Below are positions 1-64,000 of a stretch of 64,000 nt of DNA, one piece after another. The first letter of the stretch is position 1. Each line of letters begins with the position of its first letter. This stretch comes from Denitrobaculum tricleocarpae. GTDB taxonomy: Bacteria; Pseudomonadota; Alphaproteobacteria; Kiloniellales; Kiloniellaceae. The stretch lies in NCBI RefSeq assembly GCF_007004665.1, contig NZ_ML660057.1:186001-250000 (forward strand), given 5' to 3'. The position numbers and the translations under genes are program-made. Below the pieces are notes generated by a model. It saw only the letters and a list, made by a program, of their open reading frames with translations, was not told where the DNA came from and ran no database searches.

Positions 1-786
1 CGTGGGCGCCTTGGTCTCGTCCCAGATATCACCGCCATGCTGCCAGATCATGCTGGCGATCTGCATGGTGGAGAAGTCATAGCCCTTACCGGCCTGATAG
101 GCGATCCCGTAGAAATCGTCATCCAGCGCCTTGCCGCTCAGGGTTTCGCCCTTCTTGCGGCCGAAGAACTCGCCGAACTTCTGGACCATGTCCCAGTCTG
201 CGTTGTTCATCTCCTCCGGTGTACAGGGCAGATCCGCATTGTACTTCGCCTTGAATGCGGCAGCCTCACTCTCGTCGCAGAAGACGTCGGTACGGTAGTA
301 GGCCACCAGCACGTCGGGCATCTGCGGGAAGCCATAGTAGTTCTCGGACTTATGCGGATAGGTCGAGTAGGCATCCACCAGGGCCGGGTTCAGATCCTGC
401 ATGATCTGTTGAAGCTCGGGATCGGCATCGATGGCGTCGTTGAGTTTCTGGTAGTAGCCGCCTTCGATGAAGGCACCGAGCCACTGACTGTCGGAAACCG
501 CCATGCTGTAGCGTTTCTCACCCGATGTGAGGGAACCGGACAGCCGGGTGTAGTAATCGGGCCAGGGAATGAAGTCGGGTTCCAAAGTGACATTGTTACC
601 GCTCTTGGCTTTGTAACTCTTGTCGAAAAGATCCTTCATGATCCGGGTCGGGGGCCAGTCCGGCACAGCCATGCGCAGGACCACATCCTCGCCGAAGGCC
701 GGCGCCGCCGACATCAGTCCGGCTGACAGAACTGCAACCGCAGCGGAACCGCCAGCGGCAGCTCTCAGGGTTTTCACGTATTTCAT
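1..786 (-). CDS. ABC transporter extracellular solute-binding protein (partial)
   Basis: This is the periplasmic binding protein of a carbohydrate-type (family 1) ABC importer, cut by the left edge; 262 N-terminal residues are present. The start ATG at 786 has a strong GGGAGGA ribosome binding site. The N-terminus is a Sec signal peptide ending near AAPAFG-ED. The mature part (VLRMAVPDWPPTRIMKDLFD, later YGFPQMPDVLVAYYRTDVF) has the look of family 1 solute-binding proteins. It lies 77 bp downstream of the ABC ATPase on the same strand, so it is probably in that operon, with permease genes expected beyond the window. The ligand cannot be read from the sequence. Confidence 0.88.
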   Translation of the reverse strand, partial: MKYVKTLRAAAGGSAAVAVLSAGLMSAAPAFGEDVVLRMAVPDWPPTRIMKDLFDKSYKAKSGNNVTLEPDFIPWPDYYTRLSGSLTSGEKRYSMAVSDSQWLGAFIEGGYYQKLNDAIDADPELQQIMQDLNPALVDAYSTYPHKSENYYGFPQMPDVLVAYYRTDVFCDESEAAAFKAKYNADLPCTPEEMNNADWDMVQKFGEFFGRKKGETLSGKALDDDFYGIAYQAGKGYDFSTMQIASMIWQHGGDIWDETKAPT

Positions 787-863
787 CACTCTTCCTCCCA
801 CATTTATTGTTTTGTTTTCATTCTTCCCCGCGCTTTTCGGCGGGGTCTCTCGGATCGCAACTC

Positions 864-1955
864 CTAGGTAATATGCTGTTCGGATTGAGCGTCGAAGACA
901 TGAACCCGCGCCGGATCGAAATCGAACGAAAGCTCGGCACCCGGCTGCAACGCCAGGGCATCTGCCTCCCGCACGACGACCTTCAGGCGCTGGTCCGCGG
1001 CATCGATGTCCACAATGGTAATGTCGCCGAGCGGCTCCAGCATGTGCACACGGCCGGATATGCCGCCCGGCGCTCCCCCATTAATGCGGATGTCAGCGGG
1101 ACGAATCCCCACCTTTAAGTCCCGCGCCCCCGGGGGGAGATTGATGTCCGGCAGCGCGAAACTGCCGAAAGGAACTTCGATCGACCTGCCGTCACTGCCC
1201 AGGCTGGCGCCCATGACGTTCATGGTCGGCGAGCCGATTTTCTGGGCGACGTAAAGGTCTTTCGGAGTCAGATAGAGTTCGTCCGGTGTGCCGGTCTGCA
1301 CCACGTGACCCTCGCGGATCACCGCGATCTCTTCGCCCATGGAAAGGGCTTCCAGTTCGTCCGGCGTCGCATAGATGATCGTGATCCCGAACTGCCGGTG
1401 CAGGCGCTTGATCTCGGTGCGCATGTCATCGCGCAGCTTGGCATCGAGGTTGGTCAGCGGCTCGTCCAGCAACAGAATATCAGGTCGCCGGATCAGGGAG
1501 CGGCCCAGCGCGACGCGCTGCTGCTCGCCGCCTGAGAGAGTCTCGGGCTTGTTCTCCAGGCGGTGGCCGAGCTTTAAAATCTCCGCGATCTCGCCAATCC
1601 GCTGGGCGATCTCAGCCGTGCTGACACCCGCCTCCTTCAAGGGATAGGCAAAGTTCTCGCGGACCGTCAGATGGGGATAGAGCGCGAAGGACTGGAACAC
1701 CATGGAGACGTTCCGCCCCGCAATCGGCGCCCGGGTGAAATCCCGGCCGTTGATCTCGAGCCGACCTTCCTGAGGCCGCTCCAGACCCGCGATCGTCCGC
1801 AGAGCCGTGGTCTTGCCGACGGAACTGGGGCCGAAGACGACAAAAAGCCGGCCCCGCTCGACCTCGAAGGACATCCTGTCCAGCGCGACAACGTTTCCGA
1901 AGCGTTTGGTGACGGACTCAAGGCGGACTGCTACGTCCGCTGATCCCGCCGTCAT
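864..1955 (-). CDS. ABC transporter ATP-binding protein, UgpC/MalK type
   Basis: A 363-residue ATPase of the CUT1 importer class. It has Walker A GPSSVGKT (residues 42-49), the signature LSGGEQQR, Walker B ILLLDEP, and a C-terminal TOBE-like regulatory region (about 230-360). The switch-histidine position, normally THD in this family, reads TPD (IIYATPDELEALSMG), so the H-loop histidine is missing. Such ATPases can work in heterodimers with an intact partner (family knowledge); a second ATPase would then be expected beyond the left edge. The ATG lies 31 bp after the amidohydrolase stop, which suggests one transcript. Confidence 0.92.
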   Translation of the reverse strand: MTAGSADVAVRLESVTKRFGNVVALDRMSFEVERGRLFVVFGPSSVGKTTALRTIAGLERPQEGRLEINGRDFTRAPIAGRNVSMVFQSFALYPHLTVRENFAYPLKEAGVSTAEIAQRIGEIAEILKLGHRLENKPETLSGGEQQRVALGRSLIRRPDILLLDEPLTNLDAKLRDDMRTEIKRLHRQFGITIIYATPDELEALSMGEEIAVIREGHVVQTGTPDELYLTPKDLYVAQKIGSPTMNVMGASLGSDGRSIEVPFGSFALPDINLPPGARDLKVGIRPADIRINGGAPGGISGRVHMLEPLGDITIVDIDAADQRLKVVVREADALALQPGAELSFDFDPARVHVFDAQSEQHIT

Positions 1956-1986
1956 GCCTCAATCCCTCTGAAGCGAAGCTGGCAGC

Positions 1987-3261
1987 TCATTCCGCAGCGA
2001 CCTGGCCGACTTCAGCCGCCGCTGCGGGATCCTTGTGGAAAGAACCGTCCTTCATGATCCCGGTCAGGTTATCCGCGTTCTGCAGAAGGGTGACATCCTT
2101 GGAGGGGTCGCCATCCACAAGCAGCAGGTCAGCCAGATAACCCTCCTTCACCAGCCCGACATCCATGTCCATCAGCTCACCCCCGAGCTTGGTGGCCGCG
2201 GAAATAGCCTCCAGAGGCGTGAAGTCGAGTAGCTTGACGAAGTGGTCCAGGTCACGCGCGTTGGTGCCGATCGGATTCCAGGCGAAGCCGTAGTCGCCGC
2301 CGGGCAAGATCCGAAGGCCGCGCTTTTTCAGCTTCTTCATATTATCGACGCAGCTTTCCAGCTCCCGCGCGAAGTAGATGGCCACCGGGGTATCTTTTGT
2401 GACACCCCAGGCTGCCCCCTCACCCATGGAGGTCGCATACATGATGCCGACCGCCGGTCCGACGAAGATGTTGTCCTTGCGGGCCTCGAGCATATCGAGG
2501 GCTTCTTCGTCCGCGAGGGTCGCGTGATAGACGATATCGACACCGTTGCGCGCGCACATCTTGACGCTTTCCGCGGAGCGGGCATGGCCGGCGACCATCT
2601 TGCCGCGCGAGCGCCCGACTTCGCAGACCGCCGCGACTTCGGCTTCGTTCATGACCGTTTGATGGGCGCGGGCGAAGGGAATGAACTCGTCGCCCGAGGG
2701 ATTGATTTTCAGGGTGTCCACACCTTCCCGGCACATTTCCCGCGCGGTGCGCAGAAACTCGTCCGCACCGTCACAACAGATCGCAAAGGTCTCGCGGTAC
2801 ATATGGGCCCGGCGGACATCGCCAAGACCACCGGTCACGGTGAGCTCCGGGCTGGCCGCGCGCAGACGCGGTCCGGGAATGTCGCCGTCATCGATAGCGT
2901 TGCGGATCACCACGTCCAGGCGTGCCTTGGCAGCCGCAGCACTGAAGATTGCCGTGAAGCCCTGATCGAGCATCTTCTTGGCATACTTCATGGTCAGGAG
3001 CGTGTGTTCTTCCGGAGGAATGTCGCCGAGCCCCTCCAGGTTCGGCGTATCGCAGAAGCTGATATGACCGTGTGATTCGATCAGACCCGGCATCAGGGTC
3101 TTGCCACCGCCGTCGATCAGACGCGCGCCATCCCGTGGCAGGGATTCGCCGTCGCGGGCGATTTTCTTGATACGGTTGCCTTCGATCAGGACTTCGGCGG
3201 GAAAGGCAGCGGCACCAGATCCATCGATGACCTGGACGTTACTGAACAGAGTCGTACTCAA
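1987..3261 (-). CDS. Metal-dependent amidohydrolase (imidazolonepropionase-like)
   Basis: An amidohydrolase-superfamily protein of about 424 residues, with beta-sandwich flanks and a metal-binding barrel. The HxH metal motif is in GLIESHGHISF (H64, H66), further metal histidines are likely in VAGHARSAES and DIVYHATLADEEAL, and the catalytic Asp is probably in GGDYGFAWN. I chose the TTG at 3261 because GGGAGGA lies six bases upstream; the in-frame ATG at 3276 would place that ribosome site inside the coding region. The product probably hydrolyses a cyclic amide, lactam or similar C-N bond in the compound taken up by the adjacent ABC importer. The exact substrate is unknown. Confidence 0.87.
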   Translation of the reverse strand: MSTTLFSNVQVIDGSGAAAFPAEVLIEGNRIKKIARDGESLPRDGARLIDGGGKTLMPGLIESHGHISFCDTPNLEGLGDIPPEEHTLLTMKYAKKMLDQGFTAIFSAAAAKARLDVVIRNAIDDGDIPGPRLRAASPELTVTGGLGDVRRAHMYRETFAICCDGADEFLRTAREMCREGVDTLKINPSGDEFIPFARAHQTVMNEAEVAAVCEVGRSRGKMVAGHARSAESVKMCARNGVDIVYHATLADEEALDMLEARKDNIFVGPAVGIMYATSMGEGAAWGVTKDTPVAIYFARELESCVDNMKKLKKRGLRILPGGDYGFAWNPIGTNARDLDHFVKLLDFTPLEAISAATKLGGELMDMDVGLVKEGYLADLLLVDGDPSKDVTLLQNADNLTGIMKDGSFHKDPAAAAEVGQVAAE

Positions 3262-3388
3262 GATACTTCCTCCCATGTCTGCGGGCGATTCCGGAGCACT
3301 TGACCGCGCTCTCCGCCGCCTCGCTATTTTTACCGTTCTAACCGCACGCTTCCGGTGCCTGGAAGCACCACGGTTTTCACGCCAGAAC

Positions 3389-3400
3389 AATGTATACATT
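3389..3400. promoter_or_regulatory. Perfect 12-bp palindrome, candidate operator
   Basis: AATGTATACATT is a perfect palindrome in the 292-bp gap upstream of the leftward amidohydrolase-ABC transporter genes, about 130 bp before the TTG start. The TGTATACA core resembles GntR-family operators. No regulator gene is adjacent in the window, so the assignment rests only on symmetry and position. Nothing else convincing is visible in this gap. Confidence 0.35.
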
Positions 3401-3553
3401 AATCCTATCAGCTTTCGGCGGTGATTTCTCCTTTTTCCTTGCGGGAATCCGCAGATGCTGGACTAAAGACCTATTTTACGGCTTAGAATCAGTGGCTTGG
3501 CGGTGGTGTTATTTATGAACTTCACGCCGTCGCCGATTGTTGCCGAAATGCGA

Positions 3554-4420
3554 TCAGTTCGCCGGATCGACAAAGGTCGTGCGGTACAGCAGGCGCCGCG
3601 AGCCATCGTAATCGTTGACTGCGTAGTGCAGGGTCGTGCGGTTATCCCAGATCGCGACGGTGCCCGGGGTCCAGTGCAAGCGGCAGCAGAACTCCGGCCG
3701 GGTGCAATGCTTGTAAAGGGCGTCGAAAACCGGTGCGCTCTCGGCCTCGGTCATGCCGTCCAGGCGGGTCGTATAGATCGGATTGAAGAAGAGCGCCTTG
3801 CGGCCGCTGTGTGGGTGGATCATGACAGCGGGATGGCGCGTCTCTTCGTCCGCTTCGGGATTGTCGCGCGACATCTGGATGGAGCTGCGCAGCGCAACCG
3901 GTGTCGGATACTTCACGCCGTAGGGCTTGCCGATATGGATGGCATCACGGCCGTCGACAATCTTGCGCAGATCGGCCGGCAAGGCATCGTAAGCCGCCAC
4001 CTGGTTGGCCCAAAGCGTGTCGCCGCCGATTTCCGGGACCTCCACCGCATTGAGGACGGAGCCCGATGGCGGTTGCTTGAGAAAGCTGAAGTCCGAATGC
4101 CAGTTGCCGCCGAAGACGCCCACGTTACGCTCACTGGCTTCCTTCAGAACGGCAATCACCTCCGGCTCGCCGTCCATGGAGGCAACGTAAGGCAGACGCA
4201 TGATATCGCCAAAAACCGCCGTCAGGCGTTTCTGCGCGGGAATGTCGAGATTCTGTTCCCGGAAGACCAGCATCTGATGCTCCCACAAAGCAGAGCGCAG
4301 TTGCTCGGCAAGCGAACCGGAAATCGGCTGCTTAAGATCAGGACCGGTGACTTCAGCGCCGACCGCCGGTGTCAAAGGCTTCACATCAAACATCGTGCGC
4401 AACATTCCCCGCTTAATCAC
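3554..4420 (-). CDS. TauD/TfdA-family Fe(II)/2-oxoglutarate dioxygenase
   Basis: A 288-residue non-haem iron dioxygenase. The iron-binding HxD is in NWHSDFSFL. The distal His lies in TLHYAVNDYDG, and the Arg that binds 2-oxoglutarate is in the following RRLLYRTTF. The length matches the taurine/2,4-D dioxygenase family, which hydroxylates substrates using 2-oxoglutarate and oxygen. The start is uncertain: GTG at 4420 is the first option, while ATG at 4393 (MFDVKPLTP) matches the usual family N-terminus. The PfkB kinase gene ends 14 bp upstream, so the two are probably co-transcribed. The substrate is not identifiable from sequence. Confidence 0.9.
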   Translation of the reverse strand: MIKRGMLRTMFDVKPLTPAVGAEVTGPDLKQPISGSLAEQLRSALWEHQMLVFREQNLDIPAQKRLTAVFGDIMRLPYVASMDGEPEVIAVLKEASERNVGVFGGNWHSDFSFLKQPPSGSVLNAVEVPEIGGDTLWANQVAAYDALPADLRKIVDGRDAIHIGKPYGVKYPTPVALRSSIQMSRDNPEADEETRHPAVMIHPHSGRKALFFNPIYTTRLDGMTEAESAPVFDALYKHCTRPEFCCRLHWTPGTVAIWDNRTTLHYAVNDYDGSRRLLYRTTFVDPAN

Positions 4421-4434
4421 TGTTCCCCGTTCAG

Positions 4435-5391
4435 TCAGGCCAGTATCCTGGCTGTCTTCATAAAGTCGAGCGTGTGCTCCAGGTCAACCACGCCTGCGTC
4501 GGAGCCCAAGCCCGTTGCAACCAGTCCCGAAGTAGCCGTTCCGAGCCTGCAGGCCTCTTCCAGATCGTATCCCATGGAAAGACCGGCGATAAAGCCACCG
4601 CAATAGCTGTCGCCGCAGCCGGTGGTGTCGGAGACCTGCACTTCGAACGCGGGCACGACGAAGTCGCCGTCGGCGGTACTGATGTAGGAGCCTTTCTCGC
4701 CCCATTTAAAAATACAGGCCGCTGCGCCCATATCCTTGAAGAACCGCGCGGCCTCTGCCGGCTCGGATAGCCCGGAGAGAAAAGCCGCCTCCTCGAAGGA
4801 GGGCATGAAGTAGTCGACGTGTGGCAGCAGGTCCTTCAGCAATCCGACCGTCTGCGCGTTGGGTGCAATGAGATCGAAGGTCGTGGTCAGGCCGCGCGCC
4901 TTGGCATGGGCAAGCAGCTTCGCGCTTTGGCTCTCACTTTGGCCCCGATCCATGGCATCGAGAAGGCCCGTTCCGCCGTGGTGCAGGAACCTGGCATCAC
5001 AGACCGCGTCGAACTGGTCCTCGGTGATGAAAAGCTTGTCCGAAGCGCCCCGGCAGTGCAACGCGGGCCGGTCGCCGTTGGGCCGGATGGTCAGTATCGT
5101 CGCGGACGTCAAAGCTTCGTCAGTGCGCTGGATGAGTGAGAGATCGATGCCCATGCGCCGATAGAAGTCGTAGACAAAGTCACCCTTCTCATCATTCCCG
5201 AGACAGGCCGCAGTCGAGCAGGAAATCCCAAGCTTGGCGGCATTCATCACCGCACCGGAGGCCGTGCCTGCCGGGTTCATCCTGATCTCATCGATAAAGG
5301 CGACGCCGCCGCCTTCGGGGATGGTCTCCACCGGGCGGCCCGCAATATCCAGAATGGTCAGTCCGACGAAGACCGCATCGAATTTTGCCAC
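4435..5391 (-). CDS. PfkB-family carbohydrate kinase
   Basis: A 318-residue ribokinase-like sugar kinase. It opens with FDAVFVGLTILDIAGRP and carries the C-terminal PfkB signature DTTGCGDSYCGGF, whose GCGD supplies the catalytic Asp. A GTG start at 5391 is preceded by GGGGGAG seven bases upstream; a longer open frame to 5661 lacks support. The product should phosphorylate a sugar or nucleoside-like alcohol with ATP in the cytoplasm. It is followed closely by the TauD-type oxygenase and diverges from the PhyH-type oxygenase across a 229-bp gap (5392-5620), which contains a short hairpin at 5464-5480. Confidence 0.9.
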   Translation of the reverse strand: MAKFDAVFVGLTILDIAGRPVETIPEGGGVAFIDEIRMNPAGTASGAVMNAAKLGISCSTAACLGNDEKGDFVYDFYRRMGIDLSLIQRTDEALTSATILTIRPNGDRPALHCRGASDKLFITEDQFDAVCDARFLHHGGTGLLDAMDRGQSESQSAKLLAHAKARGLTTTFDLIAPNAQTVGLLKDLLPHVDYFMPSFEEAAFLSGLSEPAEAARFFKDMGAAACIFKWGEKGSYISTADGDFVVPAFEVQVSDTTGCGDSYCGGFIAGLSMGYDLEEACRLGTATSGLVATGLGSDAGVVDLEHTLDFMKTARILA

Positions 5392-5620
5392 TGTGTTTCT
5401 CCCCCGTCTCATTTTACGAACAGCGCGCAACGGTTTCAAAGCCCACGCCGTTATCTTCTGTTTCGGCCATGGTAAGGCCGCGAATGACTTTGGCAAGCCC
5501 CCGAAAATTACAGCTTTCTGACGGAAGCTGAAGTCCCGCAGATGACCTTCAGTGCAATTGCGCAGGGCTTCAGGTTCCCCTAGCCTTCTCCAATCGACAG
5601 CAGTTCCGCGGAGACTTTGC

Positions 5621-6427
5621 ATGCCCCATCTGTCGCCTGAAGACATCGCCCGGTACCGCAAGGACGGCTATCTGGTGCCACGGTTTCGCCTGTCCCAAGA
5701 ACGCATTGCCGGGCTGCGTGCAACCCTGGACGAGCTGATTGAAGCCAACCCGGACGTGCGCCCGGAAAAGCTGGTCAGCGCCCATATAGAAGGTAAGAAT
5801 GCAGAGGGTGTGCGTGGCAGTGCGGCCTTTTTGGAGCTCGCCCGCGAGCCGGAGATTCTCGACATGGTCTCCGATCTTATCGGTGAGGATATCATCCTCT
5901 GGGGCTGCCAGATTTTCTGCAAGCCGGGACGCACCGGCTTTGAAACGCCCTGGCACCAGGACGGTCACTACTGGCCGATCCGGCCGCTTGCGACCTGTAC
6001 GGTCTGGGTCGCACTGGATCCTTCGACCCGGGCGAACGGCTGTCTGCGCGTCATCCCCGGATCCCACGGTACCGGCGCCCTCTTCCCGCATCTGCATGAG
6101 ACGCGCGAGGATATCGTTCTGAGCGACCGCACAGCCGAGGATGCCTTCGATGCGGGAACCGCTGTGGACCTGGAGCTGGAACCCGGTGAAATGTCCCTGC
6201 ATGACGTCTTCATGATTCATGGCGCCGACGCCAACGTCTCTGCGCAGCGGCGCGCCGGGGTCGCGATCCGTTACATGCCCGCCACCTCGGTTTTCGAACG
6301 TGATCTGAGGCCGCTTGACGGAAAAAGCGGTATTCCGGTCAACTTCGCCACCCGCCCCCTTTGGTTGCTGCGCGGCGAAGACCGCACAGGCCGCAACGAT
6401 TTCGCCATCGGCCACAGCAGCAAATAG
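5621..6427 (+). CDS. Phytanoyl-CoA dioxygenase (PhyH) family protein
   Basis: A 268-residue Fe(II)/2-oxoglutarate oxygenase. The HxD iron motif is in PWHQDGHYWP, the distal His in FMIHGADAN, and the Arg contacting 2-oxoglutarate in AGVAIRYMP. The ATG at 5621 has GGAG eight bases upstream. It is transcribed divergently from the PfkB-TauD genes, so a shared regulatory region is likely. Bacterial PhyH proteins hydroxylate varied small molecules; this one probably belongs to the same catabolic locus. It is a second oxygenase of the same cofactor class within 2 kb. Confidence 0.9.
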   Translation: MPHLSPEDIARYRKDGYLVPRFRLSQERIAGLRATLDELIEANPDVRPEKLVSAHIEGKNAEGVRGSAAFLELAREPEILDMVSDLIGEDIILWGCQIFCKPGRTGFETPWHQDGHYWPIRPLATCTVWVALDPSTRANGCLRVIPGSHGTGALFPHLHETREDIVLSDRTAEDAFDAGTAVDLELEPGEMSLHDVFMIHGADANVSAQRRAGVAIRYMPATSVFERDLRPLDGKSGIPVNFATRPLWLLRGEDRTGRNDFAIGHSSK

Positions 6428-6552
6428 CGTAGAAAAAAGTGACTGCGGACGTCCCGGATCCAAACCCGAAGCTCAACATAATCTTCGAATAATCTTTTAT
6501 AAATCAGACCTCTATCTAAGAACCGGCGTGAGCTTCATCAAATCACCTTGAC

Positions 6553-6588
6553 TTATGATTATAATAGTTATATCTATTTTGATCATAA
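6553..6588. promoter_or_regulatory. Candidate operator of the NrtR-like regulator
   Basis: Just upstream of the Nudix-regulator start, TTATGAT (6553-6559) and ATCATAA (6582-6588) form a perfect 7-bp inverted repeat. Between them lies TATAA-TAG-TTATA, a smaller symmetrical AT-rich element. NrtR regulators bind AT-rich palindromes and often autoregulate (family knowledge). Binding here is inferred from position and symmetry. Confidence 0.45.
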
Positions 6589-6602
6589 CAGAGGCAAACC
6601 CA

Positions 6603-7307
6603 ATGAAACCGACGAAACAACTCTCAGACTACCCCCAACCCTCGGTCGCGATCGATCTGGCGATCCTAACGGTTGCGCAGGGCGGTTTGCAGGTTCTGCT
6701 GATGCGGCGCAACGACGCCGAAGAGGTTGGCGGTCTCTGGGCTTTGCCTGGCGGATTTGTTCATGCCGACAAGACGCTGGACGAGACTGTCTTGCGTGTC
6801 ATGAAGGAGAAGGCCGGTCTATACGAGGCGCATCTGGAACAGCTTGGAACCTATGGTGCGCTGGAGCGTGACCCGCGCGGACGCGTCATCAGCGTCGTCT
6901 ATTTCGCTCTGACACCGCTCCAAAAGCTCGTCGCCGTCAGCAACGGACGGGATGATTTGCTGCTCGCGCGGATCGAAGTGCCCTGGCGCGGGGAGGAAGG
7001 TGGTCCCGCCGATGCCCTCTCCCCGGACGGCGAGAAACTGCAACTCGCCTTCGATCACGAAGAGCTGCTCGGCGACGTGGTCAAGCGCCTGCGCGGCAAA
7101 CTGGATTACACACCCATCGGCTTTGCGCTGCTGGAGCGGCATTTCACGCTGCGGGATGCACAAGAAATTCACGAGGCGATCCTGGGCCGGTCCCTGACCA
7201 AGCCCGCCTTTCGCCGCAAACTGCTCGACCGCGGACTGATCCGCGCAACGGGCAAATTCGAAACGGGAGGCGCATACCGCCCCGCCGAACTTTACGAACT
7301 CAAGTAG
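6603..7307 (+). CDS. NrtR-like transcriptional regulator (degenerate Nudix domain plus winged helix)
   Basis: A 234-residue protein with an N-terminal Nudix fold (about 10-145) and a C-terminal winged-helix region (about 155-234; GKLDYTPIGFALLERHFTLR, then FRRKLLDRGLI). The Nudix box from G51 is degenerate: the catalytic RE reads RV and EE reads EK. This suits an NrtR-type sensor of NAD-derived ligands rather than a hydrolase. The ATG at 6603 has GAGG about eight bases upstream. The next two genes are an SPFH protein and an NAD-kinase-like protein, which supports a role in nicotinamide-nucleotide control. The ligand is inferred. Confidence 0.85.
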   Translation: MKPTKQLSDYPQPSVAIDLAILTVAQGGLQVLLMRRNDAEEVGGLWALPGGFVHADKTLDETVLRVMKEKAGLYEAHLEQLGTYGALERDPRGRVISVVYFALTPLQKLVAVSNGRDDLLLARIEVPWRGEEGGPADALSPDGEKLQLAFDHEELLGDVVKRLRGKLDYTPIGFALLERHFTLRDAQEIHEAILGRSLTKPAFRRKLLDRGLIRATGKFETGGAYRPAELYELK

Positions 7308-7326
7308 GCAATGCGAACTCAAGTAG
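7295..7326 (+). repeat. 13-bp direct repeat at the nrtR-SPFH junction
   Basis: CGAACTCAAGTAG occurs at 7295-7307 (the last codons of the regulator) and again at 7314-7326, a 19-bp period. It looks like a small tandem duplication of the gene end. It creates an in-frame ATG at 7311 that is probably not the true SPFH start. Confidence 0.7.
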
Positions 7327-7343
7327 AAAAGCGAGAATGCAAA

Positions 7344-8363
7344 ATGGCACAGATCAAAAAGTACCCCCTGCTCAGTCAGCTGCGGTCCGAAGCCTCCAGC
7401 TACGTCCAATACTTCCGCAAGGGAAAGACAGTGCGCGCCGGGCGTGGCCTGTCGTTCTGGTTCGACCCGACCGGCGCGTCCATCAGCGAGATCCCCATGG
7501 ACGACCGGGAACTAAACTTCATGATCAAGGGCCAATCCTCGGACTATCAGGACCTGGCGGTCCAGGGCGTCGTCTCTTGGCGTGTCGTCGATGCACAGCG
7601 CCTTGGTGAACGCGTGGACTTCTCTATCGACCTGAAGAGCGGACGCTCCGCCGGAAAGCCTCAGGATCAGATCAGGTCCGTGCTGAACGGCCTGGTGCGA
7701 GAGTTCGCCGATACGCACCTGAAGAAATACGGTGTCCGCGAACTGCTGGAGAAAGGCCTTGCGCCCCTGCAGGCGGCCATCAACGCGGGTTTCACCGAAG
7801 ATCCGACCCTCACCTCCATGGGGCTCGAGATTGTCAGCGTCCGCGTGGCGGCCCTGACCCCAAGCTCCGAATTGTCGCGCGCGCTGCAGGCGCCGACCTT
7901 CGAAAGCCTGCAGCAGAAGGCGGATGAAGCGACCTTCAGCCGCCGGGCGCTGGCCGTCGAAAAGGAACGCGCCATTGCCGAAAACGAGTTGAACAATCAG
8001 GTCGAGCTAGCCGCGCGGCGGAAAGAGCTGATCGCCCGCGAGGACGCCAACGCCCGCTCCGAAGCCGAGGCCCTGGCCGCGGCATCGAGGATCACGGTCG
8101 AGGCTGACGCCGAGGCCAAGATCGTCACCGCGGAAGCAGAGGCCCGGCGGATCCGCTCGGTTGAACAGGCGGCTGCCGATATGGAGACCGCCCGCATGTC
8201 CGCCTACGGCTCGGTGCCTCCGGCTGTTCTCTACGCCCTGGCAGCCCAGGAGTTTGCCGGCAAGCTGGAACGGATCGACAGCCTGACGGTCAGCCCGGAC
8301 ATGCTGGCCGGCATCATGAACCAGATAAAGAGCCTGGTCGGATCGACGGAGGCGCAAGGATAA
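7344..8363 (+). CDS. SPFH/band-7 domain protein
   Basis: A protein of about 339 residues with an SPFH (stomatin/prohibitin/flotillin) domain over roughly residues 20-190. A long charged coiled coil follows (about 190-280, rich in Ala, Glu and Arg), then a short C-terminal region. I prefer the ATG at 7344 (MAQIKKYP) to 7311, because the intervening codons come from a local duplication. No strong membrane segment is seen, so it may be a peripheral or scaffold-forming member. Its stop is one base before the NAD-kinase-like ATG, so the two are translationally coupled. SPFH proteins form membrane-associated oligomers; a specific role here is not known. Confidence 0.85.
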   Translation: MAQIKKYPLLSQLRSEASSYVQYFRKGKTVRAGRGLSFWFDPTGASISEIPMDDRELNFMIKGQSSDYQDLAVQGVVSWRVVDAQRLGERVDFSIDLKSGRSAGKPQDQIRSVLNGLVREFADTHLKKYGVRELLEKGLAPLQAAINAGFTEDPTLTSMGLEIVSVRVAALTPSSELSRALQAPTFESLQQKADEATFSRRALAVEKERAIAENELNNQVELAARRKELIAREDANARSEAEALAAASRITVEADAEAKIVTAEAEARRIRSVEQAAADMETARMSAYGSVPPAVLYALAAQEFAGKLERIDSLTVSPDMLAGIMNQIKSLVGSTEAQG

Positions 8364-8364
8364 C

Positions 8365-9261
8365 ATGAGCAGTCTCAACCCCCGCGTGGTTCTGATCACA
8401 CGTCAGACCGAATATGCCAGCCTCCTGGCCGCGCATGCCACGCGGGGCCAGGCAGCATTTTTCCTGCAAAGCCGTGGTCAGAACATCGAGGAAGTCGAAG
8501 CCCGTGACCGGATCGAAGCCGAGGCAATCACGGGCGCCAAGCGCAGCATTCCAAGCGACTGGTCCTTTGCCCAGGTTTTACGCGACGATCTGAATCGCTT
8601 CCTCTTCTTTCCCAACGATATCATCGTCGCCATCGGACAGGACGGCCTGGTCGCGAACCTGGCAAAGTATCTCGACGGTCAGGCGGTGATCGGTATCAGC
8701 CCCGACCCGGCACGAACCGAGGGAGTCCTGACGCCAAATCCGGTTGATCTGCTCGGCGAACTGCTTCCCGCCGTTGCCCATCAGGAAGTGGGATTTCAGA
8801 AGCGCGCAATGGTCCGGGCCCGCCTGGGCGAGGGCGATGAGCTGACCGCCCTGAACGAGCTCTTTATCGGTCACCGGTCGCATCAGTCGGCGCGTTACGT
8901 GGTAAATTACGCCGGCGCCGAGGAGTTTCAGTCCTCTTCCGGCATGATCGTCGCAACCGGCACCGGCATGACCGGCTGGGCAAAATCCATCATGACCGCG
9001 ACCCATCACAGCATCGAGATCGGACCTGAAGAACCGCGCGCGGCTTTCTTCGCACGCGAACCTTGGCCGAGCCGGATCTCAGGGTGTGAAATCTCGGCGG
9101 GAGAGATTCAGAAGGACACGAGCCTGCGCATTCTCTCACGCATCAACGAAGGCGGCGTGATCTTTGCCGACGGGATCGAACAGGACTTCCTCGCCTTCAA
9201 CTGGGGCGTCGAGGCCGAGATCGGTATCTCGCAGAAACAGTTGAGGATGGTGCTGCCTTGA
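8365..9261 (+). CDS. NAD-kinase-like protein
   Basis: A 298-residue protein with the layout of the NAD kinase family. It has an N-terminal Rossmann-like part with IIVAIGQDGLVANLAKYL (residues 87-104) at the place of the GGDG loop, the NE motif in ALNELFIGH (N164, E165), and the SSGMIVATGTGMTGW stretch typical of the C-terminal domain. The GGDG motif reads GQDG, so catalysis may be altered. AAGGA precedes the ATG, and the gene follows the SPFH stop by one base. It may phosphorylate NAD or a related compound. A diverged nucleotide-binding role is the alternative. Confidence 0.82.
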   Translation: MSSLNPRVVLITRQTEYASLLAAHATRGQAAFFLQSRGQNIEEVEARDRIEAEAITGAKRSIPSDWSFAQVLRDDLNRFLFFPNDIIVAIGQDGLVANLAKYLDGQAVIGISPDPARTEGVLTPNPVDLLGELLPAVAHQEVGFQKRAMVRARLGEGDELTALNELFIGHRSHQSARYVVNYAGAEEFQSSSGMIVATGTGMTGWAKSIMTATHHSIEIGPEEPRAAFFAREPWPSRISGCEISAGEIQKDTSLRILSRINEGGVIFADGIEQDFLAFNWGVEAEIGISQKQLRMVLP

Positions 9262-9349
9262 CCATCCCGTTGTCAGCCCTCTTGCCGCCCCTGCTGATGA
9301 TCTCCATATCCGCAGAGTTGCAACCATCACGCAGACAGGGGAAACGCGG

Positions 9350-9748
9350 GTGAAGAAACGCAAAGGTCAATGTCTCTGCGGCAACGTCCGGTACGAGGTC
9401 GCGGGAAAACCTACCTTTCCCCACCTCTGTTCCTGCCGGATGTGCCAGCTTTGGTCCGGCGCCCCGAGCGTTGCCTGGGTCGAATTCCCCATTGACCAGA
9501 TCGAATGGACCGGTCCAGCTGGCGAACCCGCGTTTTATCAGTCATCGGAAAAGACTCAGCGCGGATTCTGCCGGAACTGCGGCAGCACGATCTGCGCAAT
9601 CGACGAAGGCTACGACAAGATATCCCTGACGATGACCTCACTGGAGGCCCCCTCGGCGATCGTTCCGGGGAAACAGCACAGCTTCGCGAGAGAAGCACCG
9701 TCCTGGTGGTCGGTCGCAGTCAAGCGGCAACCGACCACCCGGATGTGA
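9350..9748 (+). CDS. GFA-family (CENP-V/GFA) zinc protein
   Basis: A 132-residue single-domain protein. Zinc ligands are visible as CLCGNVRYE near the N-terminus, CSCRMC (about residue 27) and CRNCGST (about residue 80), the standard GFA pattern. The GTG start at 9350 has GGGGA eight bases upstream. The family was named after glutathione-dependent formaldehyde activation, but most members have no proven reaction. It ends 4 bp before the convergent alcohol dehydrogenase, so no separate terminator fits between them. Confidence 0.88.
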   Translation: MKKRKGQCLCGNVRYEVAGKPTFPHLCSCRMCQLWSGAPSVAWVEFPIDQIEWTGPAGEPAFYQSSEKTQRGFCRNCGSTICAIDEGYDKISLTMTSLEAPSAIVPGKQHSFAREAPSWWSVAVKRQPTTRM

Positions 9749-9752
9749 GGCG

Positions 9753-10772
9753 CTATATCTCCATCACCACGCGGCCTTCAATCTTTCCGGCCTCCATACG
9801 CTCGAAGATGGCGTTGATGTTATCCAGACTGTCCATTGAATAGTGGGAGGCGACCTTGCCCTCGGCGGCAAACTGCAGAGCCTCGGTGAGATCGTTGCGC
9901 GTCCCGACAATGGAACCACGGACGGTCTTGCGCGAAAGAACCACATCGAAGATCGGCAGCTCAAAACCGCCCGGCGGCAAACCGACCAGGCTCATAGTCC
10001 CGCCCCGGCCCAGCAGGCCGAGTGCCAGAGGGAAGGAATCCCGCGATACAGCCGTCACCAGCGCACCCTCGACACCGCCACCTTTCTGAACCTCGTCCAC
10101 CACATCCTGCTCCGCCGCGTTAAAGACCTGATCCGCGCCCGATTTCTTGGCTAACTGTAACTTGTCCTCTGCGATATCGACGGCGATAACATGAAAGCCC
10201 ATGGCCTTGGCGTACTGAACGGCCAGGTGGCCCAGGCCGCCGACGCCAACGACGGCAACGGTCTGGCCCGGCTTCGCCTCGGTTTCCTTCAGGCCTTTGT
10301 ATACGGTTACGCCGGCGCAGAGGATCGGCGCCGAGGGCGCAAACTCCAAACCGTCGGGGATCAATCCAAGATAACCCGGGTCGGCGAGAACATATTCGGC
10401 AAATCCGCCATTCACACCGTAGCCGGTATTCTGCTGCTCGGCGCAAAGGGTTTCCCATCCGCCGACGCAATGGCGGCAATGACCGCAGGCGGAATGAAGC
10501 CAGGGCACGCCCACCCGGTCGCCTTCCTTCAGCCAGGACACGCCCTTGCCGATTTCCGCCACCACACCGACGCCCTCATGTCCGGGGATAAACGGAGCCG
10601 AGGGTTTGACCGGCCAGTCTCCCTGTGCGGCGTGCAGATCGGTATGACATACGCCGCAGGCCTCGACCTTCACGACAACGGCTCCGTCGCGGACGTCAGG
10701 CTTCTCGACTTCCATAATTTCCAGTGGCTGTCCCAGTTCCGTGACGACAGCGGCTTTCATGGTACCTGGCAT
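9753..10772 (-). CDS. adhP: Zinc-dependent alcohol dehydrogenase (AdhP type)
   Basis: A 339-residue medium-chain dehydrogenase. Catalytic zinc ligands are in GVCHTD and PGHEGVG, structural zinc cysteines are in CGHCRHCVGGWETLC, and the NAD-binding glycine motif is VGVGGLG. It should interconvert primary alcohols and aldehydes with NAD in the cytoplasm. The ATG at 10772 has CAGGGAG about six bases upstream; an upstream in-frame extension to 10964 has no such support. It is convergent with the GFA gene. The symbol follows family resemblance. Confidence 0.9.
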   Translation of the reverse strand: MPGTMKAAVVTELGQPLEIMEVEKPDVRDGAVVVKVEACGVCHTDLHAAQGDWPVKPSAPFIPGHEGVGVVAEIGKGVSWLKEGDRVGVPWLHSACGHCRHCVGGWETLCAEQQNTGYGVNGGFAEYVLADPGYLGLIPDGLEFAPSAPILCAGVTVYKGLKETEAKPGQTVAVVGVGGLGHLAVQYAKAMGFHVIAVDIAEDKLQLAKKSGADQVFNAAEQDVVDEVQKGGGVEGALVTAVSRDSFPLALGLLGRGGTMSLVGLPPGGFELPIFDVVLSRKTVRGSIVGTRNDLTEALQFAAEGKVASHYSMDSLDNINAIFERMEAGKIEGRVVMEI

Positions 10773-11136
10773 GCTTGGCTCCCTGTTGGACAAGAGGTTT
10801 TGAACACGCCCACCCACGCCGAGGTGGTGTGTCAGCACATGTCTGACTCCTTTCCCCGCCCGTGTCGTTGATCCAAATCGCCAAGCGATATCATAGCGTT
10901 TACTTGACAGAAAACGATGTGACGCAGCGCAAGAGACAGACCCTAGGTAGTAGGTGGTGCACAATCCACAGCTGTCCAGCCGAACATCGCATTTTCAACG
11001 AAATTTGTTGACGGGCGACCCGTCCACTCGATTTTTTTCACAAGAGACGCGGACGAGAGAACTGGCGCGCGGGATCCGCTGGGGGGCGTTTAGGAGGAAA
11101 TCTGATTGCGGCCGCGCAGACTAGGACGACCGAAAC
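10773..11136. other. Intergenic region with adh promoter space
   Basis: A 364-bp gap between the alcohol dehydrogenase start and the histidine kinase stop, both on the minus strand. On the minus strand TATGAT (10890-10895) could be a -10 element for adhP, without a good -35. On the plus strand TTTAGGAGGAAATCTGATTG (11089-11108) is a near-ideal ribosome site but leads only to a roughly 20-codon frame antisense to the kinase end. No other structure was seen. Confidence 0.4.
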
Positions 11137-13050
11137 TCAGGCCGCATCTGCAAGAGGCAGGGAAATTCTGAAGGTGGTCCCGACACCGACTTCAGACTCA
11201 ACCGATAGCCTGCCGCCATGCTTTTCCTCAATGATCGAACGCGAAATGGCCAGCCCCTGGCCCGTGCCGACGCCAGGTGCCTTGGTGGTGAAAAAGAGAT
11301 CAAAGATACGCTCGATCTTGTCTTCAGGAATCCCGTTGCCGTTATCGACGATCGAGATCTGAGCCTCGTCGTCTTCCCGCCTGGCGGCAATGCGGATCAG
11401 TCCGGCCCGAACCTCTTCGGCTTCCTCGATCGCCTGCGCCGCATTGACGACCATGTTGATCAGGACCTGACTGAGATCACCCGGGAAACACGGCACCTGA
11501 CCGAGTTGATCGTCAGTATCACAACGGATTTCGGCGCAGTACTTCCACTGGTTTTTCGAGACCGTCACGACGTTTTCGATCAGGGACGAGAGATCGTAAA
11601 GCGTCTTTTCGCCATTGTCCCCGTGCGACAAGGCCTTTACGGAAGAAACGATCCGGCTGACCGCCTGCACGCCATCCGTCGCTTCCTGCAAGGCGCGCGG
11701 CACCTCCTCGGACAGGTACTCCCAATCCATCTCCTCCAGCGCCGTCTCGAGATCGCCCTTGCCGGCACGAAGGTCCAACAAGGCCTGGTTCAGATCGCAG
11801 AAGGACTCCCGGGCAAACTTCACATTGTCGCCGACATACTGGATTGGCGTATTGATCTCATGGGCGATGCCGCTGGCCAGGGTTCCCAGGGATTCCATCT
11901 TCTGGCTTTGCATCACCTCCATCTCGAGATGCCGGTTCCGCTCGACCGCATCGAAGAGCTCGGTAATGTCGGTTTCGACCACGACGACACCACCGTTCGA
12001 CATCTGGCGCCGCGAATTCATCAGAACGCGGCCGTCCAGCGTGCGGCTTTGCCATTGCATGTCTTCCGTGATGCCGGCCCCCGCCGAGGGCGCGGCCGAT
12101 TCCAAAAGGGCATTCAAGGACTCACCGTCGTCGTCCGCGGGCTCCAACTGTTCCGACAGCAGACAAGAGAGCTCGACGAAACTCTGCGGCATGTTTCCAT
12201 TGGCGGTGATATCAGGATAGGTTTCTTTGAAAGCTTCGTTGACGAACTCGATCCTGTCCCGGGCATCCACGATCACAACGGACTGATCCATGCTGTTCAT
12301 GGCATCGCGCATGACCGTCTCCGCGTGCTCACGCTCCGCCTCGGCTTTCCGCCGGGCCTCCTCGGCCTCTTTGGCGAATTCGGCCAGAGCTCTGGACATG
12401 CGGTTGAAGCTGTTGCTGGTGTCCGCCAGTTCATCACGGCCAGTGACCCGCAACTGATAACCGAAATCCCCCTGGGCGACACGTTTCGCGCCTTTGCGTA
12501 AAAGCGCCAACTGCTTGGTCAGCACGGTGCCTAAAAGCAACCCGAAAACGGCCACCAGCAGGATCTCCATCGCGGCGATCGACAGCATCCAACGGGTCGC
12601 ATCACCAAGAGTGGTCTCGATGGTCGCGGTCGAGAGGCCGATCTCGACTCTGCCGAAGTCCTTTCCAGCGGAGACGATCGGCGCGGAAACATCCAGACGC
12701 ATGTCGTTCGACGTCGTTTCGATGGAATCGTCCTCCAAGAAGTCCGCTTCCAGCGCGCCGCTGTCTCCGCCTTGCGCCACAACCAGTCCGTTGGCGTTGC
12801 GAACTCTGACATAGAGGATGTCGTCATTCTGAAGAGTTTGACCGACGAGGGCATCCAGGGTCGCCAGGTCCAGCGAGAGCAGTGCGTCGCTGGTCATGGT
12901 CGAGAACAAACGCGCGGTAACCTGCGAGCGCTCGAGGAGTTGTGCCTCGTTCGAGCTTCGCAGGTAATGAAGACCGCTGATCACCAGTATCGCCAGCAGA
13001 ACACACTCGATCGCCGCGATACCGAGGACTGTTTTTAGCCGGAATGACAT
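11137..13050 (-). CDS. Membrane sensor histidine kinase with HAMP and PAS-like domains
   Basis: A 637-residue kinase. TM1 is about 8-28, a periplasmic sensor domain about 30-155, TM2 about 156-178, HAMP about 178-232, and a PAS-like region about 250-365. The H-box IAHEINTPIQYV has phospho-acceptor H398. The ATPase domain has N-box VVNAAQAIEE, DNGNGIPE, FDLFFTTK and GTGQGLAIS. Its start overlaps the end of the PhnD-like binding-protein gene by 16 bp. That suggests the binding protein feeds ligand information to this kinase, as in periplasmic-protein-assisted sensors (inference). No response regulator is in the same operon; candidates lie across the divergent promoter. Confidence 0.93.
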   Translation of the reverse strand: MSFRLKTVLGIAAIECVLLAILVISGLHYLRSSNEAQLLERSQVTARLFSTMTSDALLSLDLATLDALVGQTLQNDDILYVRVRNANGLVVAQGGDSGALEADFLEDDSIETTSNDMRLDVSAPIVSAGKDFGRVEIGLSTATIETTLGDATRWMLSIAAMEILLVAVFGLLLGTVLTKQLALLRKGAKRVAQGDFGYQLRVTGRDELADTSNSFNRMSRALAEFAKEAEEARRKAEAEREHAETVMRDAMNSMDQSVVIVDARDRIEFVNEAFKETYPDITANGNMPQSFVELSCLLSEQLEPADDDGESLNALLESAAPSAGAGITEDMQWQSRTLDGRVLMNSRRQMSNGGVVVVETDITELFDAVERNRHLEMEVMQSQKMESLGTLASGIAHEINTPIQYVGDNVKFARESFCDLNQALLDLRAGKGDLETALEEMDWEYLSEEVPRALQEATDGVQAVSRIVSSVKALSHGDNGEKTLYDLSSLIENVVTVSKNQWKYCAEIRCDTDDQLGQVPCFPGDLSQVLINMVVNAAQAIEEAEEVRAGLIRIAARREDDEAQISIVDNGNGIPEDKIERIFDLFFTTKAPGVGTGQGLAISRSIIEEKHGGRLSVESEVGVGTTFRISLPLADAA

Positions 13051-13943
13051 TGCAGGGATTCGTTCGAAACGATCTGGGTGTGGTTCTGTGTTAGCTGCAG
13101 GGCACGAATGTCATCCCAATCCGCGTTGGCCGCCTGTACGAAGCCTTTCATCCCCAGGGGCTGGAGGGTCTGGGCATCATTCGCCGCAACCTGCTGCATC
13201 GCCTCGAAGAGAGCTTCGGACTGTGCCCCATTCATCCGCGAACTCACCGCGAAGGCATGTGGCGTATAGCCGTCGGTGCGATAGACGATCTTCAACTGAT
13301 CCCGAATGTCGGCGGGAACATTGTTGAAGGTCCGCATGACACCGCCCCCCGCGGGCATCAGGCCTGCCGCAACCGCCCGGTAGACGGAGTCATGCGACTT
13401 GACGTAATTCGGCGAGATGTCGATCCCCCGTGCCTTCAGTTCCGCACGGGGAATAACACTTGCGCCAAAGGCGGCAGGCGACGGAAAGGCAACCGCATTG
13501 CCCGAGAGATGCTCCAGATTTTCAAGAGACGCATCCTTGCGGGCGACCAGGATACCCCGAAGCCGCTTGTCACGAACGCGCGCTATTGCCTGGTATCCGG
13601 CAAGGTCGTGAAAAACCGTGTAATGATAGGGATTCATGTAGGCGATGTCATAGGCACCCTTGGCAAGGCAGGCTTCAAAGGTCGGGATGTCTTTTGCCGT
13701 CGCAAACTCGATGCGATAGCCGCTGACGTCGCTCAAGCGCTCCATAAAGGGCACCCAGGCCTGCGCCAGTCGCGAAGCCGATTGCTGTGGCACGATCCCG
13801 AATACAAAGCTTTCCCGGCTGTCGGCGGCCGCAGTCCCGACAGTCGAAAGGGTGATTTGCAGGACGGCCGCAATAAGCAAATAAAATCGCATAGGGTGAA
13901 TAGAAAGCGGAATAATTCTCGCTTTTGAAAAAACTCGTTGCAT
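13035..13943 (-). CDS. PhnD-like phosphate/phosphonate-type substrate-binding protein
   Basis: A 302-residue exported binding protein of the phosphonate/phosphite ABC type: FVFGIVPQQSASRLAQAW, YDIAYMNPYHYTVF, and a later AVAAGLMPAGGGVMRT. The ATG at 13943 has TTGGAG eight bases upstream. The signal peptide has a long positively charged n-region and a core near residues 19-38, ending in GTAAADS. No ABC permease or ATPase is adjacent; a histidine kinase overlaps its 3' end. It is therefore probably a sensor accessory rather than a transporter part. The ligand is unknown. Confidence 0.9.
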   Translation of the reverse strand: MQRVFSKARIIPLSIHPMRFYLLIAAVLQITLSTVGTAAADSRESFVFGIVPQQSASRLAQAWVPFMERLSDVSGYRIEFATAKDIPTFEACLAKGAYDIAYMNPYHYTVFHDLAGYQAIARVRDKRLRGILVARKDASLENLEHLSGNAVAFPSPAAFGASVIPRAELKARGIDISPNYVKSHDSVYRAVAAGLMPAGGGVMRTFNNVPADIRDQLKIVYRTDGYTPHAFAVSSRMNGAQSEALFEAMQQVAANDAQTLQPLGMKGFVQAANADWDDIRALQLTQNHTQIVSNESLQCHSG

Positions 13944-14026
13944 TTTTGATCTCCAATATTGCGGGCCAACTCACCCTTCCATGCACCTTTGCTTCAGAAA
14001 TCTAAATCACACTACCACTATATTTG

Positions 14027-14150
14027 CAGTGAATTTATTAACACTGAGGCTTTATTCTCTACGCAAGAGCATGCCGTTTTCTTCGGATTTAGGTCATCCC
14101 CATTTGAGGGGGATTGCCGGCGGCCCGTGCAAAAGACCTTTGGATTTAGG
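14027..14150. promoter_or_regulatory. Divergent promoter region with inverted and direct repeats
   Basis: The gap 13944-14171 separates the PhnD-kinase operon from the LuxR-type regulator. It contains CAGTG-N10-CACTG (14027-14046) and two copies of GGATTTAGG (14085-14093 and 14142-14150). These could be binding sites for the adjacent response regulator; this is inferred from symmetry and placement only. Confidence 0.3.
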
Positions 14151-14171
14151 GTTTCTTAGAAAAGCCGGCCT

Positions 14172-15260
14172 ATGAAACTGCCCATGCACAAGGATAAACC
14201 GGTCATTCTCTTCGTTGACGACGAAGCTGCAGTTCTGAGCTCATTGTCCCGCCAGCTCCGCCATCAGCGCGACCGTTGGTGCCTTGAATTCGAGAGCTCA
14301 CCGAAGACCGCGCTGCAAAAAGCGCAGGAACTGGATATCGATGTCGTCGTTTCGGACATGCAGATGCCCGGCATGAACGGGCTCGAGCTGATTGCCGCCA
14401 TGCGGCGTTTCTCTCCCGAAGCCGCCTATATCATGCTGACAGGCAGCTCAGATCTCTCCACAGCCGTCGGCGCAATTAACGATGCCAGTGTTTTCCGCTT
14501 TTACACGAAGCCCTGTCCGGCCGAACTTCTGGAGGAAGGCATCGAGGCAGGCCTCGCAGCCAGGGTGACGGCACAGGGTCCGGCTGAGATACAAAAGACG
14601 CCCGAGACACGAGAAACGGCCGAGATACGAGACAGCGATCTCTCTGATATTAATAACACTATTGGCATGGCGGCACTTGACCACCTCTCGCTCAGTGTGA
14701 TCGTTGTCGACCCGGCCGCACGGGTTCTTCTGACCAACAAAAGTGGTGGTGCACTCCTCTCCAGAAGCGATGGCCTGAGCATGAGCGCCGGCGAGATTTG
14801 CCGGGCCTCGACGACATCGGAGTCCGAAAAGCTGCACCAACTCATCCAGATGGCAGCCGCCGACCCACAGGAAAACGAACAGGGTTCGTTTGTGGTCTCC
14901 CTCCAACGCCCCTCGCAGAAACGCGCCTACTCTGTGCTCGCTATTCCGATCGCGGCACCAGGTTCCGAACAGGCGCAAGAATCCTGCAATCCGCTTGTCG
15001 CGCTCTATGTCTCCGATCCGGAGAACCAACCCTTGCCGTCAGCCGAGGCGATCTCGCGGCTCTTCGGGCTGACCCGCGCCGAGGCACGTATTGTTCATGA
15101 GCTGGTTAAGGGCGCTTCGATGGACGAAGCAGCCGAGAACGCAGGTGTCACCGTAAGCACGGCACGCACCTACCTGAAGCAGGCTTTCAGCAAGACGGAC
15201 ACCAAGCGACAGGCGGAATTGGTTAAGCTTGTCCTCACCTACCCGCGGCTCTCATCATAA
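14172..15260 (+). CDS. Response regulator: receiver, PAS-like region, LuxR-type HTH
   Basis: A 362-residue transcriptional regulator. The receiver domain covers about 10-128, with phospho-acceptor D62 (VVSDMQMPG), the LTG switch and the conserved Lys in YTKPC. A middle PAS-like segment (about 170-290) follows. The C-terminal LuxR-type helix-turn-helix is about 300-360 (LTRAEARIVHELVKG, then VSTARTYLKQAF). The start is not fixed, since no clear ribosome site precedes 14172 or the in-frame ATG at 14184. It is divergent from the PhnD-kinase pair and is a plausible partner. The KPC ending of the receiver recurs in every regulator of this cluster. Confidence 0.9.
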   Translation: MKLPMHKDKPVILFVDDEAAVLSSLSRQLRHQRDRWCLEFESSPKTALQKAQELDIDVVVSDMQMPGMNGLELIAAMRRFSPEAAYIMLTGSSDLSTAVGAINDASVFRFYTKPCPAELLEEGIEAGLAARVTAQGPAEIQKTPETRETAEIRDSDLSDINNTIGMAALDHLSLSVIVVDPAARVLLTNKSGGALLSRSDGLSMSAGEICRASTTSESEKLHQLIQMAAADPQENEQGSFVVSLQRPSQKRAYSVLAIPIAAPGSEQAQESCNPLVALYVSDPENQPLPSAEAISRLFGLTRAEARIVHELVKGASMDEAAENAGVTVSTARTYLKQAFSKTDTKRQAELVKLVLTYPRLSS

Positions 15261-15308
15261 GCGGGGCTGCCCCGGAGCCTATAGCCCGCTGGACCAAAAC
15301 GCAGTTCA

Positions 15309-15360
15309 CGCCCTTGAGTGGAACGATCAAGGGCGCGAATTGCCGTCTCACGGTGTGAGA
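15309..15360. terminator. Two adjacent hairpins between convergent genes
   Basis: CGCCCTTGA (15309-15317) pairs perfectly with TCAAGGGCG (15327-15335). TCTCAC (15346-15351) pairs with GTGAGA (15355-15360). They lie between the ends of the LuxR-type regulator and the convergent receiver-kinase gene. No T-tract follows on either strand, so terminator function is only probable from location. Confidence 0.45.
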
Positions 15361-15447
15361 TGAGTCTGATGGGGTTTTCTGGGCCCTGGAGGGAGGCTCA
15401 GGCTTTTAACCGCAGCACGGCCAAAAGCTATCAGACTCGCGGAAAAC

Positions 15448-16611
15448 CTATTGTCGGTTTGGAAAAGCCACCACATTCGCATGCGAGATCTGGGGCGGTA
15501 CCTCTACGGACGCCGCGGGGATCACAATCCGTACGTTTGTGCCCTCGTCCAGGCAGCTATCGAGGTCAATGCGGCCACCCTGCAAATTCGCCAGGGCCCG
15601 AGCCAGGGGAAGTCCCATGCCAATCCCGCCAAAGGCGCCATCATAAACGTCGGCTTCCTTGGCAAAGGGCTGCATGACGCGGTCCAACCACTCCGGCTCG
15701 ATTCCGACCCCTTTATCAGCGACCAGGACCGTGAGCAGGCCAGCCTCATCAACGGAGAACTCCAGCAGCACTGCGCCCTCATGGTGACTGAATTTAACGG
15801 CGTTCGACAAGAGATTGCCCACGCACACGGACAAAGCCTGTGCATCGATGAAGAGTTCGACATCATCCTCGGGTTCATCTACATAGAGATGGATCGCTTT
15901 TTGATCACACTCCGGCCGGATACGCTCAATGCAATCGGTCGCGAAGTCGCGCAGTGATACGGGCCGCCGATCGAGTGTGTACTGCCCTGACTGCACTGCC
16001 CCATAGTCCATCAGACTGTTCACGATCTCACTGAGATTCGTACCACTTTCGCGGATCGTCGAGACGTAGTCACGGCTCCGACCGTCATCATCCAACTGCT
16101 GCTCAAGGATCTCAGCGAAACCGATAATGTGGTTGAGCGGTGTCCGGAGCTCGTGGCTCATGGTCGAAAAGAGATCAGAGGTCTGCTTCATGGTTTCGTT
16201 CGCCCGCTTCGACGCATCCAGCATGTCGCGCTGGCGCAGGGACATCAAAACACCGTCCTCCACCGCTTTGCTCAGTTGGTCGCCCGTGCAGGGTTTGCGA
16301 ATAAAACGGAAGACTTCGGCCTGATTGACGGCATCGACGGCAATGTCCGGTTCGGTGCTGCCCGTCAGCATGATCCTGGTCGCCAGAGGCGCACTGATTT
16401 TCAGGGTTTCCAGGAAATCGAGGCCATTCACGCCCGGCATGTGCATGTCGCTGACCACCACGCTGAAAGGCTCTGATGCCTCAATCTTCTTCATGGCGTC
16501 CGTGACCGACGTGGCCAGTGCTACGTCGAACTTACGCGAGAGGCGGCGGCTCATGGCAAACAGGATATGCGGTTCGTCATCCACAAGCAGGACTTTTTGT
16601 TTGCTGGCCAT
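15448..16611 (-). CDS. Hybrid protein: N-terminal receiver plus histidine kinase
   Basis: A 387-residue soluble protein in inverted hybrid order. The receiver is about 5-125 with D55 (VVSDMHMPG) and Lys in IRKPC. HisKA follows with H153 (FSTMSHELRTPLNHIIGF), then a HATPase domain with N-box NLLSNAVKFS, DKGVGIE and GGIGMGLPLA. The ATG at 16611 has GAGGAG eight bases upstream. With no membrane segment or sensor domain, it probably receives phosphate through its receiver and controls its kinase accordingly. It is divergent from the H-NOX operon, and its target is unknown. Confidence 0.92.
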   Translation of the reverse strand: MASKQKVLLVDDEPHILFAMSRRLSRKFDVALATSVTDAMKKIEASEPFSVVVSDMHMPGVNGLDFLETLKISAPLATRIMLTGSTEPDIAVDAVNQAEVFRFIRKPCTGDQLSKAVEDGVLMSLRQRDMLDASKRANETMKQTSDLFSTMSHELRTPLNHIIGFAEILEQQLDDDGRSRDYVSTIRESGTNLSEIVNSLMDYGAVQSGQYTLDRRPVSLRDFATDCIERIRPECDQKAIHLYVDEPEDDVELFIDAQALSVCVGNLLSNAVKFSHHEGAVLLEFSVDEAGLLTVLVADKGVGIEPEWLDRVMQPFAKEADVYDGAFGGIGMGLPLARALANLQGGRIDLDSCLDEGTNVRIVIPAASVEVPPQISHANVVAFPNRQ

Positions 16612-16898
16612 CTCTGTGTCTCCTCGTCAACAGCTTCACGAAACCGGGTCGTCCGTGTTCATGGCCAGGAGCATGATCGCAACAAACTTTCGGCGCAGTC
16701 CTCAAATGGGGGGAGATTTAATAAAATTCGTCATTAATCTCATTGGAAGACAAAAATAGTTGAAAACAAAACAAAAAGAATAATAAACCCGCTAAAACAC
16801 ACAACCATTAGTATGTTTCGTTAACAGTTATTACAAGAGATCATTATAAAATATCACACTAAACTCAATTATGTTTACAGTGACTTGGAGAGATGAAC

Positions 16899-17450
16899 AT
16901 GAAAGGTGTTGTATTTACCGAGTTCCTCGAAATGGTGGACGATAAGTTTTCACCGGAAATCGCGGAACGAATCATAGACAATGCCGATTTGGCCTCCAAC
17001 GGCGCTTACACGGCGGTCGGCACTTACGACCACACCGAACTCGTAAAACTGGTCGTCAACCTGGCCGCGGAAACCGGCGCCGAAGTACCGGATCTCGTGC
17101 GCACCTTCGGTGAGCATTTCTTTCATCGTCTCGTCGCGATCTATCCACACTTCGTCAATGACGACCAGGACGTCTTCGCCTTTCTCGAGAGTGTCGAAAA
17201 TTACATTCACATCGAAGTCCGCAAACTCTACCCCGATGCAGATCTGCCCTCGGTGAAGACGGAACGGCCCGGAGATGGCCAACTCGTCGTGACCTACGAG
17301 TCAAAACGCTGCCTCGCCGACGCGGCACACGGCCTGATCCTGGGCTGTCTCGACCATTTCAAGGTGAAGGACAAGGTCAGCATCGATCGACAGGACGAGA
17401 GTGAGGGCAAAGGCAGCCGGGTCCGCTTTAATCTCTCAAAGGCTGCATAA
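16899..17450 (+). CDS. H-NOX haem nitric oxide/oxygen binding protein
   Basis: A 183-residue H-NOX (HNOB) domain protein, close to the family length. The proximal haem ligand is H104 in VENYIHIEVRKLYP, and the haem-propionate motif YxSxR is Y133-S135-R137 (TYESKR). The start at 16899 (MKGVVFTEFLEMV) matches the family N-terminus and has GGAG eight bases upstream; an ATG two codons earlier is too close to it. It binds haem and senses NO in the cytoplasm, and typically regulates a partner kinase, here the gene 4 bp downstream. The 287-bp divergent upstream region is AT-rich. Confidence 0.94.
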   Translation: MKGVVFTEFLEMVDDKFSPEIAERIIDNADLASNGAYTAVGTYDHTELVKLVVNLAAETGAEVPDLVRTFGEHFFHRLVAIYPHFVNDDQDVFAFLESVENYIHIEVRKLYPDADLPSVKTERPGDGQLVVTYESKRCLADAAHGLILGCLDHFKVKDKVSIDRQDESEGKGSRVRFNLSKAA

Positions 17451-17454
17451 AACC

Positions 17455-18828
17455 ATGGATATCGGGACGCTTGAAAAGCGGCTGGCGCGCGAAAAGGCCG
17501 CAAGATCTGAAGCTGAAGCCCTCCTGGAGGCGAAGAGCCGCGAGCTGTATCTCTCCAACAAAGAGCTTCTCAAGGCCTCCCAGACTCTTATCGGCCAGTC
17601 GCAGCAACTCAATGCCATCTTCGACCAAGCCCTGACGGTCATTCTACTGACCGATGGCGATGGCAAGATCCAGCGGGCGAACCGTTCGGCGGAAATGACC
17701 TTCGGCCGCGAGCCGGGCGAGCTTAAATCGACGAACCTATACGATTTGCTCGATCAGAGTTCGCGTGAAGCCGCCGTTGCACTGGAGCGCCAGCGCGATC
17801 CGGCAAAGAAGTTCATGACTGTTGGCGATATGCAGGAAATGGTGGGGCTTCGCGCCGACGGAACGCCTTTTCCTCTCGAACTTGCGGTATCCGTCTTCGA
17901 ACTGGAAGGAAAGCGACATGGCGTATGGATCAGCCGCGATATCACTGCGCGCAAGGAGGCCCAGGAGAAACAGCTGCGTCTGGAGCAAGAGTTACGACAG
18001 TCGCAGAAGCTCGAATCTCTTGGCACGCTCGCGAGTGGCATTGCCCACGAGATCAACACGCCGATCCAGTACATCAACGACAACGCGCACTTCCTTAAGG
18101 AATCCTTCTCGGATCTGATGTCCGTTCTTCAGGCATACGACGTTCTGCTGCAAAAAGCCGACACCGACGATCAGTATAAGGAGCAAACAGGTGCGGTCCG
18201 GGCCAATGCCGAGGCGGCGGATGTCGATTTCCTTAAGGAGGAGATTCCGAGTTCGATCGATCAAACCCTCGATGGCATTGAGCGCATCAGCAAAATCGTG
18301 ACGGCGGTGAAAGAGTTTTCCCACCCCGGCACCACCGAGATGACGGCGATCGACCTCAACCAGGCGATCGAAACGACACTCTCGGTCACCCGGAACGAGT
18401 GGAAATATGTTGCCGAAACAACGACGGACTTCGATGCCGGCTTGCCTATGGTTCCCTGCCTGCCGGGCGACATCAATCAGGTGATCATGAACCTGATCGT
18501 CAACGCGGCCCACGCCATCGAGAGCAAAGGCGGGGAAAGTCTGGGCAAGATTGCCATCAAGACGAGCCATTCCGATAGTCAGGTGACGATCGCGATCACC
18601 GACAACGGCTGCGGAATCCCGGAAGCCAACCAGGGGCAGATCTTCGATCCCTTTTTCACGACGAAGGGGGTTGGAAAAGGCACGGGCCAGGGTCTTTCGA
18701 TCGCCTTTAACATCGTGTCTCAGAAACATGATGGAACACTCTCCTTCACCACCGAAGAAGGCGTCGGCACCACCTTCACAATCACCCTGCCGGCAGTACG
18801 AACCCCAGAAGTAAAGGAGGCCGTATAG
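17455..18828 (+). CDS. H-NOX-associated histidine kinase (PAS-HisKA-HATPase)
   Basis: A 457-residue soluble kinase. A coiled coil covers about 1-50 and a PAS domain about 52-170 (AIFDQALTVILLTDGDGKI). The H-box IAHEINTPIQYI has H198. The ATPase part has N-box LIVNAAHAIE, DNGCGIPE, FDPFFTTK and GTGQGLSIA. The ATG at 17455 follows the H-NOX stop by 4 bp, suggesting coupled translation. It is the likely output kinase of the H-NOX sensor. Its H-box region is strikingly similar to that of the membrane kinase at 11137-13050, including the upstream LESLGTLASG, which suggests shared phosphotransfer partners. Confidence 0.93.
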   Translation: MDIGTLEKRLAREKAARSEAEALLEAKSRELYLSNKELLKASQTLIGQSQQLNAIFDQALTVILLTDGDGKIQRANRSAEMTFGREPGELKSTNLYDLLDQSSREAAVALERQRDPAKKFMTVGDMQEMVGLRADGTPFPLELAVSVFELEGKRHGVWISRDITARKEAQEKQLRLEQELRQSQKLESLGTLASGIAHEINTPIQYINDNAHFLKESFSDLMSVLQAYDVLLQKADTDDQYKEQTGAVRANAEAADVDFLKEEIPSSIDQTLDGIERISKIVTAVKEFSHPGTTEMTAIDLNQAIETTLSVTRNEWKYVAETTTDFDAGLPMVPCLPGDINQVIMNLIVNAAHAIESKGGESLGKIAIKTSHSDSQVTIAITDNGCGIPEANQGQIFDPFFTTKGVGKGTGQGLSIAFNIVSQKHDGTLSFTTEEGVGTTFTITLPAVRTPEVKEAV

Positions 18829-19932
18829 ATGTCCGCACGTGTTATTTTTGTCGACGATGAACCAAACATCCTGCGGGGACTGCAACGAACCTTTCGCCGC
18901 TTGCGCAATGAGTGGGACATGGACTTCCTGGACGGTGGAGAGGCGGCGTTAAGCCATCTGAGTGAAAATCCCGTGGACGTCATCGTCTCGGATATGCGCA
19001 TGCCCGGCGTGGACGGCGCTCAGTTAATGACGGAGGCAGCGCGGACGCACCCGGAGAGTCTACGCATCATTCTCTCCGGCGAAGCAGACCGGGAAATGAC
19101 ATTCCGCACCGTCGGTGTCAGTCATCAGTTCCTGCCCAAACCTTGCAACACGGACAGTCTCTGCGAAAAAATCCAACGAAGTCTTGCCGCGAAGAGCAAG
19201 CTGCCCCGCGCTGATCTCCAACTTGCCGTCTCGGGCACAGCGTGTCTGCCGGTTTCGGAGGAGGCTCTGCAAAGCTTGAAAGTCGCTGTGGAAGGCGACT
19301 CCAGCTCGCTCGAGGACGCGGCGGACATCTTTGCATCGGAACCGGGTTTAGCCGCAAAGATCCTCCAACTGGCCAACTCGGCCTACTTCGGGATCGGACA
19401 GTCGGTGAACAGCCCCGCAGAAGCCGTCAGACTGTTGGGTATCGATATTATCAGACCCTTGGTGGACAAGGGTTGCTTTCAGCCCATGTCGGCAACACCG
19501 GCGCTGAACAGCGCCGTTTTCGGTAACACGCTCGCGCAGGCCAAAACCATGGCCACGCTGGCGCAGAAAGCGGCTTCCGAAGCGCAGGCGTCTCCCGCGG
19601 AGATCGAACTGGCAAGAGTTGCAGGTTTACTGCACAACATCGGCCGCCTGGTCATCTGCACCAATTTTCCGAACTGCTACACTGGTCTTGAAAGCGGCGG
19701 CGCGGTCGACCCGGCGGCTCTGAGCCAGCAAGAAGACCAGGCCTTTAACTGCACGCAGGATGATGTCGGAGGATATCTTGCCCTCCTTTGGGGGCTTCCC
19801 GACCCTGTCAGCTCGGCCATAGCCTATCAAACGACACCCGGCACTGCGCCCGATCCGCGGGATACCGTGCTGCTTGCTCTTCAGGCTGCCAGACAAGCCG
19901 GGGGCGATGGCCGAAAGGAAGCGGCGGCGTGA
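18829..19932 (+). CDS. Response regulator with HDOD output domain
   Basis: A 367-residue protein. The receiver covers about 3-122 with D55 (IVSDMRMPG) and Lys in LPKPC. An HDOD domain follows over about 130-335 (ILQLANSAYFGIGQSVNSPA, then ARVAGLLHNIGRLV). HDOD domains are HD-related but usually non-enzymatic signalling modules. The ATG at 18829 follows the kinase stop directly, and AGGAGG lies nine bases upstream inside the kinase gene. It is the first of two response regulators in the H-NOX operon and probably a direct target of the kinase. Confidence 0.92.
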   Translation: MSARVIFVDDEPNILRGLQRTFRRLRNEWDMDFLDGGEAALSHLSENPVDVIVSDMRMPGVDGAQLMTEAARTHPESLRIILSGEADREMTFRTVGVSHQFLPKPCNTDSLCEKIQRSLAAKSKLPRADLQLAVSGTACLPVSEEALQSLKVAVEGDSSSLEDAADIFASEPGLAAKILQLANSAYFGIGQSVNSPAEAVRLLGIDIIRPLVDKGCFQPMSATPALNSAVFGNTLAQAKTMATLAQKAASEAQASPAEIELARVAGLLHNIGRLVICTNFPNCYTGLESGGAVDPAALSQQEDQAFNCTQDDVGGYLALLWGLPDPVSSAIAYQTTPGTAPDPRDTVLLALQAARQAGGDGRKEAAA

Positions 19933-19977
19933 ACTCTATCGAGCCGAACAGGCCGGTGAAGCCAACAGGATAGACCC

Positions 19978-21165
19978 ATGAATGCACGTGTCCTATTTGT
20001 CGATGATGACCCTCAGATTTTAAGCGCTTTTAAGCGCAACCTGCGGAAACGGTTCGACCTGCAAACAGCGGAAGGACCTGCTGCGGGACTAAAGGCGATT
20101 GAAGAGGATGGCGAGTTCGCGGTTGTGGTGAGCGATCAGCAGATGCCGGAAATGGACGGCATCACTTTCCTGAGGCAGGTTAAAGGCAAAAACCCACTCA
20201 CCGTTAGAATGATGCTGACCGGCAACGCAGATCAGCAGACCGCCATGGAAGCCGTGAACGAAGGTCATATCTTCCGCTTCATGACCAAACCCTGCGCCCC
20301 GGACGACCTTGCCAAGGCGGTGGAGGCCGCTCAGGAGCAGTACAGGCTGGTCACCGCAGAACGGGACCTTCTGGAACAGACTTTGGCCGGCAGCGTCAAA
20401 GTGCTGGTAGACGTCCTGTCCCTGCACAACCCCGAGGCCTTCAAGCAGACGGCACGGATCCGAAGTTGGGCAAGAGCGATTGCGAAACCGCTTAAATTGA
20501 CCGATCCCTGGACGCTCAACATGTCGATCATGCTCTCTTCGATCGGCGAAATCACCCTCCCCGCGGAACTCGCCGGCAAACGGCGAAAGGGCGAGGCACT
20601 TACGGAGGTCGAGAAAGGCCTGGTCTCGCGTTCACCCGAAGTCGCACGCGATCTGATCACCAATATTCCGCGCCTGGGGCCGGTCGCCACCGCCGTTTAT
20701 TATCAGGCCGCCGGGTTTGACGGCAGCGGCTTTCCGGGCGACGGGGTTTCAGGCGAAGACTTGCCGAAGGAAGCCAGGGTGCTGCGGGTCTTGATCGACC
20801 TGGCTGCCGCCAGCAATGCGGACCTGCCGCCCGCATCGGTCTTCGATGCGATGGCAAAGAACAGCGCGCAATATGATCCGGAAATCCTGGCCCTGGCGCG
20901 TGCACGCCTGACGCCGCCGGATGAAACGCCGGAAACCGAAGACGCACCTGAGGTTCATGAAGTGCCCGTCCGCCTGCTGCGCGACGTTCACAAACTGCAC
21001 GAGGACGTCGTGACGGAATCGGAAACCGTCCTTATCGCCGCAGGACACAGACTGACCCGTGCCATGATCAAGAAGATCCAAAACTATCACCAAGTTCACA
21101 AAATCAAGGAACCGCTGATGGTGATCGAAGTTCACGATGACGAGGATGCATTGATCGACGCCTGA
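19978..21165 (+). CDS. Response regulator with degenerate HD-GYP domain (HnoD-like)
   Basis: A 395-residue protein. The receiver covers about 1-120 with D53 (VVSDQQMPE) and Lys in MTKPC. An HD-GYP-like domain covers about 140-310. Its catalytic signature is lost: the HD position reads SS (187-188, MLSSIGEITLP), HHE reads YYQ (241-243) and GYP reads GFP (251-253). In Shewanella, H-NOX operons encode HnoD, a degenerate HD-GYP regulator that tunes a phosphodiesterase, and this protein looks equivalent (inference). The C-terminal 80 residues form an extra region of unknown role. AGGA lies eight bases before the ATG. Confidence 0.9.
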   Translation: MNARVLFVDDDPQILSAFKRNLRKRFDLQTAEGPAAGLKAIEEDGEFAVVVSDQQMPEMDGITFLRQVKGKNPLTVRMMLTGNADQQTAMEAVNEGHIFRFMTKPCAPDDLAKAVEAAQEQYRLVTAERDLLEQTLAGSVKVLVDVLSLHNPEAFKQTARIRSWARAIAKPLKLTDPWTLNMSIMLSSIGEITLPAELAGKRRKGEALTEVEKGLVSRSPEVARDLITNIPRLGPVATAVYYQAAGFDGSGFPGDGVSGEDLPKEARVLRVLIDLAAASNADLPPASVFDAMAKNSAQYDPEILALARARLTPPDETPETEDAPEVHEVPVRLLRDVHKLHEDVVTESETVLIAAGHRLTRAMIKKIQNYHQVHKIKEPLMVIEVHDDEDALIDA

Positions 21166-21369
21166 CTGTAGAAGATCTTTTCTCCAACCTGCTCATACCA
21201 AAAACTTCCCTTTCAACGGCTCACCTGGCCGAGATCGATACAGCCTTTTGGCGAAAACAAATCCACCAGAACAACGAAACGTTTGGTGCCGGAAAAAATC
21301 TGTGTACAATTGGAAGACTGCAACTTTTCGATGATATACGCAGTTATAAAATAACCGGGGGTGAATTAC

Positions 21370-23820
21370 ATGATTTCGTTCCGGCTCACATTTCCTATCA
21401 AGAAACTATTCAACAGATCCTGTCTAACAGTGTTACAACGCGGGCTGTCTGCATCGGGATTTCTCATTACTTTCTTGCTGTTAGGCAGCTGTTCCCCGAA
21501 AGAACATCCTGTAGAGGGCTTTCCGCCTGATTTCTCGCTAAGTTCCTGTCTCGCTGACACGCAGAGTTGCGCCAAGGTCTGCGTAGCCGCCGCAAAAGAC
21601 TGCGCCGCCGCCTTTAACCGGGATCTGCATGAAGTCGACTTCGAAAGCAACCCCAACTGGCATCGCTTTCCCATCGTTAACGTCGGCGGCCCCCGTTTTA
21701 ACAGCTCAACACCCATGCACGGGAACCTGGTCGAGGTTTTTCTGAATCGACCTGCCTTCGACAAAGTCAACTTGATCCTCGACGACACTAAGGCAAGGAA
21801 GACCTCTCTGCTCGATCAGGTCGATCTGCCCAACGGGTCGATCATTTTCAAAAGAAACTATGTAACCGGTCCCGACCCAAAAGCGGCCAACTGGCCAACT
21901 GTCATGATCAAGCTCGACGGCTACTGCAAGGCGGATGAGTTCCGTATTGGCGGCCAATGCCCGGGCGGCAACTGGTTTTGGTTCCTCTACCGAGGTGCGC
22001 TCTTCGACTTTGACGGTATGGCCGCTTATGGCAAACCACAAGACTTCTGTCTTGGCTGCCACGCGCCGACACAACGTTCCGACTACAGTTTTTTGCTCGA
22101 TAGTCTCAGGCTAAAGTTCGGGTCCAAGACCTTCACGCGCAATATGCCCGAACTGAATGCCCCTGCCCCGGATTTTTGCGATACTGCGGACCTGAGCCCT
22201 GATCTGCCCGGCGACGTGGGCGCCAATCCCGCGAAGCTGACACCTGACCAGGCGCAGACTATGTTCGACTGCCTGTCCTGGCGGAGTTTTATAGCTCTTA
22301 ACTGGCCCGTCGCGCTTGACGGCGACCGGATTTTGCGCGGTGAACCCGACCGCTCCAGCATCATCGGCCAAGCCGCCGACCGGCCAAGCGTTTGGGAGAG
22401 TTACAGGGAGGTCTACGAAACCTTCCAGCCTCAAAACCCGCATTGGACACTGGACAATCGAAATTTCGACGATCCCCAGGAACCACCCCTCGCCTGCGGT
22501 AAGGGTAATGGGTATCGCAAGGTCTTCCGGATGAATTCCAAATTCCGGAGTGTCACGCAGGTACTGAACGAGACGCACCAGGCCTTCGGCAATCAGTTCA
22601 ACACCCTCGTCGATCAGAAGAAACAGACGCTGCGCTACGAGGTCAGGTTCAACCGTGCGGAATTCGAGTATCTGAAAGCCAATGAGCTGGCAAACACCGG
22701 GAACTACAGCGCCAGCGGTCCTTTCGACCGTTCTGCGTTACCCGAACGCAGCAAATACTTCGATGTCAGATTCCCTGCCGGCACTCACAACACCGCCGCG
22801 AAAACGCCTCAGGAAGGCGCCATCGAAATCAAGGGCGCCTGGCGGGTTCTCTGCACTCCGGATCCTGGTAAAAAGGGCGGTCTTGACTGCGCGGCGCCGG
22901 CCAATGTGTCCGATCTGGATCATCTGGAAAATCTAAAGAAGCGCTACGTCACCCGCGAGGGCGATTACTTCGAGGCAACCAGCGAAGGTGACATCTGTAC
23001 GCAGGGCTACGTCTTCGGTCTGGTGGGCCTGCACGTCGCGCATAAAACCTTCTGGGCACCGCAATGGGTCTGGTCAACATTCGAGCACGTTGACAATGTA
23101 CCGCCAGCTGACAGCGCAGGCGATGCAAAGACCGACTACACGCTGTTCAGCCGACAAGCCGCAGAGAATACCCCCGGTCCTGCCGCCTGTATGACACAAC
23201 GACCGGGCGTCTTTCCGCCGTCAGAGGCAAAGCTACCTGTAGCCTGCCGCGAACGTTTGGCGGCAGAAGGCATTCAAACCATTGAGAACGGCAGATATTG
23301 CGCTAACCTGCAGCTCATTCTCAACAACAGGGTTCATCCAGCCTGCGCTCCGACAAACCCGACCCCGAAACCGCCGGTCGCCAATCAGGTCACACGGCTC
23401 AACAAGATCGGTCTCGGGGGGGATGCGGTCAGACTAAATGAAAAATTCCGCGCGCAACTGAAAGGCACAGCCTTCGAAAACTACGTCCTGGTGAATACCC
23501 AGTGGCCGATCCGTGCCAACGTGCCGGGCAATCCTAAGGAAGTCTATACCCGCCCTTGCGGTCTCGACAATCAGGTGGCAAGCGACTGCTTCCGGATTGC
23601 CCCTATCGATCCGGCGAACAACACCAGTGTCCGGTTACGCAATACCACGATGGAAACCTTCCAGGTGAGCTATAACCCCTTAGACGGTAACAATGATCGT
23701 AGCGTGCAAAAAAGCAGCGTCGGTTGCATGCAGTGCCACAATAAGACGGGGATCGATGCAAGTTACGTGTGGGTCGACGCTGAGGAGGAAGTCGTACCCA
23801 TTGCGCAGCCTTCACCGTAA
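21370..23820 (+). CDS. Large exported lipoprotein with two CxxCH haem-c motifs
   Basis: A protein of about 816 residues. An N-terminal signal ends in the lipobox LLLGSC, so it is probably lipid-anchored outside the inner membrane. Two cytochrome-c motifs are present: CLCGCH-type FCLGCH (about residues 227-231) and CMQCH near the C-terminus (about 786-790). The long middle part is unfamiliar; it has many paired cysteines, for example CAKVCVAAAKDC. I prefer the ATG at 21370 to the GTG at 21361, because the G-rich ribosome site overlaps the GTG. It may be a secreted redox enzyme or electron carrier. It is a single-gene unit, with 204 bp upstream and no partner oxidoreductase nearby. Confidence 0.82.
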   Translation: MISFRLTFPIKKLFNRSCLTVLQRGLSASGFLITFLLLGSCSPKEHPVEGFPPDFSLSSCLADTQSCAKVCVAAAKDCAAAFNRDLHEVDFESNPNWHRFPIVNVGGPRFNSSTPMHGNLVEVFLNRPAFDKVNLILDDTKARKTSLLDQVDLPNGSIIFKRNYVTGPDPKAANWPTVMIKLDGYCKADEFRIGGQCPGGNWFWFLYRGALFDFDGMAAYGKPQDFCLGCHAPTQRSDYSFLLDSLRLKFGSKTFTRNMPELNAPAPDFCDTADLSPDLPGDVGANPAKLTPDQAQTMFDCLSWRSFIALNWPVALDGDRILRGEPDRSSIIGQAADRPSVWESYREVYETFQPQNPHWTLDNRNFDDPQEPPLACGKGNGYRKVFRMNSKFRSVTQVLNETHQAFGNQFNTLVDQKKQTLRYEVRFNRAEFEYLKANELANTGNYSASGPFDRSALPERSKYFDVRFPAGTHNTAAKTPQEGAIEIKGAWRVLCTPDPGKKGGLDCAAPANVSDLDHLENLKKRYVTREGDYFEATSEGDICTQGYVFGLVGLHVAHKTFWAPQWVWSTFEHVDNVPPADSAGDAKTDYTLFSRQAAENTPGPAACMTQRPGVFPPSEAKLPVACRERLAAEGIQTIENGRYCANLQLILNNRVHPACAPTNPTPKPPVANQVTRLNKIGLGGDAVRLNEKFRAQLKGTAFENYVLVNTQWPIRANVPGNPKEVYTRPCGLDNQVASDCFRIAPIDPANNTSVRLRNTTMETFQVSYNPLDGNNDRSVQKSSVGCMQCHNKTGIDASYVWVDAEEEVVPIAQPSP

Positions 23821-23998
23821 CGCGGTCTTCATCGTTTTGCAGGGACGACCGGGCTCGTCTTTAAGCTGTTGAAGCGTGCGTCGGCAAACCGGCGCATGTC
23901 GCAATTACCCGTTTTCTCTGAGCGATCCGAACGCGTCGTTGTGCTCTAAAAACGCTGCCTCGGCTCCACTTTCGATTTAACCCGATGCCCGTTGGATC

Positions 23999-24120
23999 AG
24001 ATCAGGTTTAGATGGAATGGCCGAAGACGATGCATCGTGCTTGCGAACCTGATCTAATTATAAGAACCGGAACGGATTCAAATATTCAGACAAAAACGGG
24101 GAGTCTTTCCGTCTGAATAT
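23999..24120. repeat. Cluster of palindromes, REP-like or bidirectional terminator
   Basis: The 308-bp gap 23821-24128 lies between convergent genes. AGATCAGGTT (23999-24008) pairs with AACCTGATCT (24046-24055). Inside that loop is the perfect palindrome ACGATGCATCGT (24027-24038). Further on, ATATTCAGAC (24082-24091) pairs with GTCTGAATAT (24111-24120). The first structure could be a dispersed palindromic element; the second could be a terminator, although it lacks a T-tract. Confidence 0.6.
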
Positions 24121-24128
24121 GATCCGGT

Positions 24129-25268
24129 CTAGAAGTAACGTTCTTCCGGCAAGATCGAAATGCCGATATTTTCAAGGTAGTAGATAACCTCCACCGCAAT
24201 CCCATCGCGGACGAGTCTCAGGCGTTCCTCGCCACGCTCGTCTTCGGTTTTGGCGATGGCCCCTCGTAACCATTCGCCCGCGCCGGACCAATCGGGGAAA
24301 ACGTTCCTAATCAGCGCAAGAGCGTACGCGCGGTTTCGTTCCCATTCCGGCTTATGATCTTCGCGCAGCTGGTAGCTGTACTGGATCTGAATGAGATCTT
24401 TCGACACGCCGGCGGTCGAAAGAGAGGCGAAGTTGTTTTCCGAGAAAAACTGATCGTAGGGTATGTCCGGCCCCAAATAGAGCTCCCCACGCTGTTCCAA
24501 ACGTTCCGGAAAGGCGTTACCGAGCCCGCCCAGAAGTTGAGACATCGAAAGCCCGAGCGAAGCCGTTGCGGGCTTGTCAGCTGTTGAACCTTCGCTCAGC
24601 GGATCTTGGGCCGCGGGATTACGGGGCACCCCACTCTCAACAAGCACAGGCATGATGCGCATGACTATCCGGCGGTCCGGCGCATCGATACCCGGCTCGT
24701 AGGCGATAATGATACTGTAGCCCTCCACCTCCTTTTCGAAGACTTCTTTGCCGGGATTGGCCTCGAGCTGGAACAACGATCGGCGCGCCCACGCCTTGCC
24801 ACCGCGCCATCCCGGCAATGCATTACGCATAAGTATGCCGGCCCAGGCCCGCTTTTTGCTGCTTTCGCTTTTGAGCCCGGGGCGGAAGCTGTAAAGCAGG
24901 CCTTTCACTGCGTCAGTCGGACCAAGGATATCAAGATAGGTGTCTTCGAAGCTCGATTGGAACCGATCGCCGCTGACTTGATTCCCCGCGGCCAGACTTC
25001 CCTCACCTGGAAGATGAACAGGAAAATGCTTCTCAAGCCTGTGCGTCAGTTGCTTAAAGGTAAATCGCGACCGTCCCAAACCGCTGTTGTCGTCATTTGC
25101 AGCGACTGTCTGAAGCAGTTCCATTTGCCGCCCTCCGTTCTCTGCTGAAAGGAAATTCTGTCCGGGGTATCGCGATACCGACTCAGCCGGCGAAGCAGCA
25201 AAGGCAACAAGCGCCGGGGCGGTAATCCCGGCCATGAAGACCAGTATGCAACACTGAAATTTACTCAT
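24129..25268 (-). CDS. Exported protein of unknown function, tandem paralogue with internal duplication
   Basis: I do not recognise this 379-residue protein. A signal peptide covers about 1-25 (ITAPALVAFAAS). The mature part contains two copies of one module, about 65-205 and 235-379. Each runs from a leucine-rich helix (FKQLTHRLEKHFP; MSQLLGGLGNAFP), through a tyrosine-rich strand and an R-N-x-F/L-P-x-W motif (MRNALPGWRGG; IRNVFPDWSGA), to a final strand (IIIAYEPGIDA; VEVIYYLENIG). The neighbour at 25393-26340 is a clear paralogue without a signal peptide. The two are probably co-transcribed, separated by 124 bp that hold 15-bp tandem repeats. Confidence 0.78.
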   Translation of the reverse strand: MSKFQCCILVFMAGITAPALVAFAASPAESVSRYPGQNFLSAENGGRQMELLQTVAANDDNSGLGRSRFTFKQLTHRLEKHFPVHLPGEGSLAAGNQVSGDRFQSSFEDTYLDILGPTDAVKGLLYSFRPGLKSESSKKRAWAGILMRNALPGWRGGKAWARRSLFQLEANPGKEVFEKEVEGYSIIIAYEPGIDAPDRRIVMRIMPVLVESGVPRNPAAQDPLSEGSTADKPATASLGLSMSQLLGGLGNAFPERLEQRGELYLGPDIPYDQFFSENNFASLSTAGVSKDLIQIQYSYQLREDHKPEWERNRAYALALIRNVFPDWSGAGEWLRGAIAKTEDERGEERLRLVRDGIAVEVIYYLENIGISILPEERYF

Positions 25269-25283
25269 GCGGACTTCTGCCTC

Positions 25284-25358
25284 TCATTTCCTGGCCAATC
25301 ATTTCCCGGCCGATCATTCCCTGGCCGATCATTCCCCGGCCTCTCATTCCAGAGCCAA
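25284..25358. repeat. Five 15-bp tandem repeats
   Basis: Five imperfect units of a TCATTCCCTGGCCGA-type sequence start at 25284, 25299, 25314, 25329 and 25344. They lie between the stop of one paralogue and the start of the next. On the minus strand each unit reads GGGAATGA or a near variant, a ribosome-site-like AGGGA overlapping ATG and TGA, so the array may affect translation of the downstream gene. This is a direct observation; the function is inferred. Confidence 0.85.
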
Positions 25359-25392
25359 GTTCAAGACCGCATGCGCTGCAGCCGACGCGGCG

Positions 25393-26340
25393 CTAGAAGA
25401 GAATCCCCTCGGGGATGACCGAGATGACGATGTCCCCCTGATGATGCACGACCTGCAGGCAGAGGCCGCGGCGCAGGACTTTGGTATCCGCATAACCCTG
25501 CTCAAGCTCCATGCGCACGATCGCGTTGCGCAGCCACTCGGAAGCCTCGGGCCAGTGAGGAAAAGTGTTTCTGACCAGTTCAAGCGCGTAGCGGCGGTTC
25601 TGTTCCAACTCGGATTTGACTTCATCGCTGAGCGGGTAGACGTAAGCGATTTGAGTAACCTCATCCCGCGCACTGAAGACCGAGAGAGACGCCGAGCTGT
25701 TCCGGGGCCGGAACTCTGCGTGCGGGACATGAAACGCTTCTCTCGGCCAGGGCTCCTCCTGCTTCGAGAAGACACCGCGAAGGCCGTTCAGGAGTTCGTC
25801 ACAGGAAACCCCCAGGGAGATCGGAGGCGGTTTCGCAGCCACCGGCGGCATGATCCGCATCACAAGGCGGGGACCCAAAGCATCGCTGCCCGGATCGTAT
25901 TCAACGGTCAGGCTGTGCCCCTCGACCTGTTTCTGAACGCACTCGGCATGCCGGTTCTCCTCGAGCCGCAGCAAGGCGCGCCGTACCCAGGTCTTCCCAC
26001 CCCGCCACCGGGGTAATGCGTTGCGTAAAAGCGTGCCCGCCCAAATCCGTTTTTTCCGGGTTTCGGATTCGGGTCCTGGGTCATAGCTGTAGAGCAGGCC
26101 CGATATCGCGCCCGGTGGCCCTAAAGTCTCCAGGTAGGCGCCGTCAAAGGTTGAGAGCAGGCGATCGCTCCACATCTCCCGCTCGGACCTTAAGCTGCCT
26201 TCTCCCGATAATAGGGTGGGGAAATGATCTTCGAGTTTGTAAAGCAGCTGCTTCAGCGTTAAGGCAGGTCCGGCACCGACGCCACCTCCAATCAGGTTGC
26301 GGCCGCCCCATTGGTGTTCTGCAGATTCAACTTCATTCAC
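25393..26340 (-). CDS. Paralogue of the 24129-25268 protein, without signal peptide
   Basis: A 315-residue protein of unknown function with the same two-module build as its neighbour: LKQLLYKLEDHFP with LLRNALPRWRGGKTW in the first half, and CDELLNGLRGVFS with LVRNTFPHWPEASEW in the second. The GTG start at 26340 has TTGGAG eight bases upstream, and no upstream in-frame start adds a signal peptide. The paralogue downstream is exported while this one appears cytoplasmic. The pair may be a recently duplicated and diverged set. No catalytic motif was found. Confidence 0.75.
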   Translation of the reverse strand: MNEVESAEHQWGGRNLIGGGVGAGPALTLKQLLYKLEDHFPTLLSGEGSLRSEREMWSDRLLSTFDGAYLETLGPPGAISGLLYSYDPGPESETRKKRIWAGTLLRNALPRWRGGKTWVRRALLRLEENRHAECVQKQVEGHSLTVEYDPGSDALGPRLVMRIMPPVAAKPPPISLGVSCDELLNGLRGVFSKQEEPWPREAFHVPHAEFRPRNSSASLSVFSARDEVTQIAYVYPLSDEVKSELEQNRRYALELVRNTFPHWPEASEWLRNAIVRMELEQGYADTKVLRRGLCLQVVHHQGDIVISVIPEGILF

Positions 26341-26991
26341 CTCTTGATCTCCAAGCTTTGTGGAGCCGGAACCGGTTTGGCAACCGCGACGGCGTAGTCC
26401 CGACGACGCCGGGGCAAGGGCCGGTCCATTGGAAGTCGTCCCCCGGGGTTCGCAATCGTCAGGCTTTCTCCCGCCGCAACTGTCACCTGCCGAAACAAAA
26501 AAGATGCCGAAAGGTCAGTTCCACAACGTTTGGTCGGTTCTTGCTTCGATAAAGTTCAAAAATACTCGCTGCCTCAGCAAGACGAGGCAGTGACGGGCGT
26601 TCCCCGTGGGCCTGCCGGTGATGATGTTTTTGAACCGGAAACGGACCAAACCCTACCTACTGAAACAACAAGACTTCGGACAATCTGGGCGCCGGGCGAA
26701 TACTCCCAGTGCTATCCGAATCCAGACCATATCCGAAAACACGTATCTGTCGCCGGGTGCTATCAACCAAGAGCTGTTCGAGCAGTCTCAAGCACCTGAA
26801 AAAACGGGATAACCGGACGCACCAATCACATAATCGCGAGCCGCCGTCCCAAATTTGAACGCTTCACCCGAAGTCGGCGACATACGCTATGAAACCACAC
26901 TGGAGAGCCGGAGACTGGCTCCCAAGAGTAGATAGAATTTGCCCCGACCGGAAACGAACCAGACCGGCACGGAAAAAGTGGGAGACGACCT
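26341..26991. other. 651-bp divergent intergenic region
   Basis: This gap separates the leftward paralogue pair from the rightward anti-sigma gene. One hairpin is visible: CGCTGCCTC (26567-26575) with GAGGCAGTG (26584-26592), one G-U pair. Short open frames in the gap have no ribosome sites and no recognisable products. Promoters in both directions are expected; I could not pick one with confidence. Confidence 0.4.
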
Positions 26992-27675
26992 TTGACCGAC
27001 GCACAGGAACAGCCGAACGATCAAGAGCTCATGAAGCTCCTGCCGTTCTATGTGAACCGCTCGCTTGACGAGGATGAACAGGCCTCCATCGAGGACTACT
27101 TGGCACGCTCCGAGGCCGCACGGATCGAACTCATATACCTCGAGCGGTTGCGCAATGCCGTCAAGCGGCAGTCTCTCGTCAATTCACCGGGCGAGCTTGG
27201 CCTGAAACGCCTGCAGAAAGATATCGCACCTAAAGGTATCGCCGGGAACGGCTCAGGCGCAGCCTGCGATACCCTCACTGGAAAACGGGCCAGCGATCTG
27301 GCTGGGCGAGCTCAACTGAGCGCCCGCGGCGAGGGCGTTGCCTTCTGGTGGCGGCACGTGGCCGTCGCCGCCTGCCTGACACTTGCCGTCTTCGCCGGTC
27401 TCTCGACGCAAGAGTGGCAGGATCGCGACGGCGAGCCGCAGCTTGCCGGCAGCGCCAGCGGCGCCGTGTTACAGGTCACCTTCAAACCCCACGCTACAGA
27501 GGCCGCTATCCGCTCGTTGTTGCTGGAAACCGGCCTCTCGATCAAGGAAGGCCCGTCTTCTCTGGGTATCTATTACTTAGACCTGGACGCGAGCGTGAAT
27601 GGTGCAACACTGAAATCCGCCCTGCAAAAACTGCGCAACCGTGCGGATGTTGTCGATACTGCTGAAATCGACTGA
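26992..27675 (+). CDS. Anti-sigma-factor-like membrane protein with propeptide-like outer domain
   Basis: A 227-residue protein. Residues 10-55 (LMKLLPFYVNRSLDEDEQ) resemble the cytoplasmic sigma-binding domain of zf-HC2 anti-sigma factors, but the zinc-binding His and CxxC are absent (SEAARIE). One transmembrane segment lies at about 120-140. The outer domain (about 150-227; LQVTFKPHATEAAIRSLLLE, then LQKLRNRADVVDTAEID) has the pattern of subtilisin-type propeptide/I9 domains and resembles the pro-region of the subtilase encoded 30 bp downstream. A TTG start at 26992 has GGGAG seven bases upstream. The cognate sigma factor may be the ECF protein at 36784-37380 (inference). Confidence 0.72.
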   Translation: MTDAQEQPNDQELMKLLPFYVNRSLDEDEQASIEDYLARSEAARIELIYLERLRNAVKRQSLVNSPGELGLKRLQKDIAPKGIAGNGSGAACDTLTGKRASDLAGRAQLSARGEGVAFWWRHVAVAACLTLAVFAGLSTQEWQDRDGEPQLAGSASGAVLQVTFKPHATEAAIRSLLLETGLSIKEGPSSLGIYYLDLDASVNGATLKSALQKLRNRADVVDTAEID

Positions 27676-27705
27676 CAGGAAATCGCTTCACACAAATTCG
27701 ACAGA

Positions 27706-29475
27706 ATGAGATTGAGTAGAAAGATGTTGGTAAAGACGTTCATGGCTATGGGCCTTGCGACAAGCCTGCTTGCGCTGTCGCAGTCACCCCTCGAGGCGCA
27801 GAGCCCGACGAGTTCACCAACTGTGCCTGGCACCGCCGGAGAACCGCCACGGCAACCGGGGTCGCCCACTCCAGCATCGGACCCCGCCCCCACTCCGTCC
27901 AAGCCCTCGCCATCGAGGCCATCCACGGCCCCCTCGACGCAGAACCCAAACGGCAGCCAGACGCAACCCAACCCGACCGGCGGCGGCGGCCGCCCCCAGG
28001 GTCAACCTCAGGGTCAGCCGCAGGGCCAGCCTCAAGGACGGCCGGATGGAATCGGGATGCATCGCCTCATCGGGCCGCAGTGTTTTCGTCCCGGCGACCT
28101 GCTGATTATCGAAGGCAGGGGACTGGACGCCGCACGCGGGTTTTCGCTTGAGCTGGAGCTGCCTGGCGATTACCGCCGGCTCGAGATCGAGGTCAACACC
28201 TGGCAGAGTTCCCGGCTCATCGCCCGCCTTGCTGACTCTTCACGCCTGAAGGGCGGACATCGATATGGTCTGGTTCTGATTGATCCCCATGGGCGGCTCG
28301 TCAAAGGTCCGGTACCTGTGGTCGAGTTCGAACTCTGCCAACTGGCGGCGAACCAGACCACGTCCCCGGACCTGGAACCCGCATCGCAGAACCTGAATCA
28401 GGCCGTGCCTGATGAGGTTACTCTTCTCACCGGCGTGCAAGACAGCGATCCGGAAGGAACCGTCACCGCGCTTGGCTATGGCGTCGCCCAGCGCGTAGAG
28501 CTCGCTGCTTTGGGCCAGGAGATTCTGCGTCTCTCCGTGCCGGCCTCCAAAACCCTTACCGAAGCCGTAAGCGAGCTGCAGACAGCCTTGCCCAATGCCA
28601 TCGTGGATGTGAACTCACTTTATGAGATTCAAAACGGGCCGCGGTACTATGCGAAACGTGCGATCAACTGGACCGATGACTTCTTGAGCTGCGCCCAGGG
28701 CGGTCACGGCATCCGGATCGGCCTGATCGATAGCGGCCTCGACCTGAGCCACCCGGCACTTTCTGAACAAAGCATCGTGCAGAAATCCTTCATCGACCGC
28801 GAGCAAAACCCGGAAGGGCTCGATCATGCGACGGGGATCGCGGCCTTACTGATCGGAAGGCCCGGAGTCGGTACGCCGATCGGTCTGCTTCCCGCCGCCC
28901 GGCTTTACGTCGCCGAGGTTTTCGAGCGAGATGACGACGGCCCCTCGAAAGCTTCCAGTTTCCGCCTCGCCATCGCGCTTGACTGGCTGGCGCAGGAAAG
29001 GCTGCGCGTGGTCAACCTTTCATTCGCCGGACCAAGAAACGCGGTCTTCTCAGCCAGTCTTGCCCAGGCCAGCCGGCAAGGTATGGTTCTGGTGGCCGCC
29101 GCCGGCAATTTCGGTGCTGATGCGCCCCCCGCCTTTCCGGCCGCGGAAAAGTCTGTACTCGCAGTCACTGCGGTCGATTCCCGCAACCGGCTATACACCA
29201 AGGCCAACCAGGGCAGTCACATCGAGTTTGCCGCCCCGGGCGTCGACGTCTGGACAGCCAAAACCGGTGGCGGTGGCGCTTATCGCAGCGGAACCTCTTT
29301 TGCCGCGCCCTATGTCGCCGCTATCGTTGCGGCTGAACTTTCGCTTAATCCCCGGCAGTCGAACGGACTGATCGTAGAAGGAATCCGGCGCAGCGCCCGG
29401 GACATCGGCAACGACGGGAGAGACACGAAATTCGGTTGGGGCCTGGTTCGCGCCCCCAAACCCTGCAGGGATTGA
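27706..29475 (+). CDS. Exported S8 subtilisin-like serine protease
   Basis: A 589-residue protein with a signal peptide (about 1-31), a Pro/Gln/Gly-rich linker (about 32-112), an unassigned beta-rich domain (about 115-215) and a propeptide-like region (about 240-315). The S8 catalytic domain starts near residue 330, with the triad D342 (LIDSGLD), H374 (GLDHATGI) and S531 (SGTSFAAPYVAA). All catalytic residues are present, so it should be active in the periplasm or outside. It follows the anti-sigma-like gene by 30 bp. The start is uncertain between 27706 and 27724. Processing of envelope proteins or of the anti-sigma domain is a plausible role. Confidence 0.92.
   Translation: MRLSRKMLVKTFMAMGLATSLLALSQSPLEAQSPTSSPTVPGTAGEPPRQPGSPTPASDPAPTPSKPSPSRPSTAPSTQNPNGSQTQPNPTGGGGRPQGQPQGQPQGQPQGRPDGIGMHRLIGPQCFRPGDLLIIEGRGLDAARGFSLELELPGDYRRLEIEVNTWQSSRLIARLADSSRLKGGHRYGLVLIDPHGRLVKGPVPVVEFELCQLAANQTTSPDLEPASQNLNQAVPDEVTLLTGVQDSDPEGTVTALGYGVAQRVELAALGQEILRLSVPASKTLTEAVSELQTALPNAIVDVNSLYEIQNGPRYYAKRAINWTDDFLSCAQGGHGIRIGLIDSGLDLSHPALSEQSIVQKSFIDREQNPEGLDHATGIAALLIGRPGVGTPIGLLPAARLYVAEVFERDDDGPSKASSFRLAIALDWLAQERLRVVNLSFAGPRNAVFSASLAQASRQGMVLVAAAGNFGADAPPAFPAAEKSVLAVTAVDSRNRLYTKANQGSHIEFAAPGVDVWTAKTGGGGAYRSGTSFAAPYVAAIVAAELSLNPRQSNGLIVEGIRRSARDIGNDGRDTKFGWGLVRAPKPCRD
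27994..28041 (+). repeat. Four 12-bp repeats encoding PQGQ units
   Basis: Four in-frame units encode PQGQ-PQGQ-PQGQ-PQGR in the linker of the subtilase, about residues 97-112. Such slippage-prone repeats may vary in number between strains. Confidence 0.85.
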
Positions 29476-29737
29476 AGGCAAAGCGTCAGACCCGGGCCGG
29501 CTCACGCCCGGGGACCCGGCTCGGAACCCACGCTGCGCGCTGCGGCGCTATCGCCACCTCAGGCCAAATAGAGGAAAAAAACCATTATAATCATAAAAAT
29601 CAAATAGGTAGAGTTTTTTTGAACGTTTGCTTACCTGGGGCGACAAATAGAAGAGTAGGACGCTTCATGTTGCTGGAAGAAACCGGAATTGATTGAAGTG
29701 TCGGCGTTTCCACCCCGCGACCCTCAGGTGCATTGCC

Positions 29738-29986
29738 ATGTTAATTGCAAAAAAATCACCGGACTATTTCTTCGATATCCTCACGTACGGTCTGATTATG
29801 TTCGTCGTGGGCAGTGTGATTTATTTTTACACTCTGAACATTCCCAGCTTTGACATCGCCATAAAAGAAACCCGCTTGGGCCTGCTCGCCTTTGTCGGCT
29901 TCGGCCTGGCCGTCGTGGGTGCCTTCATCACATTTGTTTCTTCGATTCTTTGGTACCTGGCAAGGCTTCACGACAACGAATCCTGA
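29738..29986 (+). CDS. Small two-TM membrane protein, unknown
   Basis: An 82-residue protein with two strong hydrophobic segments, about 12-31 (ILTYGLIMFVVGSVIYFYTL) and 47-74 (LGLLAFVGFGLAVVGAF onward). The ATG at 29738 has CAGGTG nine bases upstream; the frame extends to 29693 without a better site. I do not recognise the family. It lies 262 bp after the subtilase in an AT-rich stretch and 90 bp before an exported protein of unknown function. Confidence 0.6.
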   Translation: MLIAKKSPDYFFDILTYGLIMFVVGSVIYFYTLNIPSFDIAIKETRLGLLAFVGFGLAVVGAFITFVSSILWYLARLHDNES

Positions 29987-30076
29987 AACAGGAGCCCGGC
30001 CTCTAGCGCGCGGTGCATACGCCAGACCCCGTTCCTGCCCCGGACAAGAAACCCGCATATGAGGAAAGGAAGCAGC

Positions 30077-30661
30077 ATGACGAAAACGGCACTTGTATTC
30101 ATGACGGCAACGCTCACGCTCTCCACCACGGTTCCTTCCCTGGCGCAGGAATCGCGGGCATTGCGTAAGCCTTTCTATGAGACGGAGACCGAGCACTGTA
30201 CGCTTAAGGCTTCGAATGAGCGTTCGGGCGGCTCACTGCGCCTGGACATCGGCAGAAAAGATCCAGATCACGCCTGCGCTTTCACAGAAGCGGAGACAGT
30301 CGCGCTCTTCACCAGGATCCTCGACGCCCATCAGCAAAACAACAGCGGCGGTTCATACACATCGCTCATGCTCGGATCCCTGAGCCACTATTCCTGGATG
30401 CAGCGCTATCTGATGGAAACCGCGCGTCGGGACGAGAACTGGTCTCAGAAGATAGGCAGACCGATCGCAGGACACGAAAACACCTATGTGAACAGCATTC
30501 TGAATCGCCCCGAGATGATCGAAGTTTTCAACAAGGCCGGCGCAAAGCATGGCTATCGCTTCAGCGGCGCAAGTTGCGAAAAGGTATTCATTTCTGACAA
30601 CGGCCTGCCCTACGACGCCTTCTGCTGGATCGAAATGACACCAGGTGAGCCTGATCAGTGA
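30077..30661 (+). CDS. Exported protein of unknown function
   Basis: A 194-residue protein with a signal peptide (MTKTALVFMTATLTLSTTVP, cleavage near SLAQES). The mature part is soluble with four cysteines (EHCTLKA, HACAFTE, ASCEKVF, AFCWIEM), likely two disulfides in the periplasm. I see no catalytic motif and do not recognise the family. The ATG at 30077 has AAGGAA upstream; an upstream in-frame ATG at 30059 adds six residues. Confidence 0.68.
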   Translation: MTKTALVFMTATLTLSTTVPSLAQESRALRKPFYETETEHCTLKASNERSGGSLRLDIGRKDPDHACAFTEAETVALFTRILDAHQQNNSGGSYTSLMLGSLSHYSWMQRYLMETARRDENWSQKIGRPIAGHENTYVNSILNRPEMIEVFNKAGAKHGYRFSGASCEKVFISDNGLPYDAFCWIEMTPGEPDQ

Positions 30662-30739
30662 TATCCCGTCTGTCGTTCAGGCACGCTGCCGGTCCGAGTA
30701 ACAACCGACACAATCCCTGTCACTCGCGGTTAAGCTCCA

Positions 30740-31723
30740 ATGCGTAATCAGATAGCCATCCGCATGCTGTTGCTGGTCGCCGGCACTGTTGCCTATGGCT
30801 ATTACGGGGTAGAGTTCATGACGGGATCTCCCGCAGCCGACGTGCTGGCGTGGTGGTGGGAACAGGGCGAGGGACATGTCCCAATTCTCCTATGCCTTAC
30901 CGCCCTGCTCGCCTTTCCCTTTCTCTTGAGTCTTTGGATCGACACCTGGATCGCCATCGCGTGGGGAAATCCCGTCGACTACGTTTTCCTGGGCCCGACA
31001 CTTGAGATCGATAAGAGAAACTACTATGCCGTGGATGATCCCACACAAGAACGCCTGACGATCCGACTGCCTTCCGTCCCCTACGGCAGAACCCTCACAA
31101 GCAGGATTGATCGTCTTTTCGCGGCCCATAAAATGATCCGCCTGGGCTCAGACCCGCGGCTCGTCGATACTTTCATGGGACACAACACGCGTTCACGGAG
31201 CCTGACGGCTGTCATGCACTACGTCGCACTGTTCTGGGGCCTGGCCGCGCTCGCACAGATCGTCATTCAATACGGCCTGGAATCCGGTCAGCCCGTCTCG
31301 ATCTCTTATCTGTTGACGGTCCTGGCAGTCTCTCTCTCGCCGCTGGTTGCTTTCCATGTCCTGCTGCTTGTTTCCGGCCATTTCATCGCCCGAATGCGTT
31401 TTGGAGCCTGCGGGGAAGCCCCCCGCATCGTCCATGACATCGGACTGAAGCCGGGAGACCAGCTCACAGTCCAACTCGTTAAAAGCGCGCGCGCGGGAAA
31501 GAACAACCTCAAAAAGCGTCTCTTTCTCGTCGAATGGCCTTCAAAGGAAGGACTCATGGTCACTGCGGTTATGGCTTTCTATATGAACGGAGAAACGAAC
31601 GCGGGAATCAAGGAACTGGAGGGTTTGGCGAAAAAACAGGATCACATCGACTGTGCGGTCACCGAACACTATGAACTCCGCCCTCTTCTCTTCACCGAAC
31701 CGCAAGCGATCGACTGGTGCTGA
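30740..31723 (+). CDS. Four-TM membrane protein of unknown function
   Basis: A 327-residue protein with predicted membrane segments near 6-24, 48-72, 160-182 and 188-213. A soluble loop (about 75-155) and a C-terminal soluble domain (about 215-327) follow charged stretches. I recognise no family. It is followed after 19 bp by a convergent gene, and preceded by an exported protein on the same strand, 78 bp away. It may form a unit with the preceding exported and two-TM proteins, but no shared function is visible. Confidence 0.66.
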   Translation: MRNQIAIRMLLLVAGTVAYGYYGVEFMTGSPAADVLAWWWEQGEGHVPILLCLTALLAFPFLLSLWIDTWIAIAWGNPVDYVFLGPTLEIDKRNYYAVDDPTQERLTIRLPSVPYGRTLTSRIDRLFAAHKMIRLGSDPRLVDTFMGHNTRSRSLTAVMHYVALFWGLAALAQIVIQYGLESGQPVSISYLLTVLAVSLSPLVAFHVLLLVSGHFIARMRFGACGEAPRIVHDIGLKPGDQLTVQLVKSARAGKNNLKKRLFLVEWPSKEGLMVTAVMAFYMNGETNAGIKELEGLAKKQDHIDCAVTEHYELRPLLFTEPQAIDWC

Positions 31724-31742
31724 TCTGAGAAGAAGAGTCCGC

Positions 31743-32102
31743 TCAATTCCGCGCCATCAGCGCGACAGCATTACCAACTAGCAGACAGGCTAAAAGGCTT
31801 GCTCCTTGCACCAGGGGATACATGAGAAGATGCCATGGATCGCTGAATTCCAGCGCATAGGCAGGGACTGCCGCGACCATCGATGCGATCCCGCACTGGA
31901 TCCAAATCAAGGCAACACCTGGCCGCAGATAGTGGACCAGCATCCCATAGACAACCACCGTCAGAACAAGCAATAGGACGATGGCACTGTAAAGGCTGTA
32001 GTACGCAGAGTCGTAAGGTGAATTGGGCAGAAGGCCGAACAGGCATCCGCTGATCAGATGCAACGGAACAATCACATAAGTGGCGTAGCTGGATAGCTTC
32101 AT
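31743..32102 (-). CDS. Small four-TM membrane protein, unknown
   Basis: A 119-residue, very hydrophobic protein with about four membrane helices (YATYVIVPLHLISGCLFGLL, LYSAIVLLLVLTVVVYGMLV, LIWIQCGIASMVAAVPAYA, PLVQGASLLACLLVGNAVAL). I prefer the ATG at 32102 to the TTG at 32111, although its ribosome site is weak. A factor-independent terminator on the same strand lies only about 27-75 bp upstream of this start, so expression may be controlled by a leader RNA, or the gene may have its own promoter after the terminator. Confidence 0.62.
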   Translation of the reverse strand: MKLSSYATYVIVPLHLISGCLFGLLPNSPYDSAYYSLYSAIVLLLVLTVVVYGMLVHYLRPGVALIWIQCGIASMVAAVPAYALEFSDPWHLLMYPLVQGASLLACLLVGNAVALMARN

Positions 32103-32128
32103 AGCCTGCAAGAGTTTCAGACGGCTGG

Positions 32129-32176
32129 AAAAAAGTGGGACAGTCGAACGCTATCGGCAAAGCGCCCGACTGTCCC
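32129..32176 (-). terminator. Strong factor-independent terminator on the minus strand
   Basis: CGACTGTCCC (32167-32176) and GGGACAGTCG (32137-32146) form a perfect 10-bp stem. Read on the minus strand it is followed by AC and six T (A-run at 32129-32134). It lies directly upstream of the small membrane gene and downstream of no recognised minus-strand gene, so it ends a leader or a non-coding transcript. Confidence 0.75.
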
Positions 32177-32202
32177 GGCCGAACCAAGACGGAATGTTCA
32201 AC

Positions 32203-32293
32203 GTCTCGGTTGGTCACATGACCACCGGCAGGTGGAAGTATGGAATCAGCGGCTTCATACTTGAGCCGTATTCCTACGTCGCGGCATCACGGC
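32203..32293 (-). ncRNA. Candidate structured leader or small RNA
   Basis: A run of inverted repeats lies just before the minus-strand terminator: CCACC-GGCA-GGTGG (32222-32235), AAGTATG (32236-32242) with CATACTT (32256-32262), and GCCGT (32265-32269) with ACGGC (32289-32293). No matching known riboswitch came to mind. Strand is assigned from the terminator that follows at 32129-32176. This is a structural suggestion only. Confidence 0.35.
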
Positions 32294-32299
32294 AAAAGG

Positions 32300-33376
32300 T
32301 TCAAAAAAAATGCTGCGATGATTTTTCTTACGGGAGCCAGGGAATGATCGCCCAAGCGCTGCGCATCCATGCATCGAGCTCTCTTCCTCCAGGAGTGTTT
32401 ACCCCCCCTGAAAACTCCACCCCAGAACTGACACTCAACCCTTCAGCGACGCCGTCTTCGCCCCAGGGCCCACCCGGACGATACATCTACCTTAAATAAG
32501 CGTGTTTGTAGGATTTCGCTCCGACTTTTCGCTGTTTTTTCCGCCTCACCAGCGAATTAATTCTGACGTCATGAACATCAGTGATCTCGGACTCAAAACG
32601 CCTCCAATCGCCTATTGGTTCAATCGCTCATCGCCTTTTGGGACATCAGGTTGCCACGATTTGATTGTGCGTATTCAAATTATTTTTCCAGCTGATTTTA
32701 ATCAAAAAAGCATCCAAGAAAAACACATAATATATTGTTATTATTAGATTTTTTAACGATTAACCGCACCATCCGACCAGATGCGATGCAAATGTGCATC
32801 ATCTTTGTGCAGCGCTTCGGGTTCATGTCTACCGCATTCGCATGTATGACGTTGTGTGTTCACGCGATGTTATTGCAAATGCCACTCATCGCTGTATCGG
32901 TGCGTGGACAACATGAAAGCGATTAGTTCGTAAGCAAATAAATGAGAGTGTCAGATTTTCAGAAAAGGTATTTTTTCTACCATTTGTAGATTTTTTGGCC
33001 TGTTCGCAGACAGCGGCAAAAGTCTTCAGGCCTGTTGGGACAGCTTGCCTGATTGACGCGTAAAAAACGCGGCATCGCCGCAGTGTAACTGGGAACGTCG
33101 GATATTGGCAGATAGGGAGACCGACCTGAGACACCACCGCGACTCACGGCCGTTTCGGCAGACGGTAGATGGCATTTACGCGTATCGCTCTCCGTACGGC
33201 TATCATGACTGACATTTTATTAAGTAACAAAATATCAAAATTCGGCTTTTATACTTTATTTACTTAACGTTATTTAAATAATAATGTGATAATTACTTGT
33301 GCAAATACAATATATTTCACAATAGGTGAATTGAATGTTCCCCTCACTTCAAATAAAAGCGTACCAGGAGTAAATC
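32300..33376. other. Long AT-rich non-coding region
   Basis: About 1.1 kb without a convincing gene. Visible elements are the hairpin GATGCA-AATG-TGCATC (32785-32800) and, near the barrel gene, TTAAGTAA (33220-33227) with TTACTTAA (33260-33267). The last 180 bases are very AT-rich and probably hold the promoter of the barrel-sigma operon. Short open frames here have poor starts and unlikely composition. Confidence 0.5.
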
Positions 33377-35557
33377 TTGGGACTCCCAAACCACTTGTCC
33401 TGCGACGGGTTCAGCCAGGGGCGGAGGCCAGTCTGCACCCCCTACGCCTGCCGCGCAGCGGTCGATGGCGGTGCGATACCTCGCGCATTGTCTCGGGCAA
33501 TCGTGCTTGCATTTGTAGGCTTTATCCTGCTGGGCGCGACAGCCTTTGGGCAGGAAACGGACGATACGCAGAAATTGGACGGCACGGCCCAAGATCAGTG
33601 GACTGCAACACTGGCTCCCGCCAAAAACGGCGACAGCTACGGGCCGCTCGAAGAGATTGTGATCAGGATTCCCGACGATGTCCCTTTCGAGATCCTTCTG
33701 CGTTTGGGGTTGGAAGTCGATGCCATTGACGTAACCCCTCTTCTCGCGTTTGAGGATCAGTCATTCACCTACCGCCCGCAGCAAGCCCTGGAGCCGGGTG
33801 AACACGAATTGCGCATGATTGAACTCACCCCTGACGGCGAGGTCATCGCGCGCGGAAGCTGGGTCCTCTTTGTCTCTGGAGATGCGGGCATTGCCGATGT
33901 CAGCCCGGACGTAGATCCCTTCTCTTTGTCCGCGACGAATTCCGTCGAATTCAGCCAAAGACTCGATGACAAGGGCTTCTCAAACCAACCCGCGCGCGGG
34001 CAGGTCTCCGGTGGCGGGTACGCCGATACCGCCTATAGCGCCGGGCGCTGGTCGGTCACCGGAAATGCAAACTATCTCTTAGAAACCCAAAAGGCTCGCT
34101 CGTCAACCGGACGCAGGTTTGATCTGGGAGAGTACAATTTCAATACCCGCTTCGATGGCGAAGACATCTTTGGCCAGGTTGCGTTAGGCCATCAAAGTCT
34201 GGATATCGACAATTACATCATGTCGAACTACAGCCGCCGCGGACTTTCCGCCAGCCTCGGCAGCGCCGATGAAATGATTGCGGTCACCGGGTTCAGCTTC
34301 CTGCCTGAGAGCACCGTCGGCAGCGAGAACATCACCGGCCTGGGCGACAGTGACAACCGGCTTATGGGTTTTCAGGCCACGGCGCACCCGGTTCCGGCCT
34401 GGGGTCAGGATTTCTCCGTCACAGGTATCTACTACAACGGCCAGGGAAGCAACGGCGGCTTCGGCATTGGCGGAGACACCATCGTGAACGAGGGCGATGG
34501 ATGGGGCGTGACTGTCGAACACTTCCTCTTTGAGCGCAGCCTGCAACTCACCGGACAGTATGCCCGCAGCAACTTCGAACAGGGTGACGTCGTTGTCGGC
34601 GAGGACGAAGCTCAGGGAGATGCCTGGTCGTTCGCTGCGGCCTACACGCCGTTCCAGTCCGAGGAGATAGGGGGTGAGTATCTGAGCGTCACGATCGGCG
34701 CTCAATACGAACGCGTGGATACCTTCTTCAACAGCCTGGCCAACTCATCCCTGGCAGCGGATCGTGAGAGTGTTCTGCTTTACTCCGACATCAATTGGGG
34801 AAGCGTCTCGGCGAACGCGCAGGCACTGTACCAGACGAACAATGTTGACGATCTGGAAGAACTTCCAACCGAACGCCTGTCGAGTTATCAGTTTTCCGCA
34901 AACTACTACCCAACAATAGATCCCCCGGCCGAGGGCGAGACCGATTGGTTTGGCCAGCCCTTCTTGAACCTCAATGCAGGGACGGCAGGCAACAAACGGA
35001 TCAAGACTCCCGAGGCTTATCTGGGAACAGATACGGACAATCAGAATTACTCGGTCACACTGGGTGGAGGATCGAGCTACGGGGCTTGGGGCTGGCAACT
35101 ATCCGAGACCTTCTCAGGCTTCCTCGACCGCACGAATCAGTCTTCGGACTCGACCAACTACATGACTGATGTCTCCGCGAATTGGGCAGTCAGCGATGCC
35201 GTGCAGGTAAACAGCGGCGTTCAGTGGAGCCGGTTCAAGGACAAGATGTTCGATACCCGAACCAATAGCATCAACCTCAATCTGGGCCTCCAGGCCGAGA
35301 TTATTCCCGAAACCCTGAATACGGCGCTGAACTACAATTTGAACCTCCTGACCGGCGACGGCGACACACCTGATAACACCATCGCGAACGGCGAGATCGT
35401 ATGGACGATCCTTCCCCCCACTGAGAACTATGTCGGGGTCGCGCTTGCGTTTCAGGGTCTTGTGGAGAATAGAGATGGCAACAGTGACAAAAGCTTCGAC
35501 GGTACGGATTGGCAGGCTTTCGGACTTTTGCGGATTTCCGCACCCGTTAGCTACTGA
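33377..35557 (+). CDS. Outer-membrane beta-barrel protein
   Basis: A 726-residue exported protein. The TTG start at 33377 has AGGAG six bases upstream. It gives an unusually long charged N-region (about 40 residues) before the signal core AIVLAFVGFILLGATAFG. An Ig-like periplasmic domain covers about 80-170. The remaining about 500 residues alternate polar and aromatic residues in short strands (FNTRFDGEDIFGQVALGH, LSVTIGAQYERVDTF), typical of a barrel, and the chain ends in Tyr as outer-membrane proteins often do. It is the first gene of an operon with a beta-rich exported protein and an ECF sigma factor. Confidence 0.8.
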   Translation: MGLPNHLSCDGFSQGRRPVCTPYACRAAVDGGAIPRALSRAIVLAFVGFILLGATAFGQETDDTQKLDGTAQDQWTATLAPAKNGDSYGPLEEIVIRIPDDVPFEILLRLGLEVDAIDVTPLLAFEDQSFTYRPQQALEPGEHELRMIELTPDGEVIARGSWVLFVSGDAGIADVSPDVDPFSLSATNSVEFSQRLDDKGFSNQPARGQVSGGGYADTAYSAGRWSVTGNANYLLETQKARSSTGRRFDLGEYNFNTRFDGEDIFGQVALGHQSLDIDNYIMSNYSRRGLSASLGSADEMIAVTGFSFLPESTVGSENITGLGDSDNRLMGFQATAHPVPAWGQDFSVTGIYYNGQGSNGGFGIGGDTIVNEGDGWGVTVEHFLFERSLQLTGQYARSNFEQGDVVVGEDEAQGDAWSFAAAYTPFQSEEIGGEYLSVTIGAQYERVDTFFNSLANSSLAADRESVLLYSDINWGSVSANAQALYQTNNVDDLEELPTERLSSYQFSANYYPTIDPPAEGETDWFGQPFLNLNAGTAGNKRIKTPEAYLGTDTDNQNYSVTLGGGSSYGAWGWQLSETFSGFLDRTNQSSDSTNYMTDVSANWAVSDAVQVNSGVQWSRFKDKMFDTRTNSINLNLGLQAEIIPETLNTALNYNLNLLTGDGDTPDNTIANGEIVWTILPPTENYVGVALAFQGLVENRDGNSDKSFDGTDWQAFGLLRISAPVSY

Positions 35558-35569
35558 TGGAGAGATTTG

Positions 35570-36781
35570 ATGGCTATTCAGTCCTGTAAGTCGCTCATCG
35601 CTCGCGGCCTCCTTCTGGCCGCTGCATGCCTCCCGGCGTTTGCACCCCCGGCAAGCGCGGATATTCTCGATGTCACGCCGACACCCACGAATGCCCAGGT
35701 GACAGTTCCTGCGGGGTCAACCGCAATTGCGGTGACCTGGCGCGTGCGCCGCGACGTGCTCTCTGCCTCCCCTACCGTTACCGTCAGATCAACAAGGGGC
35801 GAGTTTCTGATCGGCAGAACGGTTGTCGCCACGAACGCTACGCTCCTCTCAAGACTCAGCGATCCTGCCGGCCAGATATTCCCGATTGAGACCTTCACTG
35901 AAACAGTGCGGGTTCCGGCATCGGTTGCCTTCCAAATGGCCCAGAACCCGGACCTGGTCCCCATCTACCGCCGCAGCTTTGACGATGGCTTCGCCGCTAC
36001 CGCCGGAGCGGTGAGACTGGTTCCGGCAACCAGCACCGCCAGTGAGTTTGACGTCAGGCGCCTGGACCTCTTCTTTGAGGATCGCAGCCGGGTCAAGGTA
36101 CTGCCGGCCGGTGAGCGTCTTGTCGCCTTGGCGGACGTCAATTTTGACGGCGCCGGCATCGCAGAGTTCGAGTGGCAGATTGCCGACCCAAGCTCGACAC
36201 GAGGTGCCCTGGTCTTCCGCAGGCTCCAGGTCTTCCGCCGCAGTCTTGCAGGCCGGGGCCGCGTGACACTGCAAAGCCCGGAGCTGCCGACCTCTGCCCA
36301 GGGCCTCCATATCGTCCGTCTGGTTGCAACCGACCCTCAACTCAGGTTTGCGCCACCGGAACTCAAGTACTTCGTGGTACCGCGCAAGGACGCCACTGCC
36401 GCACCTGCCGGACAGAACATTGTCCTTACCGGCCCGCCCGAGGGAACCCAACTCTCGACGGAGACGGAATTCTCATGGCAGGACACACCGGGTGCCGCGG
36501 TCTACCAGCTTGAGATTTACCCGATACGTCCGGACCGGCCCGTTCCTCCCGGACAGGTTCAACCGATAGGTGGGGCGCTTTTGATCGACCCCGATGAACT
36601 TTCCAGCCGCCCCATTACCGGTATCGTGCTGCCGTCGGACCAAAACAGCACATCACTCAAGGTCTACAGTCTGGCGCATCTCGAAGCCGGCCGTCCCTAT
36701 CTATGGCGTGTCAAAGCCATTTCGGGGAATGGAGCGGTTATCGGCACCTCGCCCGTCAGACGGATCGTTGCGGGGCGCTAA
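35570..36781 (+). CDS. Exported beta-rich (Ig/FN3-like) protein
   Basis: A 403-residue protein with a signal peptide (about 1-31, ending PPASA-DI). Beta-rich domains follow: an N-terminal one (about 33-140) and a C-terminal fibronectin-III-like one (about 275-400; FSWQDTPGAAVYQLEIYP and YLWRVKAISGNG). I find no enzyme motif. The ATG at 35570 has GGAGAG upstream. It starts 12 bp after the barrel gene and ends 2 bp before the sigma gene, so the three are one operon. It probably acts as a periplasmic adaptor or surface component with the barrel. Confidence 0.75.
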   Translation: MAIQSCKSLIARGLLLAAACLPAFAPPASADILDVTPTPTNAQVTVPAGSTAIAVTWRVRRDVLSASPTVTVRSTRGEFLIGRTVVATNATLLSRLSDPAGQIFPIETFTETVRVPASVAFQMAQNPDLVPIYRRSFDDGFAATAGAVRLVPATSTASEFDVRRLDLFFEDRSRVKVLPAGERLVALADVNFDGAGIAEFEWQIADPSSTRGALVFRRLQVFRRSLAGRGRVTLQSPELPTSAQGLHIVRLVATDPQLRFAPPELKYFVVPRKDATAAPAGQNIVLTGPPEGTQLSTETEFSWQDTPGAAVYQLEIYPIRPDRPVPPGQVQPIGGALLIDPDELSSRPITGIVLPSDQNSTSLKVYSLAHLEAGRPYLWRVKAISGNGAVIGTSPVRRIVAGR

Positions 36782-36783
36782 TC

Positions 36784-37380
36784 ATGGCCAGCAGTTCCTA
36801 TTCAACTTTAGACGAGGAGACCGGGGCGTTGGAGCAAGAGAGCTCGACCCTTCTAATGAAGCGCGTTGCCAAGGGAGACGAAAAAGCCTTCGCGGCGCTC
36901 TATTCCGACCTGGAGACCCGCGTCTACCGGTTCATTCTCTCCAAGCTGAATGACCCCTTCGAGGCGGCTGACATCCTGAATGAGACCTTTCTGGAAGTCT
37001 GGAAATCGGCCGAGAAATTCGAGGAGCGTTCGAAACCGAGCACCTGGATCTTCGGCATCGCCTATCACAAAGTCATGGACCATCACCGTAAGAAGAAGCC
37101 CACACAGTTGGACGATCTGGATCAGTGCGATCCCGTCGACGAGTCGGCGGACCAGGCTGCAGCAATGATCGCTCTGGAGGAGAGTGACCATCTGCATCAC
37201 TGCCTGGGAAAACTGAAACCTGCCTTCCGCGCGGTTCTGGAACTCTCTTTCTTTGAGGATCTGCCCTACCGGGAAATCGCCGAGATCATCTCCTGCCCCG
37301 AGGGAACCGTGAAGACCCGGGTCTACCACGCCAAGGAGGCACTGCGCCATTGCCTCGCCCAGCAGATGGGTGACAGCTAA
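36784..37380 (+). CDS. ECF-family RNA polymerase sigma factor
   Basis: A 198-residue group 4 sigma factor. Region 2 is about 30-95 (FILSKLNDPFEAADILNETF, then STWIFGIAYHKVMDHHRKKK). Region 4 is about 135-190 (LSFFEDLPYREIAEIISCPE, then GTVKTRVYHAKEALRHCL). The ATG at 36784 is 2 bp after the previous stop, with a weak GGGGCG ribosome site. It has no anti-sigma gene next to it; the closest candidate is the membrane protein at 26992-27675. It should direct transcription of an envelope- or stress-related regulon, perhaps its own operon. Confidence 0.92.
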   Translation: MASSSYSTLDEETGALEQESSTLLMKRVAKGDEKAFAALYSDLETRVYRFILSKLNDPFEAADILNETFLEVWKSAEKFEERSKPSTWIFGIAYHKVMDHHRKKKPTQLDDLDQCDPVDESADQAAAMIALEESDHLHHCLGKLKPAFRAVLELSFFEDLPYREIAEIISCPEGTVKTRVYHAKEALRHCLAQQMGDS

Positions 37381-37426
37381 ACCTCTCTTGCACCCACTGA
37401 AAGAAACTTAGCAGGTTTTGGTGTTA

Positions 37427-37438
37427 CGCCCCGGGGCG
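37427..37438. terminator. GC palindrome between convergent operons
   Basis: CGCCCCGGGGCG is a perfect 12-bp palindrome in the 76-bp gap between the ECF sigma gene and mrpG, which converge. It has no T-tract, so a termination role is only suggested by location. Confidence 0.3.
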
Positions 37439-37456
37439 CACTGCTCCGGCGCTTTA

Positions 37457-37792
37457 TCACTTTGGCCGCGAGGAAGACGATTTCATCTCGTCAACGACCG
37501 TTCTTTCCCAGAGAGGAACACCCGTTTTATAGGCGGCACGGCCGATCATATGCGCCGCGACGGGAGCCGTCAGAATGAGGAAAACGATCGCCGCTACGGC
37601 CCTGGCCGTGATCGCCCCTTCGCCGAAAAAGATGGCGACGGCAACCAGGATCAGACCACAGCCAAGAGTGCCTGCCTTGGTCGAAGCATGCATTCGGATC
37701 AAAACATCCGGCAGACGAAGCACGCCAAGTGCAGCAACAAGAGCGAAGAGGCCGCCCGAGACCACGAAAAAGGCAACAAGGATTTCGATCAT
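37457..37792 (-). CDS. mrpG: Mrp Na+/H+ antiporter subunit G
   Basis: A 111-residue subunit with three hydrophobic helices and a charged C-terminus. The segment DVLIRMHASTKAGTLGCGLI is typical of MrpG/MnhG. It is the last gene of the leftward mrpABCDEFG operon and overlaps mrpF by an ATGA. MrpG is needed for assembly and activity of the membrane-bound antiporter complex that exports Na+ in exchange for protons. Confidence 0.93.
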   Translation of the reverse strand: MIEILVAFFVVSGGLFALVAALGVLRLPDVLIRMHASTKAGTLGCGLILVAVAIFFGEGAITARAVAAIVFLILTAPVAAHMIGRAAYKTGVPLWERTVVDEMKSSSSRPK

Positions 37793-38112
37793 GACCCCTC
37801 CTCGGCCTCCTTCGAAGATGCGATCGCGCGAAGTCTGCGCCGTTCGGCGAAACGGGCGAAGGCAACGGTTGCTAGGAAAGCAATCAGCGCCAGCGCAATC
37901 GCGACATCCAGGAAGGCAGGCTCCTCCGCCGCAATGGCAAAGAGTGCACTGAAGGCGACCGCCAGGACCGTAATCAGATCCAGCGCAACAACCCGGTCCG
38001 GCAGGCTTGGTCCTAGCACCAAGCGGATAAACGCGACCACGATTGCCAACATCAGCAGGATAAAGGTGATGTCAATCGCCGTTTCAAGCAGCGCACCGTC
38101 TTCAAAGATCAT
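37789..38112 (-). CDS. mrpF: Mrp Na+/H+ antiporter subunit F
   Basis: A 107-residue subunit with three membrane helices (ITFILLMLAIVVAFIRLVLG, LITVLAVAFSALFAIAAEEP, LDVAIALALIAFLATVAFAR). The motif RLVLGPSLPDRVVALD is characteristic of MrpF/MnhF. It overlaps both neighbours by ATGA, indicating translational coupling inside the operon. Confidence 0.93.
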   Translation of the reverse strand: MIFEDGALLETAIDITFILLMLAIVVAFIRLVLGPSLPDRVVALDLITVLAVAFSALFAIAAEEPAFLDVAIALALIAFLATVAFARFAERRRLRAIASSKEAEEGS

Positions 38113-38582
38113 CGTAAGGCCTCAATAACACTGCGCTCCAGACCCTCTTTGATCTCCCGGCGCAGTATTTCCGGGTCGTCGACAAACATGGCGTGGACGT
38201 AGAGAGTCTTGCGGTCAGGCGAAACATCCAGGCTCAACGAACCCGGTGTCAGTGAAATGAGATTGGCGACCAAAAGGATTTCCTCATCGGTCTCGGCATC
38301 CAGGGGAACGGCGATGATACCGGGACTGCTGAGATGCGTCGGCGTGATGACGTCCCAGACAACCTGGAAACTCGAGATCACCAGCTCGTAAATGAAGAGC
38401 AGGATGAGGCGCAGAACCCGCCAGACCCGCTCAAAGTAGTTGCTCGCCTTGAACAAGGGCCGTGCAACCCAGAGCGCGGCGTAGCCGATGATATAGCCGA
38501 TCAGCAGATTCGAGAGCGTAAAGCTGCCGATCAATGCGGACCAGCTGATTGCGAGAAAAGCGTTCAGGATGAAGATATTCAT
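38109..38582 (-). CDS. mrpE: Mrp Na+/H+ antiporter subunit E
   Basis: A 157-residue subunit with an N-terminal membrane part (about 5-75) and a soluble C-terminal domain that includes [20 protein letters not shown] and [11 protein letters not shown], hallmarks of MrpE/MnhE. It overlaps mrpD and mrpF by ATGA each. Confidence 0.94.
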
Positions 38583-40081
38583 GTGGCTGCCCCCAGGACC
38601 GCCCTGACATAGAGGGCAGGATCAAGAAGTTGTGCCGCTGAACGTTCAGCGAAGACCATAAAGGGTTCCGGATAGAACCCGATGATAATGGTCAGGGTCG
38701 CGAGCGCAAGGATCGGGGCCAACAGAGCCATCCGGGCGCGTCCGTCGAGAGCAGTCAGAACCGGCTCTTTCCCGTCGGGATGGGGCTTCCAGAAAGCCTC
38801 TGCCCAGATTTTGGTCATGGAGAAAATCGTGAGCAGTCCGACCACGAGTGCGACCGCGGCGATCAGGTAGGCCTCAACTTCCAGACTGGCCTTCACCAGC
38901 AGGAACTTCGCCCAGAAGCCTGACAAGGGTGGGAAGCCGGCAAGAGAAAAGGCCGGTATCAGAAAGAGCACCGCCAGGAACGGACTGGACTTGTAGAGTC
39001 CGCCAATGGCCGAGAGTTCAAAGGATCCGGCAAGGCGCTTGGCCACGCCGCTGACCAGGAACAGGTTCGCTTTCACGATGATGTGGTGAACCAGATAGAA
39101 GACGGCGCCGACCAAGGCCAGCGGCGTATAGAGAGCAAGCCCCAGGATCATGTACCCGATCTGACTGACGATATGGAACGAGAGAATCTTCCGGAACTCG
39201 TTCTGCGCTGCCGCGCCAAGCACGCCCGTGACCATTGTCAGAGCGGCCACGACGAGCAGCAGACTGTGGGTATACGCCGTGTCCTCGGTGAAGATCAGGG
39301 TAAAGGTACGGATCAGCGCGTAGACGCCGACTTTGGTCAAAAGCCCGGCGAACACCGCTGACACGGCGACCGGCGGCGTGTGATACGAGGCCGGAAGCCA
39401 GAAGAAGAGCGGGAAAACCGCGGCCTTAACGCCGAAGGCAATCATGAATACGACCGCCACGACCGTCAGCAGGCCCTGGTTCTCGACCTCGCGCACCGCG
39501 CCGTGCAGGTCCGCCATGTTCAGCGTCCCGGTCAAGCCGTAAAGCAACGCGATCCCGGTCAGGAACATGACTGTGGAGACAAGGTTCAGGGTGACGTACT
39601 TGATACCGCCATCCAGCTGCGCCTTATCCCCGCCCAAGACCAAGAGGCCGAAAGAGGCGATCAGCATCACCTCGAACCAGACATAGAGGTTGAAGATATC
39701 GCCGGTAAGGAAGGCGCCGCAAACGCCGGCCAGCAGAATCTGAAAAAGCGCGTGATAGCCAAGAGTCTCCCGGCGCTCATCGATGTCCGCCAGGGCATAG
39801 ACAGCCACCGCCAAACCGGTAATGGCAGTGATCAGGACCATAACGGCGCTCAGCAGATCGGCCACCAGGGTGATGCCGAAAGGAGCGGGCCAGCCCCCCA
39901 TCTGAGCCGCGATGACGCCCTCGCGCCAGGTCGCCGCCATCAGGAGGATCGAGACAATAAGCAGAAGGCCGCAGCCGGCAACGCTGAGCCAACGTCCGGC
40001 CGCCCCGCGCGAGCGGAGAAGAAAGACCAACACAGCTGTTGCGAAGGGAAGAATAACAGGTAGCGCCAAAAGCCAACTCAC
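38579..40081 (-). CDS. mrpD: Mrp Na+/H+ antiporter subunit D
   Basis: A 500-residue polytopic protein homologous to proton-pumping complex I subunits. Conserved helices include [20 protein letters not shown] and [20 protein letters not shown], with a lysine suited to proton transfer. The GTG start overlaps the mrpC stop as GTGA. It is one of the two large ion-translocating subunits of the antiporter. Confidence 0.94.
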
Positions 40082-40476
40082 AAGCTCGTTCCCTCCAGCT
40101 TGCCTTTTGCTGTTGGCTGATTGTCTTCGATGGGTTCCGCGTGCCGCATGGCATCCGTATCAAGCGTGCCGAGGCCATCGTAGCCACGGTAGACAAGGAC
40201 CAGCGCAAAAGCGAAGAGACCAAAACCAATGACGATTGCAGTCAGCACCAGGGCCTGCGGAAGGGCGTTGGCGACCACGTCCGGCGGCGTGAGCATGCCG
40301 GCCGGCACCAGGGCCGGGGACTCCGGAGTGAGCCGTCCGGCGACGAAAATCGTCAGATTCGCTGCGTTACTGAGCAGCACAAGGCCGAAGAGAAAGCGCA
40401 TGACATTTCGCGCAAGCATCAGATAAACGCTGGCCGTAACCAAAACGCCGATGAGAAGAGCCATCAAGACTTCCAC
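40078..40476 (-). CDS. mrpC: Mrp Na+/H+ antiporter subunit C
   Basis: A 132-residue NuoK-like subunit with three helices ([60 protein letters not shown]). The GTG start at 40476 has AGGAGG seven bases upstream. The C-terminal tail (about 110-132) is polar. It follows mrpB by 2 bp. Confidence 0.93.
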
Positions 40477-40478
40477 GG

Positions 40479-40898
40479 TCAGACCTCCTCTTCCAGACCC
40501 AGCACGATCGCTAGCACAGCGCCGACCACGACGAGGTAAACACCTATGTCAAACAGCAGCACCGTACTGATCGGGAAGCCCTTGTCACCGCCCTCGGCGA
40601 AGGGAAATGACCACTGGCCAGAGAAAAAGGGATCTCCGAAAAGAACAGCGAGAACACCGGCAAGCAGTGCAATACCCAATCCGCCCATGGCGATGGTCAG
40701 GGGGTCGAGCCGCAGGGCCTGGCGGGCCGCCGCGCTGCCATGGGCAATGGCATAGAGCACAATCCCGATCGTGGCGAGCAAGCCGCCGATGAAGCCGCCG
40801 CCGGGCTCGTTATGACCACGCAGCAGCATGTAGACGGAGAACAGGAGCATCAAGGCCACCAGGATCCTCGTTGCGGCGCTCAGGATAAGAGAATTCAT
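40479..40898 (-). CDS. mrpB: Mrp Na+/H+ antiporter subunit B
   Basis: A 139-residue subunit of the MnhB domain type. [20 protein letters not shown] is the family signature. Four hydrophobic helices are seen. Its ATG overlaps the mrpA stop as ATGA. Confidence 0.93.
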
Positions 40899-43201
40899 TG
40901 CTGCTTCGCCTTTTTCGTGCCCTTGATCAAAACATAAGCGCCCAGAGCGGCAACGGCGACGACAGCAATCTCTCCAAAGGTATCCAGCGCCCGGAAATCG
41001 ACGAGGATAACGTTCACAATGTTACGTCCGAAGGCCTCGGGCATACTCTTCTCTTCGAAGTATGCCGTAATTGTGCGGTCGAGCGGCGTGTCGAGCACCG
41101 AGAGCAGAATGACGGTGACCACGCCGCCGACAAACAGAGCCAGAATGGCATCGAAAATCCGCGCTCCCTTCATGGGATCCCGTTCCAGGCTCGGCAGGCG
41201 GAGCATCACCACGGCGACCAGAATGACCACCAGCGTCTCGACCAAAAGCTGGGTGATGGCGACATCCGGCGCACCAAAGATCACAAAAATCAACGCAACT
41301 CCCATACCCACCACACCCAGGGCGCAGATGGCGGCAAGCCGGGAGCCCGCAAAGACCGTCATAATGGCACCGCCGGCAATCAATCCCACGACCAACAGGT
41401 GTTTGATCGTGAAGTCAGGCAGGATTTCGGGCCAGCGCGCGGCATCCGTGACATAGAGTGTCACAACGCCGCCGAGCGCCGTCGTTGCAAAAACGACAAA
41501 GAGATAGCGTCGCAGAATCCCGCCTTGAAGTATCCGGGTTTGCCAGGCCGCCGAGGCCTTAAGTCCATCCAGAAAGCGGTCCCACATCTGATCCGCCGTT
41601 GCCGGAAGTCTCTGCTCCACCCGGACCAGAAACCCGCGGAGCTTTTGATGGCCCAGGTAGAAGCTGATGCCAAGAACGAAGGTCACGACACTCAGCAGCA
41701 GCGGCAGGTTCAGACCATGCCAGAGTGCGAGCTTGACCTCTTCCGGCTGACCGGCAATCGCCGTCACCGCAGGCTGAACGAGACTGGCACTGATCAATCC
41801 GGGCATCAGGCCGAAGACCAGGCCAAGCACCGCAAGTCCAAGCGGGCCGATCCACATGAAGAGCGGCGCTTCACGCGGCGATTTCGGAGTTTCCAGTCGC
41901 GGGCCGTAAAACGGTTTCAATGCGACAATACCGGCGATCGCGACCATCAGGGCGTTGGCCAGTACCGCGGCAGTGGCCACGAAAAGCGGTTCGGACGCGA
42001 CGGCAAGTGCTCCCTCGTACTTTAACTCCTTGCCGATGAAACCAAGGAAGGGCGGGAACCCGGCCATGGAAAGCGCTGCCGCAGCGGCGGCGAAGGCGGT
42101 CACCGGCATGGTCTTGGCGAGACCGCCGAGTTCCGAGGTTTCCCTGGTTCCCGCGCGATAGTCGATGATGCCGACGATCAGGAACAAAGCCGCCTTGTAG
42201 AAGGAATGCACGATCAGGAAGGTGACCGCCGCGGCAATGGCAATGGTCGCCCCCGACCCAAGGAACATGGTCAGAGTCCCCAACGCCATAAGCGTCGTGT
42301 AAGCCAGGGCCAATTTCAGATCGGTCTGGCGCAAGGCCAGTACCGAGGCAAAAACCGCGGTCACAGCGCCAAAGAGCGTAAGCGTCCAGAGCCAAACCTC
42401 GGTGCCGCTCAGGGCCGGATGCATGCGTGCCAGTAAGTAGATGCCGCCCTTGACCATGGTCGCGGAATGAAGATAGGCGCTCACCGGTGTCGGCGCCGCC
42501 ATGGCGTTGGGCAGCCAGAAATGGAACGGCACCTGAGCTGACTTGGTGAAAGCACCTGCCAGGACCAGGAAAAAGATCGGCAGATAAAGCGCGTGATCGC
42601 GGATCGTATCGCCCATTGCCATGATTTCGGACAGCTCGTAGGTGCCCGCGGCACTGCCCAGCAGGATAAACCCTGCCAGCAGTGCGAGCCCGCCACCTCC
42701 GGTCACAAGAAGAGCCTGCAGCGCTGATCTTCGGGCCTTGGCCGTGGAGTGATTGAAGCCGATCAGGAGGTAGGAAGCGACAGATGTCAGTTCCCAGAAA
42801 ACAAAGAGCGTGATCAGGTTGTCCGCCAGGACCAGCCCGAGCATGGCGAACATGAAGAACAGGAGATAGAAGACGAAACGCCAGTAGTGGACATGGCCGG
42901 CCAAGGTGACACTCGAGAAGAGCGCCACCACCGCGCCAATCCCGGCGATCAAGAGCGCAAAGGTAAGACTGAGTCCATCAACGAGAAATGTGAGATTGAT
43001 TCCCGCGCTTGGGACCCATTCGTAGACGAAGCGGAGCGTTTCACCATCGGCAATGGCGGGCAGCCCGGTGGCAAACACCAGAGCAAGCACAAGAGGCGGC
43101 AACGCAGCAATCCAACCGATGCCGATGCTACTCTCTGCCTTCACCTTCGCCGTCACTTTTTGCGTCTCTCCCGACTCGACGCGCGGATCGGAGTTATCCA
43201 T
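40895..43201 (-). CDS. mrpA: Mrp Na+/H+ antiporter subunit A
   Basis: A 768-residue polytopic subunit with an NuoL-like N-terminal two-thirds ([40 protein letters not shown], with conserved charged residues) and the MrpA C-terminal extension ending in [21 protein letters not shown] give the ATG at 43201; a GTG at 43213 also lies next to a GGGGAA site, so the start is uncertain. It is the first gene of the operon; the 187-bp gap upstream (43202-43400) holds its promoter. The complex supports sodium and alkaline pH tolerance. Confidence 0.93.
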
Positions 43202-43400
43202 ACGAAGGTTCACTTCCCCACAACAAAAACCTTAGGACCATAAACTGCCCGGGCACTCTGTACCCAATATTAATTTATTACAAATGCCTATGCGTCGCTC
43301 AGAGCGCAAAACACGAAGTTGCTATTTGTTCGCAAAACGTCCCCACCGCAAGCGATGGGGACGTGGTTTCCTGCAAAAACTAGGGCGAAAACGAGGGTAA

Positions 43401-43646
43401 TCAAGCTTGACGCGCGGCCGCAAATTCCTGTGCGCCAACCCCGCCGGACGGCTCTCCCACCGGCGCCCGAACAGCCAGCATAAGCCTTCTCCACGACTCA
43501 ATTTGATCCTTGAGCAAGAGCTTCTGACGCTTCAGACGTTGGATATTCAGGGTGTTGGGCAGAGGCCGCTTCATCTCGCGCGAAATCTGCTCATCAATCG
43601 CGTTGTGCTTATTCAGGAGCGCAGTGTAGCTGTAGTCGTTTGGCAT
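43401..43646 (-). CDS. YdcH-family (DUF465) small protein
   Basis: An 81-residue, mostly helical cytoplasmic protein. The core LLNKHNAIDEQISREMKRPL, then LNIQRLKRQKLLLKDQIE, is the DUF465/YdcH helical hairpin. The C-terminal 25 residues are low-complexity. AGGGA precedes the ATG by about ten bases. Function of the family is not established. It is probably a separate unit from mrpA downstream. Confidence 0.85.
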   Translation of the reverse strand: MPNDYSYTALLNKHNAIDEQISREMKRPLPNTLNIQRLKRQKLLLKDQIESWRRLMLAVRAPVGEPSGGVGAQEFAAARQA

Positions 43647-44206
43647 GTTCTGTTTTCCCTGGAGGTCAGAGGAGCAGGCCCGGAGTCCGAACCTGGAAGG
43701 CGTTTTGATTTTGTAGGATGTCCTCGATTACCGGACCGTGGCTGACTGACAGCACAACCCGTTGTGAAGTCTCCCATCGTGGCGATCTTGTGCGCTATGA
43801 GCCGGTCCCGCAGGGAAATCCTGTTTGGCAATGCTGGAAAAACGCCGGTTCACATTTTCCTCCTTTCACTCAGATCTTCGCATCGGGCCGCGTGGAGTAC
43901 AGTTTGATATGGCCGCGCTTCGTGATCGTTCCATTCGTTGTCACTTATCAGTTTGATAGTTTTTATCAATCAATAAAACATTCTTGCGATGAGCTTGCCT
44001 TTCCTGCGTGACTGCGCAGTTCGATAACAGACTGGCCGGATTGCCAAATTTGGCGCAGGCGGCGGCAACTTATCATTTCTTCCGATTAAAGAATGGCTTC
44101 TGATCGATTGGACCAATCCAAAACACCCCCCAATTGCAGGAGGAGAGAGGGACTCTGAAGTTTTGCCCTGATCGGAAAGACGCAGCTGAAAGGATGAAAG
44201 AAGCGG
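43647..44206. other. 560-bp intergenic region
   Basis: No convincing gene is seen. The stretch includes an AT-rich tract (about 43935-43990) and a GA-rich tract with AGGAGGAGAGAGGG (about 44140-44153) that does not precede a good start. A 97-codon frame at 43718-44011 lacks a ribosome site and has unlikely composition. Confidence 0.4.
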
Positions 44207-44401
44207 ATGACCAAGATACCTGACGCATTTAACCGGCCGTCTTACAGGGGAGACCACGCAGCGGCCCTCCAGCATGCCAAGAATGATTATCACGATTGTA
44301 TCGCCCGATACGGATGTGATTCGGCCGAAGCTCACGTCGCGCAAATCCTCTGGCGCAAACTGCGCAGTAAATCGCGGTTGGGACAAATGGCAAAAGCGTG
44401 A
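44207..44401 (+). CDS. Small hypothetical protein
   Basis: A possible 64-residue cytoplasmic protein (YRGDHAAALQHAKNDYHDCI, then AEAHVAQILWRKLRSKSRLG). Its composition is plausible for a helical protein. The ribosome site is weak (AGAAGCGG just before the ATG). It could be spurious. A GC-rich hairpin follows its stop after about 20 bp. Confidence 0.45.
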   Translation: MTKIPDAFNRPSYRGDHAAALQHAKNDYHDCIARYGCDSAEAHVAQILWRKLRSKSRLGQMAKA

Positions 44402-44421
44402 GTGAGGGCGCATTAAGCTTA

Positions 44422-44453
44422 CGCCCGGCCCGGTCAATCGATCGCGCCGGGCG
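44422..44453. terminator. GC-rich hairpin
   Basis: CGCCCGGC (44422-44429) pairs perfectly with GCCGGGCG (44446-44453) over a 16-nt loop, after the small hypothetical gene. No T-tract follows. The rest of the gap to 44730 contains only the palindrome TCTCAATTGAGA (44545-44556). Confidence 0.45.
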
Positions 44454-44730
44454 CAGGACCCCACAGACAGGCGCTTTCCACCTCAGAAAAGTCAGCCGCC
44501 TCCGCAGTTATCAATCACGCAACCGGACCTTAATCCAGCTTAGCTCTCAATTGAGACGACATTCGTTGCGCTAAACTCTAAGACGACACGGCTGTCGATC
44601 TTGGGTGCCGTGGCTTCGGTCGGTCGCCTCAGCACTCCGGAGGCACGAGGTTACTGCACCGCGCAACGCCTGCATCCTTGCCAGAGATCATATCCCCATT
44701 GCCACGCTGCCGGTAACATCGCTCCGCAAG

Positions 44731-45690
44731 TCAGTGTAACTTCACCGGCGTTTCGAAACCGGGTGGTTTCACCGCCAACACGGAACACTCCACCTGGTTC
44801 AGGATCGCTTCCGCGGTGTTGCCGATAATCAGCCCGCTCACGCCGGTCCGCCCCACTGTTCCCATCACGATCAAATCGACCTTATTCTGCTCGGCAAATT
44901 CCGGAATGATTTCCCGTGCTGCGCCTTTTTCGAGATGGACTTCATGCTTCCCGGATGTGTCCGGGTAGCGGAAAAGCAGTTGCGACAGGTTTTGCTGGCA
45001 CTTCTGCTCTTGCTCATCCACCAGTTTGTCGATCCGGGCTTTTGGCACCTTGGCGAAGGCGCTGTTGCGCAAGGCGGCTTCTTCTTCAAGCCGCCAGGTA
45101 TTCATGATGTGCAGCTCGCTCTCGTCAATCTCCGTCAAGGATGTCGCGAGCTCCATGACCAGGGTGTTGAGCCCGACTTTCTGCTCGTTGGCCGGATCCG
45201 GATCGACAGCCGCAAGGATGCGGGCATTCCGCCTGTCGGGGCTGTTCTTCATAATCCAGACCGGACAGGGACACTTCCTCAGCACATGCATGTCCGTACT
45301 TGCAAAGAAGAGCGAGCGCCCTTCCGACGCACCGGCAGCGCCTTTCATGACCAAATCATGTTCGTCGCGCAAAACCTTGCGGATGATCTCGATGAAGGGA
45401 TTGCCCTGTAAAACCACCTCGGCGGTTTGGATGCCCTCGGACTTGATGGGGCCTGCAATGTCGGCCAGGCGCGCGCTGCGGAATTCAATCACCTCGTGCT
45501 CGACATCCTGAGCACCCGCGCCCGAAAAGCTGCCAAACAGGCTTGCGAGCTCGCCGGGCGCTGATTCCATCACATCCACCAGGGTAATTCTGGCCCCGTT
45601 TGCCTTCGCGAGCCAAACCGCCCGCTCGATCAGCGCGTCATGAAGGCTATCCTCATCACAAACCAACAAAATGTTCGTAAATCTTTTCAT
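44731..45690 (-). CDS. Tandem-domain universal stress protein (UspE-like)
   Basis: A 319-residue cytoplasmic protein with two UspA domains (about 1-148 and 155-312). The second has the nucleotide-binding loop GTVGRTGVSGLIIGNTAE; the first is degenerate at the equivalent position (KGAAGASEGRSLFFAS). The ATG has GGGAG nine bases upstream. It is divergent from the OxyR-like regulator across a 174-bp gap, which may be a shared control region. It is likely induced in stress or growth arrest (family knowledge). Confidence 0.9.
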   Translation of the reverse strand: MKRFTNILLVCDEDSLHDALIERAVWLAKANGARITLVDVMESAPGELASLFGSFSGAGAQDVEHEVIEFRSARLADIAGPIKSEGIQTAEVVLQGNPFIEIIRKVLRDEHDLVMKGAAGASEGRSLFFASTDMHVLRKCPCPVWIMKNSPDRRNARILAAVDPDPANEQKVGLNTLVMELATSLTEIDESELHIMNTWRLEEEAALRNSAFAKVPKARIDKLVDEQEQKCQQNLSQLLFRYPDTSGKHEVHLEKGAAREIIPEFAEQNKVDLIVMGTVGRTGVSGLIIGNTAEAILNQVECSVLAVKPPGFETPVKLH

Positions 45691-45785
45691 GGCAATCAGC
45701 TCCCTAGCGCTTTTTTCTTTGTTTAAGGCAAGGTCACGCGAGTGGCGTGGAGATACACCTTGGTTAAAATTGCGCTTGAAAAATT

Positions 45786-45830
45786 GATTGTTCCAATCGA
45801 AGTTAAAGAAACTTTCGATAGTTTTTAGCT
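45786..45830. promoter_or_regulatory. Candidate LysR/OxyR operator between usp and the regulator
   Basis: GATTG-TTC-CAATC (45786-45798) is a perfect inverted repeat. It is followed by an imperfect one, CGAAGTT with AACTTTCG, and then GATAGTTTTTAGCTTTC. Together they span the spacing of a LysR-type tetramer site in the divergent promoter. Binding is inferred. Confidence 0.4.
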
Positions 45831-45864
45831 TTCAAAGATGCCCTGAAGGGGAGGATTTCGACAG

Positions 45865-46785
45865 GTGCCAACCTTGCAACAGCTCCGCTACTTGGTTGCG
45901 GTGGCTGAGACGCTTCACTTCAGGCGTGCGGCTGAACTCACCCATGTGACCCAGCCGACCCTCAGCGGCCAGCTGCGCGAACTCGAGGAGAAACTGGGTG
46001 TCCAGCTTGTCGAACGCAGCCGGGCACGTGTGATCCTCACACCGATCGGCACTGAGATCGCAGGCCGCGCCAAAGGCGTCCTGCGCGACGTTCAGGAGAT
46101 CGTGGAGGTCGCGAAACATGAACAAAACCTCATGGGCGGCACCATTCGCCTTGGCGTCCTTCCCTCGCTTGGCCCTTATCTTCTGCCGCACATTCTGCCG
46201 GAGCTTCACCGGCGGTTTCCGGATCTGAAGTTTTACGTGCGCGAGGGACTGCCACAGGCTCTGCTCGGCGGTCTCGATGATGGCAGTTACGATCTGCTGC
46301 TCTTCCCCCTTCCGGTCACGGGAAGCGACATCGCCCATACGCGTCTTTTCCGGGAATCGCTCCTGGTGGTCGCGCCGACAGATCACCGGCTGGCCAAAAA
46401 ACAGCAGGTCGAGCAGACCGACCTGAAAGACGAGACGGTCCTGACTTTGGAACGTGGTCATCGGCTGCACGACCAGGTCCACGAACTCTGCGCACAGTAC
46501 GGCGCCAAACTTGCCCTCGACTATGAAGGCACCAGCCTCGACACCTTGCGCCAGATGGTCGGCATGGGCATGGGATTATCTCTGCTGCCGGCCTTGTACG
46601 TGCGCTCGGAAGTCTCCAACGACGATCAGGTGGTCGCCCGGCATCTGCGCACGCGCCGCCCCTTTCGCATGATCGGTATGGTCTGGCGCCGGCACTCGGC
46701 ACGTCAGGACGAGTTCCAGGCCCTGGCGGAGCTGATCCGTGAGATTATCTCGGAGGGCGTGCCGGAGGTGACTGTGTTACGCTAA
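45865..46785 (+). CDS. OxyR-like LysR-family regulator
   Basis: A 306-residue LysR regulator with an N-terminal winged helix (LTHVTQPTLSGQLRELEEKL) and an effector domain that closely resembles OxyR (GTSLDTLRQMVGMGMGLSLL). At the redox site, OxyR's first cysteine (Cys199 of E. coli) is replaced by R200 in ERGHRLHDQVHELC, while the second is kept (C209). Classical disulfide sensing of peroxide is therefore unlikely. The GTG start at 45865 has GGGGAGGA about nine bases upstream. It is divergent from the universal stress protein gene, which may be a target. Confidence 0.9.
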   Translation: MPTLQQLRYLVAVAETLHFRRAAELTHVTQPTLSGQLRELEEKLGVQLVERSRARVILTPIGTEIAGRAKGVLRDVQEIVEVAKHEQNLMGGTIRLGVLPSLGPYLLPHILPELHRRFPDLKFYVREGLPQALLGGLDDGSYDLLLFPLPVTGSDIAHTRLFRESLLVVAPTDHRLAKKQQVEQTDLKDETVLTLERGHRLHDQVHELCAQYGAKLALDYEGTSLDTLRQMVGMGMGLSLLPALYVRSEVSNDDQVVARHLRTRRPFRMIGMVWRRHSARQDEFQALAELIREIISEGVPEVTVLR

Positions 46786-46823
46786 GGCTTTTACGATAGC
46801 CCTATGAGATCCATCACGATGCC

Positions 46824-47069
46824 TCAGCCGCCCTTCAGCCGTTGGATAAGGTAGATCTCGTTTTCGGATGAAACAGGCTCGGTCAGACTGCTGGCGATGA
46901 TCCGTCCGTCCACAGCGACCGAGACCCCGGCTTCGATGGTCGGTTCCAGGTCCGGGTAGGCCCGGACAAGGCCGCGCAGGAGTTCTCCCACGTTCCGGGC
47001 CTCGACCTCGACCTTATCGGCACCACCCGTGTAGGCCTTGAGGCCCGACCAGAGATTGACTTCAACCAT
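46824..47069 (-). CDS. MoaD/ThiS-family ubiquitin-like protein
   Basis: An 81-residue beta-grasp protein ending in GG (IYLIQRLKGG), the feature that lets MoaD and ThiS carry sulfur as a C-terminal thiocarboxylate. It overlaps the molybdenum hydroxylase large-subunit gene by 8 bp. This suggests a role linked to molybdenum cofactor or sulfuration of that enzyme, but the acceptor pathway is not shown by the sequence. Confidence 0.85.
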   Translation of the reverse strand: MVEVNLWSGLKAYTGGADKVEVEARNVGELLRGLVRAYPDLEPTIEAGVSVAVDGRIIASSLTEPVSSENEIYLIQRLKGG

Positions 47070-49311
47070 TGGCCTGATCGTTGAGCGCCTTCAGGATGCG
47101 GGGCGGCGACATGGGCAGTTCCGTCAGGCGGACCCCGGCGGCATTCGAGACCGCGTTGGCAATCGCCGCCAATGGCGGACAGATCGAAGTCTCGCCCACA
47201 CCACGCACACCGTAGGGATGGCCCGGGTTCGGCACCTCGACAATGACCGTATCGATCATTGGCAGATCGGAGGCCACCGGGATCCGGTAGTCGAGAAAAC
47301 CCGAGTTCTGCAGGCGTCCGTCTTCACCGTAGATGTACTCTTCGTTCAGCGCCCAGCCGATGCCCTGCGCCGCGCCACCCTGGAACTGGCCTTCCACGTA
47401 GGTCGGGTGAATGGCCTTGCCGGCATCCTGGACGACCGTGTAGCGCACGACTTTGGTCTGACCGGTTTCCTTATCGACTTCGGCATCGACGATATGGGTG
47501 GCGAAGCTGACGCCCGCGCCTTCCGGTGTCGCCTCGTAATGGCCAACGATGGGTCCGCCGGTGCGGCCCATGCTGCGGGCGATTTTCGCCAGCGGCAAGG
47601 GCTCGAACTCACCCGCATTGGGACCGGAGGGTTTGGCGCAGCCGTCTTCCCAGACCACCGCCTCCTCGTCGATGCCCCATTTTGCCGCCGCACGGGCGCA
47701 GAGCTTCTTCACGGCGTCACGGGCTGCCTTGATGGTGGCGAGACCACTGGCATAGGTCACGCGGGAGCCATGGCTGATCTCGTTATAGCCCAGTGTCGCG
47801 GTGTCGGCGACGGTGGTGCGGATATTCTCATAGGGAATACCCAGTTCCTCGGCCGCCATCTGCCCCATGGACGCCCGCGAGCCGCCGATATCCGGTGTCC
47901 CGACCGAAATGGCCACGGTGCCGTCCTCGGACAGCGCCAACGAAACAGCGGTCTCGCCACCATGATTGAACCAGAAGCCGCAGGAAATGCCCCGTCCCTG
48001 CCCTTCGGCCAAGGGCGCGGTCAGATGGGGGTGCGCTCTCGCCGCCTCGAGGGTCTCCACCAGACCGATACGTTCGAACTTTGGTCCATAGGAGGCTTTG
48101 GTGCCCTCCTTGGAGGCGTTCTTCAGGCGCACCTCGATCGGGTCCAGATCAAGCTTGTTACAAAGTTCGTCAATGACGGATTCGACCGCAAAGGCGGCCA
48201 TGGGAGACCCGGGCGCACGATAGGCCGCCTGCTTCGGGCGGTTCGACATGACGTCGTATCCGATCTGATGCACGTTCTCCAGAGCGTAGGGCGCGAAGGC
48301 GCACATCGCGGTGAATTCCATCGGCGCGCCGGGGAAAGCCCCGCCCTGCAAACGGAAGACACCCTGAGCGGCGGTGATCTTGCCCTCACGGGTCATGCCG
48401 ATCTTGATGTCCATGGAGGTCGAGGCCGTCGGCCCCGTCGCGCGGAAGACTTCGGAGCGGCTCATCACCAGTTTGACCGGGCGGTTGGCCTTGCGAGACA
48501 AAGCGAGGGCGACAGGCTCTATGAAGACAACCGTCTTGCCGCCAAAGCCACCGCCGATTTCCGAAGGCGTGACCCGAAGCTGGCTGGTTTCGGTGCCTAC
48601 CAGTGCCGCACAGACCTTCTGAACATTGAAGTGCCCCTGCGTGCAGCACCAGACCTCGCCCTTGCCGTCGGGACCGAGCTGGGCCAAACAGGCATGAGGC
48701 TCGATGTAACCCTGATGGGTGGCCTCGGTCTTGAAGCTCTCCTCGATCACCAGGTCTGCTTCGGCAAAGCCCTTGTCGACATCGCCGTGGCCGCTTTCAT
48801 GATAGCGCACGACGTTCGGATGCATGCCCTCGGGAACCGACTTGTCGGCGGCACCGGCGCGGATCACCGGCGCATCCGCGGCCATGGCCTTGTCCACGTC
48901 GGTCACGTGGGGCAGAGGCTCGTATTCCACCTCGATCAGCTTGGCCGCATCCCGCGCAGCCAGTGCCGTGGTCGCGGCAACTGCCGCCACGGCGTGGCCA
49001 TCGTAGAGCGCGGTATCGCCCGCCATGACGTTCTCGAGGATATTCCAGTTCTCGCCTGTCAACCCCTCGGCGAAATCGGCGCGGGTCACGACCGCCTTTA
49101 CGCCCTTCAACGCCTCTGCCTTTGAGGTATCGATTTTCAGTATTTTCGCATGGGCATGCGGCGAACGCACGATAGAGGCGTGCAGCATACCGGGTGCCGC
49201 CGCGTCGGCGCCGAACTTTGCGCGCCCGGTGACCTTATCCACGCCGTCTGGCCGCTTGGGGCGGGTGCCAACGACCTTGAAACCGTTTGTCATGTTTCCG
49301 TCGGGAGCCAT
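47062..49311 (-). CDS. Xanthine dehydrogenase family molybdopterin-binding subunit
   Basis: A 749-residue large subunit of a molybdenum hydroxylase (CoxL/XdhB family). An N-terminal aldehyde-oxidase-type domain covers about 20-130, followed by the molybdopterin domains (GGGFGGKTVVFIEP, AYRAPGSPMAAFAVES, GGSRASMGQMAAEELGIP). It should hydroxylate an organic substrate at a carbon next to a heteroatom, or an aldehyde, using water. Its ATG overlaps the stop of the iron-sulfur subunit (TAATG). The order FAD, Fe-S, Mo is usual for this enzyme class. Confidence 0.93.
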   Translation of the reverse strand: MAPDGNMTNGFKVVGTRPKRPDGVDKVTGRAKFGADAAAPGMLHASIVRSPHAHAKILKIDTSKAEALKGVKAVVTRADFAEGLTGENWNILENVMAGDTALYDGHAVAAVAATTALAARDAAKLIEVEYEPLPHVTDVDKAMAADAPVIRAGAADKSVPEGMHPNVVRYHESGHGDVDKGFAEADLVIEESFKTEATHQGYIEPHACLAQLGPDGKGEVWCCTQGHFNVQKVCAALVGTETSQLRVTPSEIGGGFGGKTVVFIEPVALALSRKANRPVKLVMSRSEVFRATGPTASTSMDIKIGMTREGKITAAQGVFRLQGGAFPGAPMEFTAMCAFAPYALENVHQIGYDVMSNRPKQAAYRAPGSPMAAFAVESVIDELCNKLDLDPIEVRLKNASKEGTKASYGPKFERIGLVETLEAARAHPHLTAPLAEGQGRGISCGFWFNHGGETAVSLALSEDGTVAISVGTPDIGGSRASMGQMAAEELGIPYENIRTTVADTATLGYNEISHGSRVTYASGLATIKAARDAVKKLCARAAAKWGIDEEAVVWEDGCAKPSGPNAGEFEPLPLAKIARSMGRTGGPIVGHYEATPEGAGVSFATHIVDAEVDKETGQTKVVRYTVVQDAGKAIHPTYVEGQFQGGAAQGIGWALNEEYIYGEDGRLQNSGFLDYRIPVASDLPMIDTVIVEVPNPGHPYGVRGVGETSICPPLAAIANAVSNAAGVRLTELPMSPPRILKALNDQANG

Positions 49312-49790
49312 TACGATGCCTTTCTGAGGTCAGCAGCCGTGTCCAGCACAGCGCGGATGATCTTGTCGTAACCGGTACAGCGGCAGAGATTGCCCGCCAG
49401 CCAGTAGCGCACCTCGGTCTCGGTCGGGTCCGGGTTCTTTTTCAGCAGCGCCTCGGTCGCCACCAGAACGCCCGGTGTGCAGACACCGCACTGCAGCGCG
49501 GCATACTCGATGAACTTCTCCTGCAGAGGATGCAGCTCCTCGCCATTGGCCATGCCCTCGATGGTGCCGATGGATTTGCCTTCGGCTTCGGCCCCCAGCA
49601 TCAGGCAGGAACAGACCAGCCGGTCGTCAACCGTAACGGAACAGGCGCCGCAGTCGCCGGTGCCGCATCCCTCTTTCGCGCCGGTCAGCGCCAGCCTGTC
49701 GCGCAGGACATCCAGCAGGGTTTCCCGGGGATCGCAAAGAAACTCGACCTCATCACCGTTTACGGTCGTGGTCACATGAATCATGCTCAT
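49311..49790 (-). CDS. Molybdenum hydroxylase 2Fe-2S subunit
   Basis: A 159-residue small subunit with both clusters: the plant-type ferredoxin motif (GCGTGDCGACSV, then CSCLML) in the N-terminal half and the helical cluster motif (CGVCTPG, then CRCTGY) in the C-terminal half. It passes electrons from the molybdenum site to FAD. It overlaps the FAD subunit gene by ATGA. Confidence 0.95.
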   Translation of the reverse strand: MSMIHVTTTVNGDEVEFLCDPRETLLDVLRDRLALTGAKEGCGTGDCGACSVTVDDRLVCSCLMLGAEAEGKSIGTIEGMANGEELHPLQEKFIEYAALQCGVCTPGVLVATEALLKKNPDPTETEVRYWLAGNLCRCTGYDKIIRAVLDTAADLRKAS

Positions 49791-50647
49791 TTGGCACCTC
49801 CTGCGCGCTCGTAAGCTATTTTGGCGGCGCGCTGTGCCAGGACGCCGGCCACATGGGTGCGGAACTCGATGGTGCCGCGTTTATCGTCGATCGGGTTACA
49901 GGCTGCCGAGGCCGCCGCAGCCAAAGCTTCCAGCGCCGCGTCATCAAGCGAGCTGCCGATGATCGCTTTTGCAGCGTCCTCGACCAGAAGAACCCTGGGC
50001 GCCACTGCCCCCAAGGAAACACGGGCTTCCGCGACCGCCGGACCGTCAAGCCGGAGACTGACGCCGCAGCCGACAACAGCAATATCCATCTCGGTGCGCG
50101 GGATAAACCGCAGATAAGCATCGCCGGCATTGTCACCCCGGGCCGGCAAATGCACCGCACTGATAACCTCGCCTTTGGCAAGATTGGTTTTGCCCGGGCC
50201 TGCGGGGATTTCCTCGACCGGTATTTTGCGGGTGCCGGAGGCCCCCACCACCGAGACCGATGCGCCAGCCGCCATCAGTGCCGGAACACTATCGGCCGCC
50301 GGTGAGCCATTGCAGAGGTTTCCGACGAGGGTCGCGCGTCCCTGGATCTGGGTGGATCCGATCAAGTCCATCGCCTCGACCACGCCGGGCCATTCCTTGC
50401 CCAGTTCGGAATGCTCCGTCATTTCGGCGCCCGCAACAGCCGCGCCGATCCGCCAGCCGCCCTCCTCTCGGGCGATATCTTTGACACCGGCGATTTGCTT
50501 GATGTCGATGAGCACGTCGGGTGTCACCATGTCAGCGCGCAACTGTACCAGGACGTCGGTGCCACCTGCCAAAAACCGTGTCACTCCCTCCGCTTTCGCC
50601 GCGATCGTGGCGGCGTCTTTGAAGCTGCCAGGCGTATGGTATTCCAT
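49787..50647 (-). CDS. Molybdenum hydroxylase FAD-binding subunit
   Basis: A 286-residue middle subunit (CoxM-like). The FAD-binding domain has FLAGGTDVLVQLRADMVTP, and TLVGNLCNGSPAADSVPALM. A CO-dehydrogenase flavoprotein C-terminal domain covers about 175-280. The ATG at 50647 has GGAGGA upstream. It is the first gene of the four-gene molybdenum hydroxylase operon; the 240-bp gap to 50887 would hold the promoter. Confidence 0.94.
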   Translation of the reverse strand: MEYHTPGSFKDAATIAAKAEGVTRFLAGGTDVLVQLRADMVTPDVLIDIKQIAGVKDIAREEGGWRIGAAVAGAEMTEHSELGKEWPGVVEAMDLIGSTQIQGRATLVGNLCNGSPAADSVPALMAAGASVSVVGASGTRKIPVEEIPAGPGKTNLAKGEVISAVHLPARGDNAGDAYLRFIPRTEMDIAVVGCGVSLRLDGPAVAEARVSLGAVAPRVLLVEDAAKAIIGSSLDDAALEALAAAASAACNPIDDKRGTIEFRTHVAGVLAQRAAKIAYERAGGAK

Positions 50648-50887
50648 GAATCCTCCAAGGCACCAGGTGGTGCTCTCTACTTCTTATCCTGCCCGCCACT
50701 CAGGGCAGTAAATGCTGATACGTGGAGCAGGCCCGGTCTTCCGATGGCCCGCAATCAAATCTCAAATACAACCGTCTCACAGGGAGCATGAAACCGGCAA
50801 GCGGTAAAAGCACCAAACCTGCTGCGCGTTTACGTTATCGGATGGAGCTGCGAGTTATGGCGCAAAGCCTGAAACCGGCGGGTGCTC

Positions 50888-52102
50888 CTAAATGACTGCC
50901 TTCTCCAGGAAAGGTCTGTTTTGCGCGATGCGGTCGTAGTGAAAAGGCGTCAGATCGAGAGAGCGGTATTCGCCATAGGTGATCCATTCCGACGTGCCGC
51001 GCCCCATGGCAGGAGACTGCTGGAAACCGTGGCCTGAAAAGCCGTTCACAAAGATGAAATTCTCGACCTCGCTGTGGGGTCCGAGGATCGCATTCTGGTC
51101 CAAGGTGTTGTAGGCATAGTGTCCGGCCCAGGAGTTGATCAGCTTTATGGCCTCGAACTGGGGAACGCGGGTTGCGATGACGGGCCAGGCCTTCTCTTCC
51201 CATATGCTGAAGTCCTGAACGAAATCGTCGTAGTCAACCGCAGGGTCGTCATCGGGCGGGCAACCCGCGAGATAGTAGGTTCCGTCGCTGCGCATATGAA
51301 CACCCGAGGGATCGATGGTCAGCGGCAAATCCCGGTCCAGTGGCTGTTCCGCCGAAAAGATGAAGGTGTAGCGTTTGCGGGGTTCCACGGGAATTTCGAT
51401 GCCCGCCATGCGCGACGTCAAGACTGCGCGTGGGCCTGAGGCATTCACCACCGAGCCGCAGGCTATGACATCACCCGACTTCAGGGTCACGCTCTCGACC
51501 CGGGTGCCGGCTGGGTTTTTGGCCATCCCAACCACCTCGTTGGCAATGTATTCCGCGCCCTGTTCCCGCGCAGAGCGTTTCCACCAGTCGAAGAGCGTAC
51601 TGCCTTCGAAGTACCCCTCGTCGACAAGGTTGTGGTTCGCGCCAACGATGTCGTCGAGTTGATAGAAGGGATAGTCGCGCTTGATCTCGTCTCGGGTCAT
51701 GAACTTCGTGCCGGCGCCACAGGCCGCCTGGAGCTTCTGATTTTCCCGCAGAACCTGCGCAAAGGCTTCATTGTCCGCCAGATACATATAGCCATAGCTG
51801 TGGAGCGGCACGTCCGGCACGCGCTCGTCATTGCCCATGAATTCACGGAAGTTTTTCACGAATTCGGCTGCGAATTGCGAGATCCGCACGTTGATCTCGT
51901 TCGAGAACTGCTGCCGCATACAGCTGTTGGTGTGTACGGTCGAGGTGAACTCGTAGGTCGGGTCCCGCTCAACCACCAGGATGGAACCGTCAAAATCCGG
52001 ATTGTCGCTCAGGAACCAGGCGACCGCGGACCCAAGCATCGCTCCGCCGACAATCACGACATCGTACGACTTGTTTTTCGGTGCAATGAGACCCTCACCC
52101 AT
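50888..52102 (-). CDS. FAD-dependent oxidoreductase (DAO family)
   Basis: A 404-residue flavoprotein. The N-terminal dinucleotide fold is VVIVGGAMLGSAVAWFL with a following acidic VVERDPTYE, and the DAO-type C-terminus has FIFVNGFSGHGFQQSP. It resembles sarcosine/glycine-oxidase-like amine or hydroxyacid dehydrogenases. GAGGAGAAGG precedes the ATG. It lies between the molybdenum hydroxylase operon and the TPP enzyme on the same strand and may be part of one catabolic route. The substrate is unknown. Confidence 0.9.
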   Translation of the reverse strand: MGEGLIAPKNKSYDVVIVGGAMLGSAVAWFLSDNPDFDGSILVVERDPTYEFTSTVHTNSCMRQQFSNEINVRISQFAAEFVKNFREFMGNDERVPDVPLHSYGYMYLADNEAFAQVLRENQKLQAACGAGTKFMTRDEIKRDYPFYQLDDIVGANHNLVDEGYFEGSTLFDWWKRSAREQGAEYIANEVVGMAKNPAGTRVESVTLKSGDVIACGSVVNASGPRAVLTSRMAGIEIPVEPRKRYTFIFSAEQPLDRDLPLTIDPSGVHMRSDGTYYLAGCPPDDDPAVDYDDFVQDFSIWEEKAWPVIATRVPQFEAIKLINSWAGHYAYNTLDQNAILGPHSEVENFIFVNGFSGHGFQQSPAMGRGTSEWITYGEYRSLDLTPFHYDRIAQNRPFLEKAVI

Positions 52103-52244
52103 CAGGCCTTCTCCTCTTTCTCGCTTAAGCGCTCACTTCTTGCGTAGCATTTGCACTCTAGCAGCCATAGCCGTTTTTTTTCGCGATAACCGTCTCAAGC
52201 CGTCGGATGTCCCCTTACTCATGAGATGAAGCAAAGCGAGACAC

Positions 52245-53831
52245 TCAACGCGGGACATCCACTTCAATGATCATCGGTCCGTCAGCGGGCTTGTGCGATT
52301 TGAGCGCCTCGGAAAAGCCGGCGGTGCTGTTCTCGCAACGCCGGAAAGACATCGAGCAGGCCTTGGCAAGCGCCTCAAAGTCCGGTGGGGTGGGATCACA
52401 GCCGACCACCTCGACATTGGCGTCAGCCATGGATGTTTCGATTTCCAGATATCCCGCATTGTTCCAGATGACGAAGATGATCGGCAGTTTCTCGTCCAAC
52501 GCAGTCATCAATTCCGGCAGGGTGAACTGCGCGCCCCCGTCCCCCGTGATACAGACGACCTGCCGATCGAGCGCCGCCAGAGCCGCGCCGATCGCAGCGG
52601 GAATGCCATAACCCAAGGCCCCATAGCCAACCGAGGAATTGAACCATCCGCCTGCGCAGTCATGGTCGTAGTAGAGATTCCCCGCGTAAATCGGCTGAGT
52701 GGAATCTCCGACGATGATGGAGTTCGGAAAACTGTCGCGGATGCAGTTCAGCATCTCCACCTGATGGGCATAGTCGCCCGGCAGTTCGGCGTGCGCCTTA
52801 ACCCGGGTCTCAGCCGCCTGCTCAGCCCCCCAGTCCGGCGCGCCCCTGCCTTCACCCAGCGCCCTGCTCAGCAGCGGAAGGACATCCGCCGCCACGCCGC
52901 AGAGTGTGACGTCGGCAGGATGACGGGCGAGTTGATCAGGGCAAATATCGATGCGAACCATATGCTTCAGCTCAGGCAGGCCGCCATTGCGGTAAATATC
53001 ATAATCGGTCGTCCCGAGTTCTGTCCCGACGGCGAGAATGGCGTCGGATACCCGAAGCAGATCGCGCACCGCCTCCAGACTGGCGCTGGCCGGGATTGTC
53101 AGTGGGTGACCGTGCATCAAGCCACGGGCATTGATGGTCTGGACGACCGGTGCGTTCAGTTGTTCAGCAACGGCCAGGAGCGCGTCCTCGGCCCAGCGCG
53201 CCCCGCCCCCAGCCAGAATGACCGGTTTGCGCGCCCGCGATAGCAGGCCCACTGCACTCTTAAGCAGTTCGGGACCGGGAACCGGTGGTGATTTAGGATC
53301 GGGCGCGCTTAAAACCTGGTCGAACGAAGCCCCCATCACATCCAACGGGACCTCCAGGTGCATAGGCGCCGGACGCTTCGTCGCAAAATCCTGATAGATC
53401 CCGTGCAGCGCTGGCATCAACTCGGCATCCGAGGTCACCTGTTCCGAACGGCAGGCGACAAGCGCGCAAACCCCCTGCTGGTCGGGAAGTTCGTGCAGGT
53501 GCCCCAGCCCCGAGCCGAGACCGGCCCGCTCGTTCACACTTGAAACCACCAGCATGGGCACGCTATCCGAGCGCGCCTGTGCCATCGCTGTCAGTATATT
53601 GGTGATCCCCGGACCGGTGATCACAAAGGCCACACCCGGCTGCCCCGATACGCGTGCGAAGCCGTCCGCCATAAAGCCAGCCCCCTGTTCGTGGCGCGCG
53701 ATGACATGACGGATCTTCGACTGGGCCAGCCCCCTGTAAAGCTCAACCGTATGCACCCCGGGCAATCCGAAAACAACCGGCAGCTCGCGCTCTTCGAGGT
53801 ACCGGACAATGGCTTCACCGATCGTGGTCAT
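52245..53831 (-). CDS. Acetolactate-synthase-like TPP enzyme
   Basis: A 528-residue thiamine-diphosphate enzyme with the three domains of the acetolactate synthase/benzoylformate decarboxylase class. The PYR domain is about 1-165 (HEQGAGFMADGFARVSG, with the activating Glu in RHEQ). A middle Rossmann domain covers about 180-320. The PP domain has the cofactor motif GDGGAQFTLPELMTALDEKL and ends in WNN. It cleaves or joins C-C bonds next to a carbonyl. The substrate is not evident. It is divergent from the aldehyde dehydrogenase gene at 54087. Confidence 0.9.
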   Translation of the reverse strand: MTTIGEAIVRYLEERELPVVFGLPGVHTVELYRGLAQSKIRHVIARHEQGAGFMADGFARVSGQPGVAFVITGPGITNILTAMAQARSDSVPMLVVSSVNERAGLGSGLGHLHELPDQQGVCALVACRSEQVTSDAELMPALHGIYQDFATKRPAPMHLEVPLDVMGASFDQVLSAPDPKSPPVPGPELLKSAVGLLSRARKPVILAGGGARWAEDALLAVAEQLNAPVVQTINARGLMHGHPLTIPASASLEAVRDLLRVSDAILAVGTELGTTDYDIYRNGGLPELKHMVRIDICPDQLARHPADVTLCGVAADVLPLLSRALGEGRGAPDWGAEQAAETRVKAHAELPGDYAHQVEMLNCIRDSFPNSIIVGDSTQPIYAGNLYYDHDCAGGWFNSSVGYGALGYGIPAAIGAALAALDRQVVCITGDGGAQFTLPELMTALDEKLPIIFVIWNNAGYLEIETSMADANVEVVGCDPTPPDFEALAKACSMSFRRCENSTAGFSEALKSHKPADGPMIIEVDVPR

Positions 53832-54086
53832 AAGTTTGCTCGCACTGGCGTTTGCGAATCTGACCCCGTGTCGATCCGCGGACCCTTAGATCGGGCAGTG
53901 CAGCTTTCCTTGTCAACGAAATACGGTTTCTCACGCGCTGCAGAGCCATGTTGAAATTCGAAAGCGGCTATCGAAAAGTTCTAGTTCCAAGCCTGACAGG
54001 AAAATCTGATGCTATAACAACCGTGCAAAATCAATTCCGCGCGGAGCGGCAGGCAAAAACGCACAAGAACGCACAGGAGAGGACGG

Positions 54087-55562
54087 ATGGAGAGGTACCA
54101 GCACTATATCGGCGGTGCCTGGGTAGCACCAGACGCTGGGAAATGGTTTGAGACGGTCAATCCCTACAGCGGTGAAGCCTGGGCGGAAATCGCGCACGGT
54201 AACGGCGGGGATGTCGATCATGCCGTCACAGCCGCGCTGACTGCGTTTGACGGTGAATGGTCGGCGATGAAGCCGTCGCAACGTGGCCGCCTGCTTATGC
54301 GTCTCGCGGAGTTGATCGAGCGGGACTCGGCCGCGCTGGCGGAGATCGAGGTCCGCGATAACGGCAAGCTCTACGCCGAGATGTCGGCGCAAACCAAGTA
54401 TATGGCCGAGTGGTATCGCTACTACGGCGGCCTTGCGGACAAAATCGAAGGCGCCGTCATTCCGACGGACAAGGAAGCCGTCCTCAATTTCGTACGCTAT
54501 GAACCGCTGGGTGTGATTGCCATGATCACGCCCTGGAACTCCCCGCTTCTGCTCCTCGCATGGAAGCTGGCGGCAGCTTTGGCCGCAGGCAACACAGCGG
54601 TCATCAAACCTTCGGAGTTCACCTCCGCCTCTACTCTGGCCTTCATGAAACTCATCGAAGAGGCCGGGTTCCCGCCCGGCGTCGTCAATACGGTTACCGG
54701 TTTTGGCGCGGATGTCGGGCAGGCCCTCGTCGCGCATAAGGACGTGGCTAAGATCGCTTTCACCGGCTCCGACGTAGCCGGACGCAAGATCAACGAGGCC
54801 GCGGCGCGCGATCTCAAACATGTATCCCTGGAGCTGGGTGGAAAGTCACCCAATATCGTCTTTGAGGACGCTGATCAGGAAGCCGCCGTCATGGGTGCTA
54901 TTTCCGGCATCTTCGCGGCGACCGGCCAGACCTGTATCGCGGGTTCGCGCCTGCTGCTGCAAAGGTCCATCCACGACGCATTCGTCGAACGGCTGGTCAA
55001 GGTCGCTGGAGAAGCCACGATCGGTGATCCGATGTCGCTGGAGACTCACGTTGGCCCCGTCACAACTCCACCACAGTATAAAAAAGTACTCGATTACATC
55101 GAGATTGCACGCGAGGAAGGCGCAACCTGTGTGTTAGGCGGCAAGCCGTACGACGGGCCCGGCGCCATCGGCGGGCAGTTCGTCGAGCCCACCATCTTCA
55201 CCAACGTGCGCAACGATATGCGTATCGCCCAGGAAGAGGTTTTTGGACCGGTTCTCTCAGTCATCCCCTTCGAGGACGAGGAAGACGCCCTGCGCATCGC
55301 AAATGACATCGACTTTGGCCTGGCGGCGGGCGTTTGGACCAAAGACATGGGGTGCGCGCTTCGTATGTCGGAACGGCTGAAAGCCGGTACCGTGTGGGTC
55401 AACACTTACCGTGCGGTCAGCTATACCTCGCCGTTCGGCGGCTATAAGCAAAGCGGGATCGGCCGGGAAAGCGGCCTGGAGGCCATCAAGGAGTATCTAC
55501 AAACGAAATCCGTATGGCTGGCACAGGCCTCGCCCGTCGCCAACCCCTTTATCATCAGATGA
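54087..55562 (+). CDS. NAD(P)-dependent aldehyde dehydrogenase
   Basis: A 491-residue aldehyde dehydrogenase. The general-base Glu is in LELGGKSPN and the catalytic Cys in TGQTCIAGSR. The N-terminal binding fold has PWNSPLLLLAWKLAAALAAG, with conserved VIKPSEF. AGGAGAGG lies just before the ATG. It should oxidise the aldehyde made by one of the neighbouring TPP enzymes or oxidases. It is convergent with the two-subunit decarboxylase genes. Confidence 0.93.
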   Translation: MERYQHYIGGAWVAPDAGKWFETVNPYSGEAWAEIAHGNGGDVDHAVTAALTAFDGEWSAMKPSQRGRLLMRLAELIERDSAALAEIEVRDNGKLYAEMSAQTKYMAEWYRYYGGLADKIEGAVIPTDKEAVLNFVRYEPLGVIAMITPWNSPLLLLAWKLAAALAAGNTAVIKPSEFTSASTLAFMKLIEEAGFPPGVVNTVTGFGADVGQALVAHKDVAKIAFTGSDVAGRKINEAAARDLKHVSLELGGKSPNIVFEDADQEAAVMGAISGIFAATGQTCIAGSRLLLQRSIHDAFVERLVKVAGEATIGDPMSLETHVGPVTTPPQYKKVLDYIEIAREEGATCVLGGKPYDGPGAIGGQFVEPTIFTNVRNDMRIAQEEVFGPVLSVIPFEDEEDALRIANDIDFGLAAGVWTKDMGCALRMSERLKAGTVWVNTYRAVSYTSPFGGYKQSGIGRESGLEAIKEYLQTKSVWLAQASPVANPFIIR

Positions 55563-55614
55563 TCAACGGAAGCATGGCGGGTTTTTAAGGCGCAAATTGC
55601 TTGGGGCCCGGCGC

Positions 55615-56199
55615 TCAAAAATCCTGCTGGCCAAGAGCCGCACGAACGCGGTTTTTGATGTAAACGCCATCGCGGGATGGCAGAATGCGGTCTTCCTCCG
55701 CCACGTCAATTGTGACCGCGGCAAAATTCAACGCGTTTTTCGCGTGAACCCGTGTACGAAGGTTACGGACACCGGCCAAGTCGGTGATACGGGCGGTCCA
55801 GTCGAAGTTGACGCTTTGGGCGACCTTGTCAAGCTCGATGCCGTGACCGGCGTGACTGCGCTGCATTCCCGTCTCGCCGTAGTGGCCGTTGTCGAGAACA
55901 ACGATCGTCAGGTTCTTGGGTGCCTGCACGGCAATAGTGGCAAGGGCTCCCATGCCCATCAGCATCTCACCGTCACCGGTCACCACCAGGACCGGATCCT
56001 GAGGTCGGGACATCGCCAGCCCAAGGCCGACGGTCGCGGCGCTGCCCATCGCGGCCCAAAGGTAATAATTCCGGTCGTGATCGCCCGCCGCCATGACATC
56101 GTAGGACGGCGACCCGAGACCGGTCGTCACGATCAGATCACCGCGATCTTCGAGCAGTTCGGCGACAGCTTCTCTACGGTTCAAATGGGTAGATGTCAT
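55615..56199 (-). CDS. TPP-dependent decarboxylase, beta (PP-domain) subunit
   Basis: A 194-residue subunit carrying the TPP diphosphate-binding motif GDGEMLMGMGALATI ending in LDNGHYG. It resembles the beta subunits of sulfopyruvate or phosphonopyruvate decarboxylases. The ATG at 56199 overlaps the alpha-subunit stop as ATGA. It would form an alpha-beta enzyme with that partner. The keto-acid substrate cannot be named from sequence alone. Confidence 0.85.
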   Translation of the reverse strand: MTSTHLNRREAVAELLEDRGDLIVTTGLGSPSYDVMAAGDHDRNYYLWAAMGSAATVGLGLAMSRPQDPVLVVTGDGEMLMGMGALATIAVQAPKNLTIVVLDNGHYGETGMQRSHAGHGIELDKVAQSVNFDWTARITDLAGVRNLRTRVHAKNALNFAAVTIDVAEEDRILPSRDGVYIKNRVRAALGQQDF

Positions 56200-56744
56200 T
56201 GCGCCTGGTTCCATACTTTTTTACCGATCAGTTGTTGGCTCAGGAGAACAGCACAGGCCTGGTCCCCATCGAATGCCATCGTCGCCGCTCCACGCAAGAG
56301 CCCCTCAACTTCCTCGGCTCTCTCGGCGCGCCAGGTCCTCACGCCCATGAGGTTCAAGGCTGCTTCGGTCGCCTGACCCATGGGATTTTGCCATTGATTG
56401 AATTCGGCCCAGTCGCCGCGCATGGTCACGACCATGAGCAGCGGAAAACGGCCGCATGCCGGGAGTGCCAAGGTGTTGATGCAGTTGCCGACACCGCTCG
56501 ATTGCAACAGTAGAACACCCCGCTCTCCGCCAAGCCAGGCCCCTGCCAGATAGCCGATCCCCTCCTCCTCGGTTGTTAAAACCACAGAGTGCACCGCCTT
56601 ATCGGCATTGAAGCGCTCGATGGCGGTGGAATGGCCCGCATCGGGCACGTAAGCCGCATGCTTTACATCGAAATCCTTCAGCACCTCATAGACCTGTAAT
56701 TTCCAGTCAATTGAGTGGCTGTTTTGGAGAGAGTTTTGCTGCAT
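56196..56744 (-). CDS. TPP-dependent decarboxylase, alpha (PYR-domain) subunit
   Basis: A 182-residue PYR-domain subunit (AAYVPDAGHSTAIERFN, with the Glu pair in VVLTTEEEGIGYLAGAWLGG) of the ComD/sulfopyruvate-decarboxylase alpha type. I chose the ATG at 56744, although it has no clear ribosome site; a GTG at 56801 would extend into the promoter. It overlaps the beta-subunit gene by ATGA. It is divergent from the LysR regulator, a likely controller. Confidence 0.83.
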   Translation of the reverse strand: MQQNSLQNSHSIDWKLQVYEVLKDFDVKHAAYVPDAGHSTAIERFNADKAVHSVVLTTEEEGIGYLAGAWLGGERGVLLLQSSGVGNCINTLALPACGRFPLLMVVTMRGDWAEFNQWQNPMGQATEAALNLMGVRTWRAERAEEVEGLLRGAATMAFDGDQACAVLLSQQLIGKKVWNQAQ

Positions 56745-56791
56745 GAGGGGTTCGCACTTCAAGTTGCCTGCATGACCTTGTCGTTGAGAAT

Positions 56792-56856
56792 CTATCAACA
56801 CAACGGATATATTTGAAATATAAGAATTTACGAAAAGCTATATAATTTTTTGATAG
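56792..56856. promoter_or_regulatory. Divergent LysR-type control region
   Basis: CTATCAA (56792-56798) and TTGATAG (56850-56856) form a perfect inverted repeat flanking an AT-rich core. TATAAT (56841-56846) is a good -10 for the rightward LysR gene, leaving only a very short leader and no ribosome site before its ATG. The arrangement suits autoregulation by the LysR protein. Confidence 0.4.
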
Positions 56857-56860
56857 TACG

Positions 56861-57820
56861 ATGGACCTTAAACAACTCAACACCTTCGTCCAGGTCGCGG
56901 AACTGGGCAGTCTGAGTAAGACGGCCGAGCGCCTGAGAATCGCGCAACCCGCACTCAGCCGGCAAATCCGGATGCTGGAAGACGAGCTTAAAACGCAGCT
57001 CTTCTCACGCCACGGGCGGGGCATGGTCCTGACCGAAGCAGGCGAGTTGCTGTTGTCGCGCGCCACCTCGATCCTGCGTCAGGTCGAGGAAACCTGCGCG
57101 GACCTGACGGAACAGGCTGTTGCGGTCAGAGGAAAGGTCGTGATCGGAATTCCGCCGACAGTCGGCGATATCCTCGCCGCCCGTATCACTGAGCGCTTTC
57201 GCACAGCCTACCCGGAGGTAAGTTTGAGGATCGTCCCGGCCTTTACCGAGTATCTTCTGGAGTGGCTGCTCAGGGGTGAAGTCGACATCGCCATCATGTA
57301 CGCCCAGGAGAAGCAGACAAACCTGATGGTGCAGCCGCTTCTGATGGAAAACCTCTTTCTGGTCGCCAGCAAGGAAGCAGCGCTTGATGTCCGGCGTGCG
57401 GTGCGCTTCGCCGCTATCGCGCAGCGCACGCTTGTTCTGCCCGGCCCAAACCACAGCCTGCGTATTCTCCTGGAACAGGAAGCGGCGAAGCAGGGCCTGC
57501 AGCTGAATGTGCCGGTCGAAGCCGATGCCCTGCAGACTCTTAAGGATCTGGCGCGGCGCGGACATGCAGCGACAGTTCTGCCCTATGCCTCGATCCACGA
57601 AGAGGTCGCGGAAGGCAAGCTGACGGCAACACCGATTGTTGCTCCGGCCCTCTCACGCAAACTTGTCGTCGCCTTGCCGCTTGGTCGCCAGACTTCGAAC
57701 GCAGTAACGCGATTTTCTCAGGAGTTATGCAGGGAGGTGACGGAAATGGTCGAAGACGGTGTTTGGGATGGACAATTGCTGCTCAAGAGCCAACAAGAGG
57801 AGACCGCCGCTCAACGATAG
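56861..57820 (+). CDS. LysR-family transcriptional regulator
   Basis: A 319-residue LysR protein. The helix-turn-helix is about residues 16-38 (LSKTAERLRIAQPALSRQIR). The effector-binding domain is about 92-300 (VVIGIPPTVGDILAARITER). It opens right at a TATAAT element with almost no leader. It is divergent from the TPP decarboxylase genes, the most likely targets. The C-terminal tail is polar. The ligand is unknown. Confidence 0.92.
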   Translation: MDLKQLNTFVQVAELGSLSKTAERLRIAQPALSRQIRMLEDELKTQLFSRHGRGMVLTEAGELLLSRATSILRQVEETCADLTEQAVAVRGKVVIGIPPTVGDILAARITERFRTAYPEVSLRIVPAFTEYLLEWLLRGEVDIAIMYAQEKQTNLMVQPLLMENLFLVASKEAALDVRRAVRFAAIAQRTLVLPGPNHSLRILLEQEAAKQGLQLNVPVEADALQTLKDLARRGHAATVLPYASIHEEVAEGKLTATPIVAPALSRKLVVALPLGRQTSNAVTRFSQELCREVTEMVEDGVWDGQLLLKSQQEETAAQR

Positions 57821-57832
57821 ATGTGATTGCCT

Positions 57833-58213
57833 TTAAGTCGGCAACTTGTCTTCCAGGCACTCGTTAATCGCAACCAGCAAAGCACTGTTATCCAGGGGTT
57901 TGTAAAAAGTCTTGCACGCCCCCAGTTTCTTGGCCATTGCCAGAAAGTCAAAGTTGCCGATGCGGGACCCGCCGGAGATAGCAATAATCTTCAACTCAGG
58001 TCGCTTTTTCTGGAGTTCCATAATTGTCTCGAGACCGTCTTTTTCCGGCATGACGATATCGGCAACGACAAGATCCACGGGAGTTGACTCGACAGCTTTG
58101 ACTGCCTGTTTCCCATCGGTGACCGCTGTGACGTCATGACCGGCGCGCGAGAGAAACACCTCAAGCATCTCGCAAATCAACGGTTCATCGTCCACAACCA
58201 AGATCTTTGCCAC
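57833..58213 (-). CDS. Single-domain response regulator (CheY-like)
   Basis: A 126-residue receiver domain with acidic pair DDE at the N-terminus, phospho-acceptor in VVADIVMPE, and conserved Lys in FYKPL. There is no output domain, so it works by protein contact or as a phosphate relay. The GTG at 58213 has GGAGGGG upstream. It is 23 bp downstream of the histidine kinase gene, its probable partner. The convergent LysR gene ends 12 bp away. Confidence 0.92.
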   Translation of the reverse strand: MAKILVVDDEPLICEMLEVFLSRAGHDVTAVTDGKQAVKAVESTPVDLVVADIVMPEKDGLETIMELQKKRPELKIIAISGGSRIGNFDFLAMAKKLGACKTFYKPLDNSALLVAINECLEDKLPT

Positions 58214-58236
58214 TTTTCCCCTCCAAAAAGACGGAC

Positions 58237-60423
58237 CTACGTCACAGAGCTCCGCATGCCGCCGCTTTCGAGCCTTTGTCCCTCATAAACCGGCAAGTAG
58301 ACCTCGAAGGTCGTCCCTTCGCCGACTCGGGTATAAATCACTATGACACCTTCATGCCCGGTGACAATACCATGCACGACCGACAGTCCCAGGCCCGTGC
58401 CTTCACCAACCGGTTTCGTTGTGAAAAAGGGATCATAGATTTTCACCAACACATCATCCGGGATACCACACCCACGGTCGGCCACCGACAAGCGAACATA
58501 GGGCCCTGGATGCAGTCCCAAGTGTTGATCTGCGAAGGCCTGGTCGACTTCGGTCTCGATCATTGTCAGACGGATCGACCCCTTGCCGTCGGAGTAGGAC
58601 TGAAAGGCATTGGTCATCAGGTTCACAGTCAATTGTTGGATCTGCGTCTCGTCGGCCAAAACTATGCCACAGTTGTCATCGATCTCCATATCGAGAACCA
58701 TTGTGGAGGGCAGACCAGCCCGCAACAGCGTGACGGATTCGCGAACAGCATGGCTGATTTGGAGAGGCTCCCGGTTCGCTTGTTCGCGGCGGCTGAAGAA
58801 CAAAATCTGGTCGACGATGGATTTCGAGCGTTGCGCGGCTTGATCGATTTTGGAGATCAGCTTGCTAGTAAAGCTCTCTTTGGGCTCCTCTTCGAGAGCG
58901 ATTTTGGTACAACCTAGAATGACATACAGCATATTGTTAAAGTCATGCGCGATGCCACCCGCCAGCGTACCCAGGCTATCGAGCTTTTGGGTGTGAACGA
59001 GCTGCCTCTCCAGGGTCTCACGCCGGGCCAGCTCCCGTTCCAGACTCTGGTTTGCCGAGTCTAACTGATCGGTGCGCTGTTGCACCTGCGCCCGAAGCTG
59101 ATCAAACGTCATCCTGAGCTGGGCAACTTCATCGCCCCGCCTGCGGACAGGCGGGACAGTGGAACCATAACGCTCACCAAGAGAGACCATGTCCCCCGTC
59201 AAATTCTTAATCGGACGCACAACAGTCAGAACGATAAACGACAACAATCCGATAGATGCGATCATCGCGATGATGAGCAGCGTCAGAATTGTTGTTCTCG
59301 CCTGGTCAACGGCGTGCTCCGCAGCTTCATCGGCACCGTCGCTGATTGCGTCGGCTGACTCGGCAACCTGATCCAGCGCCGCAACGGCGTTATCTGCGTC
59401 GGTTTCCAGGCGTTCTGCAAGCAGTCTGGACTCGCGCACGGCCGCCAGCTTGGCCCGGTGTGTCTCGAAGAGCTGTCCGCGGCCATAGCCCAGCTTAAAG
59501 AGGGTGTCGAGCCTGGAGCGGAGTTCGTCAACGTCGCTTTTGTCTCTTTGCGTTTCCGTCAGCTTGCGCAAAACACTCAGATGCGGCCACACGCTCTCAT
59601 ACAAGGCGACAAATTCAGCTTCGATCGCGCCCAGTTTGCTGGAGTTTCGCTCTGCGATATATTCGCCGGCCGTGTCTTGTAACTCGATGATCAGGCGCTG
59701 CATCTTCAAAGCCGCTTCCACGACCGGATAGTCTCTATCGAAGAGTTGCCCGAGGACGCCGTTCACAGAGTGTCCATCGGCCCCACGTTCTGCCAGTCTA
59801 TCCCCTTCCTCCTCAGCCTTCGCCATTTGCAGTTCATTTTTTTCGGCCAAGACATCGAGCAATTTAGTCAACTCCGAACCCGCCAGGTCGAATGCGGTGA
59901 GGAGCTTGGTTTCTTCTTGTTCGTTGTTCAAAGCGCTCCTGAGAACCGAGACCATTTGAAGGGCATGTTCGTTGAACTCAGATTGCTCCTGGCGCGCCGT
60001 AGCCAGTTCATCCAGGAGCGAGACATCGCTGACCAGGCCCTGCAGTTCGACATAGGTCTGATCGAACTTATGATCAAGCACACTAAGTTCTGTGATCAAT
60101 GGCTCCATGCGGTTGAGGTCGCTGTCTGCAATAATCTCCTCCGCTACTTTGGTTGCTTCAAAGATCAGAGCGATAAGGTCATCGGATGTCTCGACCGTTG
60201 GGGCTGCAACGTCCGAAATGTGGTTCAGAGTCGTGTTGATTCTGTCAATAAAGTACAAGCCCGTGATACCAACCAGGACAGCCGAGATCGAAATCGTTGC
60301 AAAACCGGCAACGAGTTTCTTCGAGATATTTAGGTTGATGAAGGGCGCAAAGACCTTCAGCACACTTGAAAGCGGCGGGAACCTCCGCGCCCCGGTTACA
60401 ACAAAATCGCTAGACGAAACCAT
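58237..60423 (-). CDS. Membrane histidine kinase with a chemoreceptor-like sensor
   Basis: A 728-residue kinase. TM1 is about 40-60, a large helical sensor domain about 60-385, TM2 about 386-408 and HAMP about 408-460. HisKA has H493 (LAGGIAHDFNNMLYVILG). The HATPase has NLMTNAFQSY, DRGCGIPDD, YDPFFTTK and GEGTGLGLSV. The sensor ([15 protein letters not shown], then QDTAGEYIAERNSSKLG) is homologous to that of the chemoreceptor upstream. It should signal to the single-domain regulator 23 bp downstream. Confidence 0.92.
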   Translation of the reverse strand: MVSSSDFVVTGARRFPPLSSVLKVFAPFINLNISKKLVAGFATISISAVLVGITGLYFIDRINTTLNHISDVAAPTVETSDDLIALIFEATKVAEEIIADSDLNRMEPLITELSVLDHKFDQTYVELQGLVSDVSLLDELATARQEQSEFNEHALQMVSVLRSALNNEQEETKLLTAFDLAGSELTKLLDVLAEKNELQMAKAEEEGDRLAERGADGHSVNGVLGQLFDRDYPVVEAALKMQRLIIELQDTAGEYIAERNSSKLGAIEAEFVALYESVWPHLSVLRKLTETQRDKSDVDELRSRLDTLFKLGYGRGQLFETHRAKLAAVRESRLLAERLETDADNAVAALDQVAESADAISDGADEAAEHAVDQARTTILTLLIIAMIASIGLLSFIVLTVVRPIKNLTGDMVSLGERYGSTVPPVRRRGDEVAQLRMTFDQLRAQVQQRTDQLDSANQSLERELARRETLERQLVHTQKLDSLGTLAGGIAHDFNNMLYVILGCTKIALEEEPKESFTSKLISKIDQAAQRSKSIVDQILFFSRREQANREPLQISHAVRESVTLLRAGLPSTMVLDMEIDDNCGIVLADETQIQQLTVNLMTNAFQSYSDGKGSIRLTMIETEVDQAFADQHLGLHPGPYVRLSVADRGCGIPDDVLVKIYDPFFTTKPVGEGTGLGLSVVHGIVTGHEGVIVIYTRVGEGTTFEVYLPVYEGQRLESGGMRSSVT

Positions 60424-60591
60424 GCCCCCCCCTTAACGACGCTCCTACCCGCAATCATTCTCCGGGCCGGCCCAACGCCGGATAGCGAGAAATAACCCGC
60501 CCGCGCCTTGGACGATTGAGATACGTCAAAGTCTTGCGCCCCTGCGTCGGCGAGTGATCATTATTACGCGAACAGCTAGTCTCATTCCAGT

Positions 60592-62835
60592 TTATGCGCT
60601 GCGGATACCCTCTAGAAAGCCATCGACACTATCGCTCATCGATTGAGCACGTTGCCCTAAATCGTCAGCCGCCTGCAGAACTTCGTTCGCAGCTTTCTCA
60701 GTTTCTTGGGCGCCTTGACTTACACCGACGATGTTGGCGCTAACACTGGCCGTTCCCGCGGAGGCTTCGGAAACGTTGCGTGATATTTCCTGGGTTGCCG
60801 CGCGCTGCTCTTCCATTGCGGCGGAAATCGTCGAGGCGATCTCGTTCATTTTGCCGATCGTCCCGGCAATTTTGTGGATCGCGTTCGCCGCTTCGTCGGA
60901 AATGTCCTGAATACTATTGATCTGGGTACCTATTTCCTCGGTCGCTTTCGCCGTTTGGTTGGCCAATGATTTGACCTCGGAGGCGACAACGGCGAAACCT
61001 TTGCCGGCATCCCCCGCACGCGCGGCCTCAATCGTCGCGTTGAGAGCCAAGAGGTTTGTCTGCTCCGCGATATCGGTGATCAGACTCACGACATCACCTA
61101 TCTTCTGTGAAGCCGAACTGAGATTTTTAACTGTTTCCGTCGTTGACTCAGCCTCTTCAGCCGCCGCACGGGTGATCTGCGAGGAATGATCCATCTGTTG
61201 AGTGATCTCGACGATCGAACTGCTCAACTGTTCAGTTGCGGCTGCAACGGTCTGGACGTTGACGTCGGCTTCTTCTGAACCCGCAGCCACTGCGGCAGAC
61301 TGGCTGTTCGATTGTTCTGCAGTCGCAGACAGCGTCTGTGCATTGCTCCGCAGCTGCGAAACAGCAGCATTCACTGAACTCAATACATCGTTGCTTGAGA
61401 TTTCGAAACTCGAGATAAGTTCCGCAACCCGCTCGGAGCGCGCTTCGCGGGCCAACTGATGCTCCCGCTCACGGTCATTGAGACGCTCTTTTTCGATCGC
61501 GTTTTCTTTAAAGACCTGTACTGCCTTGGCCATATCGCCGATTTCGTCTCGCCGCTGAATACTCGGGACCTCCACTGAGGTGTCTCCGTCGCTCAGATGT
61601 TTCATCGATTGCGTCATTCCCTTGATCGGCCGGATAACCGACGCGACCGCGAAGTAAATCAGTCCTGCCGAAATCACGGCTGCAAGCAAGAGCAGAGAGA
61701 GGATTGAGAGGCTGGCTTGAGTCACTGCCTGATCTGCTTCATTCGCAGAAGCTTTGGAAATTGCCTCGGCGTATTCCCCCACGTTGTCCAGGACCTGGGC
61801 GACCGCGTCGGCCTCCGCTTCAAGATCCTCAGTGAGTTCATCCGCCTCGGTCTCTGCCTGCAACATATCCCTGTGCGTATCGAAGAGCATTTCGTCATCC
61901 CCCGCAAAGACGATCCACTCCTGAAACAACTTACTTAGCGATTCGGCGTCCGCCGTGTCCTCTTCGCTCTCCGCAAACTCGGCGAGAATACTGATATTCT
62001 TCAGCACGCCGCGAGACAGTGTCTCGAACTCTTTCGCCACAGCCCCCAGTTTTGCAGCAGATTCCTCCGCCAGATACTCTCCGGCCGTGTCCTGCATCTC
62101 AATAACCTGGCGCTGTAGCTTCAAGGCGGCCTCAACGACCGGATAGTCGACCCGGTAAAGCTGTTGAATCACTTGATCCACTTGTGCTGCGGTGGCACCA
62201 CTCGCCAGCAATTCGCCGACCCGGGTTTGCACCTGAGCCATCTCGGCTTCGTTTTCGGTCGCAAATTCATCCAACGCAATGATCATGCGCTGGCCCAGTT
62301 CGTCAAAAGTGAAAAGCAATTCCTTGGCTTTCGCCTCTTCTTCAAGTTCTATCCGGTGCGCTGCAAACATCTCGCGGGAAATCTCGACAAACCTTTTCTG
62401 GGCCGACCTTGTCGCAAGCAATTCGTCATTGAGTTGCGGGTCTGTCACAATTCTCTGCAGCTCGGAGAATGACGACAGAAACAAACCGTCCAGAACGGCG
62501 AACTCCTCAACAAGAGGCGTTATATCCTCAAGGTCTTCTTCGGCAATGACTTCCTCCGCGACCTTGGTTGCTTCCCAGATGTTGGAATTCAGACTCTCGG
62601 CCAAGAACACCGTGGGTTCCGACGTCTCCGTAATATCTGTGAGCCGGTCATTGATTCTATCGACAAAGAACAAACCCGCGATACCGATCAGTGCGCTAAG
62701 CACCGCCAATCCAGTGAATCCCGCAATCAGCTTAGCGGATATCTTGACTTTCGCGAAGGTTACCCGACCCAAAGGCAAGGACACACTTGGCTTTATCCGC
62801 GGCTGCTTGGCATCGATACTGGCTTGCGGTGACAT
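60592..62835 (-). CDS. Methyl-accepting chemotaxis protein
   Basis: A 747-residue chemoreceptor. TM1 is about 37-57, a long helical periplasmic domain about 58-385, TM2 about 385-405 and HAMP about 405-460. The cytoplasmic signalling domain has the conserved hairpin tip ([20 protein letters not shown], then [20 protein letters not shown]). AGGAG precedes the ATG by nine bases. The sensor ([32 protein letters not shown]) closely resembles that of the downstream histidine kinase, so both probably detect the same class of signal. The 168-bp gap between them has no terminator. Confidence 0.93.
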
Positions 62836-63650
62836 TGCACAATCTCCTAAAGATCATAGCGCCGCGCCGCATACAGCAGGATATCTAAGTCGACCGGGAC
62901 ACACTCCAGTCACTCTCAACATCGCTCTCATATCGAGCTTGCACTCAGTGACGCACGAGTACCTGATCGATGGAAGCTCCTGCCGTTAGGTGCAAGCGCA
63001 TTTACGCATCAAATATTTAAACACAAAACATCGTTTAAACATTTTTATATAACGTTTTATTAATTGCAGAGATGAGTTTTTAATAAGCATAGGTTGTATG
63101 AGCAACATGCTTGAAAGAGCGGTCGAGTGTGGAGGGCTTCTCTCGATCGCTTGTTTCAAGACCGCTTTTTGATCCGCCGGAGAGCACATGCAGAATCAAA
63201 GCCTGAAGTCTGCGAACGAAACCGTGCATGTAAGGACGACTGATTATTGTTTCAAAAACAACCGAAAGAAGAATATAGTTAGTACATACAAATAAAAATT
63301 TGAGTCCGTCTCGACATCTGTCACTATCTCCCCTCAAAGTGAGGAAACCCAAATCAGCCAGTCCGTTTTATGCTGAGACAGGTAGAGACCAGCTTGAGCA
63401 AACCCCTCTTCACTCAAGAATGCAACGTGCAGAAACACGGGATTCAAGCGGTCGCAACACTACCTAAAATTGCTGTTTTTGCTACCTTGAATTGTTTCGA
63501 ATTGCCAATTAAAGTAACGCATAATGTTTAGACGCGCGTGCGATCCTGTTTAATCGCATGCTAACAGTGATGGACTTTGTGGCGCTCCCGATGCAGAAGG
63601 CGTTTCACAGATTCGACGCTTAACTCGCGAAAAGACTGGTACGAGATCAG
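62836..63650. other. AT-rich intergenic region
   Basis: 815 bp between the chemoreceptor start and the right-edge gene. Besides the structured element at 63105-63171 it contains TTTAAAC (63016-63022) with GTTTAAA (63033-63039), followed by CATTTTTAT, and TTGTTT-CAA-AAACAA (63247-63261). No convincing gene is seen; short open frames have poor composition. Confidence 0.5.
63105..63171 (+). ncRNA. Candidate regulatory RNA with alternative hairpins and T-tract
   Basis: Two competing folds are possible on the plus strand. In one, CTTGAAA (63110-63116), AGCG (63118-63121) and TCGAG (63123-63127) pair with CTCGA (63142-63146), CGCT (63148-63151) and TTTCAAG (63154-63160). In the other, AAAGAGCGGTC (63114-63124) pairs with GACCGCTTTTT (63160-63170, one G-U), a terminator with a T run. 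Whether it is a small RNA end or an attenuator is unknown. Confidence 0.4.
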
Positions 63651-64000
63651 ATGCCAAACAAAGGGAGCACCAAATCCGCGTCTTCGCCGTCCTCCGGCAA
63701 AGTCCGCGAGGACTGGCTGAGAGAGGTCGCCACGGCGATGCGGGGATGGTTCGACGATCTTGGATTTCCCCTGCCCGACTTCGATGTCCGCACCGGCTTT
63801 CCAAGTGTCGGCCGCAGAAGCCCGAACATCACCGACTCCTGGACACAGGATAACGGCGCCACTTATGTAATCCTGGTTCGGCCCGACCGCAGCGAGGAAA
63901 CAGAAGTTGCAGCGGCATTGGCGTTTCAGATGTGCCGGATTGCCGTCGGGGACCGGGATCAACACGGTTATCTATTCCGTCACCTGGCAATATCCCTGGG
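63651..64000 (+). CDS. Hypothetical protein, possibly SprT-like phage-type (partial)
   Basis: The first about 117 residues of a protein cut by the right edge. It has a Ser/Lys-rich start, a helix (REDWLREVATAMRGWFDDLG), then FPLPDFDVRTGFPSVGRRSP and NGATYVILVRPD. This pattern recalls short proteins of phages and prophages annotated as SprT-like, where an HExxH metalloprotease-like motif would follow further on; that part is not in the window. The ribosome site is weak. Function is a guess. Confidence 0.5.
   Translation, partial: MPNKGSTKSASSPSSGKVREDWLREVATAMRGWFDDLGFPLPDFDVRTGFPSVGRRSPNITDSWTQDNGATYVILVRPDRSEETEVAAALAFQMCRIAVGDRDQHGYLFRHLAISL

Follow-up and report, generated by a model that had tools for sequence, protein, structure and literature searches.

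A membrane anti-sigma protein with a subtilase-prodomain-like outer domain and its linkage to secreted proteases

The locus raises the question of why a membrane protein of the anti-sigma type should carry, outside the membrane, a domain that looks like the propeptide of the subtilase encoded beside it, and whether that protease acts on the domain. The window, that is, the whole stretch of 64,000 nucleotides analysed here, contains both genes on one strand with a short gap between them, at the coordinates given for them in the original prediction. The pairing of the anti-sigma protein (P0001) with the S8 subtilase (P0002) is real and is one case of a wider pattern, which we describe below together with the features of the locus.

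The gene pair and the ancestry of the outer domain

The following features were assigned.

26856..26883, + strand: putative promoter-like site TGAACG-N16-CGACAT, kept ahead of the anti-sigma gene in four species
26992..27675, + strand: membrane anti-sigma protein P0001, an open reading frame of 227 aa with a TTG start; of 61 genomes surveyed in the order, 22 have a homologue
27019..27222, + strand: zinc-less class I anti-sigma (ASDI) helical domain, from AF2 helices, Foldseek and A1 conservation; conserved SPGELGLKRLQ motif at its end
27337..27402, + strand: single transmembrane span (about residues 116–137); hydropathy peak of 1.65 from residue 116
27445..27672, + strand: outer domain, Fervidolysin_NPro / I9-like, reaching the C-terminus of P0001; from profile comparisons and the predicted fold, PF22148 giving no match on this sequence itself
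27706..29475, + strand: secreted S8 subtilase P0002, 589 aa, from Pfam; signal peptide (by eye), Pro-rich stretch, TIG-like region, own prodomain and catalytic domain
28396..28632, + strand: NPro-like prodomain of P0002, from alignment; the cassette prodomain profile matches NPro prodomains at 94.7%
28702..29442, + strand: Peptidase_S8 catalytic domain of P0002, Pfam 1.4e-30; Asp, His, oxyanion Asn and Ser intact
35567..36781, + strand: secreted fn3-like protein, fn3 at 1.1e-4, its 22.8 bits falling short of the cut-off of 25; in 18 related genomes the sigma gene comes right after a homologue
36784..37380, + strand: probable cognate ECF sigma factor, apart from the pair in this genus; Pfam Sigma70_r2 and r4_2; its L003 orthologue groups with the cassette sigma factors; in 18 related genomes the anti-sigma gene directly follows a homologue

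P0001 belongs to the zinc-less class I anti-sigma proteins and crosses the membrane once, with its hydrophobic stretch near residues 116–134. Inspection of its N-terminus revealed no Hx3Cx2C motif and the NCBIfam anti-sigma models remained far under their cut-offs (20.7 against 100 bits); Pfam zf-HC2 was matched in its relatives (13/18 at E up to 10; 18/38 at E up to 1). AF2 predicted four helices from a two-sequence alignment (residues 10–21, 27–39, 41–63 and 66–77), with a mean pLDDT of 95–97 over residues 11–50. When this part was compared with the PDB by Foldseek, the top 8 of 21 matches were sigma/anti-sigma structures (RskA, RsiW, ChrR, MucA and RslA), with a best E of only 0.84. The zinc-less anti-sigma N-terminus and the one membrane segment proposed originally were thus recovered, the fold match being the weak element. 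A search of viral contigs with A1 returned 28 pattern matches, none of them a relative.

The subtilase had been described as intact, and this holds: its triad is complete and it has a prodomain of the NPro kind. The TIG-like region rests on sub-threshold matches, found in relatives only.

Residues 148–227 of P0001 were predicted to fold as beta-alpha-beta-beta-alpha-beta (two sequences, 95% identical; pLDDT 73.5). Among the top 50 Foldseek matches in the PDB were pro-subtilisin E at rank 3, the propeptides 1scj, 1spb and 3cnq (TM 0.64–0.69 by target, with 0.69 for both 1scj_B and 3cnq_P) and the inhibitor POIA1. The same 50 also held RRM, ACT, S6 and many other ferredoxin-like folds, and since the best E was 2e-3 and no PDB match reached 0.001 or better, the fold alone is unspecific for propeptides.

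Profile comparisons were more telling. A profile of 45 outer domains aligned end-to-end with NPro-like domains found through PF22148 (eight S8 prodomains and two stand-alone proteins) with a probability of 95.6%, P 1.2e-8 and a score of 46.3, against a maximum of 14.4 in 60 column shuffles; the outer domains of the nearest relatives alone (A2) gave 85.4%. S8 prodomains belonging to the cassettes themselves gave a weaker match (58.9%, score 26.2, at most 13.6 in 60 shuffles), and it fell to 6.5–14.2% when the set was cut to sequences of the order and to 16–31% with the distant ones. PF22148 itself found 8/18 relatives at E up to 10 (best 2.1e-4) and 6/38 at E up to 1 (best 3.1e-5). Searched in 120 genomes, it placed one anti-sigma outer domain (G068) over its curated cut-off (22.8 against 21 bits) and also found the S8 prodomain of another cassette (G110). 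On P0001 alone, Pfam and NCBIfam yielded nothing useful for the outer domain, and a PDB sequence search with A2 returned no propeptide, only one chance match at E 3.1. Judged by these profiles, the outer domain and the Fervidolysin-type (I9-like) prodomains of subtilases are remote homologues. The I9-like fold originally put forward is borne out by structure prediction, and the resemblance to the pro-region of the subtilase by the profiles.

The domain ends the protein in 70/70 deduplicated sequences, with 0–15 residues after the last strand (median 2.5); this set includes a few domains on other membrane proteins, and the profile was trained on part of it. A processed propeptide has its free end at the same place. 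A GP signature between strands 2 and 3, seen by eye, is present in S8 cassettes and most caspase cassettes, whereas S8 prodomains do not have it.

Protease linkage across genomes

A lack of linkage between the two genes in other genomes was named as a result that would count against the original prediction; they are linked. In the survey of the order, S8 adjoins the anti-sigma gene in 21 of the 22 genomes that have it; the stretch fetched from the one exception, G048, is too short to tell whether S8 follows. The fn3-like, sigma and anti-sigma genes are contiguous in 18 related genomes, with S8 next in 17, G048 being the 18th. Paralogues in G000, G037 (partial) and G038 showed no S8 and no sigma gene in the stretches read. 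A paralogue in the window's own genome (C20) keeps the domain, with neither S8 nor sigma gene in the roughly 20 kb read.

The wider sample comprised 397 Pseudomonadota genomes. At most seven candidates were scored in each, so that the genome counts are lower bounds: at least 41 of the 396 genomes besides the window's own encode an anti-sigma protein with the domain. Classed by profile, there were 43 such genes in 41 genomes. Their neighbour was an S8 gene in 37 cases and a secreted C14 caspase in five, recognised by Pfam Peptidase_C14 (L064, L065, L076 and L080) or by a custom C14 profile (L126); in L065 and L076 the C14 gene lies beyond a transporter-like gene. The remaining one, L063, keeps the domain with no protease nearby, and its genome gave no S8 match at 1e-10. 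An ECF sigma gene adjoins 41/43, the exceptions being L069 and L076. The order of genes varies and S8 stays linked: it is usually downstream, it lies upstream of the sigma gene in L037 and L048, and it is still present in L046 and L050, where the anti-sigma gene is on the opposite strand.

Left out of the 43 were L068 (domain seen by eye, without profile support; C14 neighbour), L071 (the match is S8 itself), G277 (matching by the N-terminus only), and L061/L066, L127 and L128, in which the domain is on another kind of membrane protein. In L066, L127 and L128 that protein is encoded beside C14 genes.

As controls we took 26 anti-sigma loci without the domain, namely the 20 best of the N-terminus-only matches not already sampled (at least about a hundred more lay beyond these) and six from an earlier search; a profile search of these loci gave no outer-domain match. 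S8 was found within about 8 kb in two of them, and 24/26 had neither S8 nor C14. In the two, L143 and L151, the same kind of S8 lies beside a sigma gene and an anti-sigma gene with a different outer domain, and in one of them a C14 gene lies at a distance of about 6 kb as well. S8 was linked in 37/43 against 2/26 (Fisher p 6e-11); the sample may lean somewhat towards S8, as cassettes with a linked S8 had served to build the search profile. By genus, counted by hand, the figures were 20/26 against 2/20 (p 6e-6), and for S8 or C14 together 42/43 against 2/26 (Fisher p 3e-15). The mean chance of an S8 gene lying so near was about 0.3%, from S8 counts in 29 genomes.

The alignment held 37 complete S8 domains from cassettes, that of the window among them, and each keeps Asp, His and Ser. 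In 9/37 the oxyanion Asn is replaced by Pro, Ala, Asp or Lys (L047, L051, L053, L054, L056, L057, L070, L075 and L135). Work on subtilisin suggests that loss of this residue slows the enzyme, so these nine may cut poorly. The sigma factors of the nine loci fall in one starred clade, which also holds the protease-less L063 on a long branch. By eye, the cassette S8 proteins retain their own prodomain region (40 sequences aligned), and for this reason we rejected the idea of a split propeptide, in which the anti-sigma protein supplies the sole prodomain. Signal peptides were recognised by eye on the S8 proteins and caspases inspected. A crude lipobox motif occurred in 14/64 rows, several of them implausible; it was clearest by eye in L046 and L050, where a lipobox would tether S8 to the membrane.

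In the window and in L003, an uncultured Kiloniellaceae bacterium whose anti-sigma protein is 92% identical and which is the one relative found among the named genomes, the pair lies ~9 kb from the sigma gene. The ECF sigma factor encoded there is the probable cognate of P0001. A quickly built tree of 85 sigma factors, with several long branches, placed 60 cassette sigma factors on one side of a branch (SH-aLRT 89) and 25 controls outside; the 60 comprise 55 with S8, four with C14 (one of these being L068, whose outer domain lacks profile support) and one with neither, and the L003 orthologue of the window's sigma factor is among them.

How the protease may relate to the outer domain

Sequence establishes what the domains are, that the outer one is homologous to prodomains and sits at the C-terminus, and that the linkage is conserved. 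Together these findings suggest a three-part extracytoplasmic signalling cassette made up of an ECF sigma factor, a single-span anti-sigma protein in which a subtilase prodomain has been put to new use, and a protease that is secreted, in most cases S8 and in some a C14 caspase. The sigma factor would be held at the membrane by the anti-sigma protein, whose prodomain-like outer domain the partner protease would recognise. Once it is active, or an envelope signal has freed it, the protease would cut the anti-sigma protein outside the membrane; an M50 site-2 protease would complete the proteolysis and the sigma factor would be released. That a dedicated protease acts on the outer domain in such a signalling cassette is the reading we tentatively prefer, while rating it somewhat short of an even chance. 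We count for it the prodomain homology, the fold, the linkage compared with controls, the 37/37 triads, the signal peptides seen by eye, the grouping of the sigma factors and the M50 protease. Against it we count the S8 proteins without the oxyanion Asn (9/37), L063, the C20 paralogue, and L143 and L151.

The genome encodes a protease of the M50 site-2 type, but so do 14/14 control genomes, and this is therefore weak support for a site-1/site-2 scheme. With M50 encoded, the site-1 step might fall to the subtilase itself, and the system may or may not differ from the usual site-1/site-2 scheme as originally suggested. What is common to the cassettes is a secreted protease and not one fold, and for that reason cutting fits better than lock-and-key mimicry; an exchange of S8 for C14, two unrelated folds, would be expected if proteolysis were the shared function. 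Once sigma distances were controlled for, the outer domain and the S8 catalytic domain of 23 cassettes showed no covariation (partial r -0.02, p 0.6), whereas the S8 prodomain, as a positive control, covaries with the catalytic domain (0.56, p 0.001). The caspase swap (5/43), the occurrence of L143 and L151 without the domain and the missing covariation cut against a strict look-alike lock.

The linkage alone would also fit a co-regulated output gene. The sigma factor would then drive a secreted protease for work on the envelope or surface, and the outer domain would be an old prodomain-like ferredoxin fold that senses another ligand and is not touched by the protease. This appears rather unlikely to us, even if several observations agree with it: ferredoxin-like folds bind many ligands and RRM, ACT and S6 are among the matches, the GP signature is foreign to S8 prodomains, S8 adjoins a sigma gene without the domain in L143 and L151, a conserved promoter-like site precedes the pair, and the covariation is nil. 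It leaves unexplained both the presence of a protease-prodomain homologue on these anti-sigma proteins and the protease neighbour in 42/43 loci, when 24/26 controls have neither S8 nor C14. A sensor that binds without cutting would be a different arrangement, in which the outer domain, with its propeptide-like end, docks in the active site of the free mature S8 and so reports the level or state of the protease to the sigma factor. The homology to prodomains, the terminal position in 70/70 and the persistence of the domain beside S8 proteins without the oxyanion Asn speak for such a decoy, as does Plasmodium SUB1-ProM, a stand-alone propeptide-like protein described as inhibiting a subtilase (PMC6993865). 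The result of the covariation analysis is opposed to it, S8 still has a prodomain of its own, and the domain pairs with caspases too; overall, we regard it as improbable. To our knowledge, caspases have no such prodomain.

We give equally little credence to a scheme in which the tethered decoy captures its cognate subtilase after the latter has shed its prodomain, so that activation outside the membrane would be read as transcription, S8 in some lineages having been weakened to mainly a binding partner or swapped for a caspase. Prodomains act as chaperones, and the outer domain might assist the maturation of S8 in trans as an intermolecular chaperone. In L089 and L093, the gene directly behind an S8 gene (kexin-like by eye) encodes a stand-alone secreted NPro-like protein, which would agree with such help; since the cassette S8 proteins have their own prodomain region (40 sequences, by eye) and caspase partners would need no chaperone, we consider it very improbable indeed.

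The cassette has partial counterparts in known systems. P0001 shares with class I (ASDI) membrane anti-sigma factors the N-terminal helical domain, the single span and, in most genomes, the adjoining sigma gene. It differs from the examples of regulated intramembrane proteolysis (RseA/DegS/RseP, RsiW/PrsW and RskA) by the subtilase-prodomain homologue outside the membrane and by the linked secreted S8 or C14 gene. Other site-1 proteases of known class I systems belong to families other than S8 and C14, and the outer domain of RsiV, for which lysozyme is not a linked protease of its own, is unrelated to that of P0001. DegS is described as an HtrA-type site-1 protease (PMC8103513). RsiV of Bacillus subtilis, to which the cassette may be likened as an anti-sigma protein that binds an enzyme, is reported to bind lysozyme, which controls SigV (PMC4183432). 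For ECF54, subtilase and CHAT proteins are reported in the gene context and proteolysis is proposed, with a mainly actinobacterial mechanism; the group is described as working without an anti-sigma factor, whereas an anti-sigma gene is present here, and section 3.3 of that source mentions no prodomain-like partner (PMC8999054). The inhibitors SUB1-ProM and POIA1 likewise have the prodomain fold on a separate polypeptide, but they stand alone, while here a membrane-anchored anti-sigma protein carries the domain; the SUB1-ProM gene is reported to adjoin subtilase genes (PMC6993865). In the open full-text literature, searched by title and abstract start, we found no anti-sigma protein with a subtilase-prodomain domain and no such cassette; the group tables of the main ECF classification could list the context.

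In eukaryotes, the subtilase SKI-1/S1P starts the intramembrane proteolysis of a membrane regulator in SREBP processing; the regulator differs from the anti-sigma protein here, and we know of no prodomain homologue on a SKI-1/S1P substrate. If the protease does act on the domain, the cassette would be a bacterial counterpart of this subtilase-started signalling, with a caspase-based version in addition. For many outer domains of anti-sigma proteins, no ligand is known. Here, both the descent of the domain and the gene that regularly adjoins it indicate a single tangible partner, a protease open to expression and assay, and this suggests an as yet unstudied route from protease state to gene expression.

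The promoter-like site

The site TGAACG-N16-CGACAT precedes the anti-sigma/S8 pair in four species and resembles an ECF promoter; it may serve autoregulation. In its strict form it matched once in the genome, and a promoter common to the pair and the split sigma gene was therefore rejected. In L004, three-mismatch matches showed no clear excess (25, reached by 16/200 shuffles, against 18). With two mismatches allowed, the window contained 18 matches against 6.5 expected, and 0 shuffles reached 18. One two-mismatch site (35340–35367) is located some 200 bases upstream of the fn3-like gene, within the preceding gene.

Cassette subtilases without the oxyanion asparagine

In nine of the loci (L047, L051, L053, L054, L056, L057, L070, L075 and L135), the S8 protease encoded with the ECF sigma and anti-sigma factors retained Asp, His and Ser and lacked the oxyanion Asn. 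All nine cassettes fell into one sigma clade, which also included L063, a cassette with no protease nearby.

The prodomain-like domain in other contexts

The Fervidolysin_NPro/I9-like outer domain of the anti-sigma protein, or in the stand-alone proteins an NPro-like domain, was also found in the following proteins.

L089:1003-1701, stand-alone NPro-like protein, directly after an S8 gene
L093:267-854, stand-alone NPro-like protein, directly after an S8 gene
L066:8557-9657, membrane protein of another type, adjoining a C14 caspase gene
L127:8325-9833, the same
L128:7767-8927, the same
L004:8959-9675 (own genome, contig C20), orphan anti-sigma paralogue, 54% identical, outer domain present

Both stand-alone proteins appeared by eye to be secreted, no sigma match was found in their short loci, and it is possible that they are prodomains acting in trans. 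Near the C20 paralogue, neither a sigma factor nor an S8 protease was matched within the roughly 20 kb covered there. We also noticed that in L143 and L151 the cassette-type S8 subfamily adjoins a sigma/anti-sigma pair in which the anti-sigma has a different outer domain.

Further genes and a promoter-like element in the window

24129-25268 and 25393-26340, minus strand, two related genes in tandem, divergent from the anti-sigma/S8 pair
26856-26883, plus strand, conserved promoter-like element, TGAACG-N16-CGACAT
33377-35557, plus strand, large protein, upstream of the fn3-like and sigma genes

The tandem genes had no Pfam match at E-values up to 1; their homologues are present in the uncultured Kiloniellaceae relative (L003) and in L005 and L006. 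The large protein, also with no Pfam match, is perhaps an outer-membrane component of the system of the sigma and fn3-like genes. A strict search for the promoter-like element gave one match in the whole genome, and looser matches in the window were more frequent than expected by chance.
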